This document shows positions 1 to 64,000 of a DNA stretch of 64,000 nucleotides, one piece after another (position 1 is the stretch's first letter; each line of letters starts with the position of its first letter). The notes beneath the pieces are model-generated. The model made no database searches and was not told the origin of the DNA. It was given only the letters and a program-made list of their open reading frames with translations. Origin of the DNA: an uncultured Acidobacteriota bacterium (GTDB taxonomy: Bacteria; Acidobacteriota; UBA6911; CAINFC01); contig CAINFC010000101.1 of the NCBI GenBank assembly GCA_903847975.1, forward strand, positions 62,001-126,000, read 5' to 3'. Both the position numbers and the translations under genes were made by a program.

Positions 1-2
1 TG

Positions 3-461
3 GAGTGCCTGATTGGTGCCTACCGGGAGCATTACCGGGAACATGCGCTGGATACCACGGTTCCTTTTGCGGGCATTCGGGAAATGCTCCTGGAGCTGCA
101 TGCTTCGGGAGTCGGGCTGGCGGTGGCCACGACGAAAGGTTCTGCCCAGGCCCGGCAAATCATCGCAGGGTTGAATCTGCTGGAAATGCTGGATGGCGTG
201 TTTGGAACGGATCCCCCGTTGCGCTACAAGCCGGAGCCGGACCTCCTCCTTCACGTGTTGGAGCGCCAGAACTGGGACGCCGATACCGCCGTTGCCGTAG
301 GCGATGCGCACACGGATATGGCTGCGGCCAGGGCCGCGCGGTGCCGATCCGGAGCCGCCCTCTGGGGAGCCCATGACCGGGGCCGGCTTCTGGCAGAAAG
401 CCCGTCCTTTGACTTTGAGAGCCCGGCGGAAATCCTCGACCTGGTGATTTCCAGAAGGTAA
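3..461 (+). CDS. HAD-family phosphatase, C-terminal part (5' end outside window)
   Basis: The frame is already open at base 3 and ends at a TAA at 459-461, so only the last 152 residues are present. The catalytic DxD motif I would lie upstream. The visible part shows HAD motif II (VATTKGSAQA), the motif III lysine in RYKPEPD and motif IV (AVGDAHTDMAAARAA). This order is typical of phosphoglycolate phosphatase/Gph-like phosphomonoesterases, usually cytoplasmic. The substrate cannot be read from the fragment. It is followed by a 96-base gap and a same-strand gene with its own ribosome binding site. Confidence 0.8.
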   Translation, partial: ECLIGAYREHYREHALDTTVPFAGIREMLLELHASGVGLAVATTKGSAQARQIIAGLNLLEMLDGVFGTDPPLRYKPEPDLLLHVLERQNWDADTAVAVGDAHTDMAAARAARCRSGAALWGAHDRGRLLAESPSFDFESPAEILDLVISRR

Positions 462-557
462 ATAGAAGCTGTAGCAGGCGGCCGGGTGGGACAGCTCCAT
501 CTCCGCGTTCCTTATTTCTTGACTATATCTCTATCACCATCAGGGAGTCTGAATTTT

Positions 558-3254
558 ATGATGCATCGAAAACGGGAATACATTTTGGCGGCTCTGGTTT
601 GGCTGGCGGTCAGCTTCTTCATGGTTCTGAATGCCCAGCCGGTCGGAAAAACCAAAGAGCAGAAGAAATTTGACAGCGGCTATGAGCTCAAAACCCTGTC
701 TCCTGACACATTCCCGAATCTGCTGCCCTACAACCGCTGGATCGATCCCGCAGGGTCCCAGGTCTATTTCGGAAACCCGGAGCTGGAAAACCACGCCCTG
801 GATGTCGCCCTGAGTCCTGACGGCAAATGGGTGGCCGTGGAAGGACGGTACGAAGTAGTCATCCTTTCTGTGGAAACCGGAAAGCTGGCGGCCCAGCTTC
901 CGATGAAGGAGTTTACCAAAGATCCCGGCGCAATGAACACCTTTTCCGGGATAGCATGGCTGCAGGAGAACGGGGCTGCCACCAGCCTGTTCTGGGGCGC
1001 TGTCGGCAGCCGGCAAAGCTCCTATGTGATGGAAGCGGCCTGGGACGGCAAGGTTCTGACCTTTCGGGATTCCTGCTCCTTCGAGGCGGTTGCGCCGTCC
1101 AAAAGCGCATTGCCCAACGAGGTTCTGGTGCGAAGAGAGGAAGGGAAGAGGATCCTCTACGTTGCGCTGAACGGCAACAACACGGTGCTGAAAATGGAGC
1201 TGGACGAAAAGCGGGTGCTCTGGTCCACGCGGGTTGGAGTCGCTCCGTTCGGGCTCGCCATGGCCAACGGGAAAATTTATGTGACCAATTGGGCAGGATC
1301 GGTTCCCGACCAGGGAGATGCCGATGTGGCCGGGGTTCCGTGGGGCAGCGCCAAGGTGGACGCGAAGACAGGGGCCGTTCGGGAAGGAACCGTCTCTGTG
1401 CTGGATCCGAAAAGCGGTTTGCTGCGCAAGGAGTTGCCCGTGGGCCTGCACCCGAACGATATCATTTCCAGTGCCGACGGGAAATTCGTTTTCGTTGCCA
1501 ATGCCAACAGCGATACGGTCTGCTCCCTATCCACAGAGACCGACGATGTGGCCGAAACCATTTCGGTGAGGCTGCTGGCCGGAAAAAATCGCTTCTGGGG
1601 CGATTCCCCCAATGGCCTCGGACTGTCCAGGGACGGCAGGCGGCTCTTTGTCGCCAACGGCATGGATAATGCACTGGCGGTAGTTGTGCTGGGCCGGAAG
1701 TCCGGCGGCCGTTCCCCGGAAAGCAGCAGGCTCACAGGGTTCATTCCCACCGGGGCCTATCCGGGAGCCGTGATCGACGACGGGAGGAACCGTCTCTTCG
1801 TTGCCAATATCGAGGCGGAAGGAGCGAACCTTCCTTCTCTTTCCAAAGAGACAAACAGAAAATCCTATAATTCCCACAAGCAGAAGGCTTCTGTATCGAT
1901 CATTCCGATCCCGGATGATAAAAAGCTACGTTCGTTCACAAAAAAGGTGGAGGAATCCAACCAGCTTTTCCGGTTGGCCCTGCTGAAAAAACTCCCCAGG
2001 AAGAACGCCAGGCCGGTCTGCGTGCCGGAGAGGACCGGCGAACCCTCCGTTTTCAAGCATGTTCTTTACATAATTAAAGAAAACCGGACCTACGACCAGA
2101 TACTTGGCGACATGAAAAAGGGGGACGGGGATCCCTCACTGGCCCTGTTCGGCCAGCAGGTGACCCCGAATACCCACCGGCTTTGTGAGGAATTCCTGCT
2201 CCTGGATAATTTTTATGTGAGCGGGAAGTGCTCCGCGGAAGGGCATCAATGGACGGATGCCTCCATCGTCACCGATTACATCGAGAAGGATGTGCGCGCC
2301 TGGATCCGCAGCTATCCGCACGTACAGGAAGACGCCCTGGTGTATGCTCCATCAGGCTTTCTTTGGGATAACGCGCTCCGGCACGGGAAAAAGGTCCGGA
2401 TTTTCGGCGAGGCATCGGTTCCTGAATATGACCCGAAGCATACCTGGACCTCCATTTACAGAACTTTCCTGAACAAAGAAAAATTTGAATTCCGCAACAA
2501 AACCACCATCAAGCCGGTGGAAGCCATACTCAGCCCGACATTTCCTTCGTACGACGACCACCGGATTCCGGACGCTTTGCGCGCCGAGGCTTTCATCCGG
2601 GAGCTGAAGGAATTCGAGCAGAAAGAGGGGGATACGCTGCCGGAGCTGATGATTATGGCGCTGCCCAATGATCACACCGGCGGGACGCGGCCCGGCCTGC
2701 CCACTCCCCGCGCCATGGTTGCGGACAACGATCTGGCCCTGGGCCGGATCATCGAGGCGGTAACCCGCAGTCGGTTCTGGGAAAACACCGTTGTGTTTGT
2801 AACCGAGGATGACTCGCAAAACGGTTGGGACCATGTGTCGGCATACCGGACGGTAGGGATGGTGATCAGCCCCTATACCCGCACCGGTCGGGTGGTGCAC
2901 ATCAACTACAACCAGCCTTCCATGGTAAGGACCATCGAACAGATCCTCGGCATTCCGCCGATGAACATCATGGATGCTACTGCCAGGCCGATGTTCGAAT
3001 GCTTTTCGGACAAGGCGGATCTGACTCCATACCAGGCTCTGAACAACCTGATTCCTCTGGATGAGATGAATCCCGCGTTGACTTCCCTGAAGGGGGACGC
3101 TCTTTACTACGCGGAAAAAAGCATGTCAGCTCAGTTCGACCGTATCGATTCGGGGGATGACGATCTTTTTAACCGGATTCTCTGGTTTTCCATGAAAGGA
3201 AAAGCAAAATACCCGGAAAAATATGCCGGAAAGGACTCCGATGACGACCGCTAG
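558..3254 (+). CDS. YncE-type beta-propeller / phosphoesterase (PF04185-like) fusion, exported
   Basis: 898 residues from the double ATG at 558; AGGGAG lies 12 bases upstream, and this start places a signal peptide (hydrophobic AALVWLAVSFFMVL) at the N-terminus. Residues about 60-480 are a YVTN/YncE-like propeller with repeats such as FVFVANANSDTV and RRLFVANGMDNAL. From about residue 500 a phosphoesterase domain begins with KHVLYIIKENRTYDQ, followed by GHQWTDASIVTDYIE and the acidic motif TEDDSQNGWDH near residue 748. This two-domain architecture is known as a bifunctional YncE/alkaline-phosphatase-superfamily protein. The likely job is metal-dependent phosphoester hydrolysis in the periplasm; the substrate is unknown. 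No obvious partner gene is adjacent. Confidence 0.88.
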   Translation: MMHRKREYILAALVWLAVSFFMVLNAQPVGKTKEQKKFDSGYELKTLSPDTFPNLLPYNRWIDPAGSQVYFGNPELENHALDVALSPDGKWVAVEGRYEVVILSVETGKLAAQLPMKEFTKDPGAMNTFSGIAWLQENGAATSLFWGAVGSRQSSYVMEAAWDGKVLTFRDSCSFEAVAPSKSALPNEVLVRREEGKRILYVALNGNNTVLKMELDEKRVLWSTRVGVAPFGLAMANGKIYVTNWAGSVPDQGDADVAGVPWGSAKVDAKTGAVREGTVSVLDPKSGLLRKELPVGLHPNDIISSADGKFVFVANANSDTVCSLSTETDDVAETISVRLLAGKNRFWGDSPNGLGLSRDGRRLFVANGMDNALAVVVLGRKSGGRSPESSRLTGFIPTGAYPGAVIDDGRNRLFVANIEAEGANLPSLSKETNRKSYNSHKQKASVSIIPIPDDKKLRSFTKKVEESNQLFRLALLKKLPRKNARPVCVPERTGEPSVFKHVLYIIKENRTYDQILGDMKKGDGDPSLALFGQQVTPNTHRLCEEFLLLDNFYVSGKCSAEGHQWTDASIVTDYIEKDVRAWIRSYPHVQEDALVYAPSGFLWDNALRHGKKVRIFGEASVPEYDPKHTWTSIYRTFLNKEKFEFRNKTTIKPVEAILSPTFPSYDDHRIPDALRAEAFIRELKEFEQKEGDTLPELMIMALPNDHTGGTRPGLPTPRAMVADNDLALGRIIEAVTRSRFWENTVVFVTEDDSQNGWDHVSAYRTVGMVISPYTRTGRVVHINYNQPSMVRTIEQILGIPPMNIMDATARPMFECFSDKADLTPYQALNNLIPLDEMNPALTSLKGDALYYAEKSMSAQFDRIDSGDDDLFNRILWFSMKGKAKYPEKYAGKDSDDDR

Positions 3255-3416
3255 GCGGTTGATTTCGATATCGGACCCATGGATTTAACGTTAGGATTTT
3301 TACCTAATCATTTTTATTAGGTTTTTTTACTATATTTGTGTGTCGGTGTGATATTGGTCACATTCTTATCCCGATATTGCGCTACAATAAAAAACAATTA
3401 AATGCTTTTTCTGAGC

Positions 3417-3452
3417 GGCCGCCTCTCACCTCCCACGAGGGCGGCCATTTTT
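3417..3452. terminator. GC-rich hairpin followed by T-run
   Basis: GGCCGCC and CTC at 3417-3427 pair with GAG and GGCGGCC at 3437-3446, with one bulged base and a 9-base loop. The stem is followed by A and five T. It lies about 160 bases past the phosphoesterase stop and fits an intrinsic terminator for that gene. Confidence 0.6.
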
Positions 3453-3510
3453 AATTCTCAAAAACAAAAATAATAGGAATATACCCTAGGAATTTCTGTA
3501 AATCACTAAT

Positions 3511-3606
3511 TCTTCCCGCTCTTCCAGCCTTCCTGTGAAAAAATACCTAACAGGAAGATCAGGAAGTATAGGAAGAAAGGCCAAAGAGGCTGTCACCGAG
3601 AGTTGG
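3511..3606 (-). repeat. Dispersed purine/pyrimidine hairpin repeat, copy 1
   Basis: A pyrimidine-rich arm (3512-3536) is followed by a purine-rich arm (3549-3580) that is largely its reverse complement. Read on the minus strand it begins with GTGACAGCCTCTTT and contains TTCACAGGAAG before GAGCGGGAAG, the same order as the copies at 17.5, 32.6, 48.5 and 55.7 kb. It lies in the 657-base convergent gap between 3254 and 3912, where I see no gene. Confidence 0.6.
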
Positions 3607-3680
3607 GGACCCTTTACCGGCTCGTCTTTCCTGATGAAGCGATAAAAAGGCCCTTTCTCCATCCGAAATGCGCTGATGGC

Positions 3681-3820
3681 CTCTTTCTTTCTTCCTTCCT
3701 TCCTGATATTCCAGTATTCCTTTGAAAATAAAAGGCTTAAAGGAAGAAAGGAAGAGCGGGAAGAAAGGCGAAAAGGCTGGTCGAAAGAAGATGGTTACTT
3801 TTTGCCGGGCCGTCTTTCCT
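3681..3820 (-). repeat. Dispersed purine/pyrimidine hairpin repeat, copy 2
   Basis: This is a second copy in the same convergent gap. The arms are the T/C-rich stretch at 3681-3720 and the A/G-rich stretch at 3740-3777. On the minus strand the element carries CGGCAAAAAGTAACC (3793-3807), then CTTTTCGCCTTTCTTCCCGC and a hairpin, matching the full-length copy at 55.73-55.86 kb. Open frames across it are low-complexity and are not called as genes. Confidence 0.6.
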
Positions 3821-3911
3821 GGGCCACGCGCGAAAAGCGGATGCCCGGTATTGCTTTCCGGACCCGACGGGACCTCGTTTTCCGTCGTACCGAATCCGGG
3901 AAGATGGGCTC

Positions 3912-5543
3912 TTATCTGGCTTCCGGGGGCGGGTAGGGAATTCCGAGCTGCTCGAGATAGGTCCTGTACCGGGAGGGGTCGAAATAATATTTTTTCATCT
4001 CCGGACGGAATTCCCTCATCACCTTTTCATTCAGCCAGATCGCGGGGGGGTCCTTTTCTCCGACGAGCGGCGTATAGGTCCCTTCCTTGGCCTGCTCGGT
4101 GCGGAAATAGTCCCAGGCCTGCTTTACCAGCTCATTTTTAACCAGGAAATCCATAGCCGTGAATGCCTGGACCTTGGCGCCTGCCGTGGTTCCCTGGTGG
4201 GCGATCGGAGTGGCTTCGGCGATGGCCCCGGCCCAGTGGTGGCTGGGAACTCCGGGTATATTGCCCGGATACCGTAGCGTAATGGTCGGAGCATTCCAGG
4301 AGACATCGCCAATATCGTCCGAACCCCCGTTGCGGCTCTCCTCCGGCTTAACCGGACCGGCCAGCCTGCCGACTTCCTTTTCCAGTCCCTTTTCTTCAAG
4401 CTTCAGGCTGCGCTGCACCAGGCGGGCAAAAGCCAGGTCTGCCTCGCTCCATTTCGGCAGTCCCACTTTTTGAATGTTAGCATAGACCTTTTCCGCCACA
4501 ACTTTGTTCATATGCTGGGGCCAGGCGGATCCGAGCACCCGGGACTCCACGGTCGTGCCGGTCATCATGGCCGCCGCCTGCGCCATGGTGTTGCCGATAT
4601 CCCAAAGCTCCTTGATGTGGGCAAAGTCCAGCTCCCGAAAGTAGTACCAGACGGAGGCATCGGCCGGTACGACGTTGGGCTGGCCGCCGCCATGCGTAAT
4701 CACGTAATGGGATCGTTGCGCCAGGCGCAGGTGCTCCCGGCGGAAATTCCAGCCGATGTTCATGAGTTCCACAGCATCCAGGGCGCTTTTCCCGCCCCAG
4801 GGGGATCCGCCGGCATGGGCGCTGACTCCGTGAAAGGTATATTCGACAGAAACCATTCCCGTGCCGGAGGCGGCTCCCCAGCTGACGCCGAAGGAAGAGG
4901 CGATATGAGAGAAAAGCACGATGTCCACGTCGCGAAATACGCCTGCCTTCACAAATTGTGCCTTGCCGGCCAGGAGTTCCTCGGCAATGCCCGGCCAGAC
5001 CCGGAGGGTTCCGGGGAGCTTTTCCCGCTCCATGATTTTCTTGAGGGCGATTGCCGCCGTAATGCTGAGGGGGATGCCCGTGTTATGACCCTCCCCATGG
5101 CCGGGCGCTCCGACGATGAAGGGCTCGTGTCTGGGTACGCCCGGTTTCTGGCTGGTTCCGAGGAGGCTGTCCACATCCGACCCCAGAGCGATGACCGGCT
5201 TGCCCGAACCCCAGTCTGCAGTCCATCCGGTGGGAATGCCGGCAACCCCTTTTACGGAAAAGCCGTTGCGCCGGAGGATCTCTCCGCAATAGCGTGCCGT
5301 CTCCACCTCCTGAAATCCCGGCTCGGCGAAGCTGAATAGCATATCAACCATCTGCTGTGTCAAGGGAGCCATGCGGTCAATTTCCGCGGCCAGATCGCGC
5401 TTCCATTCTTCCAGGCGGGCATCGGCCGGCCGGTCGAGCGGCTGGGGAGCCGCCTCCGGAAGGGCCCGGACCTCGGGAAGCGAGAAGAATGCCGCAAGCA
5501 ACAGCACGATGATGACGGGCCGGACTCTTCGTTTGGTTTTCAT
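3912..5543 (-). CDS. M20-family amidohydrolase (AbgB-like), exported
   Basis: 543 residues. The ATG at 5543 was chosen over an in-frame codon 54 bases upstream because GAGG precedes it at good spacing and it places a signal peptide (IIVLLLAAFF) at the N-terminus. Zinc-dependent M20D features are present: DVDSLLG, the HGEGHN metal motif near residue 150, AEELL near 186 and the dimerisation-domain motif FHGVSAHAG. Relatives of AbgB cleave amide bonds such as p-aminobenzoyl-glutamate; here the signal peptide points to periplasmic cleavage of N-acyl amino acids or similar compounds. The gene stands alone, with convergent and divergent neighbours. The family is secure and the substrate is not. Confidence 0.85.
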   Translation of the reverse strand: MKTKRRVRPVIIVLLLAAFFSLPEVRALPEAAPQPLDRPADARLEEWKRDLAAEIDRMAPLTQQMVDMLFSFAEPGFQEVETARYCGEILRRNGFSVKGVAGIPTGWTADWGSGKPVIALGSDVDSLLGTSQKPGVPRHEPFIVGAPGHGEGHNTGIPLSITAAIALKKIMEREKLPGTLRVWPGIAEELLAGKAQFVKAGVFRDVDIVLFSHIASSFGVSWGAASGTGMVSVEYTFHGVSAHAGGSPWGGKSALDAVELMNIGWNFRREHLRLAQRSHYVITHGGGQPNVVPADASVWYYFRELDFAHIKELWDIGNTMAQAAAMMTGTTVESRVLGSAWPQHMNKVVAEKVYANIQKVGLPKWSEADLAFARLVQRSLKLEEKGLEKEVGRLAGPVKPEESRNGGSDDIGDVSWNAPTITLRYPGNIPGVPSHHWAGAIAEATPIAHQGTTAGAKVQAFTAMDFLVKNELVKQAWDYFRTEQAKEGTYTPLVGEKDPPAIWLNEKVMREFRPEMKKYYFDPSRYRTYLEQLGIPYPPPEAR

Positions 5544-5717
5544 TCCACTTTTCCTCAATTCATACAGACTGATTTCTTTTTCAGGCAGGATTTTCATTAT
5601 CCGGTACTTTTCCGGAAAGTGTCAATGGAAAGGCGGCTCACCCTTCTGTCCCGCACCTCCCTCGTCATAATTTGAACCTCCGGCCCCACTTGAACATGCC
5701 ATTCGATCACTGTAAAA

Positions 5718-5746
5718 TTGCCCGATCGTTTTTTAGTCAATATAGG
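5718..5746 (+). promoter_or_regulatory. Sigma70-type promoter of the VOC gene
   Basis: TTGCCC at 5718-5723 and TATAGG at 5741-5746 are separated by 17 bases, about 70 bases before the VOC start codon. It lies in the divergent gap with the M20 gene. Confidence 0.5.
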
Positions 5747-5816
5747 CACAATTCTTGGATTTGGTTCCATCAGCCAACCCGAAGAAACCCTATCGAAAGG
5801 AACTCAAGGAGAAATT

Positions 5817-6206
5817 ATGCGCATAGAACATATCGGGCTTCAAGTCAGCGATCCGAAGGCCATGGCCGACTGGTACCGGGAGCATCTGGGCTTCGTCTGT
5901 AAGCGGGCCGGAGATCCGCCGGTTTCAGTGCGGTTTCTGGCCGATGAAGGAGGCCAGGTCATGGTTGAGATATACAATAATCCGGCGGTTCCGCCGCCGG
6001 ATTATTTCCGGGTGGACCCGCTGATTCTCCACCTGGCTTTCCGCTGCGAAGATATTCCCGCCACCCTGGAACGGCTGGTCCAGGCCGGCGCCACCGTGGA
6101 GAGTCCTCTGCAAACCATCCCCAACGGCGACCGGCTGGCCATGCTCCGGGATCCCTGGGGGGTACCGATTCAGCTGGCACAGCGTCTGATTCCCATGATC
6201 CCTTAG
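5817..6206 (+). CDS. VOC-family (glyoxalase/dioxygenase fold) protein
   Basis: 129 residues from the ATG at 5817, with AAGGAG five bases upstream. [20 protein letters not shown] is the standard first beta-alpha-beta unit of a VOC module with a metal-binding histidine (HIG). A second half-module follows, with [18 protein letters not shown] and the closing [14 protein letters not shown]. One complete VOC domain is present; members are metal-dependent lyases, isomerases or dioxygenases acting on small molecules. It has its own promoter and ends in a hairpin, so it is probably monocistronic. The substrate is unknown. Confidence 0.85.
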
Positions 6207-6220
6207 GGGCGCAAGGGTCC

Positions 6221-6246
6221 CCTCCCGTCGTTCGGGAGGTCTTTCC
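6221..6246 (+). terminator. Hairpin after VOC gene
   Basis: CCTCCCG (6221-6227) pairs perfectly with CGGGAGG (6233-6239) over a 5-base loop, followed by TCTTTCC. It sits 15 bases after the VOC stop. The T-run is broken, so termination may be partial. Confidence 0.5.
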
Positions 6247-6273
6247 TGCGAACGAAAAGGCATTCAGGCGGTA

Positions 6274-8523
6274 ATGGAAGAAATAAGTGAAAGGCGGCTG
6301 CACAGCCTTAAGCTGGTTTATGGCATAGCTTTGGCTTTCATCGCCCTGACCCTGCTTTCCTCGTCGCTGCTGATGCAGTATGTCATTCAGAGAAATGCGG
6401 GAGACTCCCGGGTGATCAACCTGTCCGGACGCCAGCGGATGCTTTCCCAGCGCCTGACGAAATGCGTTCTGGCCCTGGAGCGACCTTCTCTTTCCGCGGA
6501 AGAGAAAGCCAGGTGTGGAGAAGAGCTCGCCAGTAGCTTTGCCGATTGGAAGGCCGCCCATCGGGGACTGCAGTCAGGCGACGAAAAGCTCGGGCTGCCT
6601 GAAAGGGAGAATTCCGGGGAAATCAAATCGCTGTTTGCCGGAATCGAACCCTATTACGCCGCCATGGTAAGGGAGCTGGAAGCCATGGTCCGTCAAATCG
6701 ACCATCCCGATCCCGATCCGGACATCGTTCGCCGGACAGCGGAGGTCATGCTGGCCAACGAGCCGAAGTTCCTGCCGCTGATGGACCGGATTACTTTTCA
6801 ATTCGATCAGGAGGCCAAGGATCGGATTTTCTCCATGCAGCGGCTGGAAACCGGATTCCTGGCACTGGGCTTGCTGGTCCTGGTCCTGGAATTCCTGTTC
6901 GTATTCCGGCCTTCGCTGTCCCAGCTATCGGAGATGATGGCTTCCCTGCAGAAAAACGGGGAGCAGCTCAAGCTGTCGAACCAACGGCTGCAGGAGGCTC
7001 TGGATAACTCTCAGCGCCTGGCGGAGGTGGCCGAGGGTGCCAACCGTGCCAAAAGCGAGTTTTTGGCCAATATGAGCCATGAAATCCGAACTCCGATGAA
7101 TGCCATCATCGGGTTTTCGGATCTGCTGCTTCCCATGGCGCGCGACTCGAGGCAGTTAGAGTATGCCCAGTCGATCAGCAGCTCCGGCAAGGCACTTCTT
7201 CACCTGATCAATGACATCCTGGATCTTTCCCGGGTGGAGGCCGGCAAGCTGCAGATGACACCGGGCGCTTTTGCTCCCCCTGATTTCTTTCGGGAAGTGC
7301 GGCAGGTGTTTGCCCAGAAAGTTGCGGAGAAAAAGATTGACTTCCGGCTGGAGCTGGATTCCGGTCTGCCGGGTGCTCTGATCCTCGATGTAACCAGGCT
7401 CCGCCAGGTCCTGTTGAATCTGGTTGGAAATGCCATCAAATTTACCGACGACGGCTACATCCGGCTGGCGGTTTCGTGCCTGGACAGACCGGAGACGCAG
7501 GGGAGCCGCTGCAACCTGGAAATCCGGGTTGAGGATACGGGGATAGGCATTCCGGAAGCGGATCGGGAGAAGATATTCGGGGCCTTTGAACAGACCGCCG
7601 GCCAGGATCACGGAAAGTACGGCGGCACCGGACTGGGTCTGGCCATCAGCCGGAAGCTGGTTCACCTGATGAATGGAGACATCCGGGCGGAGAGGAATCC
7701 GGAAGGACGAGGAAGCGCCTTCGTTGTCCGCCTTTTATCCGTGCCTGTTGCCGCCTGTCTCCCGGATGGGACTCCCGGTGATGCCAAAGGCAGGGGATGG
7801 GCTTACTCCTTTCAGCCGGCTCGCATTCTGCTGGTGGACGACCTGGAAATCAACCGCCGGCTGTTGAGAGCGTATCTGCAAGGGCAGCCATTTGAATTTC
7901 TGGAAGCTTCCGACGGGCGGGAGGCTCTTGCCATCATGCGGGAGCAGACGCCGGACCTGGTGATCACTGATATCAAAATGCCCGGGATGAGAGGCGATGA
8001 GCTCGCCCGGGAGGCCGCCGCGGATGCCCGTCTGGCGGGAATCCCGGTTGTGGCGGTAACCGCATCGGCCATGCCCTCCCAGATGGAAGTCCTGCGCCCG
8101 CTCTTTCGCCGCATTTTCTTCAAGCCTCTCCGCCAGGGAGAACTGCTGGGGGAAATGGCTGAAATACTGAAAGCGGAGAGCTTGGCGATCATGACGGGAG
8201 TGGAAAAGCCAGGCACCGGAGAGAAGAAGGACGACCCCCTCTGCAGAGATCCGGAAGGGCTTCTCCGGCACCTGGCGGGCCTGGATACCGACTACCATGC
8301 AGCTTGCAAAACGATTCAGATCCACCGGGTCCGGAAATTCCAGAGCCTGGTAGCGGCAGCCGCCGAGAGCTTTCATGCTCCGGCGCTTTCCCGGTGGGCG
8401 GCTTCGCTGGAAGCGGCACTGACTTCCTTTAACATCAGCCAGATCAAGCTGGAAATGGGGCGCTATGCAGAAATTGCGGCGCTCTACCGGAGGTGCGGAT
8501 CTTGCACGGAGAGATTGCAATGA
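6274..8523 (+). CDS. Membrane hybrid sensor histidine kinase with PilJ-type sensor domain
   Basis: 749 residues, ATG at 6274 with AGGCGG upstream. A first membrane segment (about 12-34) is followed by the PilJ/type IV pili transducer N-terminal motif [16 protein letters not shown], a periplasmic helical stretch and a second membrane segment near 192-215. The HisKA box [17 protein letters not shown] carries the phospho-His269. An HATPase_c domain follows ([23 protein letters not shown]), then a receiver domain from about 516 with phospho-acceptor Asp566 in VITDIKMPG. The last 110 residues are helical but lack an HPt histidine motif. The next gene overlaps its stop by four bases, so the two should be co-translated. 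Confidence 0.92.
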
Positions 8524-9125
8524 ACGAGAGGTCCAGGATACCTCTGATCCTGGCGGTGGATGATAATGTCCAGAACCTGCAGCTCATCGGCAGCCTGCTC
8601 GACGAGAGTTTCGGTTGTGACCTTTCTCTGGCCACCAGCGGGGAGGAGGCGCAGGAGATCCTCCGGGAAGTCACGCCGGACCTGATTCTTCTCGATGTGA
8701 ATATGCCGGGCATGAACGGGTTTGACTTCTGCCGCCTCCTGCGGGCAGCGAAGGAAACCCGGGATACACCGGTCATATTCCTGACCGCCCAGCAGGCCAC
8801 AGATTATATCCTGCAAGGGTTTGCGGCCGGAGGGAACGACTATATCGGAAAGCCGTTCGAATCCCAGGAGCTTTTGGCCCGGGTGAAAGTCCATCTGTCC
8901 CTGAAGCTCCGCTCCGATGAGCTGAAAGCGGCTCTGGCACGAATCAAACGCCTGGAGGGTATCCTGCCCATCTGTATGTTCTGCAAGAAAATCCGGAACG
9001 ACGGGGATATCTGGCAGCAGGTGGACCATTACCTGACGGAGCACTCCGATGCTCTTTTCAGCCATGGTATCTGTCCCGACTGCATGCGTGTCCAGCTGGC
9101 GGAGCTGCGCCAAAAGACCCCGTGA
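8520..9125 (+). CDS. Response regulator with C-terminal CxxC...CxxC module
   Basis: 201 residues. The ATG at 8520 overlaps the kinase stop (ATGA) and has GGAGAG upstream; an in-frame ATG 27 bases earlier is less well placed. Residues 5-125 are a receiver domain (LAVDDNVQN, phospho-Asp59 in [11 protein letters not shown], Lys in YIGKPF). There is no DNA-binding domain. The C-terminus instead holds a cysteine module with CMFC (Cys152, Cys155) and CPDC (Cys185, Cys188) around [20 protein letters not shown], a pattern that recurs at the end of some bacterial signalling proteins and would suit a metal site. It is probably the output partner of the preceding kinase. Confidence 0.88.
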
Positions 9126-9153
9126 AATGCGGGGAGAGGATTTTCTCTTTGCC

Positions 9154-10026
9154 TCAAAGGGCAGGGGCCGGGAAAAGGGTGCGCAGGAAGCGCAGGTTCT
9201 CCCGATAGCAATCGACCAAAGGCCTGCCCTTGGCGGTAGCTCCTTCGATGATCAGCCATCCGTTCCAATCGAGATCGTCCAGGGTGTCCTTGACCTTTTT
9301 CAGATCGACCGTTCCCTGACCCAATAGGCTGCCGTTTTCCTTGAGGTGAATTTCGCAGATCCGGGCGCGGCCCAGCCGGCGCATATCCCTGAAAATATCG
9401 TAGCCCTGGGCGGTCATGTTGCAAACATCGTAGTAAACCTGCACCGCCGGCGATCCGACAGCGTCGAGGATACGGATATGATCCTCGCTGTCGAGCCATG
9501 ACTCCAGGCCCAGAACAATGCCGGATTTTTCCGCTTGAGGGGCGATTTTCTTCAGGCGCCGGATCACGGCTTTCTGCGCTTCCGGCTGATTCCTGATGTC
9601 TCCCTTGCCGAAGAAGGCAACCAGGACGACCTTTTGATTCATCCGGGCCATGGTATCGATGCAGTCGGAAACCCAGGTCTCGCTGTCCGGGTCCGAGGCA
9701 TAAGGCCGATCGTTCAGTACCCCCATGGCCAGGGAGGCGACTGCAACCCCGAGGCGTGCGGAGGTCTCCTGGTACTGGCGGCGGACCTCCGGCTTGCGCA
9801 GGTCATAGCGAAGCCCGGGTTCTCCAAAGCTGACCTGCACCCCGTCGAGCCCGATTTCCCGGGCGATCTCCAGAGCGGAAAGCTCGTGCCGGCGCTGCAG
9901 GGACCAGTCGCAGGCCCCTATTTGGAACGTACGTTTTCCGCCGGCGGTCCGTGCGGCAAGGAAGGGCAGGGCCGCCATTCCCAGGCTTTCTCTCCACAGC
10001 TGTCGACGATTGAATCGGTTCGGCAT
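9154..10026 (-). CDS. Tat-exported sugar phosphate isomerase/epimerase-like TIM barrel
   Basis: 290 residues; the ATG at 10026 has AGGAGG eight bases upstream. The N-terminus NRRQLWRESLGMAALPFLAA is a twin-arginine signal. The body is an AP-endonuclease-2/xylose-isomerase-like barrel: IGLDGVQVSFGEP, VVLVAFFGKGD, LESWLDSEDH, VYYDVCNM, ICEIHLKENG, GWLIIEGA. Acidic and histidine residues at strand ends suit a divalent metal site for sugar isomerisation or epimerisation. It starts 82 bases after the BtuB-like gene on the same strand without a visible terminator between them, so it may share that gene's cobalamin riboswitch. Confidence 0.85.
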   Translation of the reverse strand: MPNRFNRRQLWRESLGMAALPFLAARTAGGKRTFQIGACDWSLQRRHELSALEIAREIGLDGVQVSFGEPGLRYDLRKPEVRRQYQETSARLGVAVASLAMGVLNDRPYASDPDSETWVSDCIDTMARMNQKVVLVAFFGKGDIRNQPEAQKAVIRRLKKIAPQAEKSGIVLGLESWLDSEDHIRILDAVGSPAVQVYYDVCNMTAQGYDIFRDMRRLGRARICEIHLKENGSLLGQGTVDLKKVKDTLDDLDWNGWLIIEGATAKGRPLVDCYRENLRFLRTLFPAPAL

Positions 10027-10108
10027 GCGTATTCCTCCTGCTAATTTTTCTCCCGGGAATCGGTTTTTTGCAAGCGGAATGTTTCCGGGAGGTTCCTGCA
10101 ACCTCTGT

Positions 10109-12301
10109 TTACCAGCGCGGGCGATAGCGTATGCCGCAGCGAACCTGAAACCCGGGAGAAGGATACCCCTGCACCTCAAAGTAGTTGCGGTTGAGCAGGT
10201 TTTCTGCCACGGCATACAGATCCACTTCTCGTGCGGGCCGGAAGGATACGATGGCGTCCCAGCGGCTGTAAAAGGGCAAAGTGGTCAGTCCGAGCCCGTA
10301 GAAGTCGCCATCCCTCCGGCTGCCGACCAGGTAAAGGTCTGTCTGCAGGGTCCAGCGCCGGCGATCCCAGGTGGCGGCCAGAAAGCCGGAATGTCCGGGC
10401 CGCCGCAGCAGCGGGGACCCGACACTCAGCAGGGGATTGAAGGGAGAAGCGCTTTCCGTAACCCGGGTGTTCAGATACGTATAGCTTCCGGAAAGACGCA
10501 GATCCCTCGCCACTTGAGCTTTTACGGAGGTTTCCGCGCCCCAGGCCCGGCTGCGGCCGATGTTGAAAAAGGACCCGGAATAGGTTACCCAATCGGTAGT
10601 CAGCAGGGCGATTTGATCACGGAAGCGGTTGAAGAACAGATTGGTCTCGATCTGCAGCCGCCGTCCAGCCAGGGACTGCTCCCATCCGACTTCGAAGCTC
10701 CGGGTTTTTTCCGGCCGGAGATCCGGGTTTCCCTTATACCAGAAGTTGGTGCTGAACGATTCGATGAACGACGGCTCTTTAATTCCCAGCCCGAAATTGA
10801 ATTTGGCACGGGAGGAACCCCAAAAGCCCCCGGAGGAATCCTTGCGAACCAGGTAGGCGGCGCTCATTCGGGGCACGGCGGCCAGGCCGTAGCTCTGGTT
10901 GTCCTCCAGCCGTACCCCCGCGGTGACGGCCAGACGCGGCAGCAGCAGAATCTGGTCCTGAAGGTAATAACCGCGGTTCCGGCGGCGGGCATCGGTTTCG
11001 CCGACGCGCCCGCGCTGTTCTTCCCAGTCCATGCCGGCGGTCAGGGTTTGCCGGTCCCAGCGAAAATCGCTCTGGTAGCTGGCGCTTTGCCGGCGCGTGG
11101 AGTTCAGAAAGGAATAGGGGTAGTCGCAGTAGGGGTAGGGAGCGGAATGCCCCGCAAAGCTGGGTGTGAAGCAGCCGGAATCGGCCGGATTGTCGGAAAG
11201 CTGGTGAATGAAGGATTGCGAATAGGAAACTTTCTGGTGCCAGAAGGGAGAGGATTCATAATTCCAGGCAGCTCCCAGGTCGTGATCCTTGCGCAGCGAG
11301 TAGGCGTCCAGGTCGGCCGGGCCGAAAGCGATGGGACCGGCGACTCCGTGCCTGCCCCGCTCCACTCTTCCTACCAGGTCCAGTGTGGAATGGGCAGAAA
11401 GGGTCAGGCCGATCCGGCTGCTCATGACCTGGTTCCGATAGAAATCGTTGGGGCCCTGGTTGCGGGTACTTCCCTGTTGTAGGCCGAAGCTGTATTGGAG
11501 GCGCCGGTAAAGACCGCGGACAGACGCGCCGGCTGTGCCGGCGTGCCGGGTTCCGCCTTCAAGCTGGAAGTCCAGTGAAGGGCGGGAGTCCGCATCTTCC
11601 GGATGTCGGGTAAACAGCTGGATCACCCCGCCGATGGCGTCGGTACCGTACAGTGCGCTCTGCGGTCCGCGGACCACTTCCACCCGCTCGATTTCGGCGG
11701 TCGACAGATTGGAAAGATCCATGTCCCCGCCCGGCTGGTTCAAAGGAATTCCATCCAGCAAAACCTTGGTATAGTTGGAAGGAGCCCCGCGGAGAAATGT
11801 CGAGGCAACTCCGCCACGGCTGCCGGTCTGAACCAGGTTCATTCCCGGAAGGTGTCGCAGCAGTTCGGTTACGCTGGATGCCTGCCGGCGCCCGATCTCC
11901 TCGGGAGCAATGATGCTGATGCTGTAGCCCGAAAGGCTCGGGGAGCTGTCGGTCCGCGTGGCCGTCACCACGACTTTTTCCTGGATGGATTCAAGCGAGA
12001 GAGTCACATCCTCCTGCTGAATCCGGCCGGATTCCAGCCGGACAGGCCGTTCCTCGCGGTTGAATCCGAGCCGGGAAAGGCAAAGATAATAGTCGCCCGG
12101 ACGAATGGAGTCAAAAAGGTATTTCCCGTCGCGGCCGCTGACCGTGGAAGCTACCGCACGCCCGTTCTGATAGAGCATCAGGCGTACCCCGGGGACCGTG
12201 CTCCGGGACGGGTCGGTAATTTTTCCAGTCAGGGATTCTCCCAGGACAAACAGCCCGGTGCTCAGCCACACGGCTAAGAGAAAAAAAGAATGCCGAAACA
12301 T
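10109..12301 (-). CDS. btuB: TonB-dependent outer-membrane receptor, BtuB-like (cobalamin uptake)
   Basis: 730 residues from the ATG at 12301, preceded by AGGAGG and giving a clean signal peptide (HSFFLLAVWLSTGLFVL). A carboxypeptidase-like regulatory fold comes first (LTGKITDPSRSTVPGVRL), then a TonB box-like stretch and plug domain (LLRHLPGMNLVQTGSRGG, FLRGAPSNYTKVLLDGIPLN, VEVVRGPQSALYGTDAIGGV) very like BtuB plugs, then a 22-strand-type barrel ending in an aromatic-rich strand (GIRYRPRW). The cobalamin riboswitch directly upstream strongly supports vitamin B12 or another corrinoid as the ligand. An inner-membrane BtuCDF transporter is not in the window. Confidence 0.9.
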   Translation of the reverse strand: MFRHSFFLLAVWLSTGLFVLGESLTGKITDPSRSTVPGVRLMLYQNGRAVASTVSGRDGKYLFDSIRPGDYYLCLSRLGFNREERPVRLESGRIQQEDVTLSLESIQEKVVVTATRTDSSPSLSGYSISIIAPEEIGRRQASSVTELLRHLPGMNLVQTGSRGGVASTFLRGAPSNYTKVLLDGIPLNQPGGDMDLSNLSTAEIERVEVVRGPQSALYGTDAIGGVIQLFTRHPEDADSRPSLDFQLEGGTRHAGTAGASVRGLYRRLQYSFGLQQGSTRNQGPNDFYRNQVMSSRIGLTLSAHSTLDLVGRVERGRHGVAGPIAFGPADLDAYSLRKDHDLGAAWNYESSPFWHQKVSYSQSFIHQLSDNPADSGCFTPSFAGHSAPYPYCDYPYSFLNSTRRQSASYQSDFRWDRQTLTAGMDWEEQRGRVGETDARRRNRGYYLQDQILLLPRLAVTAGVRLEDNQSYGLAAVPRMSAAYLVRKDSSGGFWGSSRAKFNFGLGIKEPSFIESFSTNFWYKGNPDLRPEKTRSFEVGWEQSLAGRRLQIETNLFFNRFRDQIALLTTDWVTYSGSFFNIGRSRAWGAETSVKAQVARDLRLSGSYTYLNTRVTESASPFNPLLSVGSPLLRRPGHSGFLAATWDRRRWTLQTDLYLVGSRRDGDFYGLGLTTLPFYSRWDAIVSFRPAREVDLYAVAENLLNRNYFEVQGYPSPGFQVRCGIRYRPRW

Positions 12302-12384
12302 ACGCCTCCTGAAAAGGCGTCTTGAAAGCTCGGGGATTGCATGAATTCCCAACTTCTTGGACGCGAAAAGTTGCGAACAAGCTG

Positions 12385-12566
12385 GCTGGGGCAGGTTTCC
12401 TGACTTGCGGCTCAAACGAGAGCTTTGAAGCCTTCCCCCGGAACGCCCGGAGTGGCCGGCGGGCCATCCCGCCGAATCAAAGCCCTCTTGCCGATCACAG
12501 TGACGCGACCGTGCGGGATTTTCACCCGCTTCCCTCTTGCGCTGACACCCCAGCAGGGCTTAAAAG
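12385..12566 (-). promoter_or_regulatory. Cobalamin riboswitch (AdoCbl class)
   Basis: On the minus strand the leader contains the ordered conserved blocks of a cobalamin riboswitch: AGGGAAGCGGGTGAAAATCC, CACGGTCGCGTCACTGTGA, GGCCACTCCGGG, GGGGGAAGGC and the B12 box GCCGCAAGTCAGGAAACCTG at about 12391-12411. It ends about 85 bases before the BtuB-like start codon, as expected for control of translation or transcription by adenosylcobalamin. It fills the gap between that gene and the S8 protease gene. Confidence 0.95.
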
Positions 12567-12572
12567 TCCGAG

Positions 12573-12600
12573 AATATCACCGAATCCGTGGGGCTGTCAA
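12573..12600 (-). promoter_or_regulatory. Sigma70-type promoter of the riboswitch/btuB transcript
   Basis: On the minus strand a consensus TTGACA (12600-12595) is followed after 16 bases by GATATT (12578-12573). The predicted start near 12566 falls just before the first riboswitch stem. Confidence 0.6.
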
Positions 12601-12622
12601 TGATTCCGATCCGGGGCCATGT

Positions 12623-14017
12623 TCAGCGCCGAACCGCCGGCAGGAAATCAATCCAGGCCCGGCAGTCAATCCGGGGGAAAGTGAGGGAGTTGGTGGTGTC
12701 GGTCACCCGGAAAGGGGATTGTTTCATGAGGGTTTCAATGGCGTCCGGCGTTACGGCCCGGCCTGACTTTACCAGGAGGGCGGCGCAGCCGGCGGCATGG
12801 GGTGTTGCCATGCTGGTTCCGGAGCTGACAATGGTTCCTCCGCCCTTGTTGTCCGAGGTGATTCCAATGCCGGGGGCAAACAGATCGGTGGTCGAGTTGC
12901 TGTTGCTGAGATCCGCTACGGCATCGAAATGATTGGTGGCGCCGACCGATACCGCATTGCTCAGGCAGCCGGGAGCCGACATCTGGGTCCCGGAATAGTC
13001 GTTTCCGGAAGCGGCAAAGGCGATGACCCCCTGGGTGCGCAATTTGTTGACGGCATTGGCTCCCAGAATGGTCCAGGAGTAGGTGGCGTCGCAGTTGCCG
13101 CTGAAAAGAGCATTGGTTCCCAGGCTCATGTTGACAATTTTCACATTCAGCTCCGGATGGTTGTACAGGTAGTCGAGGCCGGCGACAATTTCCGAGAAAG
13201 ACTGGAAAGTACCGGAAAAGCCGGGCCCCCAGGTGACCTTGATGGAGACAATTTTGGACTTGGGGGCGACGCCGACCGAGCTGACCGTTCCCCGGGAGGC
13301 GATGATGCCGCTGACGTGAGTCCCATGGCCGGCGTCATCGGCGGCGGCACCCGCGCCATACTGGCGGTCGCTGCCGTTGGGGCATTTCCCGTGCCCGTCA
13401 ATTGTTCCGTCGTCATTGGCGAAGCATGCCTGGTGCAGGATGGCATCGGTGAGGTCCGGATGGCTCAGATCCATGCCGCTATCCAGGACGGCTACCGCAA
13501 CGTTATCTCCCTTGATTCCCACTGCGTGCCACGTGTTGGCTCCGATTTTGGGAACGCTGTTGGCCAGCGTTCCGCTGCCGCCTCCCTCGTCCAGGTCGAT
13601 TTTGAGCACGGATGGATGGTTCGCCAGCCGGGCGAGGGCCGCTTCAGAGAATATTTTTCCGGTCAGGCCGGGAACAGCCTCGAACCGGTGACGCAGCTGG
13701 AATTCTCCCGGCGTCAGAACAGCCAGCACACGGGCCTGACAATCGGCAACGGCGGATCGGAGCCCGGAAAGAGGAGCCCGTCCTTCCGTCGCGGCAAGGC
13801 CGGGTTCCCGCAAAGCGATACAGATGGAAGCCCGCCCGGTTTGGCGGAGGGCCTCCTGCACTCCCGGGCCGAGTATAGAGTCAGGCGGCTCCGGCAGGCC
13901 TGCAGAAGTCAGGGAAATCAACGGCCCGCAGAGCAGGAACAACAGCATCACCCAAAGAACCTGCACCGCAGGCGTGGCTTTTAAGGCAGGGAATAAAATC
14001 CAGGATTTGTATTTCAT
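12623..14017 (-). CDS. Subtilisin-like serine protease (S8), exported
   Basis: 464 residues, ATG at 14017 with AAAGGA upstream. A hydrophobic export signal (LWVMLLFLLCGPLISL, about 20-36) is followed by an inhibitor-I9-like propeptide to about residue 150. The full catalytic triad is present: Asp179 in AVLDSGMD, His231 in HGTHVSG and Ser402 in SSGTSMATPHAAG, with the oxyanion Asn339 in ASGND. Size and order are normal for a secreted S8A/S53-superfamily protease with a cleavable prodomain. The next gene on this strand (14105) is close upstream; joint transcription is possible but not needed. Confidence 0.93.
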   Translation of the reverse strand: MKYKSWILFPALKATPAVQVLWVMLLFLLCGPLISLTSAGLPEPPDSILGPGVQEALRQTGRASICIALREPGLAATEGRAPLSGLRSAVADCQARVLAVLTPGEFQLRHRFEAVPGLTGKIFSEAALARLANHPSVLKIDLDEGGGSGTLANSVPKIGANTWHAVGIKGDNVAVAVLDSGMDLSHPDLTDAILHQACFANDDGTIDGHGKCPNGSDRQYGAGAAADDAGHGTHVSGIIASRGTVSSVGVAPKSKIVSIKVTWGPGFSGTFQSFSEIVAGLDYLYNHPELNVKIVNMSLGTNALFSGNCDATYSWTILGANAVNKLRTQGVIAFAASGNDYSGTQMSAPGCLSNAVSVGATNHFDAVADLSNSNSTTDLFAPGIGITSDNKGGGTIVSSGTSMATPHAAGCAALLVKSGRAVTPDAIETLMKQSPFRVTDTTNSLTFPRIDCRAWIDFLPAVRR

Positions 14018-14104
14018 GGTTTATCCTTTCTGCATCAGCGAAAAAATCGGATCGCCTCCCGTCTTCGGCACGGGTCGGAACGCCTGCCGGCGGGATGCAC
14101 GTTT

Positions 14105-15073
14105 CTATCCTTGGAACCAGTACCGGCATCCGTTCCCCAGGAAGAGGATGGCGGCGGTCCACCAGGCAGGGTGTTCGGCGAGGAGGTTGGGAGCCCGTCG
14201 ATAGCGCCGAAGCCGGCCGGCCAGATGAACGCCGCCCCATGACAGCACGAAAAATAAAAGCGGGATGGACAGGATTAAAAGAAGCGTCGGGTCTTCTCCC
14301 AGCAGGGAAGCGCCGAGAATCATGGCGGCACCTGCCCCAAAGCTCAGGCGCACGGGGGCTGCCGGCTGCCTGGAAAAGGGGGAACGCAGGCTCAGGAGAA
14401 CAAAGGCCGCGAGGCAGATCCCGAGCACCGTCAGGACCGACGGGATTCCTCCGCCGGGCATCGGCCCGGCGGCATTCTGCAGGGCGGCATGGAGCGGCGA
14501 CCGCGGCGTGCCGTCCGAGGGAGGGATCTGCAGAAGAGCGGGGAGCACCCGCTGCAGTGCCAGAAACACGCCGGCGGCCAGGATTCCTGCTCCTGCCGTC
14601 CAGGCCAAGGCTCGCCTGGCCTTCCGGGCGGCGGCCCATAAGGGGAGCAGCATCCAGGGCAGGAGGAAAAGAAAGCAGGGATGGACTGCCGCGCCCATGC
14701 CCGTCAGAAGGCTCAGCAGCAGCACCGATGGGGCTTTCAGGCCGTCACGAAGCCAGATTTTGCAGGCCACCAGGATAACGGCGGCCATCAGGAGCACGCA
14801 CAGAGCCTGGGACAGAGAATTCCGGGGGATGGCAATAAAAAAGGGATTCAGGAAAAGAAGGCCGATGGCCAGGAGCGGGCCCTGGCGGTATCCCGGAAAA
14901 AGCAGCCGGGCCCAGCGCAGAAGAAGCCAGGAGGAAGCACCCAGAAAAACAAGGGCAGCGATGGCCGGAAGGACCGAGTCGGGGGAGGGGCCGATTATCC
15001 ATCCCTCGTACAGGGCCAGCAGGGCGTAAAGCACCCACAGCGTCGGCAAAAAAGGAAGTGGTATCCGGACCAT
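14105..15073 (-). CDS. Polytopic membrane protein of unknown function
   Basis: 322 residues, ATG at 15073 with AGGAGAAGG upstream. Eight or more hydrophobic segments (for example LWVLYALLALYEGWII, VLPAIAALVFLGASSWLLL, LLLSLLTGMGAAVHPCFLFLL, LLLILSIPLLFFVLSWGG) and short Arg-rich loops mark an inner-membrane protein. No catalytic motif is visible; the layout vaguely resembles the membrane part of GT-C glycosyltransferases without the acidic first loop. It lies 26 bases downstream of the M24 aminopeptidase gene on the same strand. Confidence 0.7.
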   Translation of the reverse strand: MVRIPLPFLPTLWVLYALLALYEGWIIGPSPDSVLPAIAALVFLGASSWLLLRWARLLFPGYRQGPLLAIGLLFLNPFFIAIPRNSLSQALCVLLMAAVILVACKIWLRDGLKAPSVLLLSLLTGMGAAVHPCFLFLLPWMLLPLWAAARKARRALAWTAGAGILAAGVFLALQRVLPALLQIPPSDGTPRSPLHAALQNAAGPMPGGGIPSVLTVLGICLAAFVLLSLRSPFSRQPAAPVRLSFGAGAAMILGASLLGEDPTLLLILSIPLLFFVLSWGGVHLAGRLRRYRRAPNLLAEHPAWWTAAILFLGNGCRYWFQG

Positions 15074-15099
15074 TCGCCTTCTCCTGCCCTATGAAAAGC

Positions 15100-16485
15100 T
15101 CAGCGGGACCGCATTTCCTCCACCTCTTCCACGGTAAGAGGTTTTTTCTTTCCGAGCCTTCGGGCGCCTGTTTCCGTGATCAGGTAATTCTCTTCGTTGC
15201 GCATGCCACCGAAATCCCTGTAACTCTCCAGCCGCTCGTAATTCAGAAAATCCCGGAACCGGCCCTCCGCTTTCCAGCGGTCGATCAGCTCCGGGATAAA
15301 GTAGATCCCCGGTTCTATGGTCAGCACGTAACCGGGTTCCAGCGCCTTGGCGAGCCGCAGGGATTTCAGCCCGAACTGTCCGCTGCGCGGTTCCTCCGCA
15401 TAGCCTACGTATTGTTCGCCGAGGTTTTCCATGTCGTGAACATCCAGTCCCAGCATGTGTCCGATTCCGTGAGGGAAAAACAGGGCATGAGCGCCTGCGG
15501 CGACGGCTTCGGCGGGATCGCCGCTGAGCAGGCCCAGGTGCCGCATTCCCTGGGCGATAACCAGGCTGGCTCCGAAATGCACTTCCCTGTTTTTTATGCC
15601 CGGGCGGAGCAGGCCGACCGCTTTCTGATAGGCGCCGGTCAGGATTTCGTACACCTCCTTCTGCCTTGGCGAAAAAGAGGCCTCGACCGGAAAGGTGCTG
15701 GTGAGATCCCCGGCATAACCCATTTCTGTCTCTGCGCCGCAGTCCAGCAGGAACAGCTGCCCGCTTTGGGCGGTGTGCCCGTAATAGTGATTGTGCAGCG
15801 TCTGCCCCCGGGTGGTAGCGATGACCGGAAAGGCCGGCTGTCCGCCCGCAGCCAGGGCAGTCCGTACCACCTCGCCCACCACCTCCGATTCCTTTATTCC
15901 CGGGCGCAGCAGGCGCATGGCAGCCTGGTGCATTGGAACACTGACGTCGATCGCCTTTTCTATTTCAGCGATCTCCTCCTCGCTTTTCACGCTGCGCTGC
16001 CGGATGACAGCGCGGATCAGGGGCAGAGAAGCCTTTTCCGCCTGCCTTGCCGCCGGAATGCCCAACAGTTCCTGCAGCTGCACCTTTACTTCCCCGCGGT
16101 AAGGAGGCAGAAAATGGATTTTGCGCCCTTTTTCGCGGGCGTCCTCCAGGCAGGAGGAAAGGGCTGCGGCCGGGCGCGTCGCGGCAATGCCGCTCCAGGA
16201 AGCCCGTTCCCTCATGGTCGGCTGCGGCCCCATCCATACGATCATGTCGATGGTGTAATCGTCGCCGAAGAGGATTTCCTCCCCGGAATTGCAGTCGACC
16301 AGCAGGGCCAGTTCCGGGTGGGACAACCCGGTGTAATAAAGAAAAGTGCTGTCCTGTCGGAACGGATAGGTGTTGTCCGGATAATTCATGGGACTTTCGG
16401 CGTTGCCCGGAAACAGGAGAATGCCATCCTGGATTTCCTGGCGGAGAATTCGGCGTCGTTCGGTATAAGTGCTGGCTTTGAACAT
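15100..16485 (-). CDS. Xaa-Pro aminopeptidase (M24B)
   Basis: 461 residues from the ATG at 16485, chosen because MFKASTYTERRR matches the usual N-terminus of the family, although the ribosome binding site is weak. An in-frame ATG 153 bases upstream would add a stretch with no family match. An AMP_N domain (residues 1-130) precedes the pita-bread catalytic domain with metal ligands in LLDCGAETEMGYAGDLT, GIGHMLGLDVHD, TIEPGIYF and RNEENYLIT. It releases N-terminal residues preceding proline, in the cytoplasm. Divergent from the DUF1080 gene. Confidence 0.88.
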   Translation of the reverse strand: MFKASTYTERRRILRQEIQDGILLFPGNAESPMNYPDNTYPFRQDSTFLYYTGLSHPELALLVDCNSGEEILFGDDYTIDMIVWMGPQPTMRERASWSGIAATRPAAALSSCLEDAREKGRKIHFLPPYRGEVKVQLQELLGIPAARQAEKASLPLIRAVIRQRSVKSEEEIAEIEKAIDVSVPMHQAAMRLLRPGIKESEVVGEVVRTALAAGGQPAFPVIATTRGQTLHNHYYGHTAQSGQLFLLDCGAETEMGYAGDLTSTFPVEASFSPRQKEVYEILTGAYQKAVGLLRPGIKNREVHFGASLVIAQGMRHLGLLSGDPAEAVAAGAHALFFPHGIGHMLGLDVHDMENLGEQYVGYAEEPRSGQFGLKSLRLAKALEPGYVLTIEPGIYFIPELIDRWKAEGRFRDFLNYERLESYRDFGGMRNEENYLITETGARRLGKKKPLTVEEVEEMRSR

Positions 16486-16567
16486 AGGCTTTGCTTTGGC
16501 TCTGGTATCCTTGGTCCTTTTCCCTGCTCCTGCCGGGAACAGGAAAGACAATTTTGATCGCTGCGTC

Positions 16568-16596
16568 TTGACAGAGAACGCTTTCCCCTCTATTTT
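16568..16596 (+). promoter_or_regulatory. Sigma70-type promoter of the DUF1080 gene
   Basis: Consensus TTGACA at 16568-16573 and TATTTT at 16591-16596 are separated by 17 bases, giving a leader of about 60 bases before the start codon at 16662. Confidence 0.6.
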
Positions 16597-16661
16597 AGGG
16601 TACGTGTCTGTTTTTTCAAAACAATGATTTTTGTTCATTCTCTCTTGAAAGGAGTTTTCTG

Positions 16662-17471
16662 ATGCGAATCCCTCGACTGACGCGGCTCCGCGCAGGCATT
16701 CTGCTGCTTGCCGGGATCCTGGTCCTTACCCCGTCCTTTCTGGCGGCGCAGTCCTCGAAAGCCGATTTAAACTGGAATGTTCATGATCCGACGCGCCCTA
16801 TGGCCACCGTAGTGACCCCGGGCACCCCGAGTACGGAGGAAAAGGCGGGTTCGCCTCCCTCCGATGCCATCGTTCTTTTCAACGGCAAGGATCTTTCCGG
16901 CTGGATCAGCGATAAGACCAAAGGCCCCGCGGAGTGGAAGGTGGAAAACGGAACCATGGAAGCGGTCAAGGGAAAAGGGGGCATTCGCACCAGCCAGGGC
17001 TTTGGCGACTGCCAGTTGCACATCGAATGGAGAACGCCCGATCCGCCGGTCGGGAAGGGGCAGGATCGCGGCAACAGTGGTGTTTTCCTGATGGGCATCT
17101 ACGAAGTTCAAGTGCTCGACACCTACCAGGCCCAGACCTATGCCGACGGCCAGGCCGGGGCTCTTTACGGGCAGTTCCCTCCGCTGGTCAATCCGATCCT
17201 TCCTCCGGGCAAGTGGCAGACCTACGATATCATTTTCCACCGGCCGAGGTTCGACAAGGACGGCCAGGTGACCCGACCGGCCTATGTCACCGTGTTCATG
17301 AACGGGGTTCTAGTCCAGGACAACGCCGAGCTGACCGGGCCCACCTCTCACAAGGCCCGGCCGGCCTATAAAGCCCATGCCGACCGGATGCCGCTGGGCC
17401 TGCAGGACCACGCCCACCCGGTGCGCTTCCGCAATATCTGGGTCCGGGACCTGGAAAAACCCGCTCAATAA
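16662..17471 (+). CDS. DUF1080 / 3-keto-disaccharide hydrolase-family protein, exported
   Basis: 269 residues, ATG at 16662 with AAGGAG. A signal peptide (GILLLAGILVLTPSFLAAQ) is followed by a single concanavalin-like lectin/glucanase domain typical of PF06439: IVLFNGKDLSGW, EWKVENGTMEA, WRTPDPP, GNSGVFLMGIYEVQVLDTY, WQTYDIIFHRP, LQDHAHPVRFRNIWVR. Members act extracytoplasmically on glycans; some hydrolyse 3-keto-glycosides produced by Gfo/Idh-type dehydrogenases. Such dehydrogenases occur at 20.8, 33.4 and 36.5 kb in this window, so a role in that oxidative route is plausible but inferred. Confidence 0.88.
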   Translation: MRIPRLTRLRAGILLLAGILVLTPSFLAAQSSKADLNWNVHDPTRPMATVVTPGTPSTEEKAGSPPSDAIVLFNGKDLSGWISDKTKGPAEWKVENGTMEAVKGKGGIRTSQGFGDCQLHIEWRTPDPPVGKGQDRGNSGVFLMGIYEVQVLDTYQAQTYADGQAGALYGQFPPLVNPILPPGKWQTYDIIFHRPRFDKDGQVTRPAYVTVFMNGVLVQDNAELTGPTSHKARPAYKAHADRMPLGLQDHAHPVRFRNIWVRDLEKPAQ

Positions 17472-17496
17472 ATGAGAAAGGTGCAATAAGTCTCCG

Positions 17497-17606
17497 GGTG
17501 ACAGGCTATTTCGTATTTCTTCCCGGTCTTCCTGTCTTCCTGTGAGTCCGTTCTTTTCACAGGAAGACAGGAAGATCCGGAAGGGATAACCCGGTAAAAA
17601 GTCCCA
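17497..17606 (+). repeat. Dispersed purine/pyrimidine hairpin repeat, copy 3
   Basis: A 27-base arm at 17519-17545 pairs with 17557-17583 with two mismatches over an 11-base loop; the 3' arm begins TCACAGGAAGACAGGAAG. It is preceded by GTGACAGGCTATTTCG and followed by CGGTAAAAAGTCCCACC, both shared with other copies. It lies in the convergent gap 17472-17903, which holds no gene. Confidence 0.65.
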
Positions 17607-17651
17607 CCTCTTTGCATTTCCCTCGGGCCAAGCCCTGAAAAAATCCGCTTA

Positions 17652-17716
17652 CCCGGGGTAGCGCCTGTGCGGCGCAACCCCGGGCTGTGATCCGGAACCC
17701 CTAAACTTTGGGGTTC
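17652..17716. repeat. Pair of GC-rich hairpins
   Basis: CCCGGGGT (17652-17659) pairs with ACCCCGGG (17677-17684) enclosing GCGCC/GGCGC. A second perfect hairpin, GAACCCC/GGGGTTC, lies at 17695-17716. A related outer CCCGG/inner GGCGC structure next to GGAACCCCAACGTCT occurs at 22.87-22.93 kb, so this looks like a REP-like repeat family. Confidence 0.5.
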
Positions 17717-17830
17717 TCGGACTTTTCGCACTTTCGCTTTCCTGGATGCCGCTGTAAAAAGTCGAGAATCAACCTGCAACCATCTCACAAACGAAATCTG
17801 TATGGAGTTCAAGCTTTAGCTTGCGTGCCA

Positions 17831-17868
17831 CAAGCGGAAACCCGCTTGCAGCGTGCCGCCTGAGGCGG
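17831..17868. repeat. Tandem small hairpins before the UroD-like gene end
   Basis: CAAGCGG/CCGCTTG (17831-17848, loop of four) and CCGCC/GGCGG (17856-17868, loop of three) are perfect palindromic stems in the convergent gap. They could help to terminate the minus-strand amino-sugar operon. There is no T-run. Confidence 0.4.
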
Positions 17869-17903
17869 AATTCCCTGCGACAGCCCTTTTGGGAAAAGGC
17901 AAC

Positions 17904-18938
17904 CTACCGCAAGTCCGGGTCATAAAAAGCCAGAACGTTCTCGGGGGGAACTTCCGGCTGGAAAAGGTGGCCGGGAGCCAGTATGTAGCCGCCGCTTTCG
18001 CCCAGGACCCGGCAATACCCAGCCACGGTGCTCCGGACTTCTTCCGCGCTGCCGAAAGGGAGCAGCCGTTGCATGTCCACTCCTCCGTGAAAGGCAAGCC
18101 GCCCGCCGAACTCCGCGTGCAGCGCCTCCGGCTGCAAAGCCGGGCTCAAAGGCTGGATCGGGTCCAGCAGGTCCACGCCGAGCTTCTCCAGCGCCGGCAG
18201 AAAGGCACCTATATTGCCGCAGGAATGAAAAAGCACCCTGGCTCCCAGGCCGTGTATGGTGTCGCAAAGGGACCGCAGGTAGGGCGCGACAAACTCCTGG
18301 AACATCCTCGGTGAGATTAACGGCCCGGCCTGGTGGCCCAGGTCGCTGATGACCAGGTACAGGTCGATTCGCCCGCCGCTGGCTTCCGCTGCCCGCGTAT
18401 AATCTTCCTGGTAAAACCGGGTGAAGCGGCTGCAGAGCGCATGAACCCAGTCCGGGTGCTCGACCAGATCGGAAAACCAGTTTTCCCAGCCGCGCACCAG
18501 GCCGGGCCGCTGCCAGATGTCCGCAAAGCCGTAAAGCAAGGCGTAGTTTTCATGCCGGTCGCAATCTGCGGCGAGGCGGGAGTAGTCGAATCCGTCCGGA
18601 GAGGGCCACGGAAAGCGATCCAGATCTTCCGCGCACCGGGCTCCGGCCAGGGCTCCCGGGAGATCCTCCCGCATGGGACCCCAGTCGGTCGGGCGGTAGA
18701 GGTACCTTTCTCCCCAGAAATTCTGACAGATGCCGCCCGGGAGCGATATCTCCGGCGGGCCGGGAACTTCCAGGTGGCGCAGATCCACCTGCAGCTGTCG
18801 CAGCAGTTTTTCCGGCGCATCATGTCCGGTGTAGTCCAGGAGCCTCTTCCAGGCGGGGGGCTCGGCCCAGAAGTCGGCCGGGGTGCGGTCCGGTTTCTGA
18901 TGGGAAAGGGCGGCCAGCACCCTTTCCCGGGGAAGCAT
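17904..18938 (-). CDS. Uroporphyrinogen decarboxylase-family protein (methyltransferase-like)
   Basis: 344 residues; the ATG at 18938 opens with MLPRERVLAALSHQKPDRTP, the standard start of the URO-D superfamily, eight bases after the NagB-like gene stops. The motif LFHSCGNIGAFLPALEKLGVDLLDPIQP carries the His-x-Cys-Gly type zinc site of MtaA/CmuA-like corrinoid methyltransferases rather than a porphyrin-binding set, and no haem genes are nearby. Position as the last gene of a sugar operon is common for this subfamily in environmental bacteria, where its function is not established. Confidence 0.8.
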   Translation of the reverse strand: MLPRERVLAALSHQKPDRTPADFWAEPPAWKRLLDYTGHDAPEKLLRQLQVDLRHLEVPGPPEISLPGGICQNFWGERYLYRPTDWGPMREDLPGALAGARCAEDLDRFPWPSPDGFDYSRLAADCDRHENYALLYGFADIWQRPGLVRGWENWFSDLVEHPDWVHALCSRFTRFYQEDYTRAAEASGGRIDLYLVISDLGHQAGPLISPRMFQEFVAPYLRSLCDTIHGLGARVLFHSCGNIGAFLPALEKLGVDLLDPIQPLSPALQPEALHAEFGGRLAFHGGVDMQRLLPFGSAEEVRSTVAGYCRVLGESGGYILAPGHLFQPEVPPENVLAFYDPDLR

Positions 18939-18946
18939 GGCGGCCT

Positions 18947-19876
18947 TCAATGCATTTCCACGCCGCAGCTGCCGATACCCCCGCGATAAAAGTTGAACTG
19001 CACGTTGGGGTGCTCGCCCAGCAGAGACATGGGCACCGCCGTGTCCACGATTTTCTTGGCGATCATCAGGGTGGTCAGCCGCTGTCCGAACGGATTGTCG
19101 TGCGTGCCGGCGTGCCAGATGGACACCTTTTCCGCTTTCCAGGTTTCCGCCGGGCCGACGGTAATCGCCTTGACCGGGACCAGGGTAACGTTCCCTCCCC
19201 CGCTGGTCCGCGCGTTCTGGGCGATGGTTACCGGGTGCAGGTCCACAACCCGCGTGGCCAGCTTTCGATATTCGGCCGCCGTCGGCGGATCGTTCCGGTA
19301 GCGTCCGGCGCGTCGCGGCGGATCGTTGAAAGCCCAGTGCTTGATGTCTCCCTGCCCGCCCTGCATGACCACGCACCGCACCCCTTCCCAGCTTTTCCGG
19401 TAGGCAGCGGTATCCGCCTTGGGAAAGTGAAGCTGGGCGTCAGGCATGACCAGCTCTTTGCGGATGCGCCGGAAACAGAGCTCGCGATCCGCCTTTTCGA
19501 AAGACAGAGGATGGGTGGGGGGAGCCTCGCGGTCCTCGAGATACCATTCGTCCATGCCCCAGAAGTGGGCGGCTTTCAGGGAAATCCCCAGCTCGTTGAC
19601 CAGGCGGGCCACCAGCGGGAGCTGCTCGGTCGGCCCGATCGGCCCGCATATGCCGGCCGGATTGTCCGGCGTGGCCTGTCGCCAGGCGTGGATGTATTCC
19701 AGGGCCTCCGCCAGGTAGAAATCTTCCAGGGTATCGTAGAGCACGACCTGGAATCCGGGGCGGGAAAGCTTGCGCATTTTTTCCGCCGTCAGCGTGGCGG
19801 CATCCTGGATAATCGCGGTGTCCAGAGTGGTGTAATCCCACCAGTCCGGAGCCAGGGAACTCAGTTTTCGCGGCAT
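18947..19876 (-). CDS. Glucosamine-6-phosphate deaminase-like (NagB/6-phosphogluconolactonase fold)
   Basis: 309 residues, ATG at 19876 with AAAGGC upstream. [59 protein letters not shown] and [21 protein letters not shown] follow the NagB order, with [12 protein letters not shown] taking the place of the usual GxGxDGHIAFN active-site loop. The motif WGMDEWYL corresponds to the NagB FNMDEY-type substrate loop. It is probably a deaminase or isomerase of an amino sugar phosphate. It sits between the PIG-L deacetylase gene and the UroD-like gene, with gaps of 43 and 8 bases. Confidence 0.82.
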
Positions 19877-19919
19877 GGCAAAGCCTTTCTGAAAATGGAG
19901 GAATGAAGTTTGGGCAACG

Positions 19920-20774
19920 TCATATGTAGGGGGTTTCGAGAAGCTTCCGGTAGGCCGGATTGGGAAGATAATCGCGGCCCAGGTGCTGCAGCGGATCGGC
20001 CTCCGCAAGGCAGAAACCCAGGTGGCTGTGGCGGCGCCAGCCTTCCGCCAGGGGAAACTTGCCGGATTGCCGGCCCATCTCCCGGGACATATCCACCATC
20101 GTCCGGGTGTAGGAATTCAGTTTCTGGGTAGCCCCCAGCCAGTGCTGCTGGCTGCGGTGCTGCTGCAGGGCGGTCAGCTTCTGCTCCTGTACCGCAGTCA
20201 CGTTGACAAAGCACCCCGGAAGGACTTTCCTTCCCAGGGCGTCTCTTAAGCCGTGGGGCATGCTGTGGTAGACCGTCAGGTCAAATGGCCGGCCCTGCCT
20301 TCGGGGAACGCTGACGAAGTTGACGGCTCCCCGGACAAAGGCGGCCGTCACGGTCAGCCGGCAGGCGTTCTGGTGGTCCTCCATGTAATCGTTGGGAGAG
20401 TGCGTCAGAATCAGGTCCGGCTCGATTTCCCGGATCACGGCGGCAAGGCGCCGGACCAGTTTCAGGTCGTAGAGAATTTCCAGGTCGCCGCAAAAAGGCG
20501 GATGGTAATGGGCGCCCAGCAGCCTGGCGGACTGCCTTGCTTCCTGCCCCCGTACCTGTGCGGTGCGCCGGGCGTCATATTGCAGCGAGCCCAGGTTTCC
20601 CGAAGCCAGGTTCAGGTAATGAATTTCCGCCCCGATTCCTTTCAGCAGGAGAAGGGTGCCGGCCATCAGGAACTCGATATCGTCCGGGTGCGCGCCGACC
20701 GCCAGGGCGGTTTTCGGCGGCCGGGCGTCGCTCGGTCCGGGATTTTTCGGGGATTTCGTGGTACGGGCAGGCAT
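19920..20774 (-). CDS. PIG-L/LmbE-family deacetylase
   Basis: 284 residues, ATG at 20774, 15 bases after the Gfo/Idh stop. The zinc site is clear: [11 protein letters not shown] near residue 26 and [12 protein letters not shown] further on. The family removes N-acetyl groups from sugars such as GlcNAc-PI, GlcNAc-inositol and chitobiose. Placement directly before a NagB-like gene suggests deacetylation followed by deamination of an N-acetylated sugar. No signal peptide, so probably cytoplasmic. Confidence 0.9.
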
Positions 20775-20789
20775 GGCGAAAGCTGTGGC

Positions 20790-21818
20790 TTATCTTTTTC
20801 TGTTCCGGTTTTTTTCCGCGGAGGCGTCCGCCTGGAAAATGACCTGGTGGGTGCGCATGGCATCGGCCAGGCTGGTCAGCGGCATTTCCTTTCCTTTCCG
20901 AATGGCGTCGAAAAAAGCTTCGAACTGCGTCTGGTACGGATGGTCGGAGACGTCCCCCGAGTCGAGCATTTTCATGGCCAGCCAGCTCCACTTGCTTTTG
21001 TCCGTGCCTGCCATTCGGCTGGAGTAAAACCGGTTGTCGAGCAGGCTGCCTTCGCTGCCCACCAGGTGGGTGTGGAAGTAGTAGGGCTGCAGGCAGTCGA
21101 TCACCGCCGCGCACTTTCCCACCCTGCCGTCCTTGAACCGCAGAATGGTAACGCTGCTGGTGGGATATTCGTAGCGCGAAAAGTCCTGGTTGGCGGAATG
21201 GGTGGAGTAGCTGCAAACCTGATCCACTTCCGGATCGCCCAGGCAATACAGCAGGGCGTCCATGGCGTGGCAGCCGGCGGACAGCAGGGCGCTGCCTCCG
21301 GACTCCCGGCGTATATTCCAGCGAAACTGCCCGTACCAGGGTCCGATCCCGTGGAAGTAGTCGACTTCCGCATAATGAATGGTTCCGAGCAGGCCCTGTT
21401 CGATGATCGCCCGTGTGGCCTGCAGCTGGCTCGAAAAGCGGCATTCGAAGCAGACACAGGTTTTGACCCCGGCGGCCTGCACCGCTTTCTGGACGGCCAG
21501 GCATTCCTTCCAGGATAGGGCAATCGGCTTTTCGAGAATGATATGCTTGCCGGCCTTGGCAGCAGCTACCGCCAGCCGGCCGTGCTTTTCCGGAAGATCG
21601 CAGATGGAGACTACATCCAATCCGGGATGGGCCAGCATTTCCTCGAACCGGCGATAGGTACGAATGGGGGACTGCCACTGGGCGCTGAGGTCGGCATCCG
21701 AAAGCGGCCGTGAGGAACAGACCGCCACAACCCGGGCGTTCGGATTGCGGTTGATGGCGGCGATATGGGCTCCGGCAACCCAGCCGTAGCCGACGATGCC
21801 TACGTTCAATGGTTTCAA
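20790..21818 (-). CDS. Gfo/Idh/MocA-family oxidoreductase (TTG start)
   Basis: 342 residues. A TTG at 21818 preceded by GGGAGG at good spacing opens the protein immediately before the Rossmann fold (LNVGIVGYGWVAGAHIAAI); an upstream in-frame ATG would add 33 residues with no family match. The NAD-binding motif and EKPIALSWKE (the conserved EKP) are present, followed by the alpha/beta C-terminal domain. It is a likely NAD(P)-dependent sugar or inositol dehydrogenase, and the first gene of the four-gene operon running to 17904. Confidence 0.88.
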   Translation of the reverse strand: MKPLNVGIVGYGWVAGAHIAAINRNPNARVVAVCSSRPLSDADLSAQWQSPIRTYRRFEEMLAHPGLDVVSICDLPEKHGRLAVAAAKAGKHIILEKPIALSWKECLAVQKAVQAAGVKTCVCFECRFSSQLQATRAIIEQGLLGTIHYAEVDYFHGIGPWYGQFRWNIRRESGGSALLSAGCHAMDALLYCLGDPEVDQVCSYSTHSANQDFSRYEYPTSSVTILRFKDGRVGKCAAVIDCLQPYYFHTHLVGSEGSLLDNRFYSSRMAGTDKSKWSWLAMKMLDSGDVSDHPYQTQFEAFFDAIRKGKEMPLTSLADAMRTHQVIFQADASAEKNRNRKR

Positions 21819-22042
21819 GTCAACCTCCCTGGAATGAATCGGTATGAGCCGGGCCGGGAAAGACCGCGGAAATCCCCGGCCGCGCGGAGGGGGACGGAAT
21901 TCGTGTTGTGGTTCCATTTCATGGTATTCCCTCCTGAACGGCGGATTTCATTGTATCATGCGTTGGTCGGGAGGGCACCGGCGCCGGGTACAATTTGTTT
22001 TCTGTATCAACTGGGAAATTTCGCGAAAAGGAGCCGATTCAT

Positions 22043-22852
22043 ATGGACACCAAGGAGCACACCTGGGAGAATCCGGTATTATCGCGCCTGCGCTCGGGGC
22101 AGCCCGTGCTGGCCATGACGCTGGTATCTAACAATGTGGAGGCTGCGGCCCATGCCGCCGGATTGGGCTTCCACTTCCTATGGGTGGAGATGGAGCACTC
22201 GCCCGTTACCCTGGAAACCCTGCGTACGGTGGTTCTGGCCACCCGTTTCCTGCCGGCCATGGTATTTGCGCGCGTTCCGGTGAACGAACTCTGGACCGCC
22301 AAGCGGGTGCTGGACCAGGGAGTGACCGGGGTGATTTTTCCTTTCACCGGGACACCGGAACTGGCGGCCCAGGCGGCTGCCGCGTGCCGGTACCCGCCGC
22401 TCGGAAGGCGCGGCTCCGGAGCCGGCCTGGCCACGGCTTCCTGGCCGGAGCCCGGCAGCTACTACGACTCCGCGGACCGCAACGTGGCGGTGGTGGCGGT
22501 GATCGAGGAAAAGCGCGCCCTGGACGACATCGATGCCATTGCCGCGGTCCCCGGAATTGATATCCTGTTTATCGGCACCAGCGACCTGTCGTTCTCGCTC
22601 GGACTGCGCGGCCGTCAGGACGAGCCGGAGCTGAAAGAAGCCGTCGCGCGGATTGCCGCCGCCGCCAAAAAGCACGGCAAATTCCTGGGCCGGCCGGCCA
22701 AGAATGCGGAGCAGATCCGCACTTACATGGAGCAGGGATTTCTCCTTTTCCAGGTATGCACGGAGCTGGGCCTGATGAGCCTTGGGGCCCAGCAGATCCT
22801 GAGCCCGCTGGGACTGGCCGGGCTGCCCGGAGGGAAGAAAGCCCTTTACTGA
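22043..22852 (+). CDS. HpcH/HpaI-family 2-keto-3-deoxy sugar-acid aldolase
   Basis: 269 residues, ATG at 22043 with AAAAGGAG upstream; the ORF extends further but without family match. Typical class II pyruvate-aldolase signatures are present: FLWVEMEHSPVTLETLR, FARVPVNELWTAKRVLDQGVTGVIFP, RYPPLGRRGSG, VIEEKRALDDIDAIAAVPGIDILFIGTSDLS. It would reversibly split a 2-keto-3-deoxy acid to pyruvate and an aldehyde, in the cytoplasm. It is divergent from the amino-sugar operon; the shared 224-base region may hold promoters, of which TACAAT at 21989-21994 is a weak candidate. Confidence 0.88.
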   Translation: MDTKEHTWENPVLSRLRSGQPVLAMTLVSNNVEAAAHAAGLGFHFLWVEMEHSPVTLETLRTVVLATRFLPAMVFARVPVNELWTAKRVLDQGVTGVIFPFTGTPELAAQAAAACRYPPLGRRGSGAGLATASWPEPGSYYDSADRNVAVVAVIEEKRALDDIDAIAAVPGIDILFIGTSDLSFSLGLRGRQDEPELKEAVARIAAAAKKHGKFLGRPAKNAEQIRTYMEQGFLLFQVCTELGLMSLGAQQILSPLGLAGLPGGKKALY

Positions 22853-22898
22853 TGAAGCGGTAAAAAAACCTGGAACCCCAACGTCTGCGGGTATCCCT

Positions 22899-22933
22899 GC
22901 CCGGGGCAGGCGCGAAGTGCGCCCAAGCCGGGC
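22899..22933. repeat. GC-rich hairpin related to 17.65 kb
   Basis: GCCCGG (22899-22904) pairs with CCGGGC (22928-22933) around an inner GGCGC/GCGCC stem. The adjoining GGAACCCCAACGTCT also recalls the 17.65-17.72 kb element read on the other strand. It lies between convergent genes ending at 22852 and 22951 and may act as a two-way terminator. Confidence 0.45.
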
Positions 22934-22950
22934 GGTATTGCGAAGCCCTT

Positions 22951-25149
22951 TCAGGGCTGCTGCCGCAGGCGTTCCAGCAGCCCGCGAGCTTGCGGATAAT
23001 CCGGCTTCAGGCGGAGCGCTTCCTCGGCTTCCTGCCGCGCTTTTTCCATGTTGCCGCTCTGCGCATACGTTACCGCCAGGTTCAGGTGCAGGTTCGGGTT
23101 GCGCGGCGCCTGGAGGATGGCCTTTTCCAGCGCCATCACCGCCGCCGGCAGGTTGCCTGACATGCCCAGGGCGACGGCCCGCTTTTCCCCGACAGCCGGG
23201 TCCGAAGGGGATTGGGCGGCAGCGGCATCCAGGAAGCGCAGGGCTTCCGCGGGCCGGCGCAGCTCCAGTCCCAGCGTTCCCAGGGCAAGGAGGGTTTCGG
23301 TGGACCAACCGGAGGCGATCTTCAGCCCGGCCAGCCGCGCGGCTGCTTCCTCCGGCTGGCTTCCCTTGGCCAGCGCTCTCACCAGATCCAGCGCAGCGGC
23401 GTCTGCCGGCTCCCCGTCCCTTTCCGCAGCCTTTTCCAGATAAGGTACGGCTTCGGCGGCTCTGCCCTGGTCCAGCAGCACCTGCCCGAGAAGGAGGTTC
23501 GTTTTGGGCTGGTCCGGCTGGAGTTCCAAAGCCCTCCGCAAATGCGTTGCCGCGGCATCATACTCGTGCCGGTTCGCGTAGGCCAGGCCGGCCCGGTAGT
23601 GCAACAGTCCCGAGTCCCGGTGGTCCTTTTCGGTGCGCGCCAGCAGCTCCTCGGCGCGGGAGGCTTCCCCCCGCTGGATCAGCGCTACGGCCAGGCGCGC
23701 GCGCTCCTCCGGTTCCTGGTCATACTTTTCCCCGGGATCGATATTGGCTACGATGAGAAAGACCGCCAGTGCGGCAAGCGGCAGGGTCATGCGGGCCGGC
23801 TCATGCCGCAAACTCCAAAGCAGCGTGGCCGCGCGACCGGCGGCAACGGACAGCGGGACAAGAAGCGGCAGCTGATAGCGGTCAGTAACGAAAAACAGGA
23901 GAACCGAGGCCGCATAGGCCGCGGTCACCGCGGTCCAGGCTCCGATCCCCGACGGTGAAGCGCTTCCGTGCAATAAAAGCAGGAATCCGGTCATGCCGAG
24001 CGGCACCAGCAGCCAGGTCCCTACCGGCAGGAATCGGAGCCAGGTCGGCTCTTCGCGGCGGAAGAACGGATAGCTGTAATTCAGGCTCGGGCAGCCGGCG
24101 TTCAGGAGCAGAAAAAGCTTCCGGCCGGCAAGGTTCAAGGCTGCGTAAGGATTGTCCGCCATCCAGGCGAGCGCTTTACGGTAAAAGTAGGAGGAAACTT
24201 CCCGGTCCGTCAGCGCGCGGCCCAGCGCAGCGCCGGCCACCTTTCGGGCATCCGCAGCCTGTCCCCGGATGGTAGCCGATATTCCTTCGATCGGCTGATA
24301 GGCACCGTCGGCTTTGTCATGGTTGCCGATAAAGAAGTTCAGGCCGCCGTGCGAGGTGATCAGGATCGCCTCCCCGGAAACCGCCCAATTGCGAACCGTT
24401 GCGGGGGCAATGGCCAGGGCGGAACCCAGGGCTATGCCGGCGGCGATCCGCAAAGCGCTTTCCCATTTCCCGGTAGCACGCCGGGCCTGAAAAGCGGCCA
24501 GCAGGATAAGCACGGCGATGCAGAGAAGCAGGTTCGGGCGGTTCAGCGCGTGGAGCCCCAGCCCTGCGCCGGCCAGGGCCCAGGCCTGCGGCGTTTTCTC
24601 GCGGGCGGCCCGCGTGACCAGGAATCCATCCAGGGCCATCAGCACCGGGTCCAGGGCCGATTGGAGGATGACCACCTCAAAGAAGGTCAGGATGCCCGAC
24701 AGGGCCAGAAGCGCTCCGGTGACAAGCGACGACGGACGATCGAACCAGCGCCTGGCGGTCGCCATGGCGAGCCCTACGCCCAGGGTGCCGAGAACCGCTT
24801 GCACCAGGCGCGCTGCCAGCAGGGAGGGGCCGGCGATCCGGAAAATCAGGGCCAGGAAGTAAATGTAAAGCGGGGAAGCATAAAAGGCTTCGGAGCCGAA
24901 GAGCCAGTCGCCGCCGGCCACGCGCTGGGCGGCCTCCACGTAGAAGGCCGTATCCAGGGCGCCCATCGGCTGCAGCATCGGGTGATCGGACAGTTGCAGC
25001 GCCACGACCAGCTTGATGAGCAGAGCGCCGGCCAGCAGCAGTGCTGCCGGCCAGCCGATGCGCGGTGCGGGTTCCGGCTGTTTGCCCGCAGCGCCCGGAG
25101 CGGTCGGGTCCGAACCACGGCGGGCAGGGGCTTTTTTTCTTTTGGACAT
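22951..25149 (-). CDS. GT-C-type membrane glycosyltransferase fused to TPR repeats
   Basis: 732 residues from the ATG at 25149. Residues to about 480 are a polytopic membrane region with an acidic first periplasmic loop (MGALDTAFYVEAAQRVAGGDW) and many hydrophobic segments, as in ArnT/PMT-like (family 39) enzymes that move sugars from lipid carriers. The C-terminal 230 residues are at least five tetratricopeptide repeats (HYRAGLAYANRHEYDAAATH, PKTNLLLGQVLLDQGRAAEA, HLNLAVTYAQSGNMEKARQE). There is no Shine-Dalgarno sequence; an extended -10 lies immediately upstream, so translation may start leaderless. Donor and acceptor are unknown. Confidence 0.78.
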   Translation of the reverse strand: MSKRKKAPARRGSDPTAPGAAGKQPEPAPRIGWPAALLLAGALLIKLVVALQLSDHPMLQPMGALDTAFYVEAAQRVAGGDWLFGSEAFYASPLYIYFLALIFRIAGPSLLAARLVQAVLGTLGVGLAMATARRWFDRPSSLVTGALLALSGILTFFEVVILQSALDPVLMALDGFLVTRAAREKTPQAWALAGAGLGLHALNRPNLLLCIAVLILLAAFQARRATGKWESALRIAAGIALGSALAIAPATVRNWAVSGEAILITSHGGLNFFIGNHDKADGAYQPIEGISATIRGQAADARKVAGAALGRALTDREVSSYFYRKALAWMADNPYAALNLAGRKLFLLLNAGCPSLNYSYPFFRREEPTWLRFLPVGTWLLVPLGMTGFLLLLHGSASPSGIGAWTAVTAAYAASVLLFFVTDRYQLPLLVPLSVAAGRAATLLWSLRHEPARMTLPLAALAVFLIVANIDPGEKYDQEPEERARLAVALIQRGEASRAEELLARTEKDHRDSGLLHYRAGLAYANRHEYDAAATHLRRALELQPDQPKTNLLLGQVLLDQGRAAEAVPYLEKAAERDGEPADAAALDLVRALAKGSQPEEAAARLAGLKIASGWSTETLLALGTLGLELRRPAEALRFLDAAAAQSPSDPAVGEKRAVALGMSGNLPAAVMALEKAILQAPRNPNLHLNLAVTYAQSGNMEKARQEAEEALRLKPDYPQARGLLERLRQQP

Positions 25150-25154
25150 AAAAA

Positions 25155-25160
25155 ATGATA
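25155..25160 (-). promoter_or_regulatory. Extended -10 element, possible leaderless start
   Basis: On the minus strand TGG-TATCAT (the -10 hexamer at 25160-25155) is followed by five T and then the ATG at 25149. The -35 region is poor. Confidence 0.35.
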
Positions 25161-25250
25161 CCAGCTTGGAATCGGGCCGCCAGGTCTTCCGGGTCAATCG
25201 GGCGGGGGCCGGCTGTCATGCCGGCCGCCCGCAGAAAAAGCGGCGAACCT

Positions 25251-26444
25251 TCAGGCCCGGAGCCTGGCGAGCTCGGCTTCGTCCAGGGTCAAGCCCAGGC
25301 CCGGCCCGTCGGGAACGGTCATGTGGCCCTTTTCCAGGACGGGCATGTTGGGGAATACCTTTCGAAGCGCTTCCGCCTTCTCCATGTCGTAGTTGAATTC
25401 CTGGGGATTTTCGGTGCGGCTGAATGCGGCCGTGAAGTGCAGATTGGCGGTATTGCCGACGGAAGGCTGGGTCTGGTGGGGTACCAGAATCCGGTCGTGA
25501 GCCGCCGCCAGGGCGGCAATCCGCACCGCTTCGGTAATTCCCGCACACTTCACCAGGTCCGGCTGAACGATGTCCACCTGGGCGACCTCGATCAGATCCC
25601 GGAACTGCCAGAGAGTGTATTCCTGTTCTCCCGCGGCAACCGGCATGTCCAGCGCCGCGGCCACCTGCGCCAGTCCCCGGTAGTCGTGCTGGGGGACGGG
25701 CTCTTCGTAATGCACGATGCCCAGCTGGTCCTGCAGCCGCCGTCCCATGCGTATCGCGGTGGATACGGAGTATCCGTTGTTGGGGTCGAACCCCAGGTCG
25801 ATCTTGCTGCCGACCACCCGGCGAACGGTGCTGATCAGCTGCCAATCCTGCTCCGGCCTCACGTCGGTGCGCTGGTTTCCCCAGTCCATCCGGATCTTGA
25901 TGGCGGTAAAGCCGCGGGATACCGCCTCCGAGGCGCGGCGGGCCATATCTTCGATGCTGGTGGAGGCCCCCCCGCCGATGCTGGCGTACATGCGCACCCT
26001 CTCCCGACGCCTGCCGCCCAGCAGCCGGTGCAGCGGCTGCCGGGTGACTTTGCCGAAAAGATCCCAAAGGGCAATATCGATGCCGGCAATGGCCTCCGGC
26101 TGAATTCCCATGACCCCCAGCTTGTAGGTGCTGTAAAACATGGCTTCCCACAGCAGGTTGATATCCAGGGGATTCCTGCCCAGAATTTTGGGGGCCAGCG
26201 CCTGCTCGATCATGGCGGCAATCACCCGGATGTTCATCGGGCTGCATTCGCCGATGCCGGTGAGCCCTTCACTGGTGCGCAGAAGCACCAACAGAGTTCC
26301 GGTCTTCAGGATCCACGGCTCCACCGCGGTGATTTTTAGGCCGGGCTCCCGCGGGGCGGTCTGCGCGGCGAACAGCGGCCGGTGCAGGGCCGCAGAGGCC
26401 GCCAGTCCCAGCGGGCCGCCGGCCAGAAAATCTCTTCGCTTCAT
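25251..26444 (-). CDS. Enolase-superfamily (mandelate racemase/muconate lactonizing) enzyme with Tat signal
   Basis: 397 residues, ATG at 26444 with GGAGAC upstream. MKRRDFLAGGPLGLAASAAL is a twin-arginine signal. The N-terminal capping domain is followed by the barrel with the catalytic Lys in AIKIRMDW, metal ligands in GFDPNNGY, YEEPVPQHD and AAGEQEY, and a C-terminal general base in VPHQTQPS. This is the MR-subgroup pattern, typical of acid-sugar dehydratases and epimerases. It lies 29 bases after the CE15 esterase gene on the same strand, suggesting use of a uronic or aldonic acid released by that enzyme. Substrate not determined. Confidence 0.87.
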   Translation of the reverse strand: MKRRDFLAGGPLGLAASAALHRPLFAAQTAPREPGLKITAVEPWILKTGTLLVLLRTSEGLTGIGECSPMNIRVIAAMIEQALAPKILGRNPLDINLLWEAMFYSTYKLGVMGIQPEAIAGIDIALWDLFGKVTRQPLHRLLGGRRRERVRMYASIGGGASTSIEDMARRASEAVSRGFTAIKIRMDWGNQRTDVRPEQDWQLISTVRRVVGSKIDLGFDPNNGYSVSTAIRMGRRLQDQLGIVHYEEPVPQHDYRGLAQVAAALDMPVAAGEQEYTLWQFRDLIEVAQVDIVQPDLVKCAGITEAVRIAALAAAHDRILVPHQTQPSVGNTANLHFTAAFSRTENPQEFNYDMEKAEALRKVFPNMPVLEKGHMTVPDGPGLGLTLDEAELARLRA

Positions 26445-26473
26445 GACAGGGGTCTCCTTCCCAAAAGGTGGGA

Positions 26474-27775
26474 CTATTTCGATTGGAAATGGCGGTCGGC
26501 AAATTTCAGGTACTGTTCCCAGTCGTACTCGGTGATATTGTGCTTGCCGGCGCGAATATGATATCCGATAAAATCGCCGACCGGCTGGTGAACCGGCGGC
26601 ATCCGGTCCGTTCCCAGGCCGGCTTTGGAGAAAAGGGCATAAGCGGGCTCCGCGTTTTTAGCGCCCAGAAACTCGCCGAGGGGATCGGCCCAGAGATCCT
26701 CCTCGGCACTGGCCACATAGAGCGGCCGCGGAGCGATCAGGGCCAGCAGCATGTGCTGGTCGAAGGGGAGCGCCTCCTCCCGGTCGTTGTATTTCCGGAA
26801 GCTGGTGCAGAACCAGTGAGGGAAGGAGGTGTTGATCCGACCGACGGTCTCCCCGAAATTTCTTTTGCTCAGGGCGGCTCCGCCGCATCCGGAATCGTTG
26901 GAGATGACCAGGGCAAAACGCCGGTCCTGGGCTCCGGCCCAGAGGGCCGCTTTCCCCAGGCGGGAATGGCCATGAACCGCCACCCGTCGGGCGTCGATGG
27001 CTTTTTCCTTTTCCAGGACGTCCAGGATCCGGCTCAAACCCCAGGCCCAGGCTCCGATGGCGCCCCACTCGTCGGCCGCCGGGGTTTTCTGGCCCGGGCG
27101 GTAAAAAAGCGGCTGAATGCCGTTCTGGAAGCCGTCGTCAAAATCCGGGTCCATATCGTTGTAACAGGCGGTGACCACCGCATATCCCCGCGCCAGCACT
27201 TTTTCCACCATCCACCGGGAGGCATCGACGCCGCGGGACGACTCCGTGGCGCGATGATCGATGATTCCGTTGTCCCGGTTTTCCCGCTGCCAGGACCTGG
27301 AAATCAGAATGGCGGGATCGGAGTGGACCGCCTGGTTTCCGTTGAAATTCAGGCCGAGAAAGGCCGGTACCGGCCTGGCGGCCTGATTCGGCAGGTAAAT
27401 CAGCACATCGAGGCGTGGACCGTTCAGCTTTTCTCCCAGAAAAAGGGCCAGCTGTTTGCGGGTGGCCTTGCCGCCCAGGGCTTTGGTGTCTTCTTCTATG
27501 ACCTGCCGCCGAATCTCGATGCGCTTTTTCGGGGTTCGGCCATACATTTCGCTCTCCAGCATCCGCAGGATTTCCGGGCGTCGCCACTTTTCCCAGTCCT
27601 GCACGGTGAGTGCCTTTTTCCCGTTCCCGCCGGTCAGCAGGTCAGGGAGAGTGTACGGCTTTACCTTGCTCTCCTCCTGGTTGACGGCATTCTGGGCTGC
27701 CGGGCGGGTAGCTGCCGCCGGGAGCCAAAGGGCCAGGAATATCAGTCCGGGAAAGAAAGTCCATTTAGAAATCAT
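26474..27775 (-). CDS. CE15 glucuronoyl esterase-like hydrolase, exported
   Basis: 433 residues, ATG at 27775. A signal peptide (FFPGLIFLALWLPAAA) precedes an alpha/beta-hydrolase. The nucleophile Ser271 sits in AVHGHSRLGKAALWAGA; ISNDSGCGGAALSKRNFGET and a late catalytic His412 in AGKHNITEYDW match bacterial CE15 enzymes. These cleave ester bonds between lignin alcohols and 4-O-methyl-glucuronate on xylan, or related uronate esters. Expression with the downstream enolase-superfamily gene is likely. The main alternative is a different acetyl-ester hydrolase of the same fold. Confidence 0.82.
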   Translation of the reverse strand: MISKWTFFPGLIFLALWLPAAATRPAAQNAVNQEESKVKPYTLPDLLTGGNGKKALTVQDWEKWRRPEILRMLESEMYGRTPKKRIEIRRQVIEEDTKALGGKATRKQLALFLGEKLNGPRLDVLIYLPNQAARPVPAFLGLNFNGNQAVHSDPAILISRSWQRENRDNGIIDHRATESSRGVDASRWMVEKVLARGYAVVTACYNDMDPDFDDGFQNGIQPLFYRPGQKTPAADEWGAIGAWAWGLSRILDVLEKEKAIDARRVAVHGHSRLGKAALWAGAQDRRFALVISNDSGCGGAALSKRNFGETVGRINTSFPHWFCTSFRKYNDREEALPFDQHMLLALIAPRPLYVASAEEDLWADPLGEFLGAKNAEPAYALFSKAGLGTDRMPPVHQPVGDFIGYHIRAGKHNITEYDWEQYLKFADRHFQSK

Positions 27776-27882
27776 GGGATTGCCTCCTTAATCTGTCTAT
27801 GCAGAACGAACCGAATGATCTTAAAGCCGGCCCGGCAGGAATGTCAATCCACCCGGCCGGCGGAGTATTCCTCGCTGTGTCT

Positions 27883-29580
27883 TCACCGGTAAACGAAAGG
27901 GAAATGATACCTGTTGGGAGGAGGGGGATTGGGCTGGCAGGAGGGGAACCGGAATGTGCCGATGCGGGTTTTCCAGGAGCCGGGACTGTCTTCCGTAAAA
28001 TATTCATTGGTGTACCAGAAGGTGCAGCCGTCGATCGGATCCACGTTCATGGAGCTGTAGTCCCCCCAACGGTCGCAGGGCCGTCCCCCGCAAAGGGTGC
28101 TCTGCGGTCCCGTTCCCTCGAACAGGGAGGTTTCCGATTGGGTCAGTTCTCCCAGGGGATCTCCGGCCAGGCGCCCGGCATAGCGGATCGATGGGAAGAG
28201 GCTGGCTCCGGAGACGCTGTAGCCCATTGCCATGTTGCCGTCCTTGTCCAGGGCCATGCTGGCAATCCAGCGGTGGTTGGAATCCGGCTGAAAAGTACCC
28301 TGCTGGCGGATGCCGGGTGCGGAGCCGCCGGGGTCCTGGATCTGGTACCAGCGAATGCCGGCGATTCCACCGGAATCCACGGTGTGATTCAGCCATAGCG
28401 ATTCCACGCCCCCCAAACGGCTGTACCGGTTGTACATCATCAGCCGGTCGCCAAGCGCGTCGAGGCTGGTGGTGCTGTTCTTTTGCGGGATCAGCGCCAG
28501 CCGCTCGGTCCAGGGAGCGACGGAAATTTCCACCGGCCCGGTCAAAGTGGAACCGGCTGCCGGACTGGTCCAATCGACATGAAACCGGAAGAGGTGAAGG
28601 ATCCCGGAATCGGCGAGCCGGACCAGGTAATTGGGCGCGCCTATGGGAGGCGCCGTCCCGTGCTGGTGGCTGGGAAGCAGTGTGGGCCTGGTGGAAGCCA
28701 GATCGAAAGAAATATAGGAAAAAGGAAGTCCGTTGAGCATTTCGCTGCGGTTCAGAGCCCAGACCCGGTTGCCCTGGAATTCGTTGGAGGAATAGGTGAA
28801 AAGGTCGGCAGTCAGGTAGTAGGCGTCCGGCCACACGGATAATTTGGGATAGTCGTTCAGCAGGGTGGCATGGGCCAGGAAGGCGTATTTCCACCAGCCC
28901 CCCAGGACAGGGTCGCTGGTTTTGGAAACCGCCAGGCATTCATAAAAGGGTCCGGAGGTGCTGGCCCAGGCGAAATCGGAAACGATCCACCGTCCGGCCA
29001 GGGAATCGTACAGGACGATCGGATCTCCCCGATTGTAGGAATCGCAAAGGGTTCCGGTGGGGGTCGGGTTACGGAAAAAGTCGTTGTAGCGGAAGGCGGC
29101 CAGCTGTACTCCCGCCTTGCTGAAAATTGCAATGGAAGTGTTTACTGCCTGGACGTAGTGGTCGCTTCCCACATCGCCGTTCGGATCCGGGGGGAATCCG
29201 GAGCCATAGCCGGCCAAGTCCATGCCCGCGAACTGGAGCAGGGGGCCCGGCATGGCGCCGGTGGGGGAAAATTCCCGGCGAACCGGATCGAGCAGGGCCA
29301 GCGGAGACCGGAGCAGGGTGCCGGCGGTGGAAGCTGTTCGAAAACGCGGCGTTTCCTGAAGGGTTTCCGGCCGGCTCGCCGGCAGAAGGCGGACGTCTCC
29401 GCTGAAGGAAACGGCAGGTCCTGTCCGGCCGACGACAGGCCGGTACGGAGGAGCGGCAGGTCGGGGTTCCCGGGCATAGAAGGGATCGGGAAAAAGGAGC
29501 CCGGCCAGCAGGATCGGAAGAAGCCGGTTTCGCTCCGGGTACCTTGCCGAACCATCGATATTTATTCCCACTTTTCCCAT
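27883..29580 (-). CDS. Secreted protein of unknown function, beta-rich
   Basis: 565 residues, ATG at 29580; a short stretch then a hydrophobic signal (LLPILLAGLLFPDPFYA). The mature part is rich in Trp, Tyr, Gly and Ser, with blade-like segments (FPPDPNGDVGSDHYVQAVNTS, GDPIVLYDSLAGRWIVSDFAW, ASMALDKDGNMAMGYSVSG, GDYSSMNVDPIDGCTFWYTNEYF) spaced like a beta-propeller. Cysteines near the C-terminus (STLCGGRPCDRW) could form a disulfide. I do not recognise a named family. It is upstream of the CE15 gene on the same strand with a 107-base gap. Confidence 0.65.
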   Translation of the reverse strand: MGKVGINIDGSARYPERNRLLPILLAGLLFPDPFYAREPRPAAPPYRPVVGRTGPAVSFSGDVRLLPASRPETLQETPRFRTASTAGTLLRSPLALLDPVRREFSPTGAMPGPLLQFAGMDLAGYGSGFPPDPNGDVGSDHYVQAVNTSIAIFSKAGVQLAAFRYNDFFRNPTPTGTLCDSYNRGDPIVLYDSLAGRWIVSDFAWASTSGPFYECLAVSKTSDPVLGGWWKYAFLAHATLLNDYPKLSVWPDAYYLTADLFTYSSNEFQGNRVWALNRSEMLNGLPFSYISFDLASTRPTLLPSHQHGTAPPIGAPNYLVRLADSGILHLFRFHVDWTSPAAGSTLTGPVEISVAPWTERLALIPQKNSTTSLDALGDRLMMYNRYSRLGGVESLWLNHTVDSGGIAGIRWYQIQDPGGSAPGIRQQGTFQPDSNHRWIASMALDKDGNMAMGYSVSGASLFPSIRYAGRLAGDPLGELTQSETSLFEGTGPQSTLCGGRPCDRWGDYSSMNVDPIDGCTFWYTNEYFTEDSPGSWKTRIGTFRFPSCQPNPPPPNRYHFPFVYR

Positions 29581-29701
29581 CGAATTTACCTGTTTTGGTT
29601 TATAGTACAGGGAGTCAAGGCCATATTAGTACGAGATTTGCAGGGAAAGCAAGGCAAAAAAGAAAAGTAGTATAAATAGCCGGCCAGCCGGAGATGGAAA
29701 G

Positions 29702-30643
29702 ATGATCGACATGGGGAGAATATCCCGCCGGGCCATGATGGCCTCCGTGGGCACCGGTGGTGCCGCCACTGCCCTGGCGGCTTCCAGGACTGTGGTGCCC
29801 GGACTCAAACCTCAACCTTTTCGGTTTTGCCTGAATACGGGGACGCTGCGGGGCTTCAAGCTGCCTCTGGACCAGCAGCTTCCGCTGATTGCCAAGGCAG
29901 GCTACCAGGCGGTGGAGCCCTGGGTGAGCGAACTGACCGATTATACGAAAGCAGGTCGCCCCCTCCGGGACTTGCGGAAGCGTATGGCGGATCTCGGACT
30001 GACCGTGGAGAGTGCCATCGGATTTTCCAAGTGGATTGCCGAGGAGGAAAAGGTCCGGGCGGAGGGGATCGAGCAGCTCAAAAGGGAGATGGACTTGCTG
30101 TCGCAGCTCGGTGCCACGCGAATCGCAGCCCCGCCCGCCGGAGCGACCGGGGAGCCGGAGATCCACCTGAAAAAGGCGGCGGAGCGCTACCGGGCGATTC
30201 TCGAGCTGGGCGATTCCTTCGGAATTGTTCCCCTGCTGGAGCTCTGGGGCTTTTCCCGCAACCTGGGCCGGCTGGCGGATGTCCTCTCCGTGCTTCTGGA
30301 ATGCAGCCACCCCAAAGCCGGCCTGATCGCCGATGTCTATCATCTGTATAAGGGCGGATCGGGCTTCGAAGGGCTTCGTCTACTCAGTGCGGGCTGCATG
30401 CCGGTATTTCATCTGAACGACTATCCTGCCCAGCCGGAGAGGGAGAAAATCAGCGATGCCGACCGCGTATTTCCCGGAGACGGAGTGGCGCCCCTTTCTT
30501 CCATTCTGAACAGCCTTCGGGCCTCCGGCGGCGGCCAGGTTCTGTCTTTGGAGCTTTTCAACCGCTCCTACTGGCAGAAAGACGTCCGCTGGGTGCTGGC
30601 CACCGGGATCGAAAAGATGAAGGCGGCCGTCCGCCGGCCGTGA
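29702..30643 (+). CDS. Tat-exported sugar phosphate isomerase/epimerase-like TIM barrel
   Basis: 313 residues, ATG at 29702 with GGAG eight bases upstream (a second ATG at 29711 is possible). The twin-arginine signal SRRAMMASVGTGGAATALAA is followed by an AP-endonuclease-2/xylose-isomerase-like barrel: CLNTGTLRG, GYQAVEPWVSELTDY, LGATRIAAPPA, PLLELWGFSRN, LIADVYHLYKGGSG, FHLNDYPAQPEREK, VLSLELFN. Glu, Asp and His at strand ends suit a metal site. A TATAAA at 29671-29676 is a possible -10. Divergent from the unknown secreted protein. Confidence 0.83.
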   Translation: MIDMGRISRRAMMASVGTGGAATALAASRTVVPGLKPQPFRFCLNTGTLRGFKLPLDQQLPLIAKAGYQAVEPWVSELTDYTKAGRPLRDLRKRMADLGLTVESAIGFSKWIAEEEKVRAEGIEQLKREMDLLSQLGATRIAAPPAGATGEPEIHLKKAAERYRAILELGDSFGIVPLLELWGFSRNLGRLADVLSVLLECSHPKAGLIADVYHLYKGGSGFEGLRLLSAGCMPVFHLNDYPAQPEREKISDADRVFPGDGVAPLSSILNSLRASGGGQVLSLELFNRSYWQKDVRWVLATGIEKMKAAVRRP

Positions 30644-30712
30644 GCATGCATCCGGCTGTATTCCGGGAACAACCGCCGTCTATTTCAACCTGCTTTCTTC
30701 AAGAGAAACCCC

Positions 30713-32563
30713 ATGACGTGGGATTATAATTCCGGCCAGTTCGTCCTGCTGCTTTTCGCCTCGCTCGCGGTTTTATTTCTTCCCGGCTACGTGGCTCTTC
30801 GCCTGCTGCTGTGGAAAGGGAAAGATATCGGCCAGACGATGGCGCTCTCCGTTGGATTAAGCCTTTCCGTTGGGCCGCTGGCGGCGGAGCTTTTCTTCCA
30901 CTTGCCCTGGGAGCCGCCATCGTATGCTTTCCTGCTGGCGGTTATCTTCGTGACGATTCTTTCCCTGGGCTTCGCTTTATCCAATATTTTTCGCAGGGGC
31001 AGCGGCTGGGTATCCGCCGGCCTGGTCCTCGGTGCCTTCACGGCCGCCGGCTGGCGCCTCTGGCAGGTGCGCCATCTGGTTCTGCCCGCCGGCACGGAGT
31101 CGCTGAATCATGTGCTGATCACCAGGAAAATTCTGGAAATGGGCCGCATTCCCGAAAACCTAGAACCTTACCTCGGAGCGCCTTTTCACGGCTACTTCAG
31201 CTTTGATGTCCTTTGTGCCGCTTTTGCCGGCCTGGCGGGGTCCACCCCGGCACAGGCGGTGCTCCTTCTGGGCCAGGTTCTCAACGGGCTGGCGGTGCTG
31301 TCCCTGTACCGGCTGGCCGTGCCGTTGCTGGAAGACCGGGGGCATGCGGCCATGGCCGCCGCCCTGGCGCTTTTCCTGGTGCCGCAGCCGGCCGATTATT
31401 CTTCCTGGGGCGGCTATTCTTTGCTGGTTGGCGCGGTGCTGCTGCCTCTGGCTCTGGCGGAAATTCTGATCTGGTACCGGGATCGCGACGGAGGTTCGCT
31501 CCTGCGCCTGGCACTGCTGACCGCCGGAACCCTCCTGGCTCATTTCATTTCCGCGCTTTTGCTGAGCCTATTCCTGGCAATCTGGCTGGCCGCGGAAATG
31601 CGGGCTTCCCGGCGGGCCGGACAGCCGGCCTGGTCGGACTGGGCCAAGGTAGCGGCCAGCCTGCTGGCGGGTTTGTTGCCCGCCTATCCCTGGCTGCACC
31701 GCAGCTGGGTTTTTGCCGGCCAGTGGGCGGAGTCTTATGGGGTGACGCGTTGGGATGCCCTGACGCGGTTTTTTCTGCCTCCGCCCGAGGCGGGGGCCTC
31801 CCTCTTTGCGGAACCCTGGAATCTGTTCTTCCTGGGCCTGGTTGCCATTGGAGGGCTGGCGTTTGCCTGGATGGATTCCAAAACCCGGTTGTTTGCCGTC
31901 TGGTCTTCGGCTTTCCTGCTGGCCCTGATCCCCGGAATGGCGGCCGGGCAGAGTACGAGCCCTGCGGATCCGTTTCTTCTTTTCCAGTTCATACCGCTGT
32001 CGCTTTGTTTCGCGTTGTTTTTCTCCCGGATTCAGTCGCTCCGCTCCGTCTTTCACGGGCGTAAATCGGCACGGCACCTGATGCTGGGTCTGGCTTTGTT
32101 TGTGCTGGCCTCCGGGTTGGCGCAACACCACACCCTGCGCCGCACGGAGATGGTGCTGGCAGAAAAAGAGGACCTGGTTGCCTTTCGATGGCTGGAGGAA
32201 AACGTCAGCCGCCGCGCCCGATTCCTGGTAAACGCGGCTTACCGCGAGGGAGTCGGCTATCGCGGCACGGATGGCGGTGCCTGGATTCTTCCCCTGACTG
32301 CCCGGTGGACGACCGTTCTGCCGCCGGTTGCCGGGATAGCCCCCAAAGCGGATGCCGAACAGGTGGAGGACCGCGTCCGCCGCTCGCTGGCGCCGAACGG
32401 CTGTGACGATTCTTTCCGGCGGTTTCTGGAAGCGGAAAAGATCACCCACGTTTACCTGGGGGCCCGTCCCGGTAAATGGAAACCGCAAGACCTGGACGGC
32501 TGCCCGATCCTGGGAGAGGTCTTCCGCCTCGGCCCGGTACGGATCTATCGCGTGAACTCCTGA
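30713..32563 (+). CDS. Large polytopic membrane protein (GT-C-like)
   Basis: 616 residues from the ATG at 30713, with only a weak AGAGA upstream. About a dozen hydrophobic segments run to residue 470, with a long periplasmic loop carrying LNHVLITRKILEMGRIPENLEPYLG and, after the membrane region, a soluble tail (EEDLVAFRWLEENVSRRARFLVN type) ending in FRLGPVRIYRVNS. This architecture is common among uncharacterised GT-C-type membrane glycosyltransferases. The acidic catalytic loop is not obvious, so the enzyme role is a guess. Confidence 0.65.
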   Translation: MTWDYNSGQFVLLLFASLAVLFLPGYVALRLLLWKGKDIGQTMALSVGLSLSVGPLAAELFFHLPWEPPSYAFLLAVIFVTILSLGFALSNIFRRGSGWVSAGLVLGAFTAAGWRLWQVRHLVLPAGTESLNHVLITRKILEMGRIPENLEPYLGAPFHGYFSFDVLCAAFAGLAGSTPAQAVLLLGQVLNGLAVLSLYRLAVPLLEDRGHAAMAAALALFLVPQPADYSSWGGYSLLVGAVLLPLALAEILIWYRDRDGGSLLRLALLTAGTLLAHFISALLLSLFLAIWLAAEMRASRRAGQPAWSDWAKVAASLLAGLLPAYPWLHRSWVFAGQWAESYGVTRWDALTRFFLPPPEAGASLFAEPWNLFFLGLVAIGGLAFAWMDSKTRLFAVWSSAFLLALIPGMAAGQSTSPADPFLLFQFIPLSLCFALFFSRIQSLRSVFHGRKSARHLMLGLALFVLASGLAQHHTLRRTEMVLAEKEDLVAFRWLEENVSRRARFLVNAAYREGVGYRGTDGGAWILPLTARWTTVLPPVAGIAPKADAEQVEDRVRRSLAPNGCDDSFRRFLEAEKITHVYLGARPGKWKPQDLDGCPILGEVFRLGPVRIYRVNS

Positions 32564-32574
32564 AGAGCCGGCGC

Positions 32575-32700
32575 GCTCTTCCCCCTTCCTTACCTTCCCG
32601 TCTTGCTGTGAAATGATCGGGCTTACAGGAAGAAAGAAAGAGCGGGAAGAACAGCGAAAGAGCCTGTTGTCAGGAGCTTGGTTTTTTGCCGCTCGTAGGT
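32575..32700 (-). repeat. Dispersed purine/pyrimidine hairpin repeat, copy 4
   Basis: Read on the minus strand this contains ACAGGCTCTTTCGC, CTTCCCGCTCTTTC, CTTCCTGTAAGCCCGATC and TTTCACAGCAAGACGGGAAG, almost the same string as the 55.73-55.86 kb copy. Arms are 32583-32613 and 32622-32651. It fills the 138-base convergent gap between 32563 and 32702. Confidence 0.65.
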
Positions 32701-32701
32701 C

Positions 32702-33409
32702 TTACTTCGGATCTTCCAGGTGCGGCCGGGTCAGGTCGGCGCGGATCCGGTACCCCTCGGCATTGTTGTGCAACCGGTCGGCTACGAAAAGATCCTCGCG
32801 CGGCTTCCGGTCCGGGCCCAGAAAGGCATCCCAGATGTCGATGTAATCCAGGCCCGGATGGGAGGCAACGAACTCCCGTATCAGGCGGTTGGCCTCCTGC
32901 TGCTTTTCCGCCTGCGCCCAGCGCGACGGGCTGGGGTTGATCGACATGAAGGCAATCGTCACTGAGGGCAGAGCGGCTCGGACCTTTTTTACAAAGGCCT
33001 GGAAGCCCTCCAAAACCTGCTGCGGAGTTTTTCCGGCATGGATATCGTTTCCCCCTTCCTGCAGGACGATCCGCTTCGGCCGGTAGGGGATGACAATCCG
33101 GTCCGCAAAGTAGACCGCATCCTCCATCTGTGATCCGCCGAATCCGCGGTTGATGACCGTCTTGCCCGGAAAATCCTGCGCCAGCGTTTTCCATAGCCGG
33201 GTGCTGGAAGCACCGAGGAAGAGAATCGCGCCGGCCGGCGGAGGGTTGACTTTGTCGGAAGCTTCAAACACCAGGATGTCCTTTTCCCATTTTACGCCGG
33301 GAGAGGATTGCGCCACGGCCGCAGCCGGCAGCAGCGCCCCAAGGCAAAGCAGGGCGACGGCCGGTAGAAAAATCCGTTGTTTCCATGTGGGAGCATCGAT
33401 TCGGTTCAT
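32702..33409 (-). CDS. SGNH/GDSL-family hydrolase, exported
   Basis: 235 residues from the ATG at 33409, which overlaps the stop of the upstream Gfo/Idh gene by four bases (ATGA). A signal peptide (IFLPAVALLCLGALLPAAAVA) is followed by block I with the nucleophile in LFLGASSTRLW, block II GFGGSQMED, block III Asn in LQEGGNDIHAG and block V Asp-His in VADRLHNN. All four SGNH positions are filled. Relatives are esterases or acetylhydrolases on carbohydrates. Translational coupling to the dehydrogenase suggests a shared glycan substrate. Confidence 0.87.
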   Translation of the reverse strand: MNRIDAPTWKQRIFLPAVALLCLGALLPAAAVAQSSPGVKWEKDILVFEASDKVNPPPAGAILFLGASSTRLWKTLAQDFPGKTVINRGFGGSQMEDAVYFADRIVIPYRPKRIVLQEGGNDIHAGKTPQQVLEGFQAFVKKVRAALPSVTIAFMSINPSPSRWAQAEKQQEANRLIREFVASHPGLDYIDIWDAFLGPDRKPREDLFVADRLHNNAEGYRIRADLTRPHLEDPK

Positions 33410-34836
33410 ACAGTCCAACCCTCACGAAAATCCGGCTTCAGGAACGCATTGGCTGTGCCGGTGTTGGTAAAAAGCATCTGTTCTTCATTCCAGTAGAGTT
33501 TTTCATTGACCCGTTCGGCGATGGCACCCATGAGGATCGCCTCCACCATTTTGCCGACCTCCTCGAAGCTGGCACAGGGCTTCTGCCCGTTCTTGATGCA
33601 GTCCAGCCAGTTGCGATGGTGTCCCGAAAAACGAGGCAGCGTTTTGGGCGGGCGCCGGTAAGCCTGCATGGCCGCTTCGGGAATCAGCCGGGGAGATTCC
33701 GCCCACCCTCCTCCCAGAATTTTACCCTTGTCTCCCACAAAAAGTATTCCATGGCCGCTGCGGCTGATCCTTCGCAGCGACTCCAGCTCGGGAGGCGAGG
33801 GCGGTGCCAGCCCGCCGTCATACCACGTAACGCGCACCGGAGGCATCCCCTGGCGGGAAGGAAAATCGAAATAGACCAGAGACGCGGTGGGGTAGGTTTC
33901 CTCGCCGGCTCCATAGGAGGCGGCTTCAATGGTGCTTGGGTATCCCAGCCGTAGGGCCTGAAAGGCGGGGTCCAGGTGGTGGCAGGCATAATCGCCCAGC
34001 GATCCGACGCCAAAGTCATGCCATAGCCTCCAGGTTACCGGAGCATAGGCATTATGGTAAGGCCGAGAGCGGGCCGGCCCCAGCCACAGGTCCCAGTTCA
34101 AACCCTCGGGCACAGGCATGGTTTCCCTGGGCCTCTGCTTCCATTCGTAGGCAAGTCCGGGGGCCGCCCAGGCGTGCACTTCCCGCACCGGCCCGATGGC
34201 TCCGTCCCGGATCCACTCACAGAACAGCTGCATTCCTTCCCCGCTGCGCCCGAAGTTGCCCATCTGGGTGGCCACCTTGGCGACCCGGGCTGCCTCCACC
34301 ACTTTCCGGGTTTCCTGAATGGTGCGGCAGAGAGGCTTCTCCGTGTAAACGTGCTTGTTCCGCAGCAGGGCGGCCATGGTAACCACCCCGTGGGCGTGAT
34401 CGGGTGTGGCTACCAGGACGGCATCGAGGGCTTTCTCCTTATCCAGTAGCTCCCGGAAATCGACATAACCGGTGCAGGGCATTTGGATGCCGCGTCTTTG
34501 GGAATCTTCACGGATCATGGCCAGCACCGGAAGCCGTCCGGCGGTTCCTTTATAGTAAAACCGGTTGTAATCCGCCTGTTCGTTGGGGTCGGCCACGGCG
34601 ACGATTCGTACGTCCGGCTGCTGGAGGAGCGCCCTGGCGTTCACCTTGCCCTGCCCCCCGGCGCCGATGAGAGCTACGTGAATCCGATCGCTGGGCGCAG
34701 TGGTACCGGCGCCGAGCACATGGCGAGGCAGGAGAAAAAAGGGCGCGGCGGCGGCACGGAAAAACTCCCGCCTGCCGCTGTTTTCCGGGCCATGGTCCGG
34801 GGTCGCTTTCCTTTTTTTTCCTGTCTGTTGTGCCAT
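33406..34836 (-). CDS. Gfo/Idh/MocA-family oxidoreductase with Tat signal
   Basis: 476 residues from the ATG at 34836; the frame is open for another 470 bases upstream but that part is antisense to the promoter and start of the aminotransferase gene. SGRREFFRAAAAPFFLLPRHVL is a twin-arginine signal. The Rossmann motif IHVALIGAGGQGKVNARAL, the EKP motif in VYTEKPLCRTIQETRKV and the long C-terminal domain with DYACHHLDPAF match exported glycoside-3-dehydrogenase-like members. A cofactor would be loaded before export. Coupled by ATGA overlap to the SGNH hydrolase. Confidence 0.88.
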   Translation of the reverse strand: MAQQTGKKRKATPDHGPENSGRREFFRAAAAPFFLLPRHVLGAGTTAPSDRIHVALIGAGGQGKVNARALLQQPDVRIVAVADPNEQADYNRFYYKGTAGRLPVLAMIREDSQRRGIQMPCTGYVDFRELLDKEKALDAVLVATPDHAHGVVTMAALLRNKHVYTEKPLCRTIQETRKVVEAARVAKVATQMGNFGRSGEGMQLFCEWIRDGAIGPVREVHAWAAPGLAYEWKQRPRETMPVPEGLNWDLWLGPARSRPYHNAYAPVTWRLWHDFGVGSLGDYACHHLDPAFQALRLGYPSTIEAASYGAGEETYPTASLVYFDFPSRQGMPPVRVTWYDGGLAPPSPPELESLRRISRSGHGILFVGDKGKILGGGWAESPRLIPEAAMQAYRRPPKTLPRFSGHHRNWLDCIKNGQKPCASFEEVGKMVEAILMGAIAERVNEKLYWNEEQMLFTNTGTANAFLKPDFREGWTV

Positions 34837-34961
34837 TGTCCAAACGCGATAAGGCTGGGGAGGAGCGGCACCGTCGCTTCGGCCCGCTCGCCGCGCCAAT
34901 TCTATCCCGATTTTCCCTCGGGGGAAAAGAAGGCTGCGGCTGCCTCTGGTCCCGGAAGGAG

Positions 34962-34989
34962 TTGGACGGCAGGGAGAAGCAGGTATAAT
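34962..34989 (+). promoter_or_regulatory. Sigma70-type promoter of the aminotransferase gene
   Basis: TTGGAC (34962-34967) and a perfect TATAAT (34984-34989) are separated by 16 bases, giving a leader of about 60 bases before the GTG at 35059. Confidence 0.65.
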
Positions 34990-35058
34990 AGGGTGTCTGA
35001 CGGAACCAGGGAGGAAGCGTTTTTTTACCGATTGCCGAAAGGAATAAAGGAGATCACC

Positions 35059-36429
35059 GTGGGTAAATACAAACTTGATCCGGTCGCTGTCGCACCCGTT
35101 CACACTCGCTATCGTACCATCCGGACCCCGATCCCTGTTCCCGAATCCGTTCCCATCCTGCAGTCGCTGGCCGAAAGCGAGCCCCAGTCGATGGCCGGGC
35201 AGCCGCCGATTCTGTGGCATAGAGCGGAAGGGTTTCAGGTGTGGGACCGGTGGGGGAACTGCTGGATTGACTGGTCCTCCGGGGTTCTGATCACCAACGC
35301 CGGGCACGGGCGGCCGGAAATCCGGGAGGCACTCAAGGCAATCATCGACCAGGGGCTTTTATGCACCTATGTCTTTCCGCACGAAAAGCGCGTCGAGCTG
35401 GTCCGCATGCTGCAGGATATTTCCCCGGATCCCGCCGCCTACCACGTCTTTCTGCTCAGCACCGGGAGCGAAGCCACGGAAAACTGCATCAAGCTGGCCA
35501 AAACCTACGCACTGGAAAAATACGGGCGGCAAAAGAAATATTTCCTGTCTTTCCGCAATTCCTTTCACGGCCGGACGCTGGGTGCCCAGCTGGCCGGAGG
35601 TATGGACAAGCTGAAGCGGTGGATCGTGGACGAAGGGCAGACCTTTATTCAGGTGCCGTTCCCCGACGGTTATAAGAACCCGGACACCTCCTTCGACCTG
35701 TTGCGGCAAACCCTGGACCGAGTGCAAGTCAAGCCGCAGGACATCGCCGGGATGATGACCGAAAGCTACCAGGGGGTGGGACCGGACTTTTTGCCGGAAG
35801 AGTATGCCCGGCAACTGGACCACTTTTGCAAGGAAAACGATATCGTCACCATTTTCGACGAGGTGCAAAGCGGATTCGGGCGGACCGGCCGCATGTTTGC
35901 CTTCGAGCATTACGGGGTGAAGCCGGATCTGATCGCCTGCGGGAAGGGGATTTCCTCTTCTCTGCCGATCGCCGCGGTCATCGGCCGCAAGGAGATCATG
36001 AGCCTGTATCCTCCGGGATCGATGACTTCCACTCACTCGGCCAGCCCGCTGCCGGTGGTTTCGGCCATCGAGAGCCTGAAGCTGATCCAGCGCGAAGGGC
36101 TGGTCGAGCGCGCCGCCAGCCTGGGCGGGATTCTCGTCCCGGAGGTCCACCGGATTCAGCGTAAATACCCGTCGGTATTGGGCTGTGCCCAGGGGCGCGG
36201 CCTGGTGGCCGGCATCCAGGCGGTCCGTCCCGGCACGCGGGAACCGGATTCCGAACTGGCCCAGGCCATCAACGAGCGGTGTCTCCAGAAGGGGCTGCTG
36301 ATGTTTGCCCCGGTGGGCGTGGGTGGGGAGTGCCTTAAGATCGCTCCTCCCCTGGTCATCACGGAAGATGCCTTGCGGGAAAGCCTGTCGGTGTTCGAAG
36401 AAGCCTGTGACGATGTGCTGGGCCGCTGA
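35059..36429 (+). CDS. Class III PLP-dependent aminotransferase (GTG start)
   Basis: 456 residues. The GTG at 35059 is preceded by AAAGGAG six bases upstream; the longer open frame reaching to 34483 crosses the promoter and is rejected. Fold-type I motifs are present: WIDWSSGVLITNAGHGRPEI, LLSTGSEATENCIKLAK, FHGRTLGAQ, TIFDEVQSGFGRTG and the PLP lysine Lys296 in IACGKGISSSLP. Closest overall to 4-aminobutyrate/acetylornithine-type aminotransferases. It is followed after 35 bases by a Gfo/Idh gene, so the pair may convert a keto-sugar or amino acid; substrate unknown. Confidence 0.9.
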   Translation: MGKYKLDPVAVAPVHTRYRTIRTPIPVPESVPILQSLAESEPQSMAGQPPILWHRAEGFQVWDRWGNCWIDWSSGVLITNAGHGRPEIREALKAIIDQGLLCTYVFPHEKRVELVRMLQDISPDPAAYHVFLLSTGSEATENCIKLAKTYALEKYGRQKKYFLSFRNSFHGRTLGAQLAGGMDKLKRWIVDEGQTFIQVPFPDGYKNPDTSFDLLRQTLDRVQVKPQDIAGMMTESYQGVGPDFLPEEYARQLDHFCKENDIVTIFDEVQSGFGRTGRMFAFEHYGVKPDLIACGKGISSSLPIAAVIGRKEIMSLYPPGSMTSTHSASPLPVVSAIESLKLIQREGLVERAASLGGILVPEVHRIQRKYPSVLGCAQGRGLVAGIQAVRPGTREPDSELAQAINERCLQKGLLMFAPVGVGGECLKIAPPLVITEDALRESLSVFEEACDDVLGR

Positions 36430-36464
36430 GCCGCCATTTTTCTTTGGAAGGGAGAAACTGTACC

Positions 36465-37721
36465 ATGACTCATGACCGGTTGGATGTCGCCATTGTCGGC
36501 GGGGGAATGATAACCAACGACCTGCTCCTGCCCAGCATTTACCACATGCAGAGGGAGGGGTGGATCGGCCGGATCCAGGTGTGCGCTCTGAACAGCGCCC
36601 CGCTCCGGGCGCTGGCGGAAAATCCGGAAATCCGGGAGGCCTTTCCGGATCAGACCTTCGAGCCTTTCCCGTCGCTGGAGGAGGCACCGCAAAAGGATTT
36701 TCCGGATCTCTACCGGGAAGTCCTGTCCCGCCTGGCTCCCTACCAGGCGGTTGTGGTGGCCATGCCGGATTCCCTGCACTACGAGGTCATCCTCGAGGCC
36801 CTTAAAAACTGTCAGCATGTGTTGTGCGTCAAGCCGCTGGTTCTGCGGCACGAGCAGGCGCTGGAAATCGAAAAGCGGGCCTCCGAAAAGGGGCTGTTTG
36901 TCGGCGTCGAGTACCACAAGCGGTTCGACCGGCGGGCTCTGATCGCCCGCCGCGAATACCGGCGCGGCCGGTGGGGGGAATTCGTGATCGGGGAGGCCAA
37001 AATGATCGAACCATACTCCTACCGGTTTTCCAACTTTCAGAACTGGTTTACCGTGGACGTCACCGATCCTTTCGTCTATGTGGGCTGTCACTACGTGGAC
37101 CAGGTCTGGTTCATTACCGGGCTGCACCCGGTCACCGTTTCGGTGACCGGAGTGAAGGGCCGGTTTCCCAACGGCAACGAAGGCTACCTTTGGGCCAACG
37201 GGCGGGTCATTTTTGAAAACGGCGCCATCCTCAATGTGACCGATGGCCTGGGATACCCCGACGATGCGGCCGGCAGCAATGAGCAGGGGCTGGTCCTATA
37301 TTTCGAAGGCTCGGGGCAGTGCGGCTATCTGCGCCACAATGACCAGTTCCGCGGAGTGGAGCACAGCTACCTGGACGGGAAAAAATTCAATTACATCAAT
37401 CCCGATTTCTATCGCCTGGCGCCCTGGGAGGGGAAGGGATATAAGCCGGTCGGCTACGGTTATGACTCCGTGGCCGCCATTCTCGGAACCATCCGGCGAA
37501 TCGGCCGGAACACCGACGGAATGCAGGAAGGCGAAGCCCTGCGCAAACGGCAGGAAATGATTCACCAGGTCGATGAGATGGGGATCATCGCCACTCCGGC
37601 CAATTCCAGCATCAACGAGTTGGTAGTGGAGGCGGCGCGGGAATCCATCCGCAATGGGGGCGATCTGGTTCACATCCGTTATGGGGAATCGCCCCGAATC
37701 GAGAGAAAGTACGCGCGCTAG
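36465..37721 (+). CDS. Gfo/Idh/MocA-family oxidoreductase, cytoplasmic
   Basis: 418 residues, ATG at 36465 with AAGGGAG. RLDVAIVGGGMITNDLLLPS is the dinucleotide-binding loop; VLCVKPLVLRHEQALEIEK holds a CVKP in place of the usual EKP, and VGVEYHKRFDRRALIARREY and VGCHYVDQVWFITG complete the family pattern. There is no signal peptide. Co-transcribed with the aminotransferase ahead of it. This combination resembles amino-deoxy-sugar or inositol metabolism, but nothing identifies the substrate. Confidence 0.87.
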   Translation: MTHDRLDVAIVGGGMITNDLLLPSIYHMQREGWIGRIQVCALNSAPLRALAENPEIREAFPDQTFEPFPSLEEAPQKDFPDLYREVLSRLAPYQAVVVAMPDSLHYEVILEALKNCQHVLCVKPLVLRHEQALEIEKRASEKGLFVGVEYHKRFDRRALIARREYRRGRWGEFVIGEAKMIEPYSYRFSNFQNWFTVDVTDPFVYVGCHYVDQVWFITGLHPVTVSVTGVKGRFPNGNEGYLWANGRVIFENGAILNVTDGLGYPDDAAGSNEQGLVLYFEGSGQCGYLRHNDQFRGVEHSYLDGKKFNYINPDFYRLAPWEGKGYKPVGYGYDSVAAILGTIRRIGRNTDGMQEGEALRKRQEMIHQVDEMGIIATPANSSINELVVEAARESIRNGGDLVHIRYGESPRIERKYAR

Positions 37722-37778
37722 TTTTTTGTGAGCTGAAACACCGTTTCTTTGTTTTTCCTCCTTTTTTTGGCGGAGTAA

Positions 37779-37808
37779 TTGACGGACTTTTTATCTGTTT
37801 GGTATAGT
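37779..37808 (+). promoter_or_regulatory. Sigma70-type promoter upstream of the GT2 gene
   Basis: TTGACG (37779-37784) and TATAGT (37803-37808) are separated by 18 bases. The start codon is 160 bases further on, leaving a leader that contains a C/T-rich and A/G-rich inverted repeat near 37850-37875. Confidence 0.5.
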
Positions 37809-37968
37809 GTTTCCGGTTGATTTTACATAGTTTTTACAAATGGGGGGGGTCCCTTCTCTGGAGGAGAGAGGGGTACGGGGGCAAACAGACTCATTTTCCC
37901 TGGCCTGGCAACAGTCCTTTTCCTGTCAGAAGTCAATTTCCTCGGGATATCCGGATGGTAAAGTATAA

Positions 37969-38757
37969 ATGAAGGATTCGCTGTCGGTTTCGGCATTTTT
38001 TCCTGCATATAATGATTCCGCTACCATTGCTTCTCTGGTCATTACCGCTCATCTTACCCTGGCAAGCTTCTGTCGGGATTACGAGATCATCGTAATTAAC
38101 GACGGGAGTCGGGATCATACCCTGGAGGTTCTGCGCGAGCTGGAACGTAAGTACGCCTTCCTCAAGGTGGTCGACCATGGAGTCAATCGGGGATACGGCG
38201 CCGCCCTGCGCACCGGCTTTGCCACGGCATCCAAGGACTGGATCTTCTATACGGATGGAGATGCGCAATATGATGTCCGAGAGATGGTCAAGCTGGCAGG
38301 GCAGGCGGTAAACGGGGTGGATGTAGTAAATGGTTATAAGATCGAGCGCAACGACCCTTATTACCGCACGCTCATCGGCGGACTTTATAATTTCCTGGTC
38401 AAGCGCCTTTTCGGCCTGAAGATCAGGGATACCGACTGTGACTTCCGCCTGATCCGCCGCAGCGTTTTCGACCGGGTCCAGCTTGAGGCCTCTTCCGGGG
38501 TCATCTGCGTGGAAATGGTGCGTCGGTTCCAGGACGCCGGCTGCGTATTTCGCGAGGTTCCGGTCCACCATTTTTTCCGGGCATTCGGACGATCCCAGTT
38601 TTTCAATTTCCGCCGGCTGTGGCGCACTCTGATCGAGCTGCTGCTGTTCCGGATGAAGTTGTGGCGGGAAAACCGGGACGTGCCGGCCGGCGCAAAACCT
38701 CTGCCCTCCGGAAACCTTGCCCGGCCGCTATCCTCCGGCGGCACCCTTAGGAAATAA
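37969..38757 (+). CDS. Family 2 glycosyltransferase (polyprenyl-phosphate sugar synthase-like)
   Basis: 262 residues, ATG at 37969. Standard GT-A motifs are present: VSAFFPAYNDSATIASLV, YEIIVINDGSRDHTLEVL, VDHGVNRGYGAALRTGF, FYTDGDAQYDVREM (the DxD-like site) and DTDCDFRLIRRSVF. The size and the lack of a large membrane region fit a DPM1/GtrB-like enzyme that loads a sugar on a polyprenyl phosphate at the inner face of the membrane. The GT-C gene starts 13 bases downstream, giving a donor-synthase/transferase pair. Confidence 0.87.
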   Translation: MKDSLSVSAFFPAYNDSATIASLVITAHLTLASFCRDYEIIVINDGSRDHTLEVLRELERKYAFLKVVDHGVNRGYGAALRTGFATASKDWIFYTDGDAQYDVREMVKLAGQAVNGVDVVNGYKIERNDPYYRTLIGGLYNFLVKRLFGLKIRDTDCDFRLIRRSVFDRVQLEASSGVICVEMVRRFQDAGCVFREVPVHHFFRAFGRSQFFNFRRLWRTLIELLLFRMKLWRENRDVPAGAKPLPSGNLARPLSSGGTLRK

Positions 38758-38770
38758 AGTCATTAAGAGG

Positions 38771-40390
38771 ATGCTTTTTAAAAGTCTTTTTCACAGAAAT
38801 TCGATCGGCTTCCTTTCCACCGTTTCCCTGACCCGCACCGCTTCTGCCCGCTTCTGGCCGGACGTTTCCCGCTGGGCCGCCATCCTGGGCAACGGTTATT
38901 CGCTTCTGGGGCTGAGCTTCCTGCTCTCCTTTTTTCTGCGCCTTCCCTATTTTCAGCACGATTTCATTTTTATCGACGAAGCCTGGTGGGCCAACGGAGC
39001 CAGAGCCTGGCTGCAGGGGGATCTTCTTTACCGCGACATCTGGCTGGACAAAAATCCGCCCATCTTTGTTCTGTGCGGGCTGCTCTTCCGGTTCTTCGGC
39101 GTGCACATGGATGCCATTCACTTCGGCTCGCTGGCTCTGGTTCTGGGCATTTCTCTTCTGCTGTTCGCGATCGGGACCACCTTCTGGAACCGGAGAGTCG
39201 GAGGACTGGCGGCTTTGTTCTACGCCATCGCCAGCACCACCTACTATATTCCGCGCATCATCGGGATGAATACCGAAACCCTGATGGTGGCCTTCACCAC
39301 CGCGGCCGTCTTTTTCTTCCTGCTGGGCCTGAAAGAGGGGCATCGGACCGCTTTCTTTCTCGCCGGACTGCTTTCTTCGCTGGGCTTTCTGACCAAACCG
39401 GTGGCCATTACCCAGGTCGGGCTGTTCGGCCTTTTCCTTCTGCTGAAACGGGACGGTCCTCAAAAGATCTGCTGGAGGGAGCTGCTCTGCACCGCCGGCG
39501 GTTATTCCCTCGGCCTTCTCGCCATGGTATCCTACCTCCAGTCCAAGGGAATTCTGGAAGACTGGTGGAACCAGGCCATTCTCTACGGGTTCCGTTACGT
39601 GGGCGCAATCCCCTGGGACACCTATCTGATCAACCTGGTTCGGAAAAGCGGCGCTTTCATGATGATCTATCTCTGGCTTTTCCTGCTGATTGCCGCCGCT
39701 CTGTTTCGCCAGAAATCCTATTCCCTGCAAATGAAAGTCCTGGCCCTTTGGGCGGCAGCGGACGCCATCGGAGCGCTTGCCGGCCGCCGGCTCTACGCCA
39801 ACTACTTCATTCAGGCGATACCGTCGCTGTCTCTGCTGGGTGCGGTGGGCGCCCATTTCCTTGCCGGCCAGTGGGAGAAGAAGAATTCCAGAAGAGTCCT
39901 TCAATGGAGCATGGCCACTTTTCTGATCGTTTTCACCTGGTTTCACACCCGCACTCTTTTTCATTGGTGGACCTGGCTGACTCCTTCCGCGCAGCACAGC
40001 CATGTCCGGATGTGGGATATGCATAAGGAGACCCGGCAGCTCCAGTCGGCTGCGGACTTCATCCGCTCCCGGACGGAACCCCGGGACAAGCTTTTCATCT
40101 GGGGTTCCAAGAGCCAGCTTTACTTTTTAACAGGGAGGGATTGGGCCGTCCCATCCATGGACTTTGACGTGGCCGATGATGTGCCGCCGCGTGTTTCCAC
40201 CCGGGAAGTCCGCCTGGCGGCGATTGAATCCCTGAAGCAGGCCCCTCCGAAGTACATCATCGACGTTCAGCAGAAGCTGCCCCTGGAAAAGGACCCGGAC
40301 TTCAAAGGTTTCGTGGAGCAGCACTATGACCTGGAAAAGCGATTCGGCGAGTGGAGGCTGTTCCGCCTGCGGGAAGCCGAAGGGGGATAA
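38771..40390 (+). CDS. GT-C (ArnT/PMT-like, family 39) membrane glycosyltransferase
   Basis: 539 residues from the ATG at 38771; an alternative start at 38717 would overlap the GT2 gene. The first periplasmic loop carries the expected acidic signature DFIFIDEAWWANGARAWLQG, followed by LYRDIWLDKNPPIFVL, typical of family 39 enzymes, and about eleven hydrophobic segments. The soluble tail (TEPRDKLFIWGSKSQLYFLT) is periplasmic. It would transfer the lipid-linked sugar made by the preceding GT2 to an envelope acceptor. Confidence 0.83.
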   Translation: MLFKSLFHRNSIGFLSTVSLTRTASARFWPDVSRWAAILGNGYSLLGLSFLLSFFLRLPYFQHDFIFIDEAWWANGARAWLQGDLLYRDIWLDKNPPIFVLCGLLFRFFGVHMDAIHFGSLALVLGISLLLFAIGTTFWNRRVGGLAALFYAIASTTYYIPRIIGMNTETLMVAFTTAAVFFFLLGLKEGHRTAFFLAGLLSSLGFLTKPVAITQVGLFGLFLLLKRDGPQKICWRELLCTAGGYSLGLLAMVSYLQSKGILEDWWNQAILYGFRYVGAIPWDTYLINLVRKSGAFMMIYLWLFLLIAAALFRQKSYSLQMKVLALWAAADAIGALAGRRLYANYFIQAIPSLSLLGAVGAHFLAGQWEKKNSRRVLQWSMATFLIVFTWFHTRTLFHWWTWLTPSAQHSHVRMWDMHKETRQLQSAADFIRSRTEPRDKLFIWGSKSQLYFLTGRDWAVPSMDFDVADDVPPRVSTREVRLAAIESLKQAPPKYIIDVQQKLPLEKDPDFKGFVEQHYDLEKRFGEWRLFRLREAEGG

Positions 40391-40477
40391 GATCCCCACC
40401 GGGACACCGGACAAAAGGCAGACCTCGGCGGAGGGTAGTCGTCTCCAGGATCTGCCGTCCGGCGCGCCGTATGGCGC

Positions 40478-40611
40478 TTTCCCGGCTTCGTGAGAACCGG
40501 CACAGGATTCCTTCTCCCCGGTCTGCCTATGGAATGGCATGCCGCTTTACTTTCCCCGTGTGCCCATGGTAGGTTGATAGCCGTTTTGTCCGTCCGCGAA
40601 TGCGCACCGGC
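40478..40611 (+). repeat. Direct repeat (about 134 bp), left copy
   Basis: This begins TTTCCCGGCTTCGTGAGAAC and ends GATGCGCACCGGC-like (here AATGCGCACCGGC). It matches 42123-42255 at most positions and in the same orientation. It contains an imperfect CACAGG/CCTATG stem that is perfect in the right copy, plus the palindrome GGCATGCC. Confidence 0.8.
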
Positions 40612-40902
40612 CGGGAGCAGAACCTGCTTCTGGTCTTCAACCTGGTCTTTCCGGTGGGGTCCATGATGACCATTTTCGCCCTGGCCGGCCCTTCCGGGTC
40701 GGGGAAATCGACCATCCTGCGCCTGCTGCTCGGCTTCGAGACGCCCGGCTCCGGCTCCATCCGCTACGGCGGCAAGGATCCGGCCGCTCTGGACGTGCAC
40801 AAGCTGCGCCGGTGGAACCTCGGCGTGGTCAGGCAGGGCTCCGGCCTGCGGACGTCCATCGGTGAAGGCAGCCGCTCGTTTGGCATGGCACGAGGGAAAT
40901 AA
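40600..40902 (+). pseudogene. Fragment of a peptide-exporter ABC ATPase (NHLM bacteriocin-transporter type)
   Basis: The open frame encodes 100 residues with Walker A in LAGPSGSGKSTILRLLLGFE, then TPGSGSIRYGGKDPAALDVH and LRRWNLGVVRQGSG. Order and wording match the start of the nucleotide-binding domain of NHLM-family bacteriocin ABC exporters. Everything after the Q-loop (signature, Walker B, switch His) and the whole membrane domain are missing, so it cannot be functional. The reading frame opens inside the left direct repeat, which suggests that a recombination or insertion event created the fragment. Confidence 0.7.
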
Positions 40903-41110
40903 ATTCTGCCGCGGCAAGAAAAGGCCAGGATCTTTTCGTGACGGCAGTCCGGGTTTTCACAATAGAGGCGGGCGAAGCCGCGATTCGAGTTGCCGCAATC
41001 CAGGAATAGTTCTACAAGAAAAAATAGGCTCGCGGTTGCCGTGAGCTCTTCTCCAGCTTTAAGAGCAACCTCGCTCCATTGGTTACTTCGGCGTCGACGA
41101 AGATGATTTG

Positions 41111-41335
41111 TTATAAGATTTTCTTCAAATCATCTGTTGTGATTTCACAATCACGCATGACTTGAGCCATTAGGCCTCGCCCGATAGTTTCGCCGGAGTG
41201 AGAGGGAACTACAGTGCAACGGCCATCGGGATGCTGGAGAAAATGGTGACTGCCTTTTGTGCGGATTTCTGCAAAGCCCATTTTCTTGAGGGCTTTAATC
41301 AGACGATTTCCAGTGACGGAAGGAAGAATACTCAA
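41111..41335 (-). CDS. hicA: HicA toxin (mRNA interferase), TTG start
   Basis: 74 residues. The family signature GNRLIKALKKMGFAEIRTKG followed by SHHFLQHPDGR carries the active-site histidine (His30). The start is a TTG whose last two bases overlap the TGA of hicB (41334-41332), so the toxin should be translated only by coupling to its antitoxin. Length is normal for HicA. It would cleave mRNA on the ribosome or free, arresting growth when HicB is lost. Confidence 0.9.
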   Translation of the reverse strand: MSILPSVTGNRLIKALKKMGFAEIRTKGSHHFLQHPDGRCTVVPSHSGETIGRGLMAQVMRDCEITTDDLKKIL

Positions 41336-41541
41336 GAGTTAACCGCCACACGCTGCACGCCAATGAATTCAGTTGATGCCGGTCTTTCCACTTCCAGGCA
41401 TAGCTCGATTGCTTCTTTTATTCTTTTCATAAGAGCATCGAGCGACTTGGCCTGAGTATGGCAACCTCGCAATGTTGGTACGGATGCAACAAAGTAACCA
41501 TCTTCGTCTTTTTCTATAATGACACTGAATTCTCTCATCAT
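41332..41541 (-). CDS. hicB: HicB antitoxin (short form)
   Basis: 69 residues from the ATG at 41541, nine bases after AGGAG. MMREFSVIIEKDEDGYFVAS, VPTLRGCHTQAKSLDALMKR and IKEAIELCLE form the partially degraded RNase H fold of HicB. There is no C-terminal DNA-binding domain, so this is the short type; autoregulation, if any, would rest on other means. It precedes and overlaps hicA. The gene pair lies between the two direct repeats. Confidence 0.9.
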   Translation of the reverse strand: MMREFSVIIEKDEDGYFVASVPTLRGCHTQAKSLDALMKRIKEAIELCLEVERPASTEFIGVQRVAVNS

Positions 41542-41607
41542 TGAATTTTTCTCCTGATTTTTTATAGCACAAGAGAGTTTCGCGTTCCTCTGGAAAATCG
41601 GGGCCAA

Positions 41608-41696
41608 CGCTCCGCATTACCGGCCGGCAATGGAGCGCAGCGTAATTGCCGGTCCGAGTTGATGCGGTCGGTAGGCGAGAATCATTATAACTCGCC
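41608..41696. promoter_or_regulatory. Two hairpins upstream of hicBA
   Basis: CGCTCC/GGAGCG (41608-41637) encloses a near-palindromic ATTACCGGCCGGCAAT, and a second perfect inverted repeat GGCGAG/CTCGCC flanks an A/T-rich centre with ATTATAA at 41674-41696. They lie 70-155 bases before the hicB start and may be an operator or structured leader. The A/T centre could hold a -10. Confidence 0.35.
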
Positions 41697-42122
41697 GCCT
41701 GATTCACTTAGCATCAAGACCTGTCCGGCCAAATGGACCTCTGCCATACCGAATTCGGAAAATGATCCAGCCCAGACATATTTTGCTTCCACTTACAATG
41801 TTCCCTAATAACGAATTTGTATGTGTCCGAGTACTGTCTGTCGGCAAAATAAGTCACCATTAATATTAACAAAAGTATGTCCATACGATCCACGCCACGC
41901 ATCCGAGGGAAGAACAACGTCCGCAGCACCCTTGCTGAAAGTATTGACGCTGCTGAACACGGGTTTGATGACTTAGGAAGAAAGACGCCCAAACGGTCGC
42001 CGGCGCTACCGTGCCTTGCTCTTCGCTCCCGGTAACAGGACTCCTCCCGGACCCCGACGATACTCCCTATTGTAAGGCCGGTCGGCGTACCTGGGCAAGG
42101 CTCATGGAAAAGGTCTGCCCCG
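41697..42122. other. Stretch without a recognisable gene
   Basis: About 430 bases between the hicBA upstream region and the right direct repeat. A minus-strand frame runs through it (41714-42325) but reads across the repeat and into the next gene's start with no family match. I see no rRNA, tRNA or complete mobile element here; it may be eroded sequence. Confidence 0.4.
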
Positions 42123-42255
42123 TTTCCCGGCTTCGTGAGAACCGGCATAGGCTTCTTTCTCCCAGGTCTGCCTATGGAATGGCATGCCACTTTACTTTCC
42201 CGTGTGTGCGTGGTAGGTTGATAGCCGTTTTGTCCGTCCGCGGATGCGCACCGGC
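42123..42255 (+). repeat. Direct repeat (about 133 bp), right copy
   Basis: Same orientation as 40478-40611. The internal stem CATAGGC/GCCTATG is perfect here and has a mismatch in the left copy, so this copy looks the better preserved. It ends 24 bases before the start codon of the chorismatase-like gene. Confidence 0.8.
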
Positions 42256-42278
42256 ATAGGAAAGAAAGGGAGAAATCG

Positions 42279-43376
42279 TTGTTCAAGGTAGAAAAGAGCT
42301 GTTCGGGAAGCGAGGAAGTCTCCACCCTGCGGTTTCCCTCTTACCGTGAAATGGTCCTCAGTCTGAAGGTCCGGCAGAAGGACCCTATGCCCCGAAATCC
42401 CCTCAGCCTGCTGCGGGAACCTGGCGCGGTTTGCACCGGGCAGTTCCTGTTTTACACCGGTACCGGCTCCGAAAGCGGCGAGCCGGAACCTGCCGCAGGC
42501 ATCGAGGGACCCTGCTTTCAGCTTGTTCCGTCCGGAAGATACGGCGGCAGCCTGGAAGCGGCCCAGTTTATCGGCCTGGCAGGAATCGAGGTGCAGCCTC
42601 TCTTGCTGGAAGGACGCCTGGTCGGTGTGACCTACGAGGACTTCCACGCCCGGTACTGCCGGATGGCCGGAGTTCTCCCCGACGATGCGGGCGCCTCCCG
42701 GCGGCACCAGGTACAATCGGTGTTCGGCCGCATGGCGGCTGTTTTGCGGGAATGCCGGATGTCCTTTGGGGATACGGTCCGTACCTGGCTCTACCTGGAT
42801 CGGCTTCTGGAATGGTACGATGAGTTCAATTTCGAACGGACGGAGTTCTTTTCCCGGAACGGCATTTTCCAGGGCGTGGTCCCGGCCAGCACCGGAGTGG
42901 GAGCCGCCAATCCCTTTGGGGCAGCCATTTCCGCGGGGCTGCTGGCGGTGCAGCCCAAATCCGGAGAAACCGCCGTCTCGCCCGTACCCTCTCCCCTGCA
43001 GTGTCCCGCCACGGCGTATCGCAGCTCCTTCAGCCGCGCTGTGGAAATCGGGTTTCCGACCCATCGCTCGCTGCTCATCAGCGGCACGGCCAGCATTGAC
43101 GCAGGAGGGGAGAGCATTCATCGTGACGATCCCCGGGGCCAGATCGGGCATACCATGCAGGTGGTGAAAGCCTTGCTGGAATCCAGGCGAATGAGCTGGG
43201 CGGACGCCGTACGCGGGATTGCCTACTATACCGACTTGCGCCATCACCGGCTTTTCCAGTCGTATTGCCTCCGCGAGGGCATCCCCTCCTTTCCGCTGAC
43301 GCCGGTGGAGGCGGAAATATGCCGCCGGGATCTGCAGTTCGAGATCGAGGTGGATGCCGTTCGGGCCGGGGATTAA
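42279..43376 (+). CDS. Chorismatase (FkbO/Hyg5)/RidA-superfamily protein, TTG start
   Basis: 365 residues; TTG at 42279 with GGGAG upstream. The second half shows the family pattern TVRTWLYLDRLLEWYDEFN, RTEFFSRNGIF, VPASTGVGAANPFGAA, SPLQCPATAYRSSFSRAVE, LLISGTASIDAGG, WADAVRGIAYYTD. Characterised chorismatases (FkbO, Hyg5, XanB2) split chorismate to pyruvate and a benzoate or dihydroxycyclohexadiene acid. The substrate residues were not checked one by one, so a broader RidA-like role remains open. Its stop codon is directly followed by the apbE start (TAAATG). Confidence 0.78.
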   Translation: MFKVEKSCSGSEEVSTLRFPSYREMVLSLKVRQKDPMPRNPLSLLREPGAVCTGQFLFYTGTGSESGEPEPAAGIEGPCFQLVPSGRYGGSLEAAQFIGLAGIEVQPLLLEGRLVGVTYEDFHARYCRMAGVLPDDAGASRRHQVQSVFGRMAAVLRECRMSFGDTVRTWLYLDRLLEWYDEFNFERTEFFSRNGIFQGVVPASTGVGAANPFGAAISAGLLAVQPKSGETAVSPVPSPLQCPATAYRSSFSRAVEIGFPTHRSLLISGTASIDAGGESIHRDDPRGQIGHTMQVVKALLESRRMSWADAVRGIAYYTDLRHHRLFQSYCLREGIPSFPLTPVEAEICRRDLQFEIEVDAVRAGD

Positions 43377-44306
43377 ATGCGCACTCCGGGCTCGGCCCAA
43401 TGGCAGCGTCGGGAAGAAAGCGCCGAGGCTATGGGCGCCACCTTCACCCTGATCCTCTACGGCCAGGAGGCCGCCCGGCTGGAGGCCGCCGTGGAGGAAG
43501 CTTTTCGGGAATTGCGGCGGCTGGAGGAGATGCTCTCCCCCTTTCGTCCGGAGAGCGAGTGGAGTCGGGTCAACCTCCATGCGGAACGGGGTGTGCCGGT
43601 TTCCCCGGAGCTGTTCCAGCTCTTGTCCCGCTGTCAGGAATTCAGCCGGCATAGCCAGGGCGCCTTCGATATCAGCATCGGCCCTCTGATGGAGATTTGG
43701 CGGGCAAGTCACGGGGAGGAACGAAACCCGTGGCCCGAAGAAATGGCCTCCGCCTGCCGCCGGGTCGGATTTTCCTTTCTGCAATTGAACCCCGAGGGTC
43801 GCGAAGTTCGTTTCCTGCGGCCGGGAATGCGGCTCGATCCGGGTGGAATCGGCAAGGGGTATGCCGTCGATCGCATCGTCGATGTGTTGCGGGCCCGACG
43901 TGTGCGCCGGGCGATGGTGGTCGGCGGCGGCAGCAGCATCCGCGGGCTCGGAGCTCCGCCCGACCGCCCGGAAGGGTGGAGCGTTCTGATCGCCGATCCC
44001 CGGAATCCGCAAAGGCCGGCCAGTCGTGTTTTTCTGAGCAACGAATCCCTTTCCACTTCCGGCAGCAGCCGGCCCATCGGCGGGAAATTCGGTTCCGGTC
44101 GGGACCACATCTTCGACCCGGTTTCCGGGAGCTCCTGCGGAAGGAGCTTTTCTGTTTCGGTCCGGGGAGAAAAGGCCATCAACACGGAGGCCTGGACCAA
44201 GCCCTGTCTGCTGCGCGGTCCGGCATGGGTGAGAAAACACAAGCCGTCGAACCTGCAGGTATTATTTTGCGGTCATCCGGAAGCCCCGCATACGGAGTGG
44301 ATCTGA
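43377..44306 (+). CDS. apbE: FAD:protein FMN transferase (ApbE)
   Basis: 309 residues, ATG immediately after the previous stop. ApbE landmarks are MGATFTLILYGQ, LSPFRPESEWSRVN, GAFDISIGPLMEIW, RLDPGGIGKGYAVDRIVDVL, SLSTSGSSR and HIFDPVSG. The usual metal-site string near the C-terminus (ADALSTA type) is replaced by INTEAWTKPCLL, so the Mg-binding Asp is apparently changed. No export signal is visible, although most ApbE proteins act in the periplasm. The enzyme attaches FMN to Thr/Ser of target flavoproteins; no obvious target is adjacent. Confidence 0.85.
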   Translation: MRTPGSAQWQRREESAEAMGATFTLILYGQEAARLEAAVEEAFRELRRLEEMLSPFRPESEWSRVNLHAERGVPVSPELFQLLSRCQEFSRHSQGAFDISIGPLMEIWRASHGEERNPWPEEMASACRRVGFSFLQLNPEGREVRFLRPGMRLDPGGIGKGYAVDRIVDVLRARRVRRAMVVGGGSSIRGLGAPPDRPEGWSVLIADPRNPQRPASRVFLSNESLSTSGSSRPIGGKFGSGRDHIFDPVSGSSCGRSFSVSVRGEKAINTEAWTKPCLLRGPAWVRKHKPSNLQVLFCGHPEAPHTEWI

Positions 44307-44455
44307 TCTTCCGGGCCGCCCTCGGGATGACCGTCATCAGCTTCTTTCTTCTTCCGGATCTTCTGTATCTCCCTGTAAAAAAGTGCCCACAGATAGAACA
44401 TGGCGGGCCGGGAAGAAAAGCGGACCGGAAGGCGATTTTTTGGCAATCATCCCGG

Positions 44456-44484
44456 TTGACCGGTGTTCCTTTTAGAATTAGTAT
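44456..44484 (+). promoter_or_regulatory. Sigma70-type promoter placed for leaderless transcription
   Basis: TTGACC (44456-44461), 17 bases, TAGTAT (44479-44484), then six bases and the ATG at 44491. The expected transcription start coincides with the start codon, and there is no Shine-Dalgarno sequence. Confidence 0.6.
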
Positions 44485-44490
44485 TACGCC

Positions 44491-45729
44491 ATGAACATGA
44501 AATGGAATCCCATGCGCTGGCCCGACGCCTGGAAAAATCCTTCGGCCCTGGATCTGCTCAAAGACTCGGTGATCAACTGCCTCTGGTTTGATTCGAACCG
44601 CCAGGATCTCGATCCTGTGATCGCTGCCGCAAGGCAAAAAGGAATTACGATGGTCGGTCCTGGGGCGGTTCCCGCTGGCGTCCTTCCGGTGGAGGGTACC
44701 TGGCCGGGCATCAAGCTGTCCGCCTCGGAAAACCGGGACCAGGCCTCCTCCGGGCCGACCGGCGTTCCCTGGATTGACTCCAACGGCTGGCAGATCCGTC
44801 TGCAATCCTCCCTTTCGCCGGGCAGGGAAATATGGGTAAACGCGCTGCCTCCCAAATCCAGGGTATTCCCCGCTTCCTACCTTATCGCCCTTGCCGATGC
44901 CGCGGCCCATGGGGCGCGCTGGATCGTATCTCTGGATCCGGAGCTGGCCAGCGGCATTCTTAACGGGGACAGCCGCTCCCGGGAGAGCTGGGCCCGGATC
45001 CACAAGGCCCTGGAATTTTTCTCGGCGGTGGGAGGGGGAGCGGAATTTGCCCCGGTCGCGGTGATGGGCATTCTTTCGGATTTTTCAGGAAAAAACGAAT
45101 TTCTGAGCCACGAGCTTCTTAACCTGATCGCTCTTACCCAGCAGCAGTACCGGATCATGCCCAAGGGTGCGGTCTCCGCCTCCTCGTTTCAGGGGCTGGC
45201 GGCGGTCATTTATCCGGATGAGACGTCGCCTGAGCCGGCTCTCCGGAAGGCGGTTCTACAGTTTGTCGAAGCCGGGGGTCTGCTGATCACCGGGCCCAGG
45301 TGGGGAGCGCTGCCGGAAGGGCGGATAGAGAGAGAGGCCCATCCGCGCTTTACCGTCCGCTCGGTCGGCAGGGGGCGGATGGCGGTTGCGGACCCCGATT
45401 TTGAAGACCCTTACCTGGTGGCCAACGATGCGGTGATCCTGATGAGCCACCGCCACGAGCTGCTGCGTTTCTGGAACGGGGGATCCATGCTTTCCTGCCT
45501 GTCGGTGGCTCCTTCATCAAAAAAAGCTTTGCTGCAAATGGTTTTCTATGCTGCGGCCCGGTACAGCAACCAGATGACCGTACGGGTTGCCGGGAGCTAT
45601 CGCAGCGCCCGGCTGAGAACCCTGGACCGGCCCGATCCCGTACCCCTGCAAGCGGAAATACGCGGGAACGCGATCGAACTATTCATGCCGCCGCTGTCGG
45701 CCTATGCGGCGGTTGAACTGCAGGGTTGA
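44491..45729 (+). CDS. Protein of unknown function, probably carbohydrate-related
   Basis: 412 residues, leaderless ATG at 44491. The first part resembles a TIM-barrel-like lid (SALDLLKDSVINCLWFDS, ARQKGITMVGPGAVP). The middle has a Rossmann-like glutamine-amidotransferase fold segment (SFQGLAAVIYPDE, VLQFVEAGGLLITGPRW), reminiscent of the trimerisation domain of family 42 beta-galactosidases. A beta-rich C-terminus ends in FMPPLSAYAAVELQG. No catalytic residues can be assigned. It is followed after 35 bases by the DUF362 gene in the same direction. Confidence 0.6.
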   Translation: MNMKWNPMRWPDAWKNPSALDLLKDSVINCLWFDSNRQDLDPVIAAARQKGITMVGPGAVPAGVLPVEGTWPGIKLSASENRDQASSGPTGVPWIDSNGWQIRLQSSLSPGREIWVNALPPKSRVFPASYLIALADAAAHGARWIVSLDPELASGILNGDSRSRESWARIHKALEFFSAVGGGAEFAPVAVMGILSDFSGKNEFLSHELLNLIALTQQQYRIMPKGAVSASSFQGLAAVIYPDETSPEPALRKAVLQFVEAGGLLITGPRWGALPEGRIEREAHPRFTVRSVGRGRMAVADPDFEDPYLVANDAVILMSHRHELLRFWNGGSMLSCLSVAPSSKKALLQMVFYAAARYSNQMTVRVAGSYRSARLRTLDRPDPVPLQAEIRGNAIELFMPPLSAYAAVELQG

Positions 45730-45764
45730 TCCTCCGGATCGGCTCTGCAACAGGAGAAAGCAAA

Positions 45765-46964
45765 ATGACGACCCTTCCTCAAAACCGTCGAGAATGGCTG
45801 TGCCGCACCTGGCCCGCTGTCTCCGGCGCCATCCTGGCGGGACAAAGCGCCGGCAATGCCTGGGCTGCGGCTCCGACCGCCCCGGTGGCCGTGGCCAGGT
45901 GCCCGAGCTATGAACCCGCCCAGCTTTTGTCCGTCCTGGGCAGGCTGTTCGACCAGTTGGGCGGACTCGGGCGGATGGTCCGCGGAAAAACCGTGGCCAT
46001 CAAGATCAACCTGACCGGCCATCCCTCCTATCGTCTGGGCTATTATCCCCTGGGAGATTCCCATTACACCCACCCGGATGTAATTGCCGCCACGGTACAC
46101 CTGATTTCCCGCGCCGGCGCGCGGCGGATTCGTCTGCTGGAGAGCCCCTGGGCCACGTCCGATCCGATCGAGGAATACCTGCTGCAGGCCGACTGGGAGC
46201 CGCGGGATATCCTTTCCGCGGGAAACAATGTGGAATTCGAAAACACCAATTTTCTGGGTCGGGCCAAAAAGTATTCCCGGATGATGGTGCCGCAGGGCGG
46301 TCTTTTGTTCCCGGGCTTCGATTTGAATCATTCCTATGAAGATTGCGATTTCTTTGTCAGCCTGGCCAAAATGAAGGAGCATTCCACAGCCGGAATTACC
46401 TTGTCCATGAAAAACTGCTTCGGAATCACCCCCGCCACCATTTACGGTACCGGAGCCGGAAAAGATGAGCCGTCCATTCTGCCCCGCGGCGGGCGCGACC
46501 TGGTTCACCGGGGACATCGCCAGCCGTCGCGAAGCGCCCCGGCGGAAAAGGATTCCGCCTCCTCCCGCGAAGGCGGCTACCGGGTGCCACGTGCGGTCGT
46601 TGACCTGGTTTGTGCCCGGCCCATCGACCTGGCGGTTGTGGAGGCGGTAAAGACCATGACCGGCGGGGAGGGGCCCTGGCAGTCCGTGCCGATGACGGTC
46701 GTGGCTCCCGGGGTGATTGTCGCCGGCACCAACCCGGTGACCACCGACGCCGTCTGCACATCGCTCATGGGCTACGATCCGATGGCCGATCGCGGAACGG
46801 CGCCCTTCGAGACCTGCGACAATACCATGCGGCTGGCCGAAGAGGTCGGCCTGGGAACGCGCGATCTGAAGCGCATCGAGGTTCTGGGTGTGCCGATCTC
46901 TGCGGCCCGCTTTGATTTTGCCGCCATCCGCCAGGCCAGAAAGAAAGCCCCTGCTGCGGGATAA
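45765..46964 (+). CDS. DUF362-domain protein with Tat-like signal
   Basis: 399 residues, ATG at 45765 with CAGGAG upstream. NRREWLCRTWPAVSGAILAG is a probable twin-arginine signal. DUF362 landmarks are VAIKINLTGHPSYRLGYYP, HPDVIAATVHLISRAGARRIRLLE, SLAKMKEHSTAGITLSMKNC and GVIVAGTNPVTTDAVCTSLMGYDP. The family often accompanies iron-sulfur proteins and exported oxidoreductases; its reaction is not settled. It lies between the unknown gene and the mannonate dehydratase with gaps of 35 and 33 bases, so one operon. Confidence 0.85.
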   Translation: MTTLPQNRREWLCRTWPAVSGAILAGQSAGNAWAAAPTAPVAVARCPSYEPAQLLSVLGRLFDQLGGLGRMVRGKTVAIKINLTGHPSYRLGYYPLGDSHYTHPDVIAATVHLISRAGARRIRLLESPWATSDPIEEYLLQADWEPRDILSAGNNVEFENTNFLGRAKKYSRMMVPQGGLLFPGFDLNHSYEDCDFFVSLAKMKEHSTAGITLSMKNCFGITPATIYGTGAGKDEPSILPRGGRDLVHRGHRQPSRSAPAEKDSASSREGGYRVPRAVVDLVCARPIDLAVVEAVKTMTGGEGPWQSVPMTVVAPGVIVAGTNPVTTDAVCTSLMGYDPMADRGTAPFETCDNTMRLAEEVGLGTRDLKRIEVLGVPISAARFDFAAIRQARKKAPAAG

Positions 46965-46997
46965 ACTTATTTTATTAACCACAAGGAGAGCCGAGTT

Positions 46998-48347
46998 ATG
47001 ATGCCGAGAAGAAAGTGGATGTTGCTTCTGGGTGGCAGCCTGTCTGCCGGGTGGGGGCACCGGGCTGCGGGAAAAAGCACCGCAGCGGAGCAGGCCGTCC
47101 GGCCGGGCATGCCGAGCCCGAAAATCCGGGAAGTCAAAGTAATTGCCACGGCACCGGCCGGTCTGCGCCTGGCGGTGGTCAAAATCGTTACCGACCAGCC
47201 CGGGCTGTACGGATACGGCTGTGCTACCTTTACCCAGAGGGCCGATCTGGTGGTGGCCGCCGTCGAGCGCTATCTGCGGCCGTTTCTGATCGGCAAGCCG
47301 GCCGACCGGATCGACGACACCTGGCAGGCCTGCTACAACAGCTCTTACTGGCGCAACGGACCGGTTCTCAACAACGCCCTGAGCGGTGTGGATATGGCCC
47401 TATGGGATATCAAGGGCCGCATGGCCGGAATGCCGGTCTACCAGCTGCTCGGCGGAAAGTGCCGGGAGGCGGCCGACTGTTACACGCACATCAGCGGAAA
47501 AGACATTCCGGAGGTGATCGACAATGCCCGCCGGGCGATGGAACAGGGATTTCGGCATATACGCGTCCAGGTGGGCGTCCCGGGAATGGCTGCCTACGGG
47601 TCCGGCCGCGGCACGGAGGTCGCGGAACGGCTGCACTCCTCGCCGGTATTTGAGCCGGCGGCTTATCTTCGCCGGGCCCTGAAGCTCCTCGAGGCCTGCC
47701 GCACCCAGCTGGGTGAGGAAATCGAGCTGCTGCACGACGTGCATGAAAGGATCACGCCGACCCAGGGCCTGCAGTTTGCCAAGGACGTGGAAAAGTTCCG
47801 CCTGTTTTTCCTGGAGGACCTGTTCTCCCCGGAAGACATCGATTATTTCCGCATCGTCCGCCACCAGTGCGCGACGCCTCTGGCGATGGGGGAGCTTTTC
47901 AACAGCCCCCATGAGTGGCGCCCGCTGATGGCCGAGAGGCTGATCGATTACATCCGCCTCCATGTTTCCCAGGCCGGCGGCGTGACTCCCTGCCGCAAAA
48001 TCGCGGCGCTGGGGGAACTGTTCGGCGTGCGCACCGCCTGGCACGGCCCGGGCGACGTGTCGCCGATCGGGCATGCCGCCAATGTGGCCCTGGATCTGGC
48101 CTGCTATAATTTCGGGATCCAGGAATACAGCCCGTTTTCGGAGCGCACCCAGGAGGTCTTCCGCAACTGCCCGGTGCAAAAAAACGGCTACCTGTATGCC
48201 AATGAATTGCCCGGCTGGGGCATCGAGGTCAACGAAGCGGCGGCCGCCAAATACCCCTTCGGATTCGGGGAAAGCGGCGACCGCAAGGAAAACAACGGCG
48301 GCTGGGGAGAAATCCGCCGTCGCGACGGAACCATCATAAAACAATAG
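46998..48347 (+). CDS. Enolase-superfamily D-mannonate dehydratase-like (ManD/RspA group)
   Basis: 449 residues, ATG at 46998 with AAGGAG. MMPRRKWMLLLGGSLSAG is a Tat-like signal, unusual for this family. The enolase fold shows LSGVDMALWDIKGRMAGMPVY, GFRHIRVQVGVPGMAAYG, LLHDVHERITPTQGLQF, FLEDLFSPEDID, GELFNSPHEW and the His region RTAWHGPGDVSPIGHAANVAL. These are hallmarks of ManD/RspA-type acid-sugar dehydratases (mannonate to 2-keto-3-deoxygluconate). Some members of the group have very low activity, so the exact substrate needs assay. Confidence 0.82.
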   Translation: MMPRRKWMLLLGGSLSAGWGHRAAGKSTAAEQAVRPGMPSPKIREVKVIATAPAGLRLAVVKIVTDQPGLYGYGCATFTQRADLVVAAVERYLRPFLIGKPADRIDDTWQACYNSSYWRNGPVLNNALSGVDMALWDIKGRMAGMPVYQLLGGKCREAADCYTHISGKDIPEVIDNARRAMEQGFRHIRVQVGVPGMAAYGSGRGTEVAERLHSSPVFEPAAYLRRALKLLEACRTQLGEEIELLHDVHERITPTQGLQFAKDVEKFRLFFLEDLFSPEDIDYFRIVRHQCATPLAMGELFNSPHEWRPLMAERLIDYIRLHVSQAGGVTPCRKIAALGELFGVRTAWHGPGDVSPIGHAANVALDLACYNFGIQEYSPFSERTQEVFRNCPVQKNGYLYANELPGWGIEVNEAAAAKYPFGFGESGDRKENNGGWGEIRRRDGTIIKQ

Positions 48348-48384
48348 GCCCCTGCAAAGGGAAGCCCCGCGGGTCGGTCTCCTC

Positions 48385-48449
48385 TTTTTCCTTTGCTAAA
48401 TAGGGTTCACAGGAAGACAAGGAATACAGGAAGAAAAGGAGAAGGGCCC
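48385..48449 (-). repeat. Dispersed hairpin repeat, copy 5 (half)
   Basis: On the minus strand: CTTCTCCTTTTCTTCCTGTA, then GTCTTCCTGTGAACCC and an A/G-rich arm ending AAGGAAAAAGAGG. It resembles the other copies from the hairpin outwards but lacks the conserved flank. Confidence 0.45.
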
Positions 48450-48480
48450 ATCGCAAGGAGATGAACTATCTTCTTGCGAT
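48450..48480. terminator. Perfect-ended hairpin between repeat copies
   Basis: ATCGCAAG (48450-48457) pairs with CTTGCGAT (48473-48480), extended inward by AGAT/ATCT. It lies between the convergent mannonate dehydratase genes; there is no T-run, so a terminator role is tentative. Confidence 0.4.
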
Positions 48481-48489
48481 GCTACCTGG

Positions 48490-48630
48490 GATGAAAAGAC
48501 GGCAAAAAGTCACCCGTTTCTACCGCCAAGTCTTTTCGCTTTTCTTCCCGTCCTTCCGCCTCTTCCTGTGAAGTCGTTTATCCCAGCAAGAGGGGAAGTT
48601 CAGGAAGAGAAAAGAGGAAGCCGGGCTTTC
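48490..48630 (+). repeat. Dispersed purine/pyrimidine hairpin repeat, copy 6
   Basis: CGGCAAAAAGTCACCCG is followed by TCTTTTCGCTTTTCTTCCCG, the 5' arm (48545-48572) and a purine-rich 3' arm (48587-48620). The order matches copies at 17.5 and 55.7 kb. It lies in the 294-base convergent gap 48348-48641, which holds no gene. Confidence 0.6.
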
Positions 48631-48641
48631 GCGGCTAAGGT

Positions 48642-49736
48642 TTATTGATACGGCAGCTTCAGGGCGTCCATGATTCCCTTCATGTAACCGAAGGCCAGAA
48701 CCTTTCCCCCGATGGCATAGCCGGGGCGGTCGTTGGCTTCGCCTTCGATCGTCGGGGCATGATCCGGCCGGATCGGTCCCTGGAAGCCGTTTTTGCTGTA
48801 AATCTGGAGCATGCGGACCATGTCCGTCGGGCCGTTGTCGTGGAAGGTCTCGTGGAATTTTTCCCGGGTACCCTGCACGTCGCGAAAATGAATGAAAAAT
48901 ACTTTCTTTCGCGAGCACCATTCCTTGGCCAGGGAGTAGATGTCCTCTCCCATCAGCTTGAAATTCGCCTGGCAGAAAGTTACACCGTTCATCGGGCTGG
49001 GGACGGTTTCCATCACCCGGCGGTAGGCCTTGGCGCTGGTCAGGATGCGGCCGATGCCACGAAGCGGAGATAGCGGCGGGTCATCCGGATGCAGGGCCAT
49101 GCGCATGCCGCAGCGGTCCGCCACCGGCATGACCGCTTTCAGAAAATAAGACAGGTTGTCCCACATCTTTTCTTCGCTGACTGTTCCCCATTGGGTAAGG
49201 CCCTGCCGGTTGGCGCTGTCGATATCGAACTCGCTGGTCAGGGCCCCGCCCCTCTCCGATAAATCCGTCCTGGTTCTGGTCCAGCCCAGACCGGCCATGA
49301 AGTTGTAGCAGATCATTTTTACCCCGATCTTGCTTAACTCTTCGATAGCCCATTTGTAGTTTTCGATTTCTTCATCCCGGCCTTCGACTCCCAGTTTGAT
49401 TTTTTCCGCAGGCACCGGATGGCTTTCTACACCCACGATGGTCATTCCGACTTCCGCGAAGCTTTCCTTCAGCTTTTGCAGGGTTTCCCCATATTGCTCC
49501 CGACGAACCCGGCCAAGATTGGCACCGGCAATGACGTAATTCACGCCGATCTGCTTAGCCAGCTTGACGTCCCGACTGCGCGGAGAGCCGAAGATTTCCG
49601 TGAGCTGGAATCCGCGAGCGTCGCGGCCGGAAGGGGTGGGAGCGGAGGGTTTGGCGGGCAGGGCCGGCGCGGACCAGGCCCCGGCGATCGCCGCCAGAGT
49701 GCCCTGAAGACAGTCTCGTCGAGTGGCAGGCTTCAT
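48642..49736 (-). CDS. uxuA: Mannonate dehydratase (UxuA family) with Tat signal
   Basis: 364 residues, ATG at 49736 with AAGGAG five bases upstream. ATRRDCLQGTLAAIAGAWSAP is a twin-arginine signal, whereas classical UxuA is cytoplasmic. The xylose-isomerase-like barrel shows the UxuA landmarks WAIEELSKIGVKMICYNFMA, GWTRTRTDLSERGG, MALHPDDPPLSPLRGIGRI, GVTFCQANF, VFFIHFRDVQGTREKFHETF and RPDHAPTIEGE. The enzyme dehydrates D-mannonate to 2-keto-3-deoxygluconate in glucuronate breakdown. It is convergent with the unrelated ManD-type gene, which is predicted to do the same reaction. Confidence 0.88.
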   Translation of the reverse strand: MKPATRRDCLQGTLAAIAGAWSAPALPAKPSAPTPSGRDARGFQLTEIFGSPRSRDVKLAKQIGVNYVIAGANLGRVRREQYGETLQKLKESFAEVGMTIVGVESHPVPAEKIKLGVEGRDEEIENYKWAIEELSKIGVKMICYNFMAGLGWTRTRTDLSERGGALTSEFDIDSANRQGLTQWGTVSEEKMWDNLSYFLKAVMPVADRCGMRMALHPDDPPLSPLRGIGRILTSAKAYRRVMETVPSPMNGVTFCQANFKLMGEDIYSLAKEWCSRKKVFFIHFRDVQGTREKFHETFHDNGPTDMVRMLQIYSKNGFQGPIRPDHAPTIEGEANDRPGYAIGGKVLAFGYMKGIMDALKLPYQ

Positions 49737-49849
49737 GATTTCTCCTTGCATAAACAGTTCTTATAGTTGCTGTCCGTAAACGAACCAATATATTACCTGA
49801 CTTGATTGACTCCCGGGCAGGAGACTATTAAAATTGGGTTTACGGCAGC

Positions 49850-49877
49850 TTGACAAGTCATAGGGGCGTTTGATAAA
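49850..49877 (+). promoter_or_regulatory. Sigma70-type promoter of the rubrerythrin gene
   Basis: A consensus TTGACA (49850-49855) and GATAAA (49872-49877) are 16 bases apart, about 60 bases before the start codon. Confidence 0.5.
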
Positions 49878-49937
49878 TCCTATCGGTTACTATTATCATC
49901 CACATTTTAAACCTATTTTGAAGAAGGAGCTAATACC

Positions 49938-50609
49938 ATGATTTTGTCTATGATGCGATCCCCAAGAATGCCGGTGCTTCTGGCGATTTTCAGCCTGGTC
50001 CTTTCCCTTTCCGCCTTTTCGATTGCCGTACAGGCGGCAGCCGGGTCCTCCGCCGAGCCCAAAGTAGAAGTGAAGACCACCCTTGACAACCTGATGGCCG
50101 CTTTCAATGGCGAATCGAATGCCAGCGCCAAGTACCTGGAGTTTGCCAAGAAGGCAGATGCGGAAGGCTACGGAAGGGTTGCCAGCCTGTTTCGGGCAGC
50201 GTCCAAGGCGGAGTCGCTGCATGCAGCCAGTCACGGCAGGGTGATCAAAGCCCTGGGCGGCACAGCCAAAGCGGACATAAAGCCTCCGGCGGTCAAGTCG
50301 ACCAAGGAAAATCTGGAGGCGGCCATTGAAGGGGAAACCTATGAATTTACCAGCATGTATCCCGCTTTCATTACCAAGGCCAAGGAGGACAAGAACCGGG
50401 ACGCCATCCGGTCGATGAACCAGGCCAGCAATGTGGAAAAGGGGCATGCCAAACTTTACCAGGAAGCCCTGAATAATCTGGATGCCTGGAAGGGCCCCAA
50501 CAAGGAATTTTATGTTTGCGCCGTCTGCGGCAATACGGTGGCCACGATTGACTTCGAAAAATGTCCGATTTGCTTTGAGCCGAAAAGCGATTACGGTCCG
50601 GTAAAATAG
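49938..50609 (+). CDS. Rubrerythrin-family diiron protein with signal peptide
   Basis: 223 residues, ATG at 49938 with AAGGAG. A signal peptide (VLLAIFSLVLSLSAFSIAVQAAA) precedes a ferritin-like four-helix domain with Glu ligands in LMAAFNGESNASAKYLEFAKKA, ASKAESLHAASHGRVIKAL, NLEAAIEGETYEFTSMYP and ASNVEKGHAKLYQEAL. The C-terminus is a rubredoxin-like knuckle pair, YVCAVCGNTV and EKCPICFEP. The protein should reduce hydrogen peroxide at the diiron site with electrons relayed through the rubredoxin iron. Most rubrerythrins are cytoplasmic, so the export signal is notable. A strong terminator follows. Confidence 0.92.
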   Translation: MILSMMRSPRMPVLLAIFSLVLSLSAFSIAVQAAAGSSAEPKVEVKTTLDNLMAAFNGESNASAKYLEFAKKADAEGYGRVASLFRAASKAESLHAASHGRVIKALGGTAKADIKPPAVKSTKENLEAAIEGETYEFTSMYPAFITKAKEDKNRDAIRSMNQASNVEKGHAKLYQEALNNLDAWKGPNKEFYVCAVCGNTVATIDFEKCPICFEPKSDYGPVK

Positions 50610-50622
50610 CGGTCCTTTTTTT

Positions 50623-50657
50623 CCGCGCCCCGCGGGTTATCGGGGCGCGGTTTTTTT
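50623..50657 (+). terminator. Intrinsic terminator after rubrerythrin
   Basis: CCGCGCCCCG (50623-50632) pairs perfectly with CGGGGCGCGG (50641-50650) over an 8-base loop and is followed by seven T. Confidence 0.93.
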
Positions 50658-50687
50658 AGCTTTACCTTGAAACAAGGAGGCTTTGCC

Positions 50688-51182
50688 ATGGCATCGTGGC
50701 TTCCGATTCCCGCCTGGGACGGATTGCATCCCCTGATCGTTCATTTCCCCATTGCCTTGCTGCTGGTCGCGCCGCTTTTTCTCCTGCTCGGGCTTGTTCT
50801 GCCTAAAAAATGGGAAGGCTTTCGCCTTTCCGCCCTGCTGCTGATGCTGCTGGGAACCATCGCCGCCTGGATTGCCGTTTCCACGGGGGAGGCGGCCGGT
50901 CAGATGGTAACGGACCTGACCCCGGAAATCAGCAAAGCCATCCAGGAGCATGCCGAGTGGGGAGGAAATACCCGCCTGATTTTCAGCGGGCTTACCCTGC
51001 TCTACGCCCTGCTGCTGGCTCTGCCGCTATGGTTTAAAAGCCTGTCCTGCCGTGCGTTGACGGTTTTGCACCTCGTTTTTCTGGTGATTTTCGGCGCGTC
51101 CTGCCTGGTCCTGGCCCGCACCGGACATCTGGGGGGACGCCTGGTGCACGCCTTCGGAGTGCATGCCATGGTGGACAAATAA
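50688..51182 (+). CDS. DUF2231-like inner-membrane protein
   Basis: 164 residues, ATG at 50688 with AAGGAGG. Four hydrophobic segments are visible. The first begins GLHPLIVHFPIALLLVAPLF, with the histidines typical of this family (haem-type b ligands have been proposed), and the last ends in HLGGRLVHAFGVH. Members often sit next to redox proteins. Here it follows the exported rubrerythrin across a terminator, so a membrane electron-supply role is possible but inferred. Confidence 0.78.
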   Translation: MASWLPIPAWDGLHPLIVHFPIALLLVAPLFLLLGLVLPKKWEGFRLSALLLMLLGTIAAWIAVSTGEAAGQMVTDLTPEISKAIQEHAEWGGNTRLIFSGLTLLYALLLALPLWFKSLSCRALTVLHLVFLVIFGASCLVLARTGHLGGRLVHAFGVHAMVDK

Positions 51183-51270
51183 CCGGCGTAAAGCGAAGGC
51201 CCGTCGGGATCACCGGAAGAAGCGAAGGCCCGGAAAAAAGCGAAAGGGCCTGTCGCCGCCGCCGGGCTCT

Positions 51271-55611
<4,341 letters not shown>

Positions 55612-55617
55612 GCGTTG

Positions 55618-55646
55618 ATTGTAATGAAGTTCGCCGGTGTGGTCAA
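55618..55646 (-). promoter_or_regulatory. Sigma70-type promoter placed for leaderless transcription of the hybrid sensor
   Basis: On the minus strand TTGACC (55646-55641), 17 bases, TACAAT (55623-55618), then six bases to the GTG at 55611. No Shine-Dalgarno sequence precedes the start. Confidence 0.65.
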
Positions 55647-55730
55647 GATGGCCGGGAGCCTGGAATATGGCTGCCGTCACCGTCCTGCTGCGCAGTCATT
55701 TCCCACCGCTTTCCGGTCTCCATTGATAAT

Positions 55731-55870
55731 CCCGGTAAAAAGTCACCATTCGCTGTCGACAGGCTCTTTCGCATTTCTTCCCGCTCTTCCTTTCTTCCTG
55801 TAAGCCCAATCCCTTCACAGGAAGACGGGAAAATCAGGAAGGAAAGGAAAAAGCCATCAGGGTATTCCTG
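55731..55870 (+). repeat. Dispersed purine/pyrimidine hairpin repeat, copy 7 (full length)
   Basis: CGGTAAAAAGTCACCATTCG, GACAGGCTCTTTCGCATTTC, a 5' arm from 55778 (CTTCCCGCTCTTCC...), GTAAGCCCAATCC and a 3' arm starting TTCACAGGAAGACGGG, then GGAAGGAAAGGAAAAAGCC. This is the clearest example of the family and the only one in a divergent gap (55612-55973), upstream of the permease gene and the hybrid sensor promoter. I see no gene in the gap. Confidence 0.65.
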
Positions 55871-55973
55871 ACGGGGAATAAGACTTTATTCTGCTTCATC
55901 TTCTTTGAACTTTCCCCTCTTCTGCTTCGTAATGAAATATGTTGCATTTCTACCTTTCACTTGGGAACGGAAT

Positions 55974-57227
55974 ATGGGATTACAGGAGCTTTTTCGTCAG
56001 ACCTTCGCCAATCTGCGAGCCAACCGTTTGCGCAGCCTGCTGACTATGTTCGGTATCCTTTGGGGCATCGTATCCATCATTCTGATGAATGCCATGGGAA
56101 CCGGGATGATGACCGCCCAGAGGCAGAAAACCAGAGCCCTGGGGCAAAACCTGATCATTGTCTGGGGAGGATTGACCACCCTGCAGTCCGAGACCTTTCA
56201 AGCCGGACGGCGGATCCGCCTCACTTTTGACGACTATCTGGCCGTGCGGGAAGAGTGCCGCCTGTTGTCCCGGATAAGTCCGGAATTCCAGCGGGGCAGC
56301 CTGACCAGCCGAACTCCGCTGAACAGCGGCGTTTTTCAAACCCATGGGGTTTATCCGGAATACCAGCAGATCCGGACCATCGAGCTGGATCGTGGCAGGC
56401 TGATGAACGACCGGGACAATTCGGAAGGGCGCCGCATTTGCCTGATCGGCAGCGAGGTGCGGGATCAGCTCTTCAAAGAGGAGGACCCTCTGGGCAGGAC
56501 GATTCATATTCAGAATCTCCCCTATACCGTGGTCGGGCTCCTTTTGAAAAAGGATCAGAACTCCAACTACAGCGGGCCGGACAATAAAAAAATTTTCATC
56601 CCTTTTTCCTCTGTGATGAGGGATTTCCCCAATCCCCTGCCGGATGCGGATCGCAACGTCATCGATCAGCTGATCGTTCAGCCGCGCTCGGTACAGGACA
56701 GCGAAGGCGCGGAAATACAGATCCGGCAGGTGCTGGGGCGCCGGCAGCATTTCGACGTCCGCGATGAGGATGCGCTAAAAATCTGGAATACGATCACCAC
56801 CTCCCGGATGGTGCTGGAGATCTTCGATTCCATGGGCCGGTTTCTGACCTTTGTCGGTATTATCACCCTGGCCCTGGGCGGACTGGGCGTAACCAACATC
56901 ATGCTGGTTTCGGTGCGCGAGCGGACCCGGGAGATCGGCATCCGCAAAGCGGTCGGTGCGACGCGGCGGTCCATCCTGCTGCAGTTTTTCAGCGAGGCCA
57001 TGGCCATCACGCTATCGGCCGGCGCCGGCGGCCTGCTGCTGGCCTGGACGATCTGCGCGCTGGTAAACACCTTGCCCAAGCTGGATTTCTTTGCCGGTCT
57101 GATTGTCTCCCCGGCCACGGCGATGACCGCTGTCGGCGGACTGGTGCTGATCGGCCTGCTTTCCGGGATCTACCCCGCCATGGAAGCCGCCGAAATGGAC
57201 CCCATCGAGGCTCTGCGATACGAATAA
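55974..57227 (+). CDS. MacB/FtsX-family ABC transporter permease
   Basis: 417 residues; the ATG at 55974 was chosen because it follows GGAACGG and starts with MGLQELFRQTFANLRANRLRS, the usual N-terminus. The first membrane helix (LLTMFGILWGIVSIILMNAMG) is followed by a MacB-type periplasmic domain (residues 60-270) and three C-terminal helices with IMLVSVRERTREIGIRKAVGA, the FtsX coupling motif. It should form a mechanotransmission-type permease with an ATPase encoded elsewhere. The second permease follows after 27 bases. Confidence 0.9.
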   Translation: MGLQELFRQTFANLRANRLRSLLTMFGILWGIVSIILMNAMGTGMMTAQRQKTRALGQNLIIVWGGLTTLQSETFQAGRRIRLTFDDYLAVREECRLLSRISPEFQRGSLTSRTPLNSGVFQTHGVYPEYQQIRTIELDRGRLMNDRDNSEGRRICLIGSEVRDQLFKEEDPLGRTIHIQNLPYTVVGLLLKKDQNSNYSGPDNKKIFIPFSSVMRDFPNPLPDADRNVIDQLIVQPRSVQDSEGAEIQIRQVLGRRQHFDVRDEDALKIWNTITTSRMVLEIFDSMGRFLTFVGIITLALGGLGVTNIMLVSVRERTREIGIRKAVGATRRSILLQFFSEAMAITLSAGAGGLLLAWTICALVNTLPKLDFFAGLIVSPATAMTAVGGLVLIGLLSGIYPAMEAAEMDPIEALRYE

Positions 57228-57254
57228 GTTTACATCTGCCATCGGAGGATCGAG

Positions 57255-58514
57255 ATGCTCTGGGAAATCATCAAGCAGGCCTTTGTCAGCATCCGGGAAA
57301 ACGGATCGCGCTCTTTTCTCAGCCTTCTGGGAATCACCTGGGGAATCAGCTGCTTCATTATACTTTTTGCTTACGGAGACGGCATGGGCCGGGCGATGAA
57401 GATCGCCCTCAGCTACTTCGGGGACACCGTCAACATCGTCTGGAACGGGCAGACCAGCATGCAGGCCGGCGGGCAGCGGGCCGGGCGCCGCGTGCGCATG
57501 GAGCTGCACGATGTGGAGGACATCCGCCAGAACTGCACCCTGGTAAAGCGGGTCAGCCCGGAGATCTACCGCTACCTGGAAATCAGCTACGAGAACAGAT
57601 CCACGCTGAACGGGGTGCGCGGAATCAACGCCGAGTATCCGGTCATGCGCGGAATGTTCATGGAGGAAGGCCGCAGCCTTTCGGCGGAAGACATACAGCA
57701 GCAGCGGCGGGTGGCCATCATCGGCATGGACCTGCGGCAGCGCCTGTTCTCCAATGCCCCGGCTCTGGGAGAGACGATCCGGATCAGCGGAACCACCTTC
57801 ACGGTCATCGGGGTGATGAAGAAAAAGATACTCATTTCCAACTACTTCTCGATGGACGACGAGAACGCTTTCATCCCCTATACCGCCATGGGCATTTTCG
57901 CCAGCACGCGCTATTTGAGCGTGCTGGTCTTCCAGCCGGTCAGCGGAGCCATGAACGAAGCGGCCCAGCAGCAGGTCCGCCAGCAGATCGCCAAAACCCA
58001 CTATTTCAACGCCCGCGATGAGAAGGCCATTCTGTTTCATTCCTCTGCGGAAATTGAAGCCATTCTGGAAGGATTGACCACCGCCAACAAGATCCTGCTG
58101 TTCATCGTCGGGATATTTACCCTGGGAATCGGAGGCGTCGGGGTCATGAACATCATGCTGGTCACCGTCAAGGAAAGGACCCGGGAGATCGGAATCCGCA
58201 AAGCCCTGGGAGCCCGGCAAAGCCACATCCAGCTGCAGTTTCTTTCGGAGGCCCTGGCGATCACCATGCTGGGCGGAATGCTGGGATACCTGCTGGCGGT
58301 GGGAATTACCACCCTGATCGGCAGCCTGCCGTTTTTCAGCAATCTGACCTTCGGCCGGACGCGCAACCTGGAAGGAGACATCTACCTGGTGGTTTCCCTC
58401 TCCTCCTTTTATACTTCGATGGCCACCTTGACCGTGGTCGGACTGCTCTCCGGTCTTCTGCCGGCACGCAAGGCTGCGGCCATGGATCCTGTCGCCTCGC
58501 TCCGCTACGAATAA
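57255..58514 (+). CDS. MacB/FtsX-family ABC transporter permease, second copy
   Basis: 419 residues, ATG at 57255 with GGAGGA. The layout is the same as its neighbour: helix 1 (SFLSLLGITWGISCFIILFAYG), periplasmic domain, then IMLVTVKERTREIGIRKALGA and a C-terminal SLSSFYTSMATLTVVGLLSGLLP. The two proteins are clear paralogues and could form a heterodimer. No LolD/MacB-type ATPase lies next to them; the ATPase at 59.7 kb is of the exporter type with its own membrane domain. Confidence 0.9.
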   Translation: MLWEIIKQAFVSIRENGSRSFLSLLGITWGISCFIILFAYGDGMGRAMKIALSYFGDTVNIVWNGQTSMQAGGQRAGRRVRMELHDVEDIRQNCTLVKRVSPEIYRYLEISYENRSTLNGVRGINAEYPVMRGMFMEEGRSLSAEDIQQQRRVAIIGMDLRQRLFSNAPALGETIRISGTTFTVIGVMKKKILISNYFSMDDENAFIPYTAMGIFASTRYLSVLVFQPVSGAMNEAAQQQVRQQIAKTHYFNARDEKAILFHSSAEIEAILEGLTTANKILLFIVGIFTLGIGGVGVMNIMLVTVKERTREIGIRKALGARQSHIQLQFLSEALAITMLGGMLGYLLAVGITTLIGSLPFFSNLTFGRTRNLEGDIYLVVSLSSFYTSMATLTVVGLLSGLLPARKAAAMDPVASLRYE

Positions 58515-58597
58515 TCCCTCCCTGGAAGTGGGATATAATTTTGCCCGAATGTCCGGCAAAGGGAATGAATTTATCTAAATCCAGGGAAAAGGCGATT

Positions 58598-58900
58598 ATG
58601 ATACAGGCGGATGACGGCAGGTTTCTAAAAGCGAAGGATCATTTGGTCCTGCGTGAGGAGTATGACGACTGGGCCATTTTATATAATCCGGACACCGGCC
58701 GAGCGGTAGGACTTTCGCCGACCGGGGTTACGATCTGGAAGCACCTGGAATTGCCTTCGGTGAGCGACCTCGGTGCCGTTGCCCGGTCTATAGAAAATGA
58801 ATTTGCCGATGTGCCGGAGGATCTCACCCGGTCGATTCAGGATTTTTTAAACAGCACCCTGGTCGCCGGCTATATCGAAGTTGCCGCCGGGGCGCCCTGA
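58598..58900 (+). CDS. PqqD-like peptide-binding (RRE) protein
   Basis: 100 residues from the ATG at 58598, preceded by GGGAAAAGG; a start at 58565 is possible but badly spaced. LREEYDDWAILYNPDTGRAV, GLSPTGVTIWKHLELPS and LTRSIQDFLNSTLVAGYIEV follow the PqqD/RRE winged-helix pattern. PqqD-like domains bind precursor peptides and present them to modifying enzymes. A TATAAT at 58534-58539 is a likely -10. It is the first gene of a PqqD/S26/ABC cassette; no radical-SAM or other maturase is adjacent. Confidence 0.8.
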   Translation: MIQADDGRFLKAKDHLVLREEYDDWAILYNPDTGRAVGLSPTGVTIWKHLELPSVSDLGAVARSIENEFADVPEDLTRSIQDFLNSTLVAGYIEVAAGAP

Positions 58901-59035
58901 CTGATAACCGGCTGCGGCTGTAAACGCCCGGGATCGCCGACATCCACCTTTTTTCTCGCGATGGGGTTTGTGCTGCCCATACTTTTTCGTTTCCGTCCGC
59001 ATGGACAGCGCCAGGGAAAGCCATAACGGAAAGCC

Positions 59036-59710
59036 ATGGTGGCCCGATTGCCTTTGCCTCCCCAAGGAACGATCTGCTACACCGGGACCAGCATGTCGCC
59101 GACATTGATGGACGGGGACTGTCTGACCTACCGGCGTCAGAGTTCTTATCGCCGCGGGGATGTCGTCATTTTTTCGGAACCGTCCGGTAAGGATTTTTAT
59201 ATGATTCACCGGATCGTCCGGACGGTCGGAGGACGCCACCAGACTGCCGGAGACGGCAACCGGGTAGCCGATATGTTTTTTCTGTGCCCGGAGCAGGTCG
59301 TCGGCCGGGTGATGAAAAAAACAAGAAGCGGAAGGACGTATGCGGTGGCAGGCGGTTGCCGCGGCACGCTGCGCTACTGGTACTGCCGCCGGGGGAAGCG
59401 GCGCCTGCGGCCCCTTTTCCTTTTTCTCGAACCGGCATTTTCCCGGCTGGCCCTCCGGATCAATCCATGGTTCGCCTCCCGCCTGGCCGTTCAGCCAATC
59501 ATCGTTCTTTCCGAAGATTCCGGGGTCCGGATATGGCTGCGACTGCACCGCTGGTGTGCCGGATGGTGGGACAGTTCAGGAAACCAGTGGTACATTCGCC
59601 CGGAATTCCGGCTGTTCGTGGACGCGCGGCGCCTACCCGACGGCCCGAAACTGCTGCAGGCGGAGGGGATTGCGCTGCCTTCCCGAGGCCAGAGGGGCGG
59701 GGCGGAATGA
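59036..59710 (+). CDS. S24/S26-family (signal-peptidase-like) peptidase
   Basis: 224 residues, ATG at 59036. The nucleophile Ser19 sits in YTGTSMSPTLMDGD. Where bacterial signal peptidase I has Lys, this protein has His58 in YMIHRIVRT, followed by Asp73 in TAGDGN, the Ser-His-Asp arrangement of Sec11/SipW-type (S26B) enzymes. There is no clear N-terminal membrane anchor; the C-terminal 120 residues are Arg/Trp-rich and without family match. It overlaps the ABC exporter gene by four bases (ATGA), so the two are co-translated. Probable processing of a small peptide or protein before or during export. Confidence 0.8.
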   Translation: MVARLPLPPQGTICYTGTSMSPTLMDGDCLTYRRQSSYRRGDVVIFSEPSGKDFYMIHRIVRTVGGRHQTAGDGNRVADMFFLCPEQVVGRVMKKTRSGRTYAVAGGCRGTLRYWYCRRGKRRLRPLFLFLEPAFSRLALRINPWFASRLAVQPIIVLSEDSGVRIWLRLHRWCAGWWDSSGNQWYIRPEFRLFVDARRLPDGPKLLQAEGIALPSRGQRGGAE

Positions 59711-61575
59711 CCGGGAAGGTGCCGCCGATTGGCCAGGTGCCCTGGCGGGGCAGAATCCGACTGCTCCGAGAAGCCCTGACCTACGTCAAGCCGTCGAAAA
59801 ACGAGTCGTTCCGTTACCGCGATATCCTCTATTTTGCCCGCTACCTGCTACCCCTTCGACGGGTGGTTGCCGCTTCCATACTTCTGACCCTGCTCTCTTC
59901 GGTTCTGGCCACGGCACTGCCGCTGTCGGGTAAGTGGATTATCGATTACATCTTTTTGAAGAAGGATGTCGGTCCGGTCATGGACTCCCTGCGGAACCAT
60001 CATATGGGCTTTATTGCCCCGCTGGTCGGACTGGTTTCCCAATCGCTTCCCCATCTGCTGCTGACCCTGGTGCTGATATCCCTGGCCAGGTACTTTATTT
60101 CCAGCGAGCTTTCCCTCCTGAACTACCGGATCAACGCCGAGTACGGATTCCGGGTCCGAATGGAAGTTATGTCCCGTGTCCTGCGCTACCCCCTGTCCTA
60201 TTTCAAGTCCACACGCAGCGGCTATCTCCTGGCCCGCATCCAGAACGACACCGGTAATCTGAGCAACATTTCCAGCAGCTTTTTACAGGACATCCTCTCC
60301 TCTGCCATGAATCTGGCGGTCTCTTCTTCCATTCTGGTAGGGATTTCCCGTCCGCTCACCCTGTTTGTCATCCTTTCCGTACCATTCACGGTCGCCCTGA
60401 GTTTTCTGATTGTCCGCTTCAATCGCTCCTACGCCATCCGTATGAGAGAAAGCGGGCTGCAGCTGAGCGCCGACGGGCAGGAGATGATCGGAGCCATCGA
60501 CCTGATCAAGATTCATTCGGCTGAGGATCGGGCTGTTGCCCGCTACGAGAAGGCGTACCGCGAAAATGTCACCCTGCACATGGCCAATATGCTTTTTGGC
60601 CGGATCACCTCCGGAACCCAGCAGGCCATGACCCAGGCGGTCCGTCTGGGGGTCATGCTGTATGGCGGTTCGCTGGTGCTGGACGGCAGGATCAGTATCG
60701 GGGACTATACCGCCTTTCTGGCCATGTATCCCCAGCTGACCGGTTCCATTACCAATTATCTTCAACTGCCGCTCTCCCTGCAGGGTTCGGCAATTTCCTC
60801 CAGCCGGGTAAGGTCCCTGCTGGAACAGGCTACGGAATTCGAGCACGAGGACCACGCGCGGCAGCTGATCGTTCCGGAGTGCCGTGCCCGAGGACATATA
60901 CGCTGCGATAAGCTGTATTTCTCCTATGAAGAGGGGACTCCGGTGCTCCAGGATGTCTCCCTGGAAATTCATCCCGGGGAACGCATCGGCCTGATCGGCG
61001 CCACCGGTACCGGGAAGACCACCTTTATCCACCTGCTGCTCAAATTTTTCCGGCCGCAGTCCGGCCGGATTTATCTGGATGGCCACTGCTACGCGGACCT
61101 GAATCCCGGATGGATCCGGGAGCAGATCGGCCTGGTGTCCCAGGAGCTTCTGCTTTTTAACGATACGGTATTCAACAACATTCTTTACAGCCGGCCCGGC
61201 TCTTCGGATGCGGAGGTGTTTCAGGCGGCCCGTGCCGCGGGCATCGACGAGGAGATCCGGGCGCTGTCTCAGGGGTACGCCACCGTGGTGGGCGAGCGCG
61301 GGAGCAAGCTCTCCGGGGGGCAAAAGCAGCGCATTGCCATCGCGCGGGCCTTTTTACGCGAGTCTCCCATCATTATCCTCGACGAACCCACCGCGCACCT
61401 GGACCTGGCGACCGAAAAGCGGCTGATGGAGGAATTCGTGAAAAGGTGCCACGGCCGGACCACGCTGCTCGTCACCCACCGGGAAAGCCTGCTGGCTCTT
61501 GCCGACCGGGTGTTTGAGGTCCGGGAAGGGAGGCTGATTCCAAGGCAGGACCTCAACCGGACGGGGGGTGGCTAG
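59707..61575 (+). CDS. ABC exporter (membrane domain fused to ATPase)
   Basis: 622 residues from the ATG at 59707 (ATGA overlap with the S26 gene); the long frame upstream is antisense-like shadow of the S26 gene. Six membrane helices occupy about 50-330. The ATPase domain has Walker A GATGTGKTT (about 431-438), signature LSGGQKQR (about 535), Walker B IIILDEP (about 556-562) and a switch His in LLVTHRE. There is no C39 peptidase domain, which fits use of the separate S26 peptidase. Architecture matches type I peptide or lipid exporters of the MsbA/HlyB class. Confidence 0.92.
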   Translation: MTGKVPPIGQVPWRGRIRLLREALTYVKPSKNESFRYRDILYFARYLLPLRRVVAASILLTLLSSVLATALPLSGKWIIDYIFLKKDVGPVMDSLRNHHMGFIAPLVGLVSQSLPHLLLTLVLISLARYFISSELSLLNYRINAEYGFRVRMEVMSRVLRYPLSYFKSTRSGYLLARIQNDTGNLSNISSSFLQDILSSAMNLAVSSSILVGISRPLTLFVILSVPFTVALSFLIVRFNRSYAIRMRESGLQLSADGQEMIGAIDLIKIHSAEDRAVARYEKAYRENVTLHMANMLFGRITSGTQQAMTQAVRLGVMLYGGSLVLDGRISIGDYTAFLAMYPQLTGSITNYLQLPLSLQGSAISSSRVRSLLEQATEFEHEDHARQLIVPECRARGHIRCDKLYFSYEEGTPVLQDVSLEIHPGERIGLIGATGTGKTTFIHLLLKFFRPQSGRIYLDGHCYADLNPGWIREQIGLVSQELLLFNDTVFNNILYSRPGSSDAEVFQAARAAGIDEEIRALSQGYATVVGERGSKLSGGQKQRIAIARAFLRESPIIILDEPTAHLDLATEKRLMEEFVKRCHGRTTLLVTHRESLLALADRVFEVREGRLIPRQDLNRTGGG

Positions 61576-61608
61576 GGGAACAGGACACCTTTCCAGAGCA
61601 GAAAGGCG

Positions 61609-62265
61609 CTACGGTTGGACAATCCGGTTCCGGACGGCGAAGAGGACCAGTTCGCCCAGGGAGTGCAGGTTCAGCTTGTTCATGATATTGGTCCGGTGGG
61701 CGTCAACGGTCTTGCTGCTCAGAGAAAGCTGGGCGGCTGCTTCCCTGGTTGACTTTCCTTCTGCCAGAAGCTTCAGAATTTCGAGCTCCCGGGCAGTCAG
61801 CCGGTTGGTTGGCTGGGGTTCGACCTCCACCGGGACCTCCGGGTTCAGGAAGCGGTCCAGCAGGATGGAGGATATGTTCGGGTCAAAAAACGGCTTGTGC
61901 GCAGCCAGGGCTTCCAGGGCGACAAAGAGGTTGCGGCGGACGTCGATCTTCAAAAGAAAGCCCCGGGCACCGGCGGCGAGCACCTCCCGGATCAGCCACT
62001 CGGAGTCATGCATCGTAAGGATTAAAATCTCGGCCTCCGGAAGAGCCTGGTGTATTATCCGGGTGGCATCCAGCCCGTTCATTTCGGGCATGGCATAATC
62101 CATAATAATCAGGTCCGGCTTGAGCTGCAGAGCCTTTTCCACTGCCTCCTTGCCGTTGGCCGCCTCGTCGCAGACGGTCCAATGAGGCTTTTGCCGCAGC
62201 ATGGAGCAAACGCCTTCCCGGACGATATCGTGATCATCGGCAATGAGAATGCGTAGCGATTTCAT
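61609..62265 (-). CDS. NarL/FixJ-type response regulator
   Basis: 218 residues, ATG at 62265 with AGGAAAAGG. The receiver domain (LRILIADDHDIVREGVCSML, phospho-Asp in LIIMDYAMPEMNGLDA, Lys in GFLLKIDV) is joined to a LuxR-type helix-turn-helix (LTARELEILKLLAEGKSTRE, LSSKTVDAHRTNIMNKLNLH). It should activate transcription as a dimer on phosphorylation. No cognate kinase is adjacent; it is convergent with the ABC exporter gene with a 33-base gap. Confidence 0.93.
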   Translation of the reverse strand: MKSLRILIADDHDIVREGVCSMLRQKPHWTVCDEAANGKEAVEKALQLKPDLIIMDYAMPEMNGLDATRIIHQALPEAEILILTMHDSEWLIREVLAAGARGFLLKIDVRRNLFVALEALAAHKPFFDPNISSILLDRFLNPEVPVEVEPQPTNRLTARELEILKLLAEGKSTREAAAQLSLSSKTVDAHRTNIMNKLNLHSLGELVLFAVRNRIVQP

Positions 62266-62411
62266 ACCTTTTCCTGCCTGCCATTGTTGTGCGCAACACG
62301 ATCATTGTAACATTTTCTTTTGTGGCAGGGAGCGAATGCCTCGGGCCCGCCGGTTCCGGCGGGCCGGATGTTCCGGCGGATTGCTGCCGCCGCGGATCCA
62401 TTCCCCAGGCG

Positions 62412-62975
62412 ATGGCTGAGGTAAACCATAAAACAATCGTGAGGAGATACCGGCCGGAAGAGGCGGAAGCCATTGCTCTCCTTTTCCGGAACACGGTGAG
62501 GAATGTCAATGCCGGGGATTATTCTCCGGAGCAGGTCGGGGCTTGGGCGGCCGGGGCGGGTGACCGGGATGTATGGCGGCAGCGGCTGCTGCGAACCCGG
62601 CCGTTTGTCGCCCTGCGGGAAGGATCGGTGGTGGGATTTGCCGAGCTTTTGCCGGATGGTCAGATCGATTGTTTCTACGTGCATCACGATCAGCTGAGGC
62701 GGGGAATAGGACGGGCCCTGATGCGGCGCCTGGAGTCCGAAGCCCGGCGGCGGCAGCTCGACTTCCTGACCGCGGATGTCAGCCTGACCGCTCGCCCTTT
62801 TTTCGAGAAGGCCGGATTCAGGGTTGTCCGGGTGTGCCGGGTCTCGGTTCGAGGAGTAGAATTGGAAAATCTGCGGATGGTTCGCTCGCTCCGGAAGGAA
62901 GGGAGGACCCGGAGCGCCGGGAGCGGGCAAAACACAGACCGAAGGGAGGGGAAAAGTTATGTCACGCGCTTATGA
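62412..62975 (+). CDS. GNAT-family N-acetyltransferase
   Basis: 187 residues from the ATG at 62412; the frame is open upstream but without family match. VVGFAELLPDGQIDCFYVHHDQLRRGIGRALMRRLE contains the acetyl-CoA pyrophosphate loop (QLRRGIGRAL), and AGFRVVRVCRV closes the fold. The acceptor is unknown. Its 3' end overlaps the methyltransferase gene by 17 bases, so the two are probably co-transcribed. Confidence 0.83.
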   Translation: MAEVNHKTIVRRYRPEEAEAIALLFRNTVRNVNAGDYSPEQVGAWAAGAGDRDVWRQRLLRTRPFVALREGSVVGFAELLPDGQIDCFYVHHDQLRRGIGRALMRRLESEARRRQLDFLTADVSLTARPFFEKAGFRVVRVCRVSVRGVELENLRMVRSLRKEGRTRSAGSGQNTDRREGKSYVTRL

Positions 62976-63735
62976 AACCAGGGAAATGGCCCTTGGATAT
63001 TTGCGATGCCGGCCGGCACTGCACCCGCTCATCGTGAAAAAGATACAGGAGGACCAGGCATGGAATGCTTTGGTCCCCCGGGCTCTGGACCTGGGCTGCG
63101 GCTCCGGCCTTTCGGCCGCTCCCCTGGCCGGCCTTGCGGAATCGGTCATTTGCATGGATCCCTCCTTCCCTATGCTTGGCTTCTGCCGGCTTTCGGCTCC
63201 CTCGGCCGGACCGGTGCAGGGAGTCGCCGAATACCTGCCGTTCTCCTCAGGTGTCTTCCAGCTGGTGACGGCAGCCGGATCCCTGAATTATTCGGATCTG
63301 CCGAAAGCCTGTGCGGAGATCCGCCGCGTGCTCTCTCCGCAAGGCGTTCTGGCGATTTACGATTTTTCCCCCGGCCGAAGTTTCCGGGGCTCGGAAGGCC
63401 TGGACCTGTGGTTCGACCGTTTCGCCAGGCGGTACCCTCCCGCCAGGGATTCCTGGCTCGAAATTTCTCCGGAACGGCTGATGAAGGAAGCCAGGGGCCT
63501 GGAGCTCCGGGCTTTCCGTCCTTTCGAGATGGATCTGACCTATGACCGCCCGGCCTATGTCGACTATCTCATGACGGAGACCTCCGTGGCTGCAGCGATC
63601 CAGGAAGGGGAAGCGGAGGAGGAGGTCCGCCGCTGGCTTCGGCAAAGCCTGGAAGAGGTATTCCCGGAAAAGCCGCAAAGGATTGTGTTCCGTGGCTATA
63701 TCGCCTATCTGATCCCCCGCAGGGATGCCCCCTGA
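62959..63735 (+). CDS. SAM-dependent class I methyltransferase
   Basis: 258 residues, ATG at 62959 with GGAGGGG. Motif I is ALDLGCGSGLSAAPLAG, motif II VICMDPSFPML, then EYLPFSSGVFQLVTAAGSLNY and LSPQGVLAIYDFSPG, the UbiE/BioC-like pattern (PF08241). The substrate is not determinable. Codes downstream of the acetyltransferase in the same direction. Confidence 0.9.
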   Translation: MSRAYETREMALGYLRCRPALHPLIVKKIQEDQAWNALVPRALDLGCGSGLSAAPLAGLAESVICMDPSFPMLGFCRLSAPSAGPVQGVAEYLPFSSGVFQLVTAAGSLNYSDLPKACAEIRRVLSPQGVLAIYDFSPGRSFRGSEGLDLWFDRFARRYPPARDSWLEISPERLMKEARGLELRAFRPFEMDLTYDRPAYVDYLMTETSVAAAIQEGEAEEEVRRWLRQSLEEVFPEKPQRIVFRGYIAYLIPRRDAP

Positions 63736-64000
63736 CGGGGACCCTCCCGTGCGCAAAGCCGGAAATTTCCAGGCACCTGCCTTTCCTTGATTCGGTCCCG
63801 GGGTTCACTCTAAAATTCTTATTGCAGGAAGAAGCGGATAAAGTTCCTTTACGAGGATTTGTAGGGATCATCGTTTTTCGGAACCGGAACGCTGCCCGGC
63901 GGAACAGGAAGAACTTGCCTGGCTTTGATCCCTCGGGCAGTGCATGGAAGATAGCGTCGAGGGAAAGATGCGTTTCGCGAGGTTCCACCGTGTCGTGCGT
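63736..64000. other. Terminal stretch, no gene called
   Basis: About 265 bases to the window edge. An ATG at 63969 preceded by GAGGGAAAG could open a plus-strand gene continuing outside (MRFARFHRVVR). A minus-strand frame across 63569-63988 begins SLDAIFHALP, like an ArsR-type start, but loses similarity at once and overlaps the methyltransferase gene. Confidence 0.3.

Follow-up and report, generated by a model that had tools for sequence, protein, structure and literature searches.

A cobalamin riboswitch ahead of a likely B12 receptor gene in an uncultured Acidobacteriota bacterium, followed by an isomerase-like gene that is probably a passenger

The 64,000-nucleotide stretch of DNA analysed here (the window) carries what we consider, with a good deal of confidence, to be an ordinary corrinoid-repressed outer-membrane receptor unit, in which a cobalamin riboswitch acts as a translational switch on a BtuB-like receptor gene and the following gene, for a TIM barrel protein, is most likely a passenger. 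The RF00174 covariance model matches the minus strand at 12373-12567 with 89.8 bits (E 6.7e-21) against a gathering score of 31.5 bits, and the alignment runs through model positions 1-189 (window 12567-12373), the full length of the aptamer; the riboswitch that the first-pass annotation had read from the letters is thereby confirmed. No other Rfam match in the window reaches gathering score; the end of this one lies 71 bases from the receptor start codon, and we take the stretch around 12413-12391 (minus) to be the B12 box. Adenosylcobalamin would presumably be the ligand. In the genome as a whole (8,130,373 bases in 326 contigs, 99.12% complete) the window copy is the only RF00174 match detected, in scans that scored 150 of 1020 first-look candidates and, in another run, 34 of 810; a weak second copy might be missed because only this fraction of candidates was scored.

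Upstream of the aptamer there is a sigma-70-like promoter at 12571-12600 (minus), where the TTGACA box that had been pointed out earlier is indeed present at 12600-12595 and is followed, 16 or 18 bases on, by GATATT (12578-12573) or TATTCT (12576-12571), giving 10 of 12 consensus matches. A transcript from this site would begin at about the first aptamer base. By eye, the leader of one relative (G016) has TTGAC upstream of its aptamer as well, and promoter-like sites were commoner than in shuffles (7 against a mean of 1.5). An S8 peptidase gene (14017-12623, minus) lies upstream of the leader in the same direction and stops 22 bases short of the promoter-like site; transcription running on from it into the leader is possible.

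The receptor gene (10109-12301, minus; ATG at 12301, stop at 10109) encodes 730 amino acids with CarboxypepD_reg, Plug (PF07715) and TonB barrel (PF00593) domains, and thus has both plug and beta-barrel. The best NCBIfam models are TIGR01779 TonB-B12 and BtuB, and the closest solved structures are those of E. coli BtuB. We do not class the protein as a certified BtuB because TIGR01779, though its best model, scores 226.6 bits, far under the equivalog cut-off of 599.7. It is BtuB-like and likely to serve B12 uptake, the grounds for corrinoid transport being the riboswitch and the linkage of receptor and riboswitch in relatives.

That linkage, together with the covariance model and the protein comparisons, upholds the earlier description of a BtuB-like receptor behind a riboswitch. 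Among the 60 genomes searched, 38 have a receptor match at E 1e-30 or better (own genome counted in both), and in 34 of these 38 RF00174 lies upstream of the best receptor match on the same strand, within 1 kb in 22 genomes and 1-6 kb away in the other 12. The tally uses the best receptor match per genome only (38 of 48 rows), with at most 18 receptor candidates scored per genome, and leaves out two below-cut-off RF00174 rows, both from G007. In the four genomes without an upstream riboswitch, the receptor match starts at contig base 9 (G028, contig C627), stops 127 bases short of the contig end (G037, contig C398), is preceded at the contig start by an ORF that by eye resembles an ABC ATPase (G021), or has no such contig-edge circumstance (G022). 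The G037 receptor relative (L065, L117) lies at a contig end and also contains one TAG within the matched stretch. BtuFCD-like genes accompany the receptor in relatives with readable flanks: Peripla_BP_2, FecCD and ABC_tran genes follow it in G037, and similar ORFs found by tblastn adjoin it in G028 (after) and G019 (before). In three relatives RF00174 occurs as tandem pairs on the same strand directly before the receptor (G009:C35:7542-8027, which is contained in L130; G023:C114:8255-8773; G001:C17:40944-41521). The L129 stretch of one relative holds three Acido-Lenti-1 RNA matches (1503-1547, 1700-1744 and 2371-2415), which hint at Acidobacteriota relatives. A literature search on cobalamin riboswitches and TonB-dependent receptors in Acidobacteria gave nothing on this point in the titles and abstract openings of the papers retrieved.

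The own genome most likely imports B12 rather than making it. Of its 23 B12-binding domain matches 21 pass the cut-off; it also has one CobA/CobO/BtuR adenosyltransferase, while CobS and PF01923 were not found in it; with B12-binding domains and a BtuR-type adenosyltransferase present and synthesis genes not found, the cell would therefore depend on uptake. The one CbiA/CobQ candidate, the sole PF07685 match (30.3 bits), was rejected, since its neighbour ORF resembles HisB by eye, which makes HisH its probable identity. No transporter gene adjoins the window riboswitch. Three FecCD genes sit on other contigs (C86, C208 and C276), two of them (C86 and C208) with Peripla_BP_2 neighbours, and the C208 set comes after another TonB receptor.

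Between aptamer and start codon the leader looks like a translational switch. Directly after the aptamer a putative P13 hairpin (12350-12373, minus) would form between CAACUU and AAGUUG, with UCGCGUC in its loop, which places a CGCG in L13 at 12365-12362; a second CGCG, in the putative L5 loop, lies inside the aptamer at 12507-12504 (minus). The loop names are those we presume to apply, in line with the corrinoid-riboswitch literature. Nearer the gene, a putative ribosome-site hairpin (ACGCCT/AGGCGT, 12302-12320, minus) covers the Shine-Dalgarno sequence AGGAGG at 12310-12305, which is spaced only 3 bases from the receptor ATG, a spacing that counts against the proposed reading. A competing pairing would join GCGUC of L13 (12364-12360) to GACGC (12321-12317, minus), the partner being the 5' arm of the Shine-Dalgarno stem. 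A plausible scenario is that, when adenosylcobalamin is plentiful, it would bind the aptamer, L5 and L13 would kiss and P13 would form; with P13 formed, the 5' arm ACGCC would be available to GGCGU, and the pairing of the two would mask the Shine-Dalgarno sequence, so that the receptor would not be translated. When adenosylcobalamin is scarce, GCGUC of L13 would instead pair with GACGC, leaving the ribosome site open and allowing the receptor to be made.

We infer the ligand, direction and mechanism of this switch from pairings that are possible ones. Seven P13 pairs can form in all six leaders compared, one pair being altered on both sides in one sequence, and in all six GCGUC of L13 can pair with a downstream GACGC or GGCGC. 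Five of the six pairs of the ribosome-site stem were counted as one helix, which is 89.7% paired across the six leaders; the hairpin is disrupted in two of them, by one pair in G016 and by two in G028. Statistical support is modest: with six leaders, the pair counts of P13 and the platform helices are not above the shuffle control, and slid versions score lower; fold energies of the expression platform are not clearly better than those of shuffles (z -0.30 and -1.13). Both putative loops carry a CGCG that is identical across the five leaders aligned through the aptamer, so that there is no covariation by which to judge L5-L13 kissing. A scheme of kissing loops and alternative pairing is set out for corrinoid riboswitches in PMC10653944, and the window leader resembles it.

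The gene behind the receptor (9154-10026, minus) encodes a Tat-type xylose-isomerase-like TIM barrel protein of 290 amino acids. The intergenic gap (10027-10108, minus) is 82 bases long and contains a Shine-Dalgarno-like AGGAGG at 10039-10034, 7 bases ahead of the TIM gene's ATG. It holds no intrinsic terminator-like site on the minus strand, so coordinates and terminator scan agree with the earlier remark that an 82-base gap without visible terminator separates the genes, and its folding is no more stable than that of shuffles (z 0.11 and -0.81). A terminator-like hairpin does follow the TIM gene (9118-9134, minus), facing a plus-strand gene ending at 9125. That neighbour, a response regulator gene (8493-9125, plus), is convergent with the TIM gene, and its end overlaps the hairpin (9134-9118). 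Terminator-like sites are not clearly commoner than in shuffles (8 against a mean of 6.7; in a second run 3 against 1.4), so the terminator evidence is weak. Co-transcription of receptor and TIM gene is nonetheless plausible, as the only terminator-like site found at the pair comes after the TIM gene and not in the gap.

If so, the two genes might be a single operon whose repression by B12 extends to both by way of Rho-dependent polarity or mRNA decay when the receptor goes untranslated; with no terminator found between them, they may be regulated jointly at the level of the transcript. The shared strand, the short gap and the placing of the terminator-like hairpin fit this arrangement, and E. 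coli btuB-murI (PMC11841063) offers an example of an unrelated gene on a B12-riboswitch transcript. We nevertheless regard it as rather unlikely, given that the pair occurs in no other genome searched, that an AGGAGG of its own precedes the TIM gene, and that a promoter-like site matching 9 of 12 consensus positions lies within the receptor 3' end (10272-10243). The same ribosome site and promoter-like site, the latter of a kind commoner than in shuffles, would suit a TIM gene transcribed from its own promoter and independent of B12, which we entertain as a tentative possibility; against it, no promoter-like site reaching threshold was found within the gap, and matching a consensus is in itself no proof of function. 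We favor the possibility that the TIM gene is a passenger, perhaps on the receptor transcript, which the translational switch need not control because the gene comes with a ribosome site of its own; the switch would be felt there at most via polarity or mRNA decay.

A conserved receptor-TIM pair acting as a B12-regulated operon was considered and rejected. The search covered 60 genomes (own included), 38 genomes of the class that overlap those 60, and 18 outside loci; the relatives include none of the same genus or family, and the pair was seen in no other genome among them. At E 1e-10, 7 of the 59 relatives have a TIM homologue. The first-pass annotation had raised the question of whether the gene pair is kept in relatives, and here the answer went against it: in none of these seven was the TIM gene found near a riboswitch, and no receptor-like ORF was found in their TIM loci. 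Six of the seven have their RF00174 matches on a different contig from the TIM gene or, in G018, 184 kb away from it, and the seventh (G021) has no RF00174 match; several of the contigs that carry the TIM gene span only 3 to 18 kb, and the non-linkage holds up to contig ends. A receptor-like ORF is absent by phmmer (E 1e-5) from TIM loci L003-L030, whose flanks in relatives cover roughly 1.5 kb unless the contig ends sooner, the sole receptor match falling in L002, the own copy. RF00174 at gathering score is likewise absent from 11 TIM loci with flanks of at most about 1.5 kb (among them the own copy, L002, which ends before its own riboswitch, and an own-genome paralogue, L012; two genes are counted as two loci each) and from the stretches read of all 18 outside TIM loci.

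As a family, the Tat-exported sugar-isomerase-like protein described earlier stands, export being predicted. Its PF01261 score is 108.1 bits against a gathering cut-off of 31.1, and its nearest solved relatives, at weak scores, are D-tagatose 3-epimerases. When the window protein is aligned with 12 homologues picked from 28 other loci, E175, D200, H227 and E261 are invariant in all 13 sequences, and we take them to correspond to the four metal ligands of D-tagatose 3-epimerase; 12 of the 13 carry the twin arginine, the remaining row being cut at the N-terminus by a contig end. By record title the 18 outside loci belong to Planctomycetota, Bacteroidota genera, Verrucomicrobiae, Acidobacteria and others, one match (L030) being weak. 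Neighbours identified beside TIM homologues are Gfo/Idh oxidoreductases (L132 and L022) and a DUF7133/HEAT/cytochrome c protein (L019), and further loci have different neighbours. These gene maps are longest-ORF picks in which some genes are misframed, and they lack a TIM ORF at 3 of the 18 loci (L013, L015 and L030), although a separate ORF search does find one in L013 and L015.

This bears on the idea that the pairing is functional and that the TIM protein acts on corrinoids or in B12 uptake. Adjacency is all that speaks for it, along with the expectation that both products lie outside the cytoplasm; the Gfo/Idh or DUF7133/cytochrome c neighbours of its relatives, and the lack of a B12 riboswitch in the stretches read at their loci, argue against it, and we consider it extremely improbable. 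Scarcely more credible is the notion that, in this lineage, the amount of a periplasmic sugar-isomerase-like enzyme is governed by B12 supply, which, if true, would tie corrinoid uptake to sugar use or to corrinoid processing outside the cell. A role in a 3-keto-sugar route is our guess, prompted by neighbours of this kind and by published work on enzymes that share the annotation. About 6 kb from the TIM gene, the window has a 3-keto-disaccharide hydrolase (PF06439), a Gfo/Idh oxidoreductase, a PIG-L deacetylase, a URO-D family protein and an HpcH/HpaI aldolase clustered at 16662-17471 and 17904-22852, which suggests a sugar-use region.

A B12 switch before a likely B12 receptor is the standard arrangement, as in many bacteria, and the find is essentially ordinary; the TIM gene after the receptor is probably a chance neighbour, and the isomerase half of the first-pass title is probably of little meaning. 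What is gained is a sound annotation, in that the sole detected B12 switch of a large and seemingly B12-import-dependent genome is assigned to a likely receptor. It also follows that, before a gene behind a riboswitch-controlled receptor is labelled B12-regulated, the mode of the switch and the conservation of the pair need to be considered.

The same-class sets of receptor with Peripla_BP_2, FecCD and ABC_tran genes share with the window a homologous receptor, mostly with RF00174 upstream; in those sets transport genes adjoin the receptor, whereas in the window the TIM gene takes that place and the FecCD genes are on other contigs. Levoglucosan LgdB and Agrobacterium OGE and HYD, enzymes of 3-keto-sugar routes, carry the annotation sugar phosphate isomerase/epimerase, and their genes have oxidoreductase genes as neighbours (PMC7676230 and PMC10628242); the TIM protein is likened to them by annotation and oxidoreductase neighbours, not by sequence. 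The likeness to E. coli btuB-murI (PMC11841063) is that of an unrelated passenger gene behind a B12-riboswitch receptor gene, and the authors discuss disrupted riboswitch repression as a component of a transcript-level change. There the second gene is murI and published work handles the two genes as an operon, whereas in the window the second gene is isomerase-like and the operon is a putative one.
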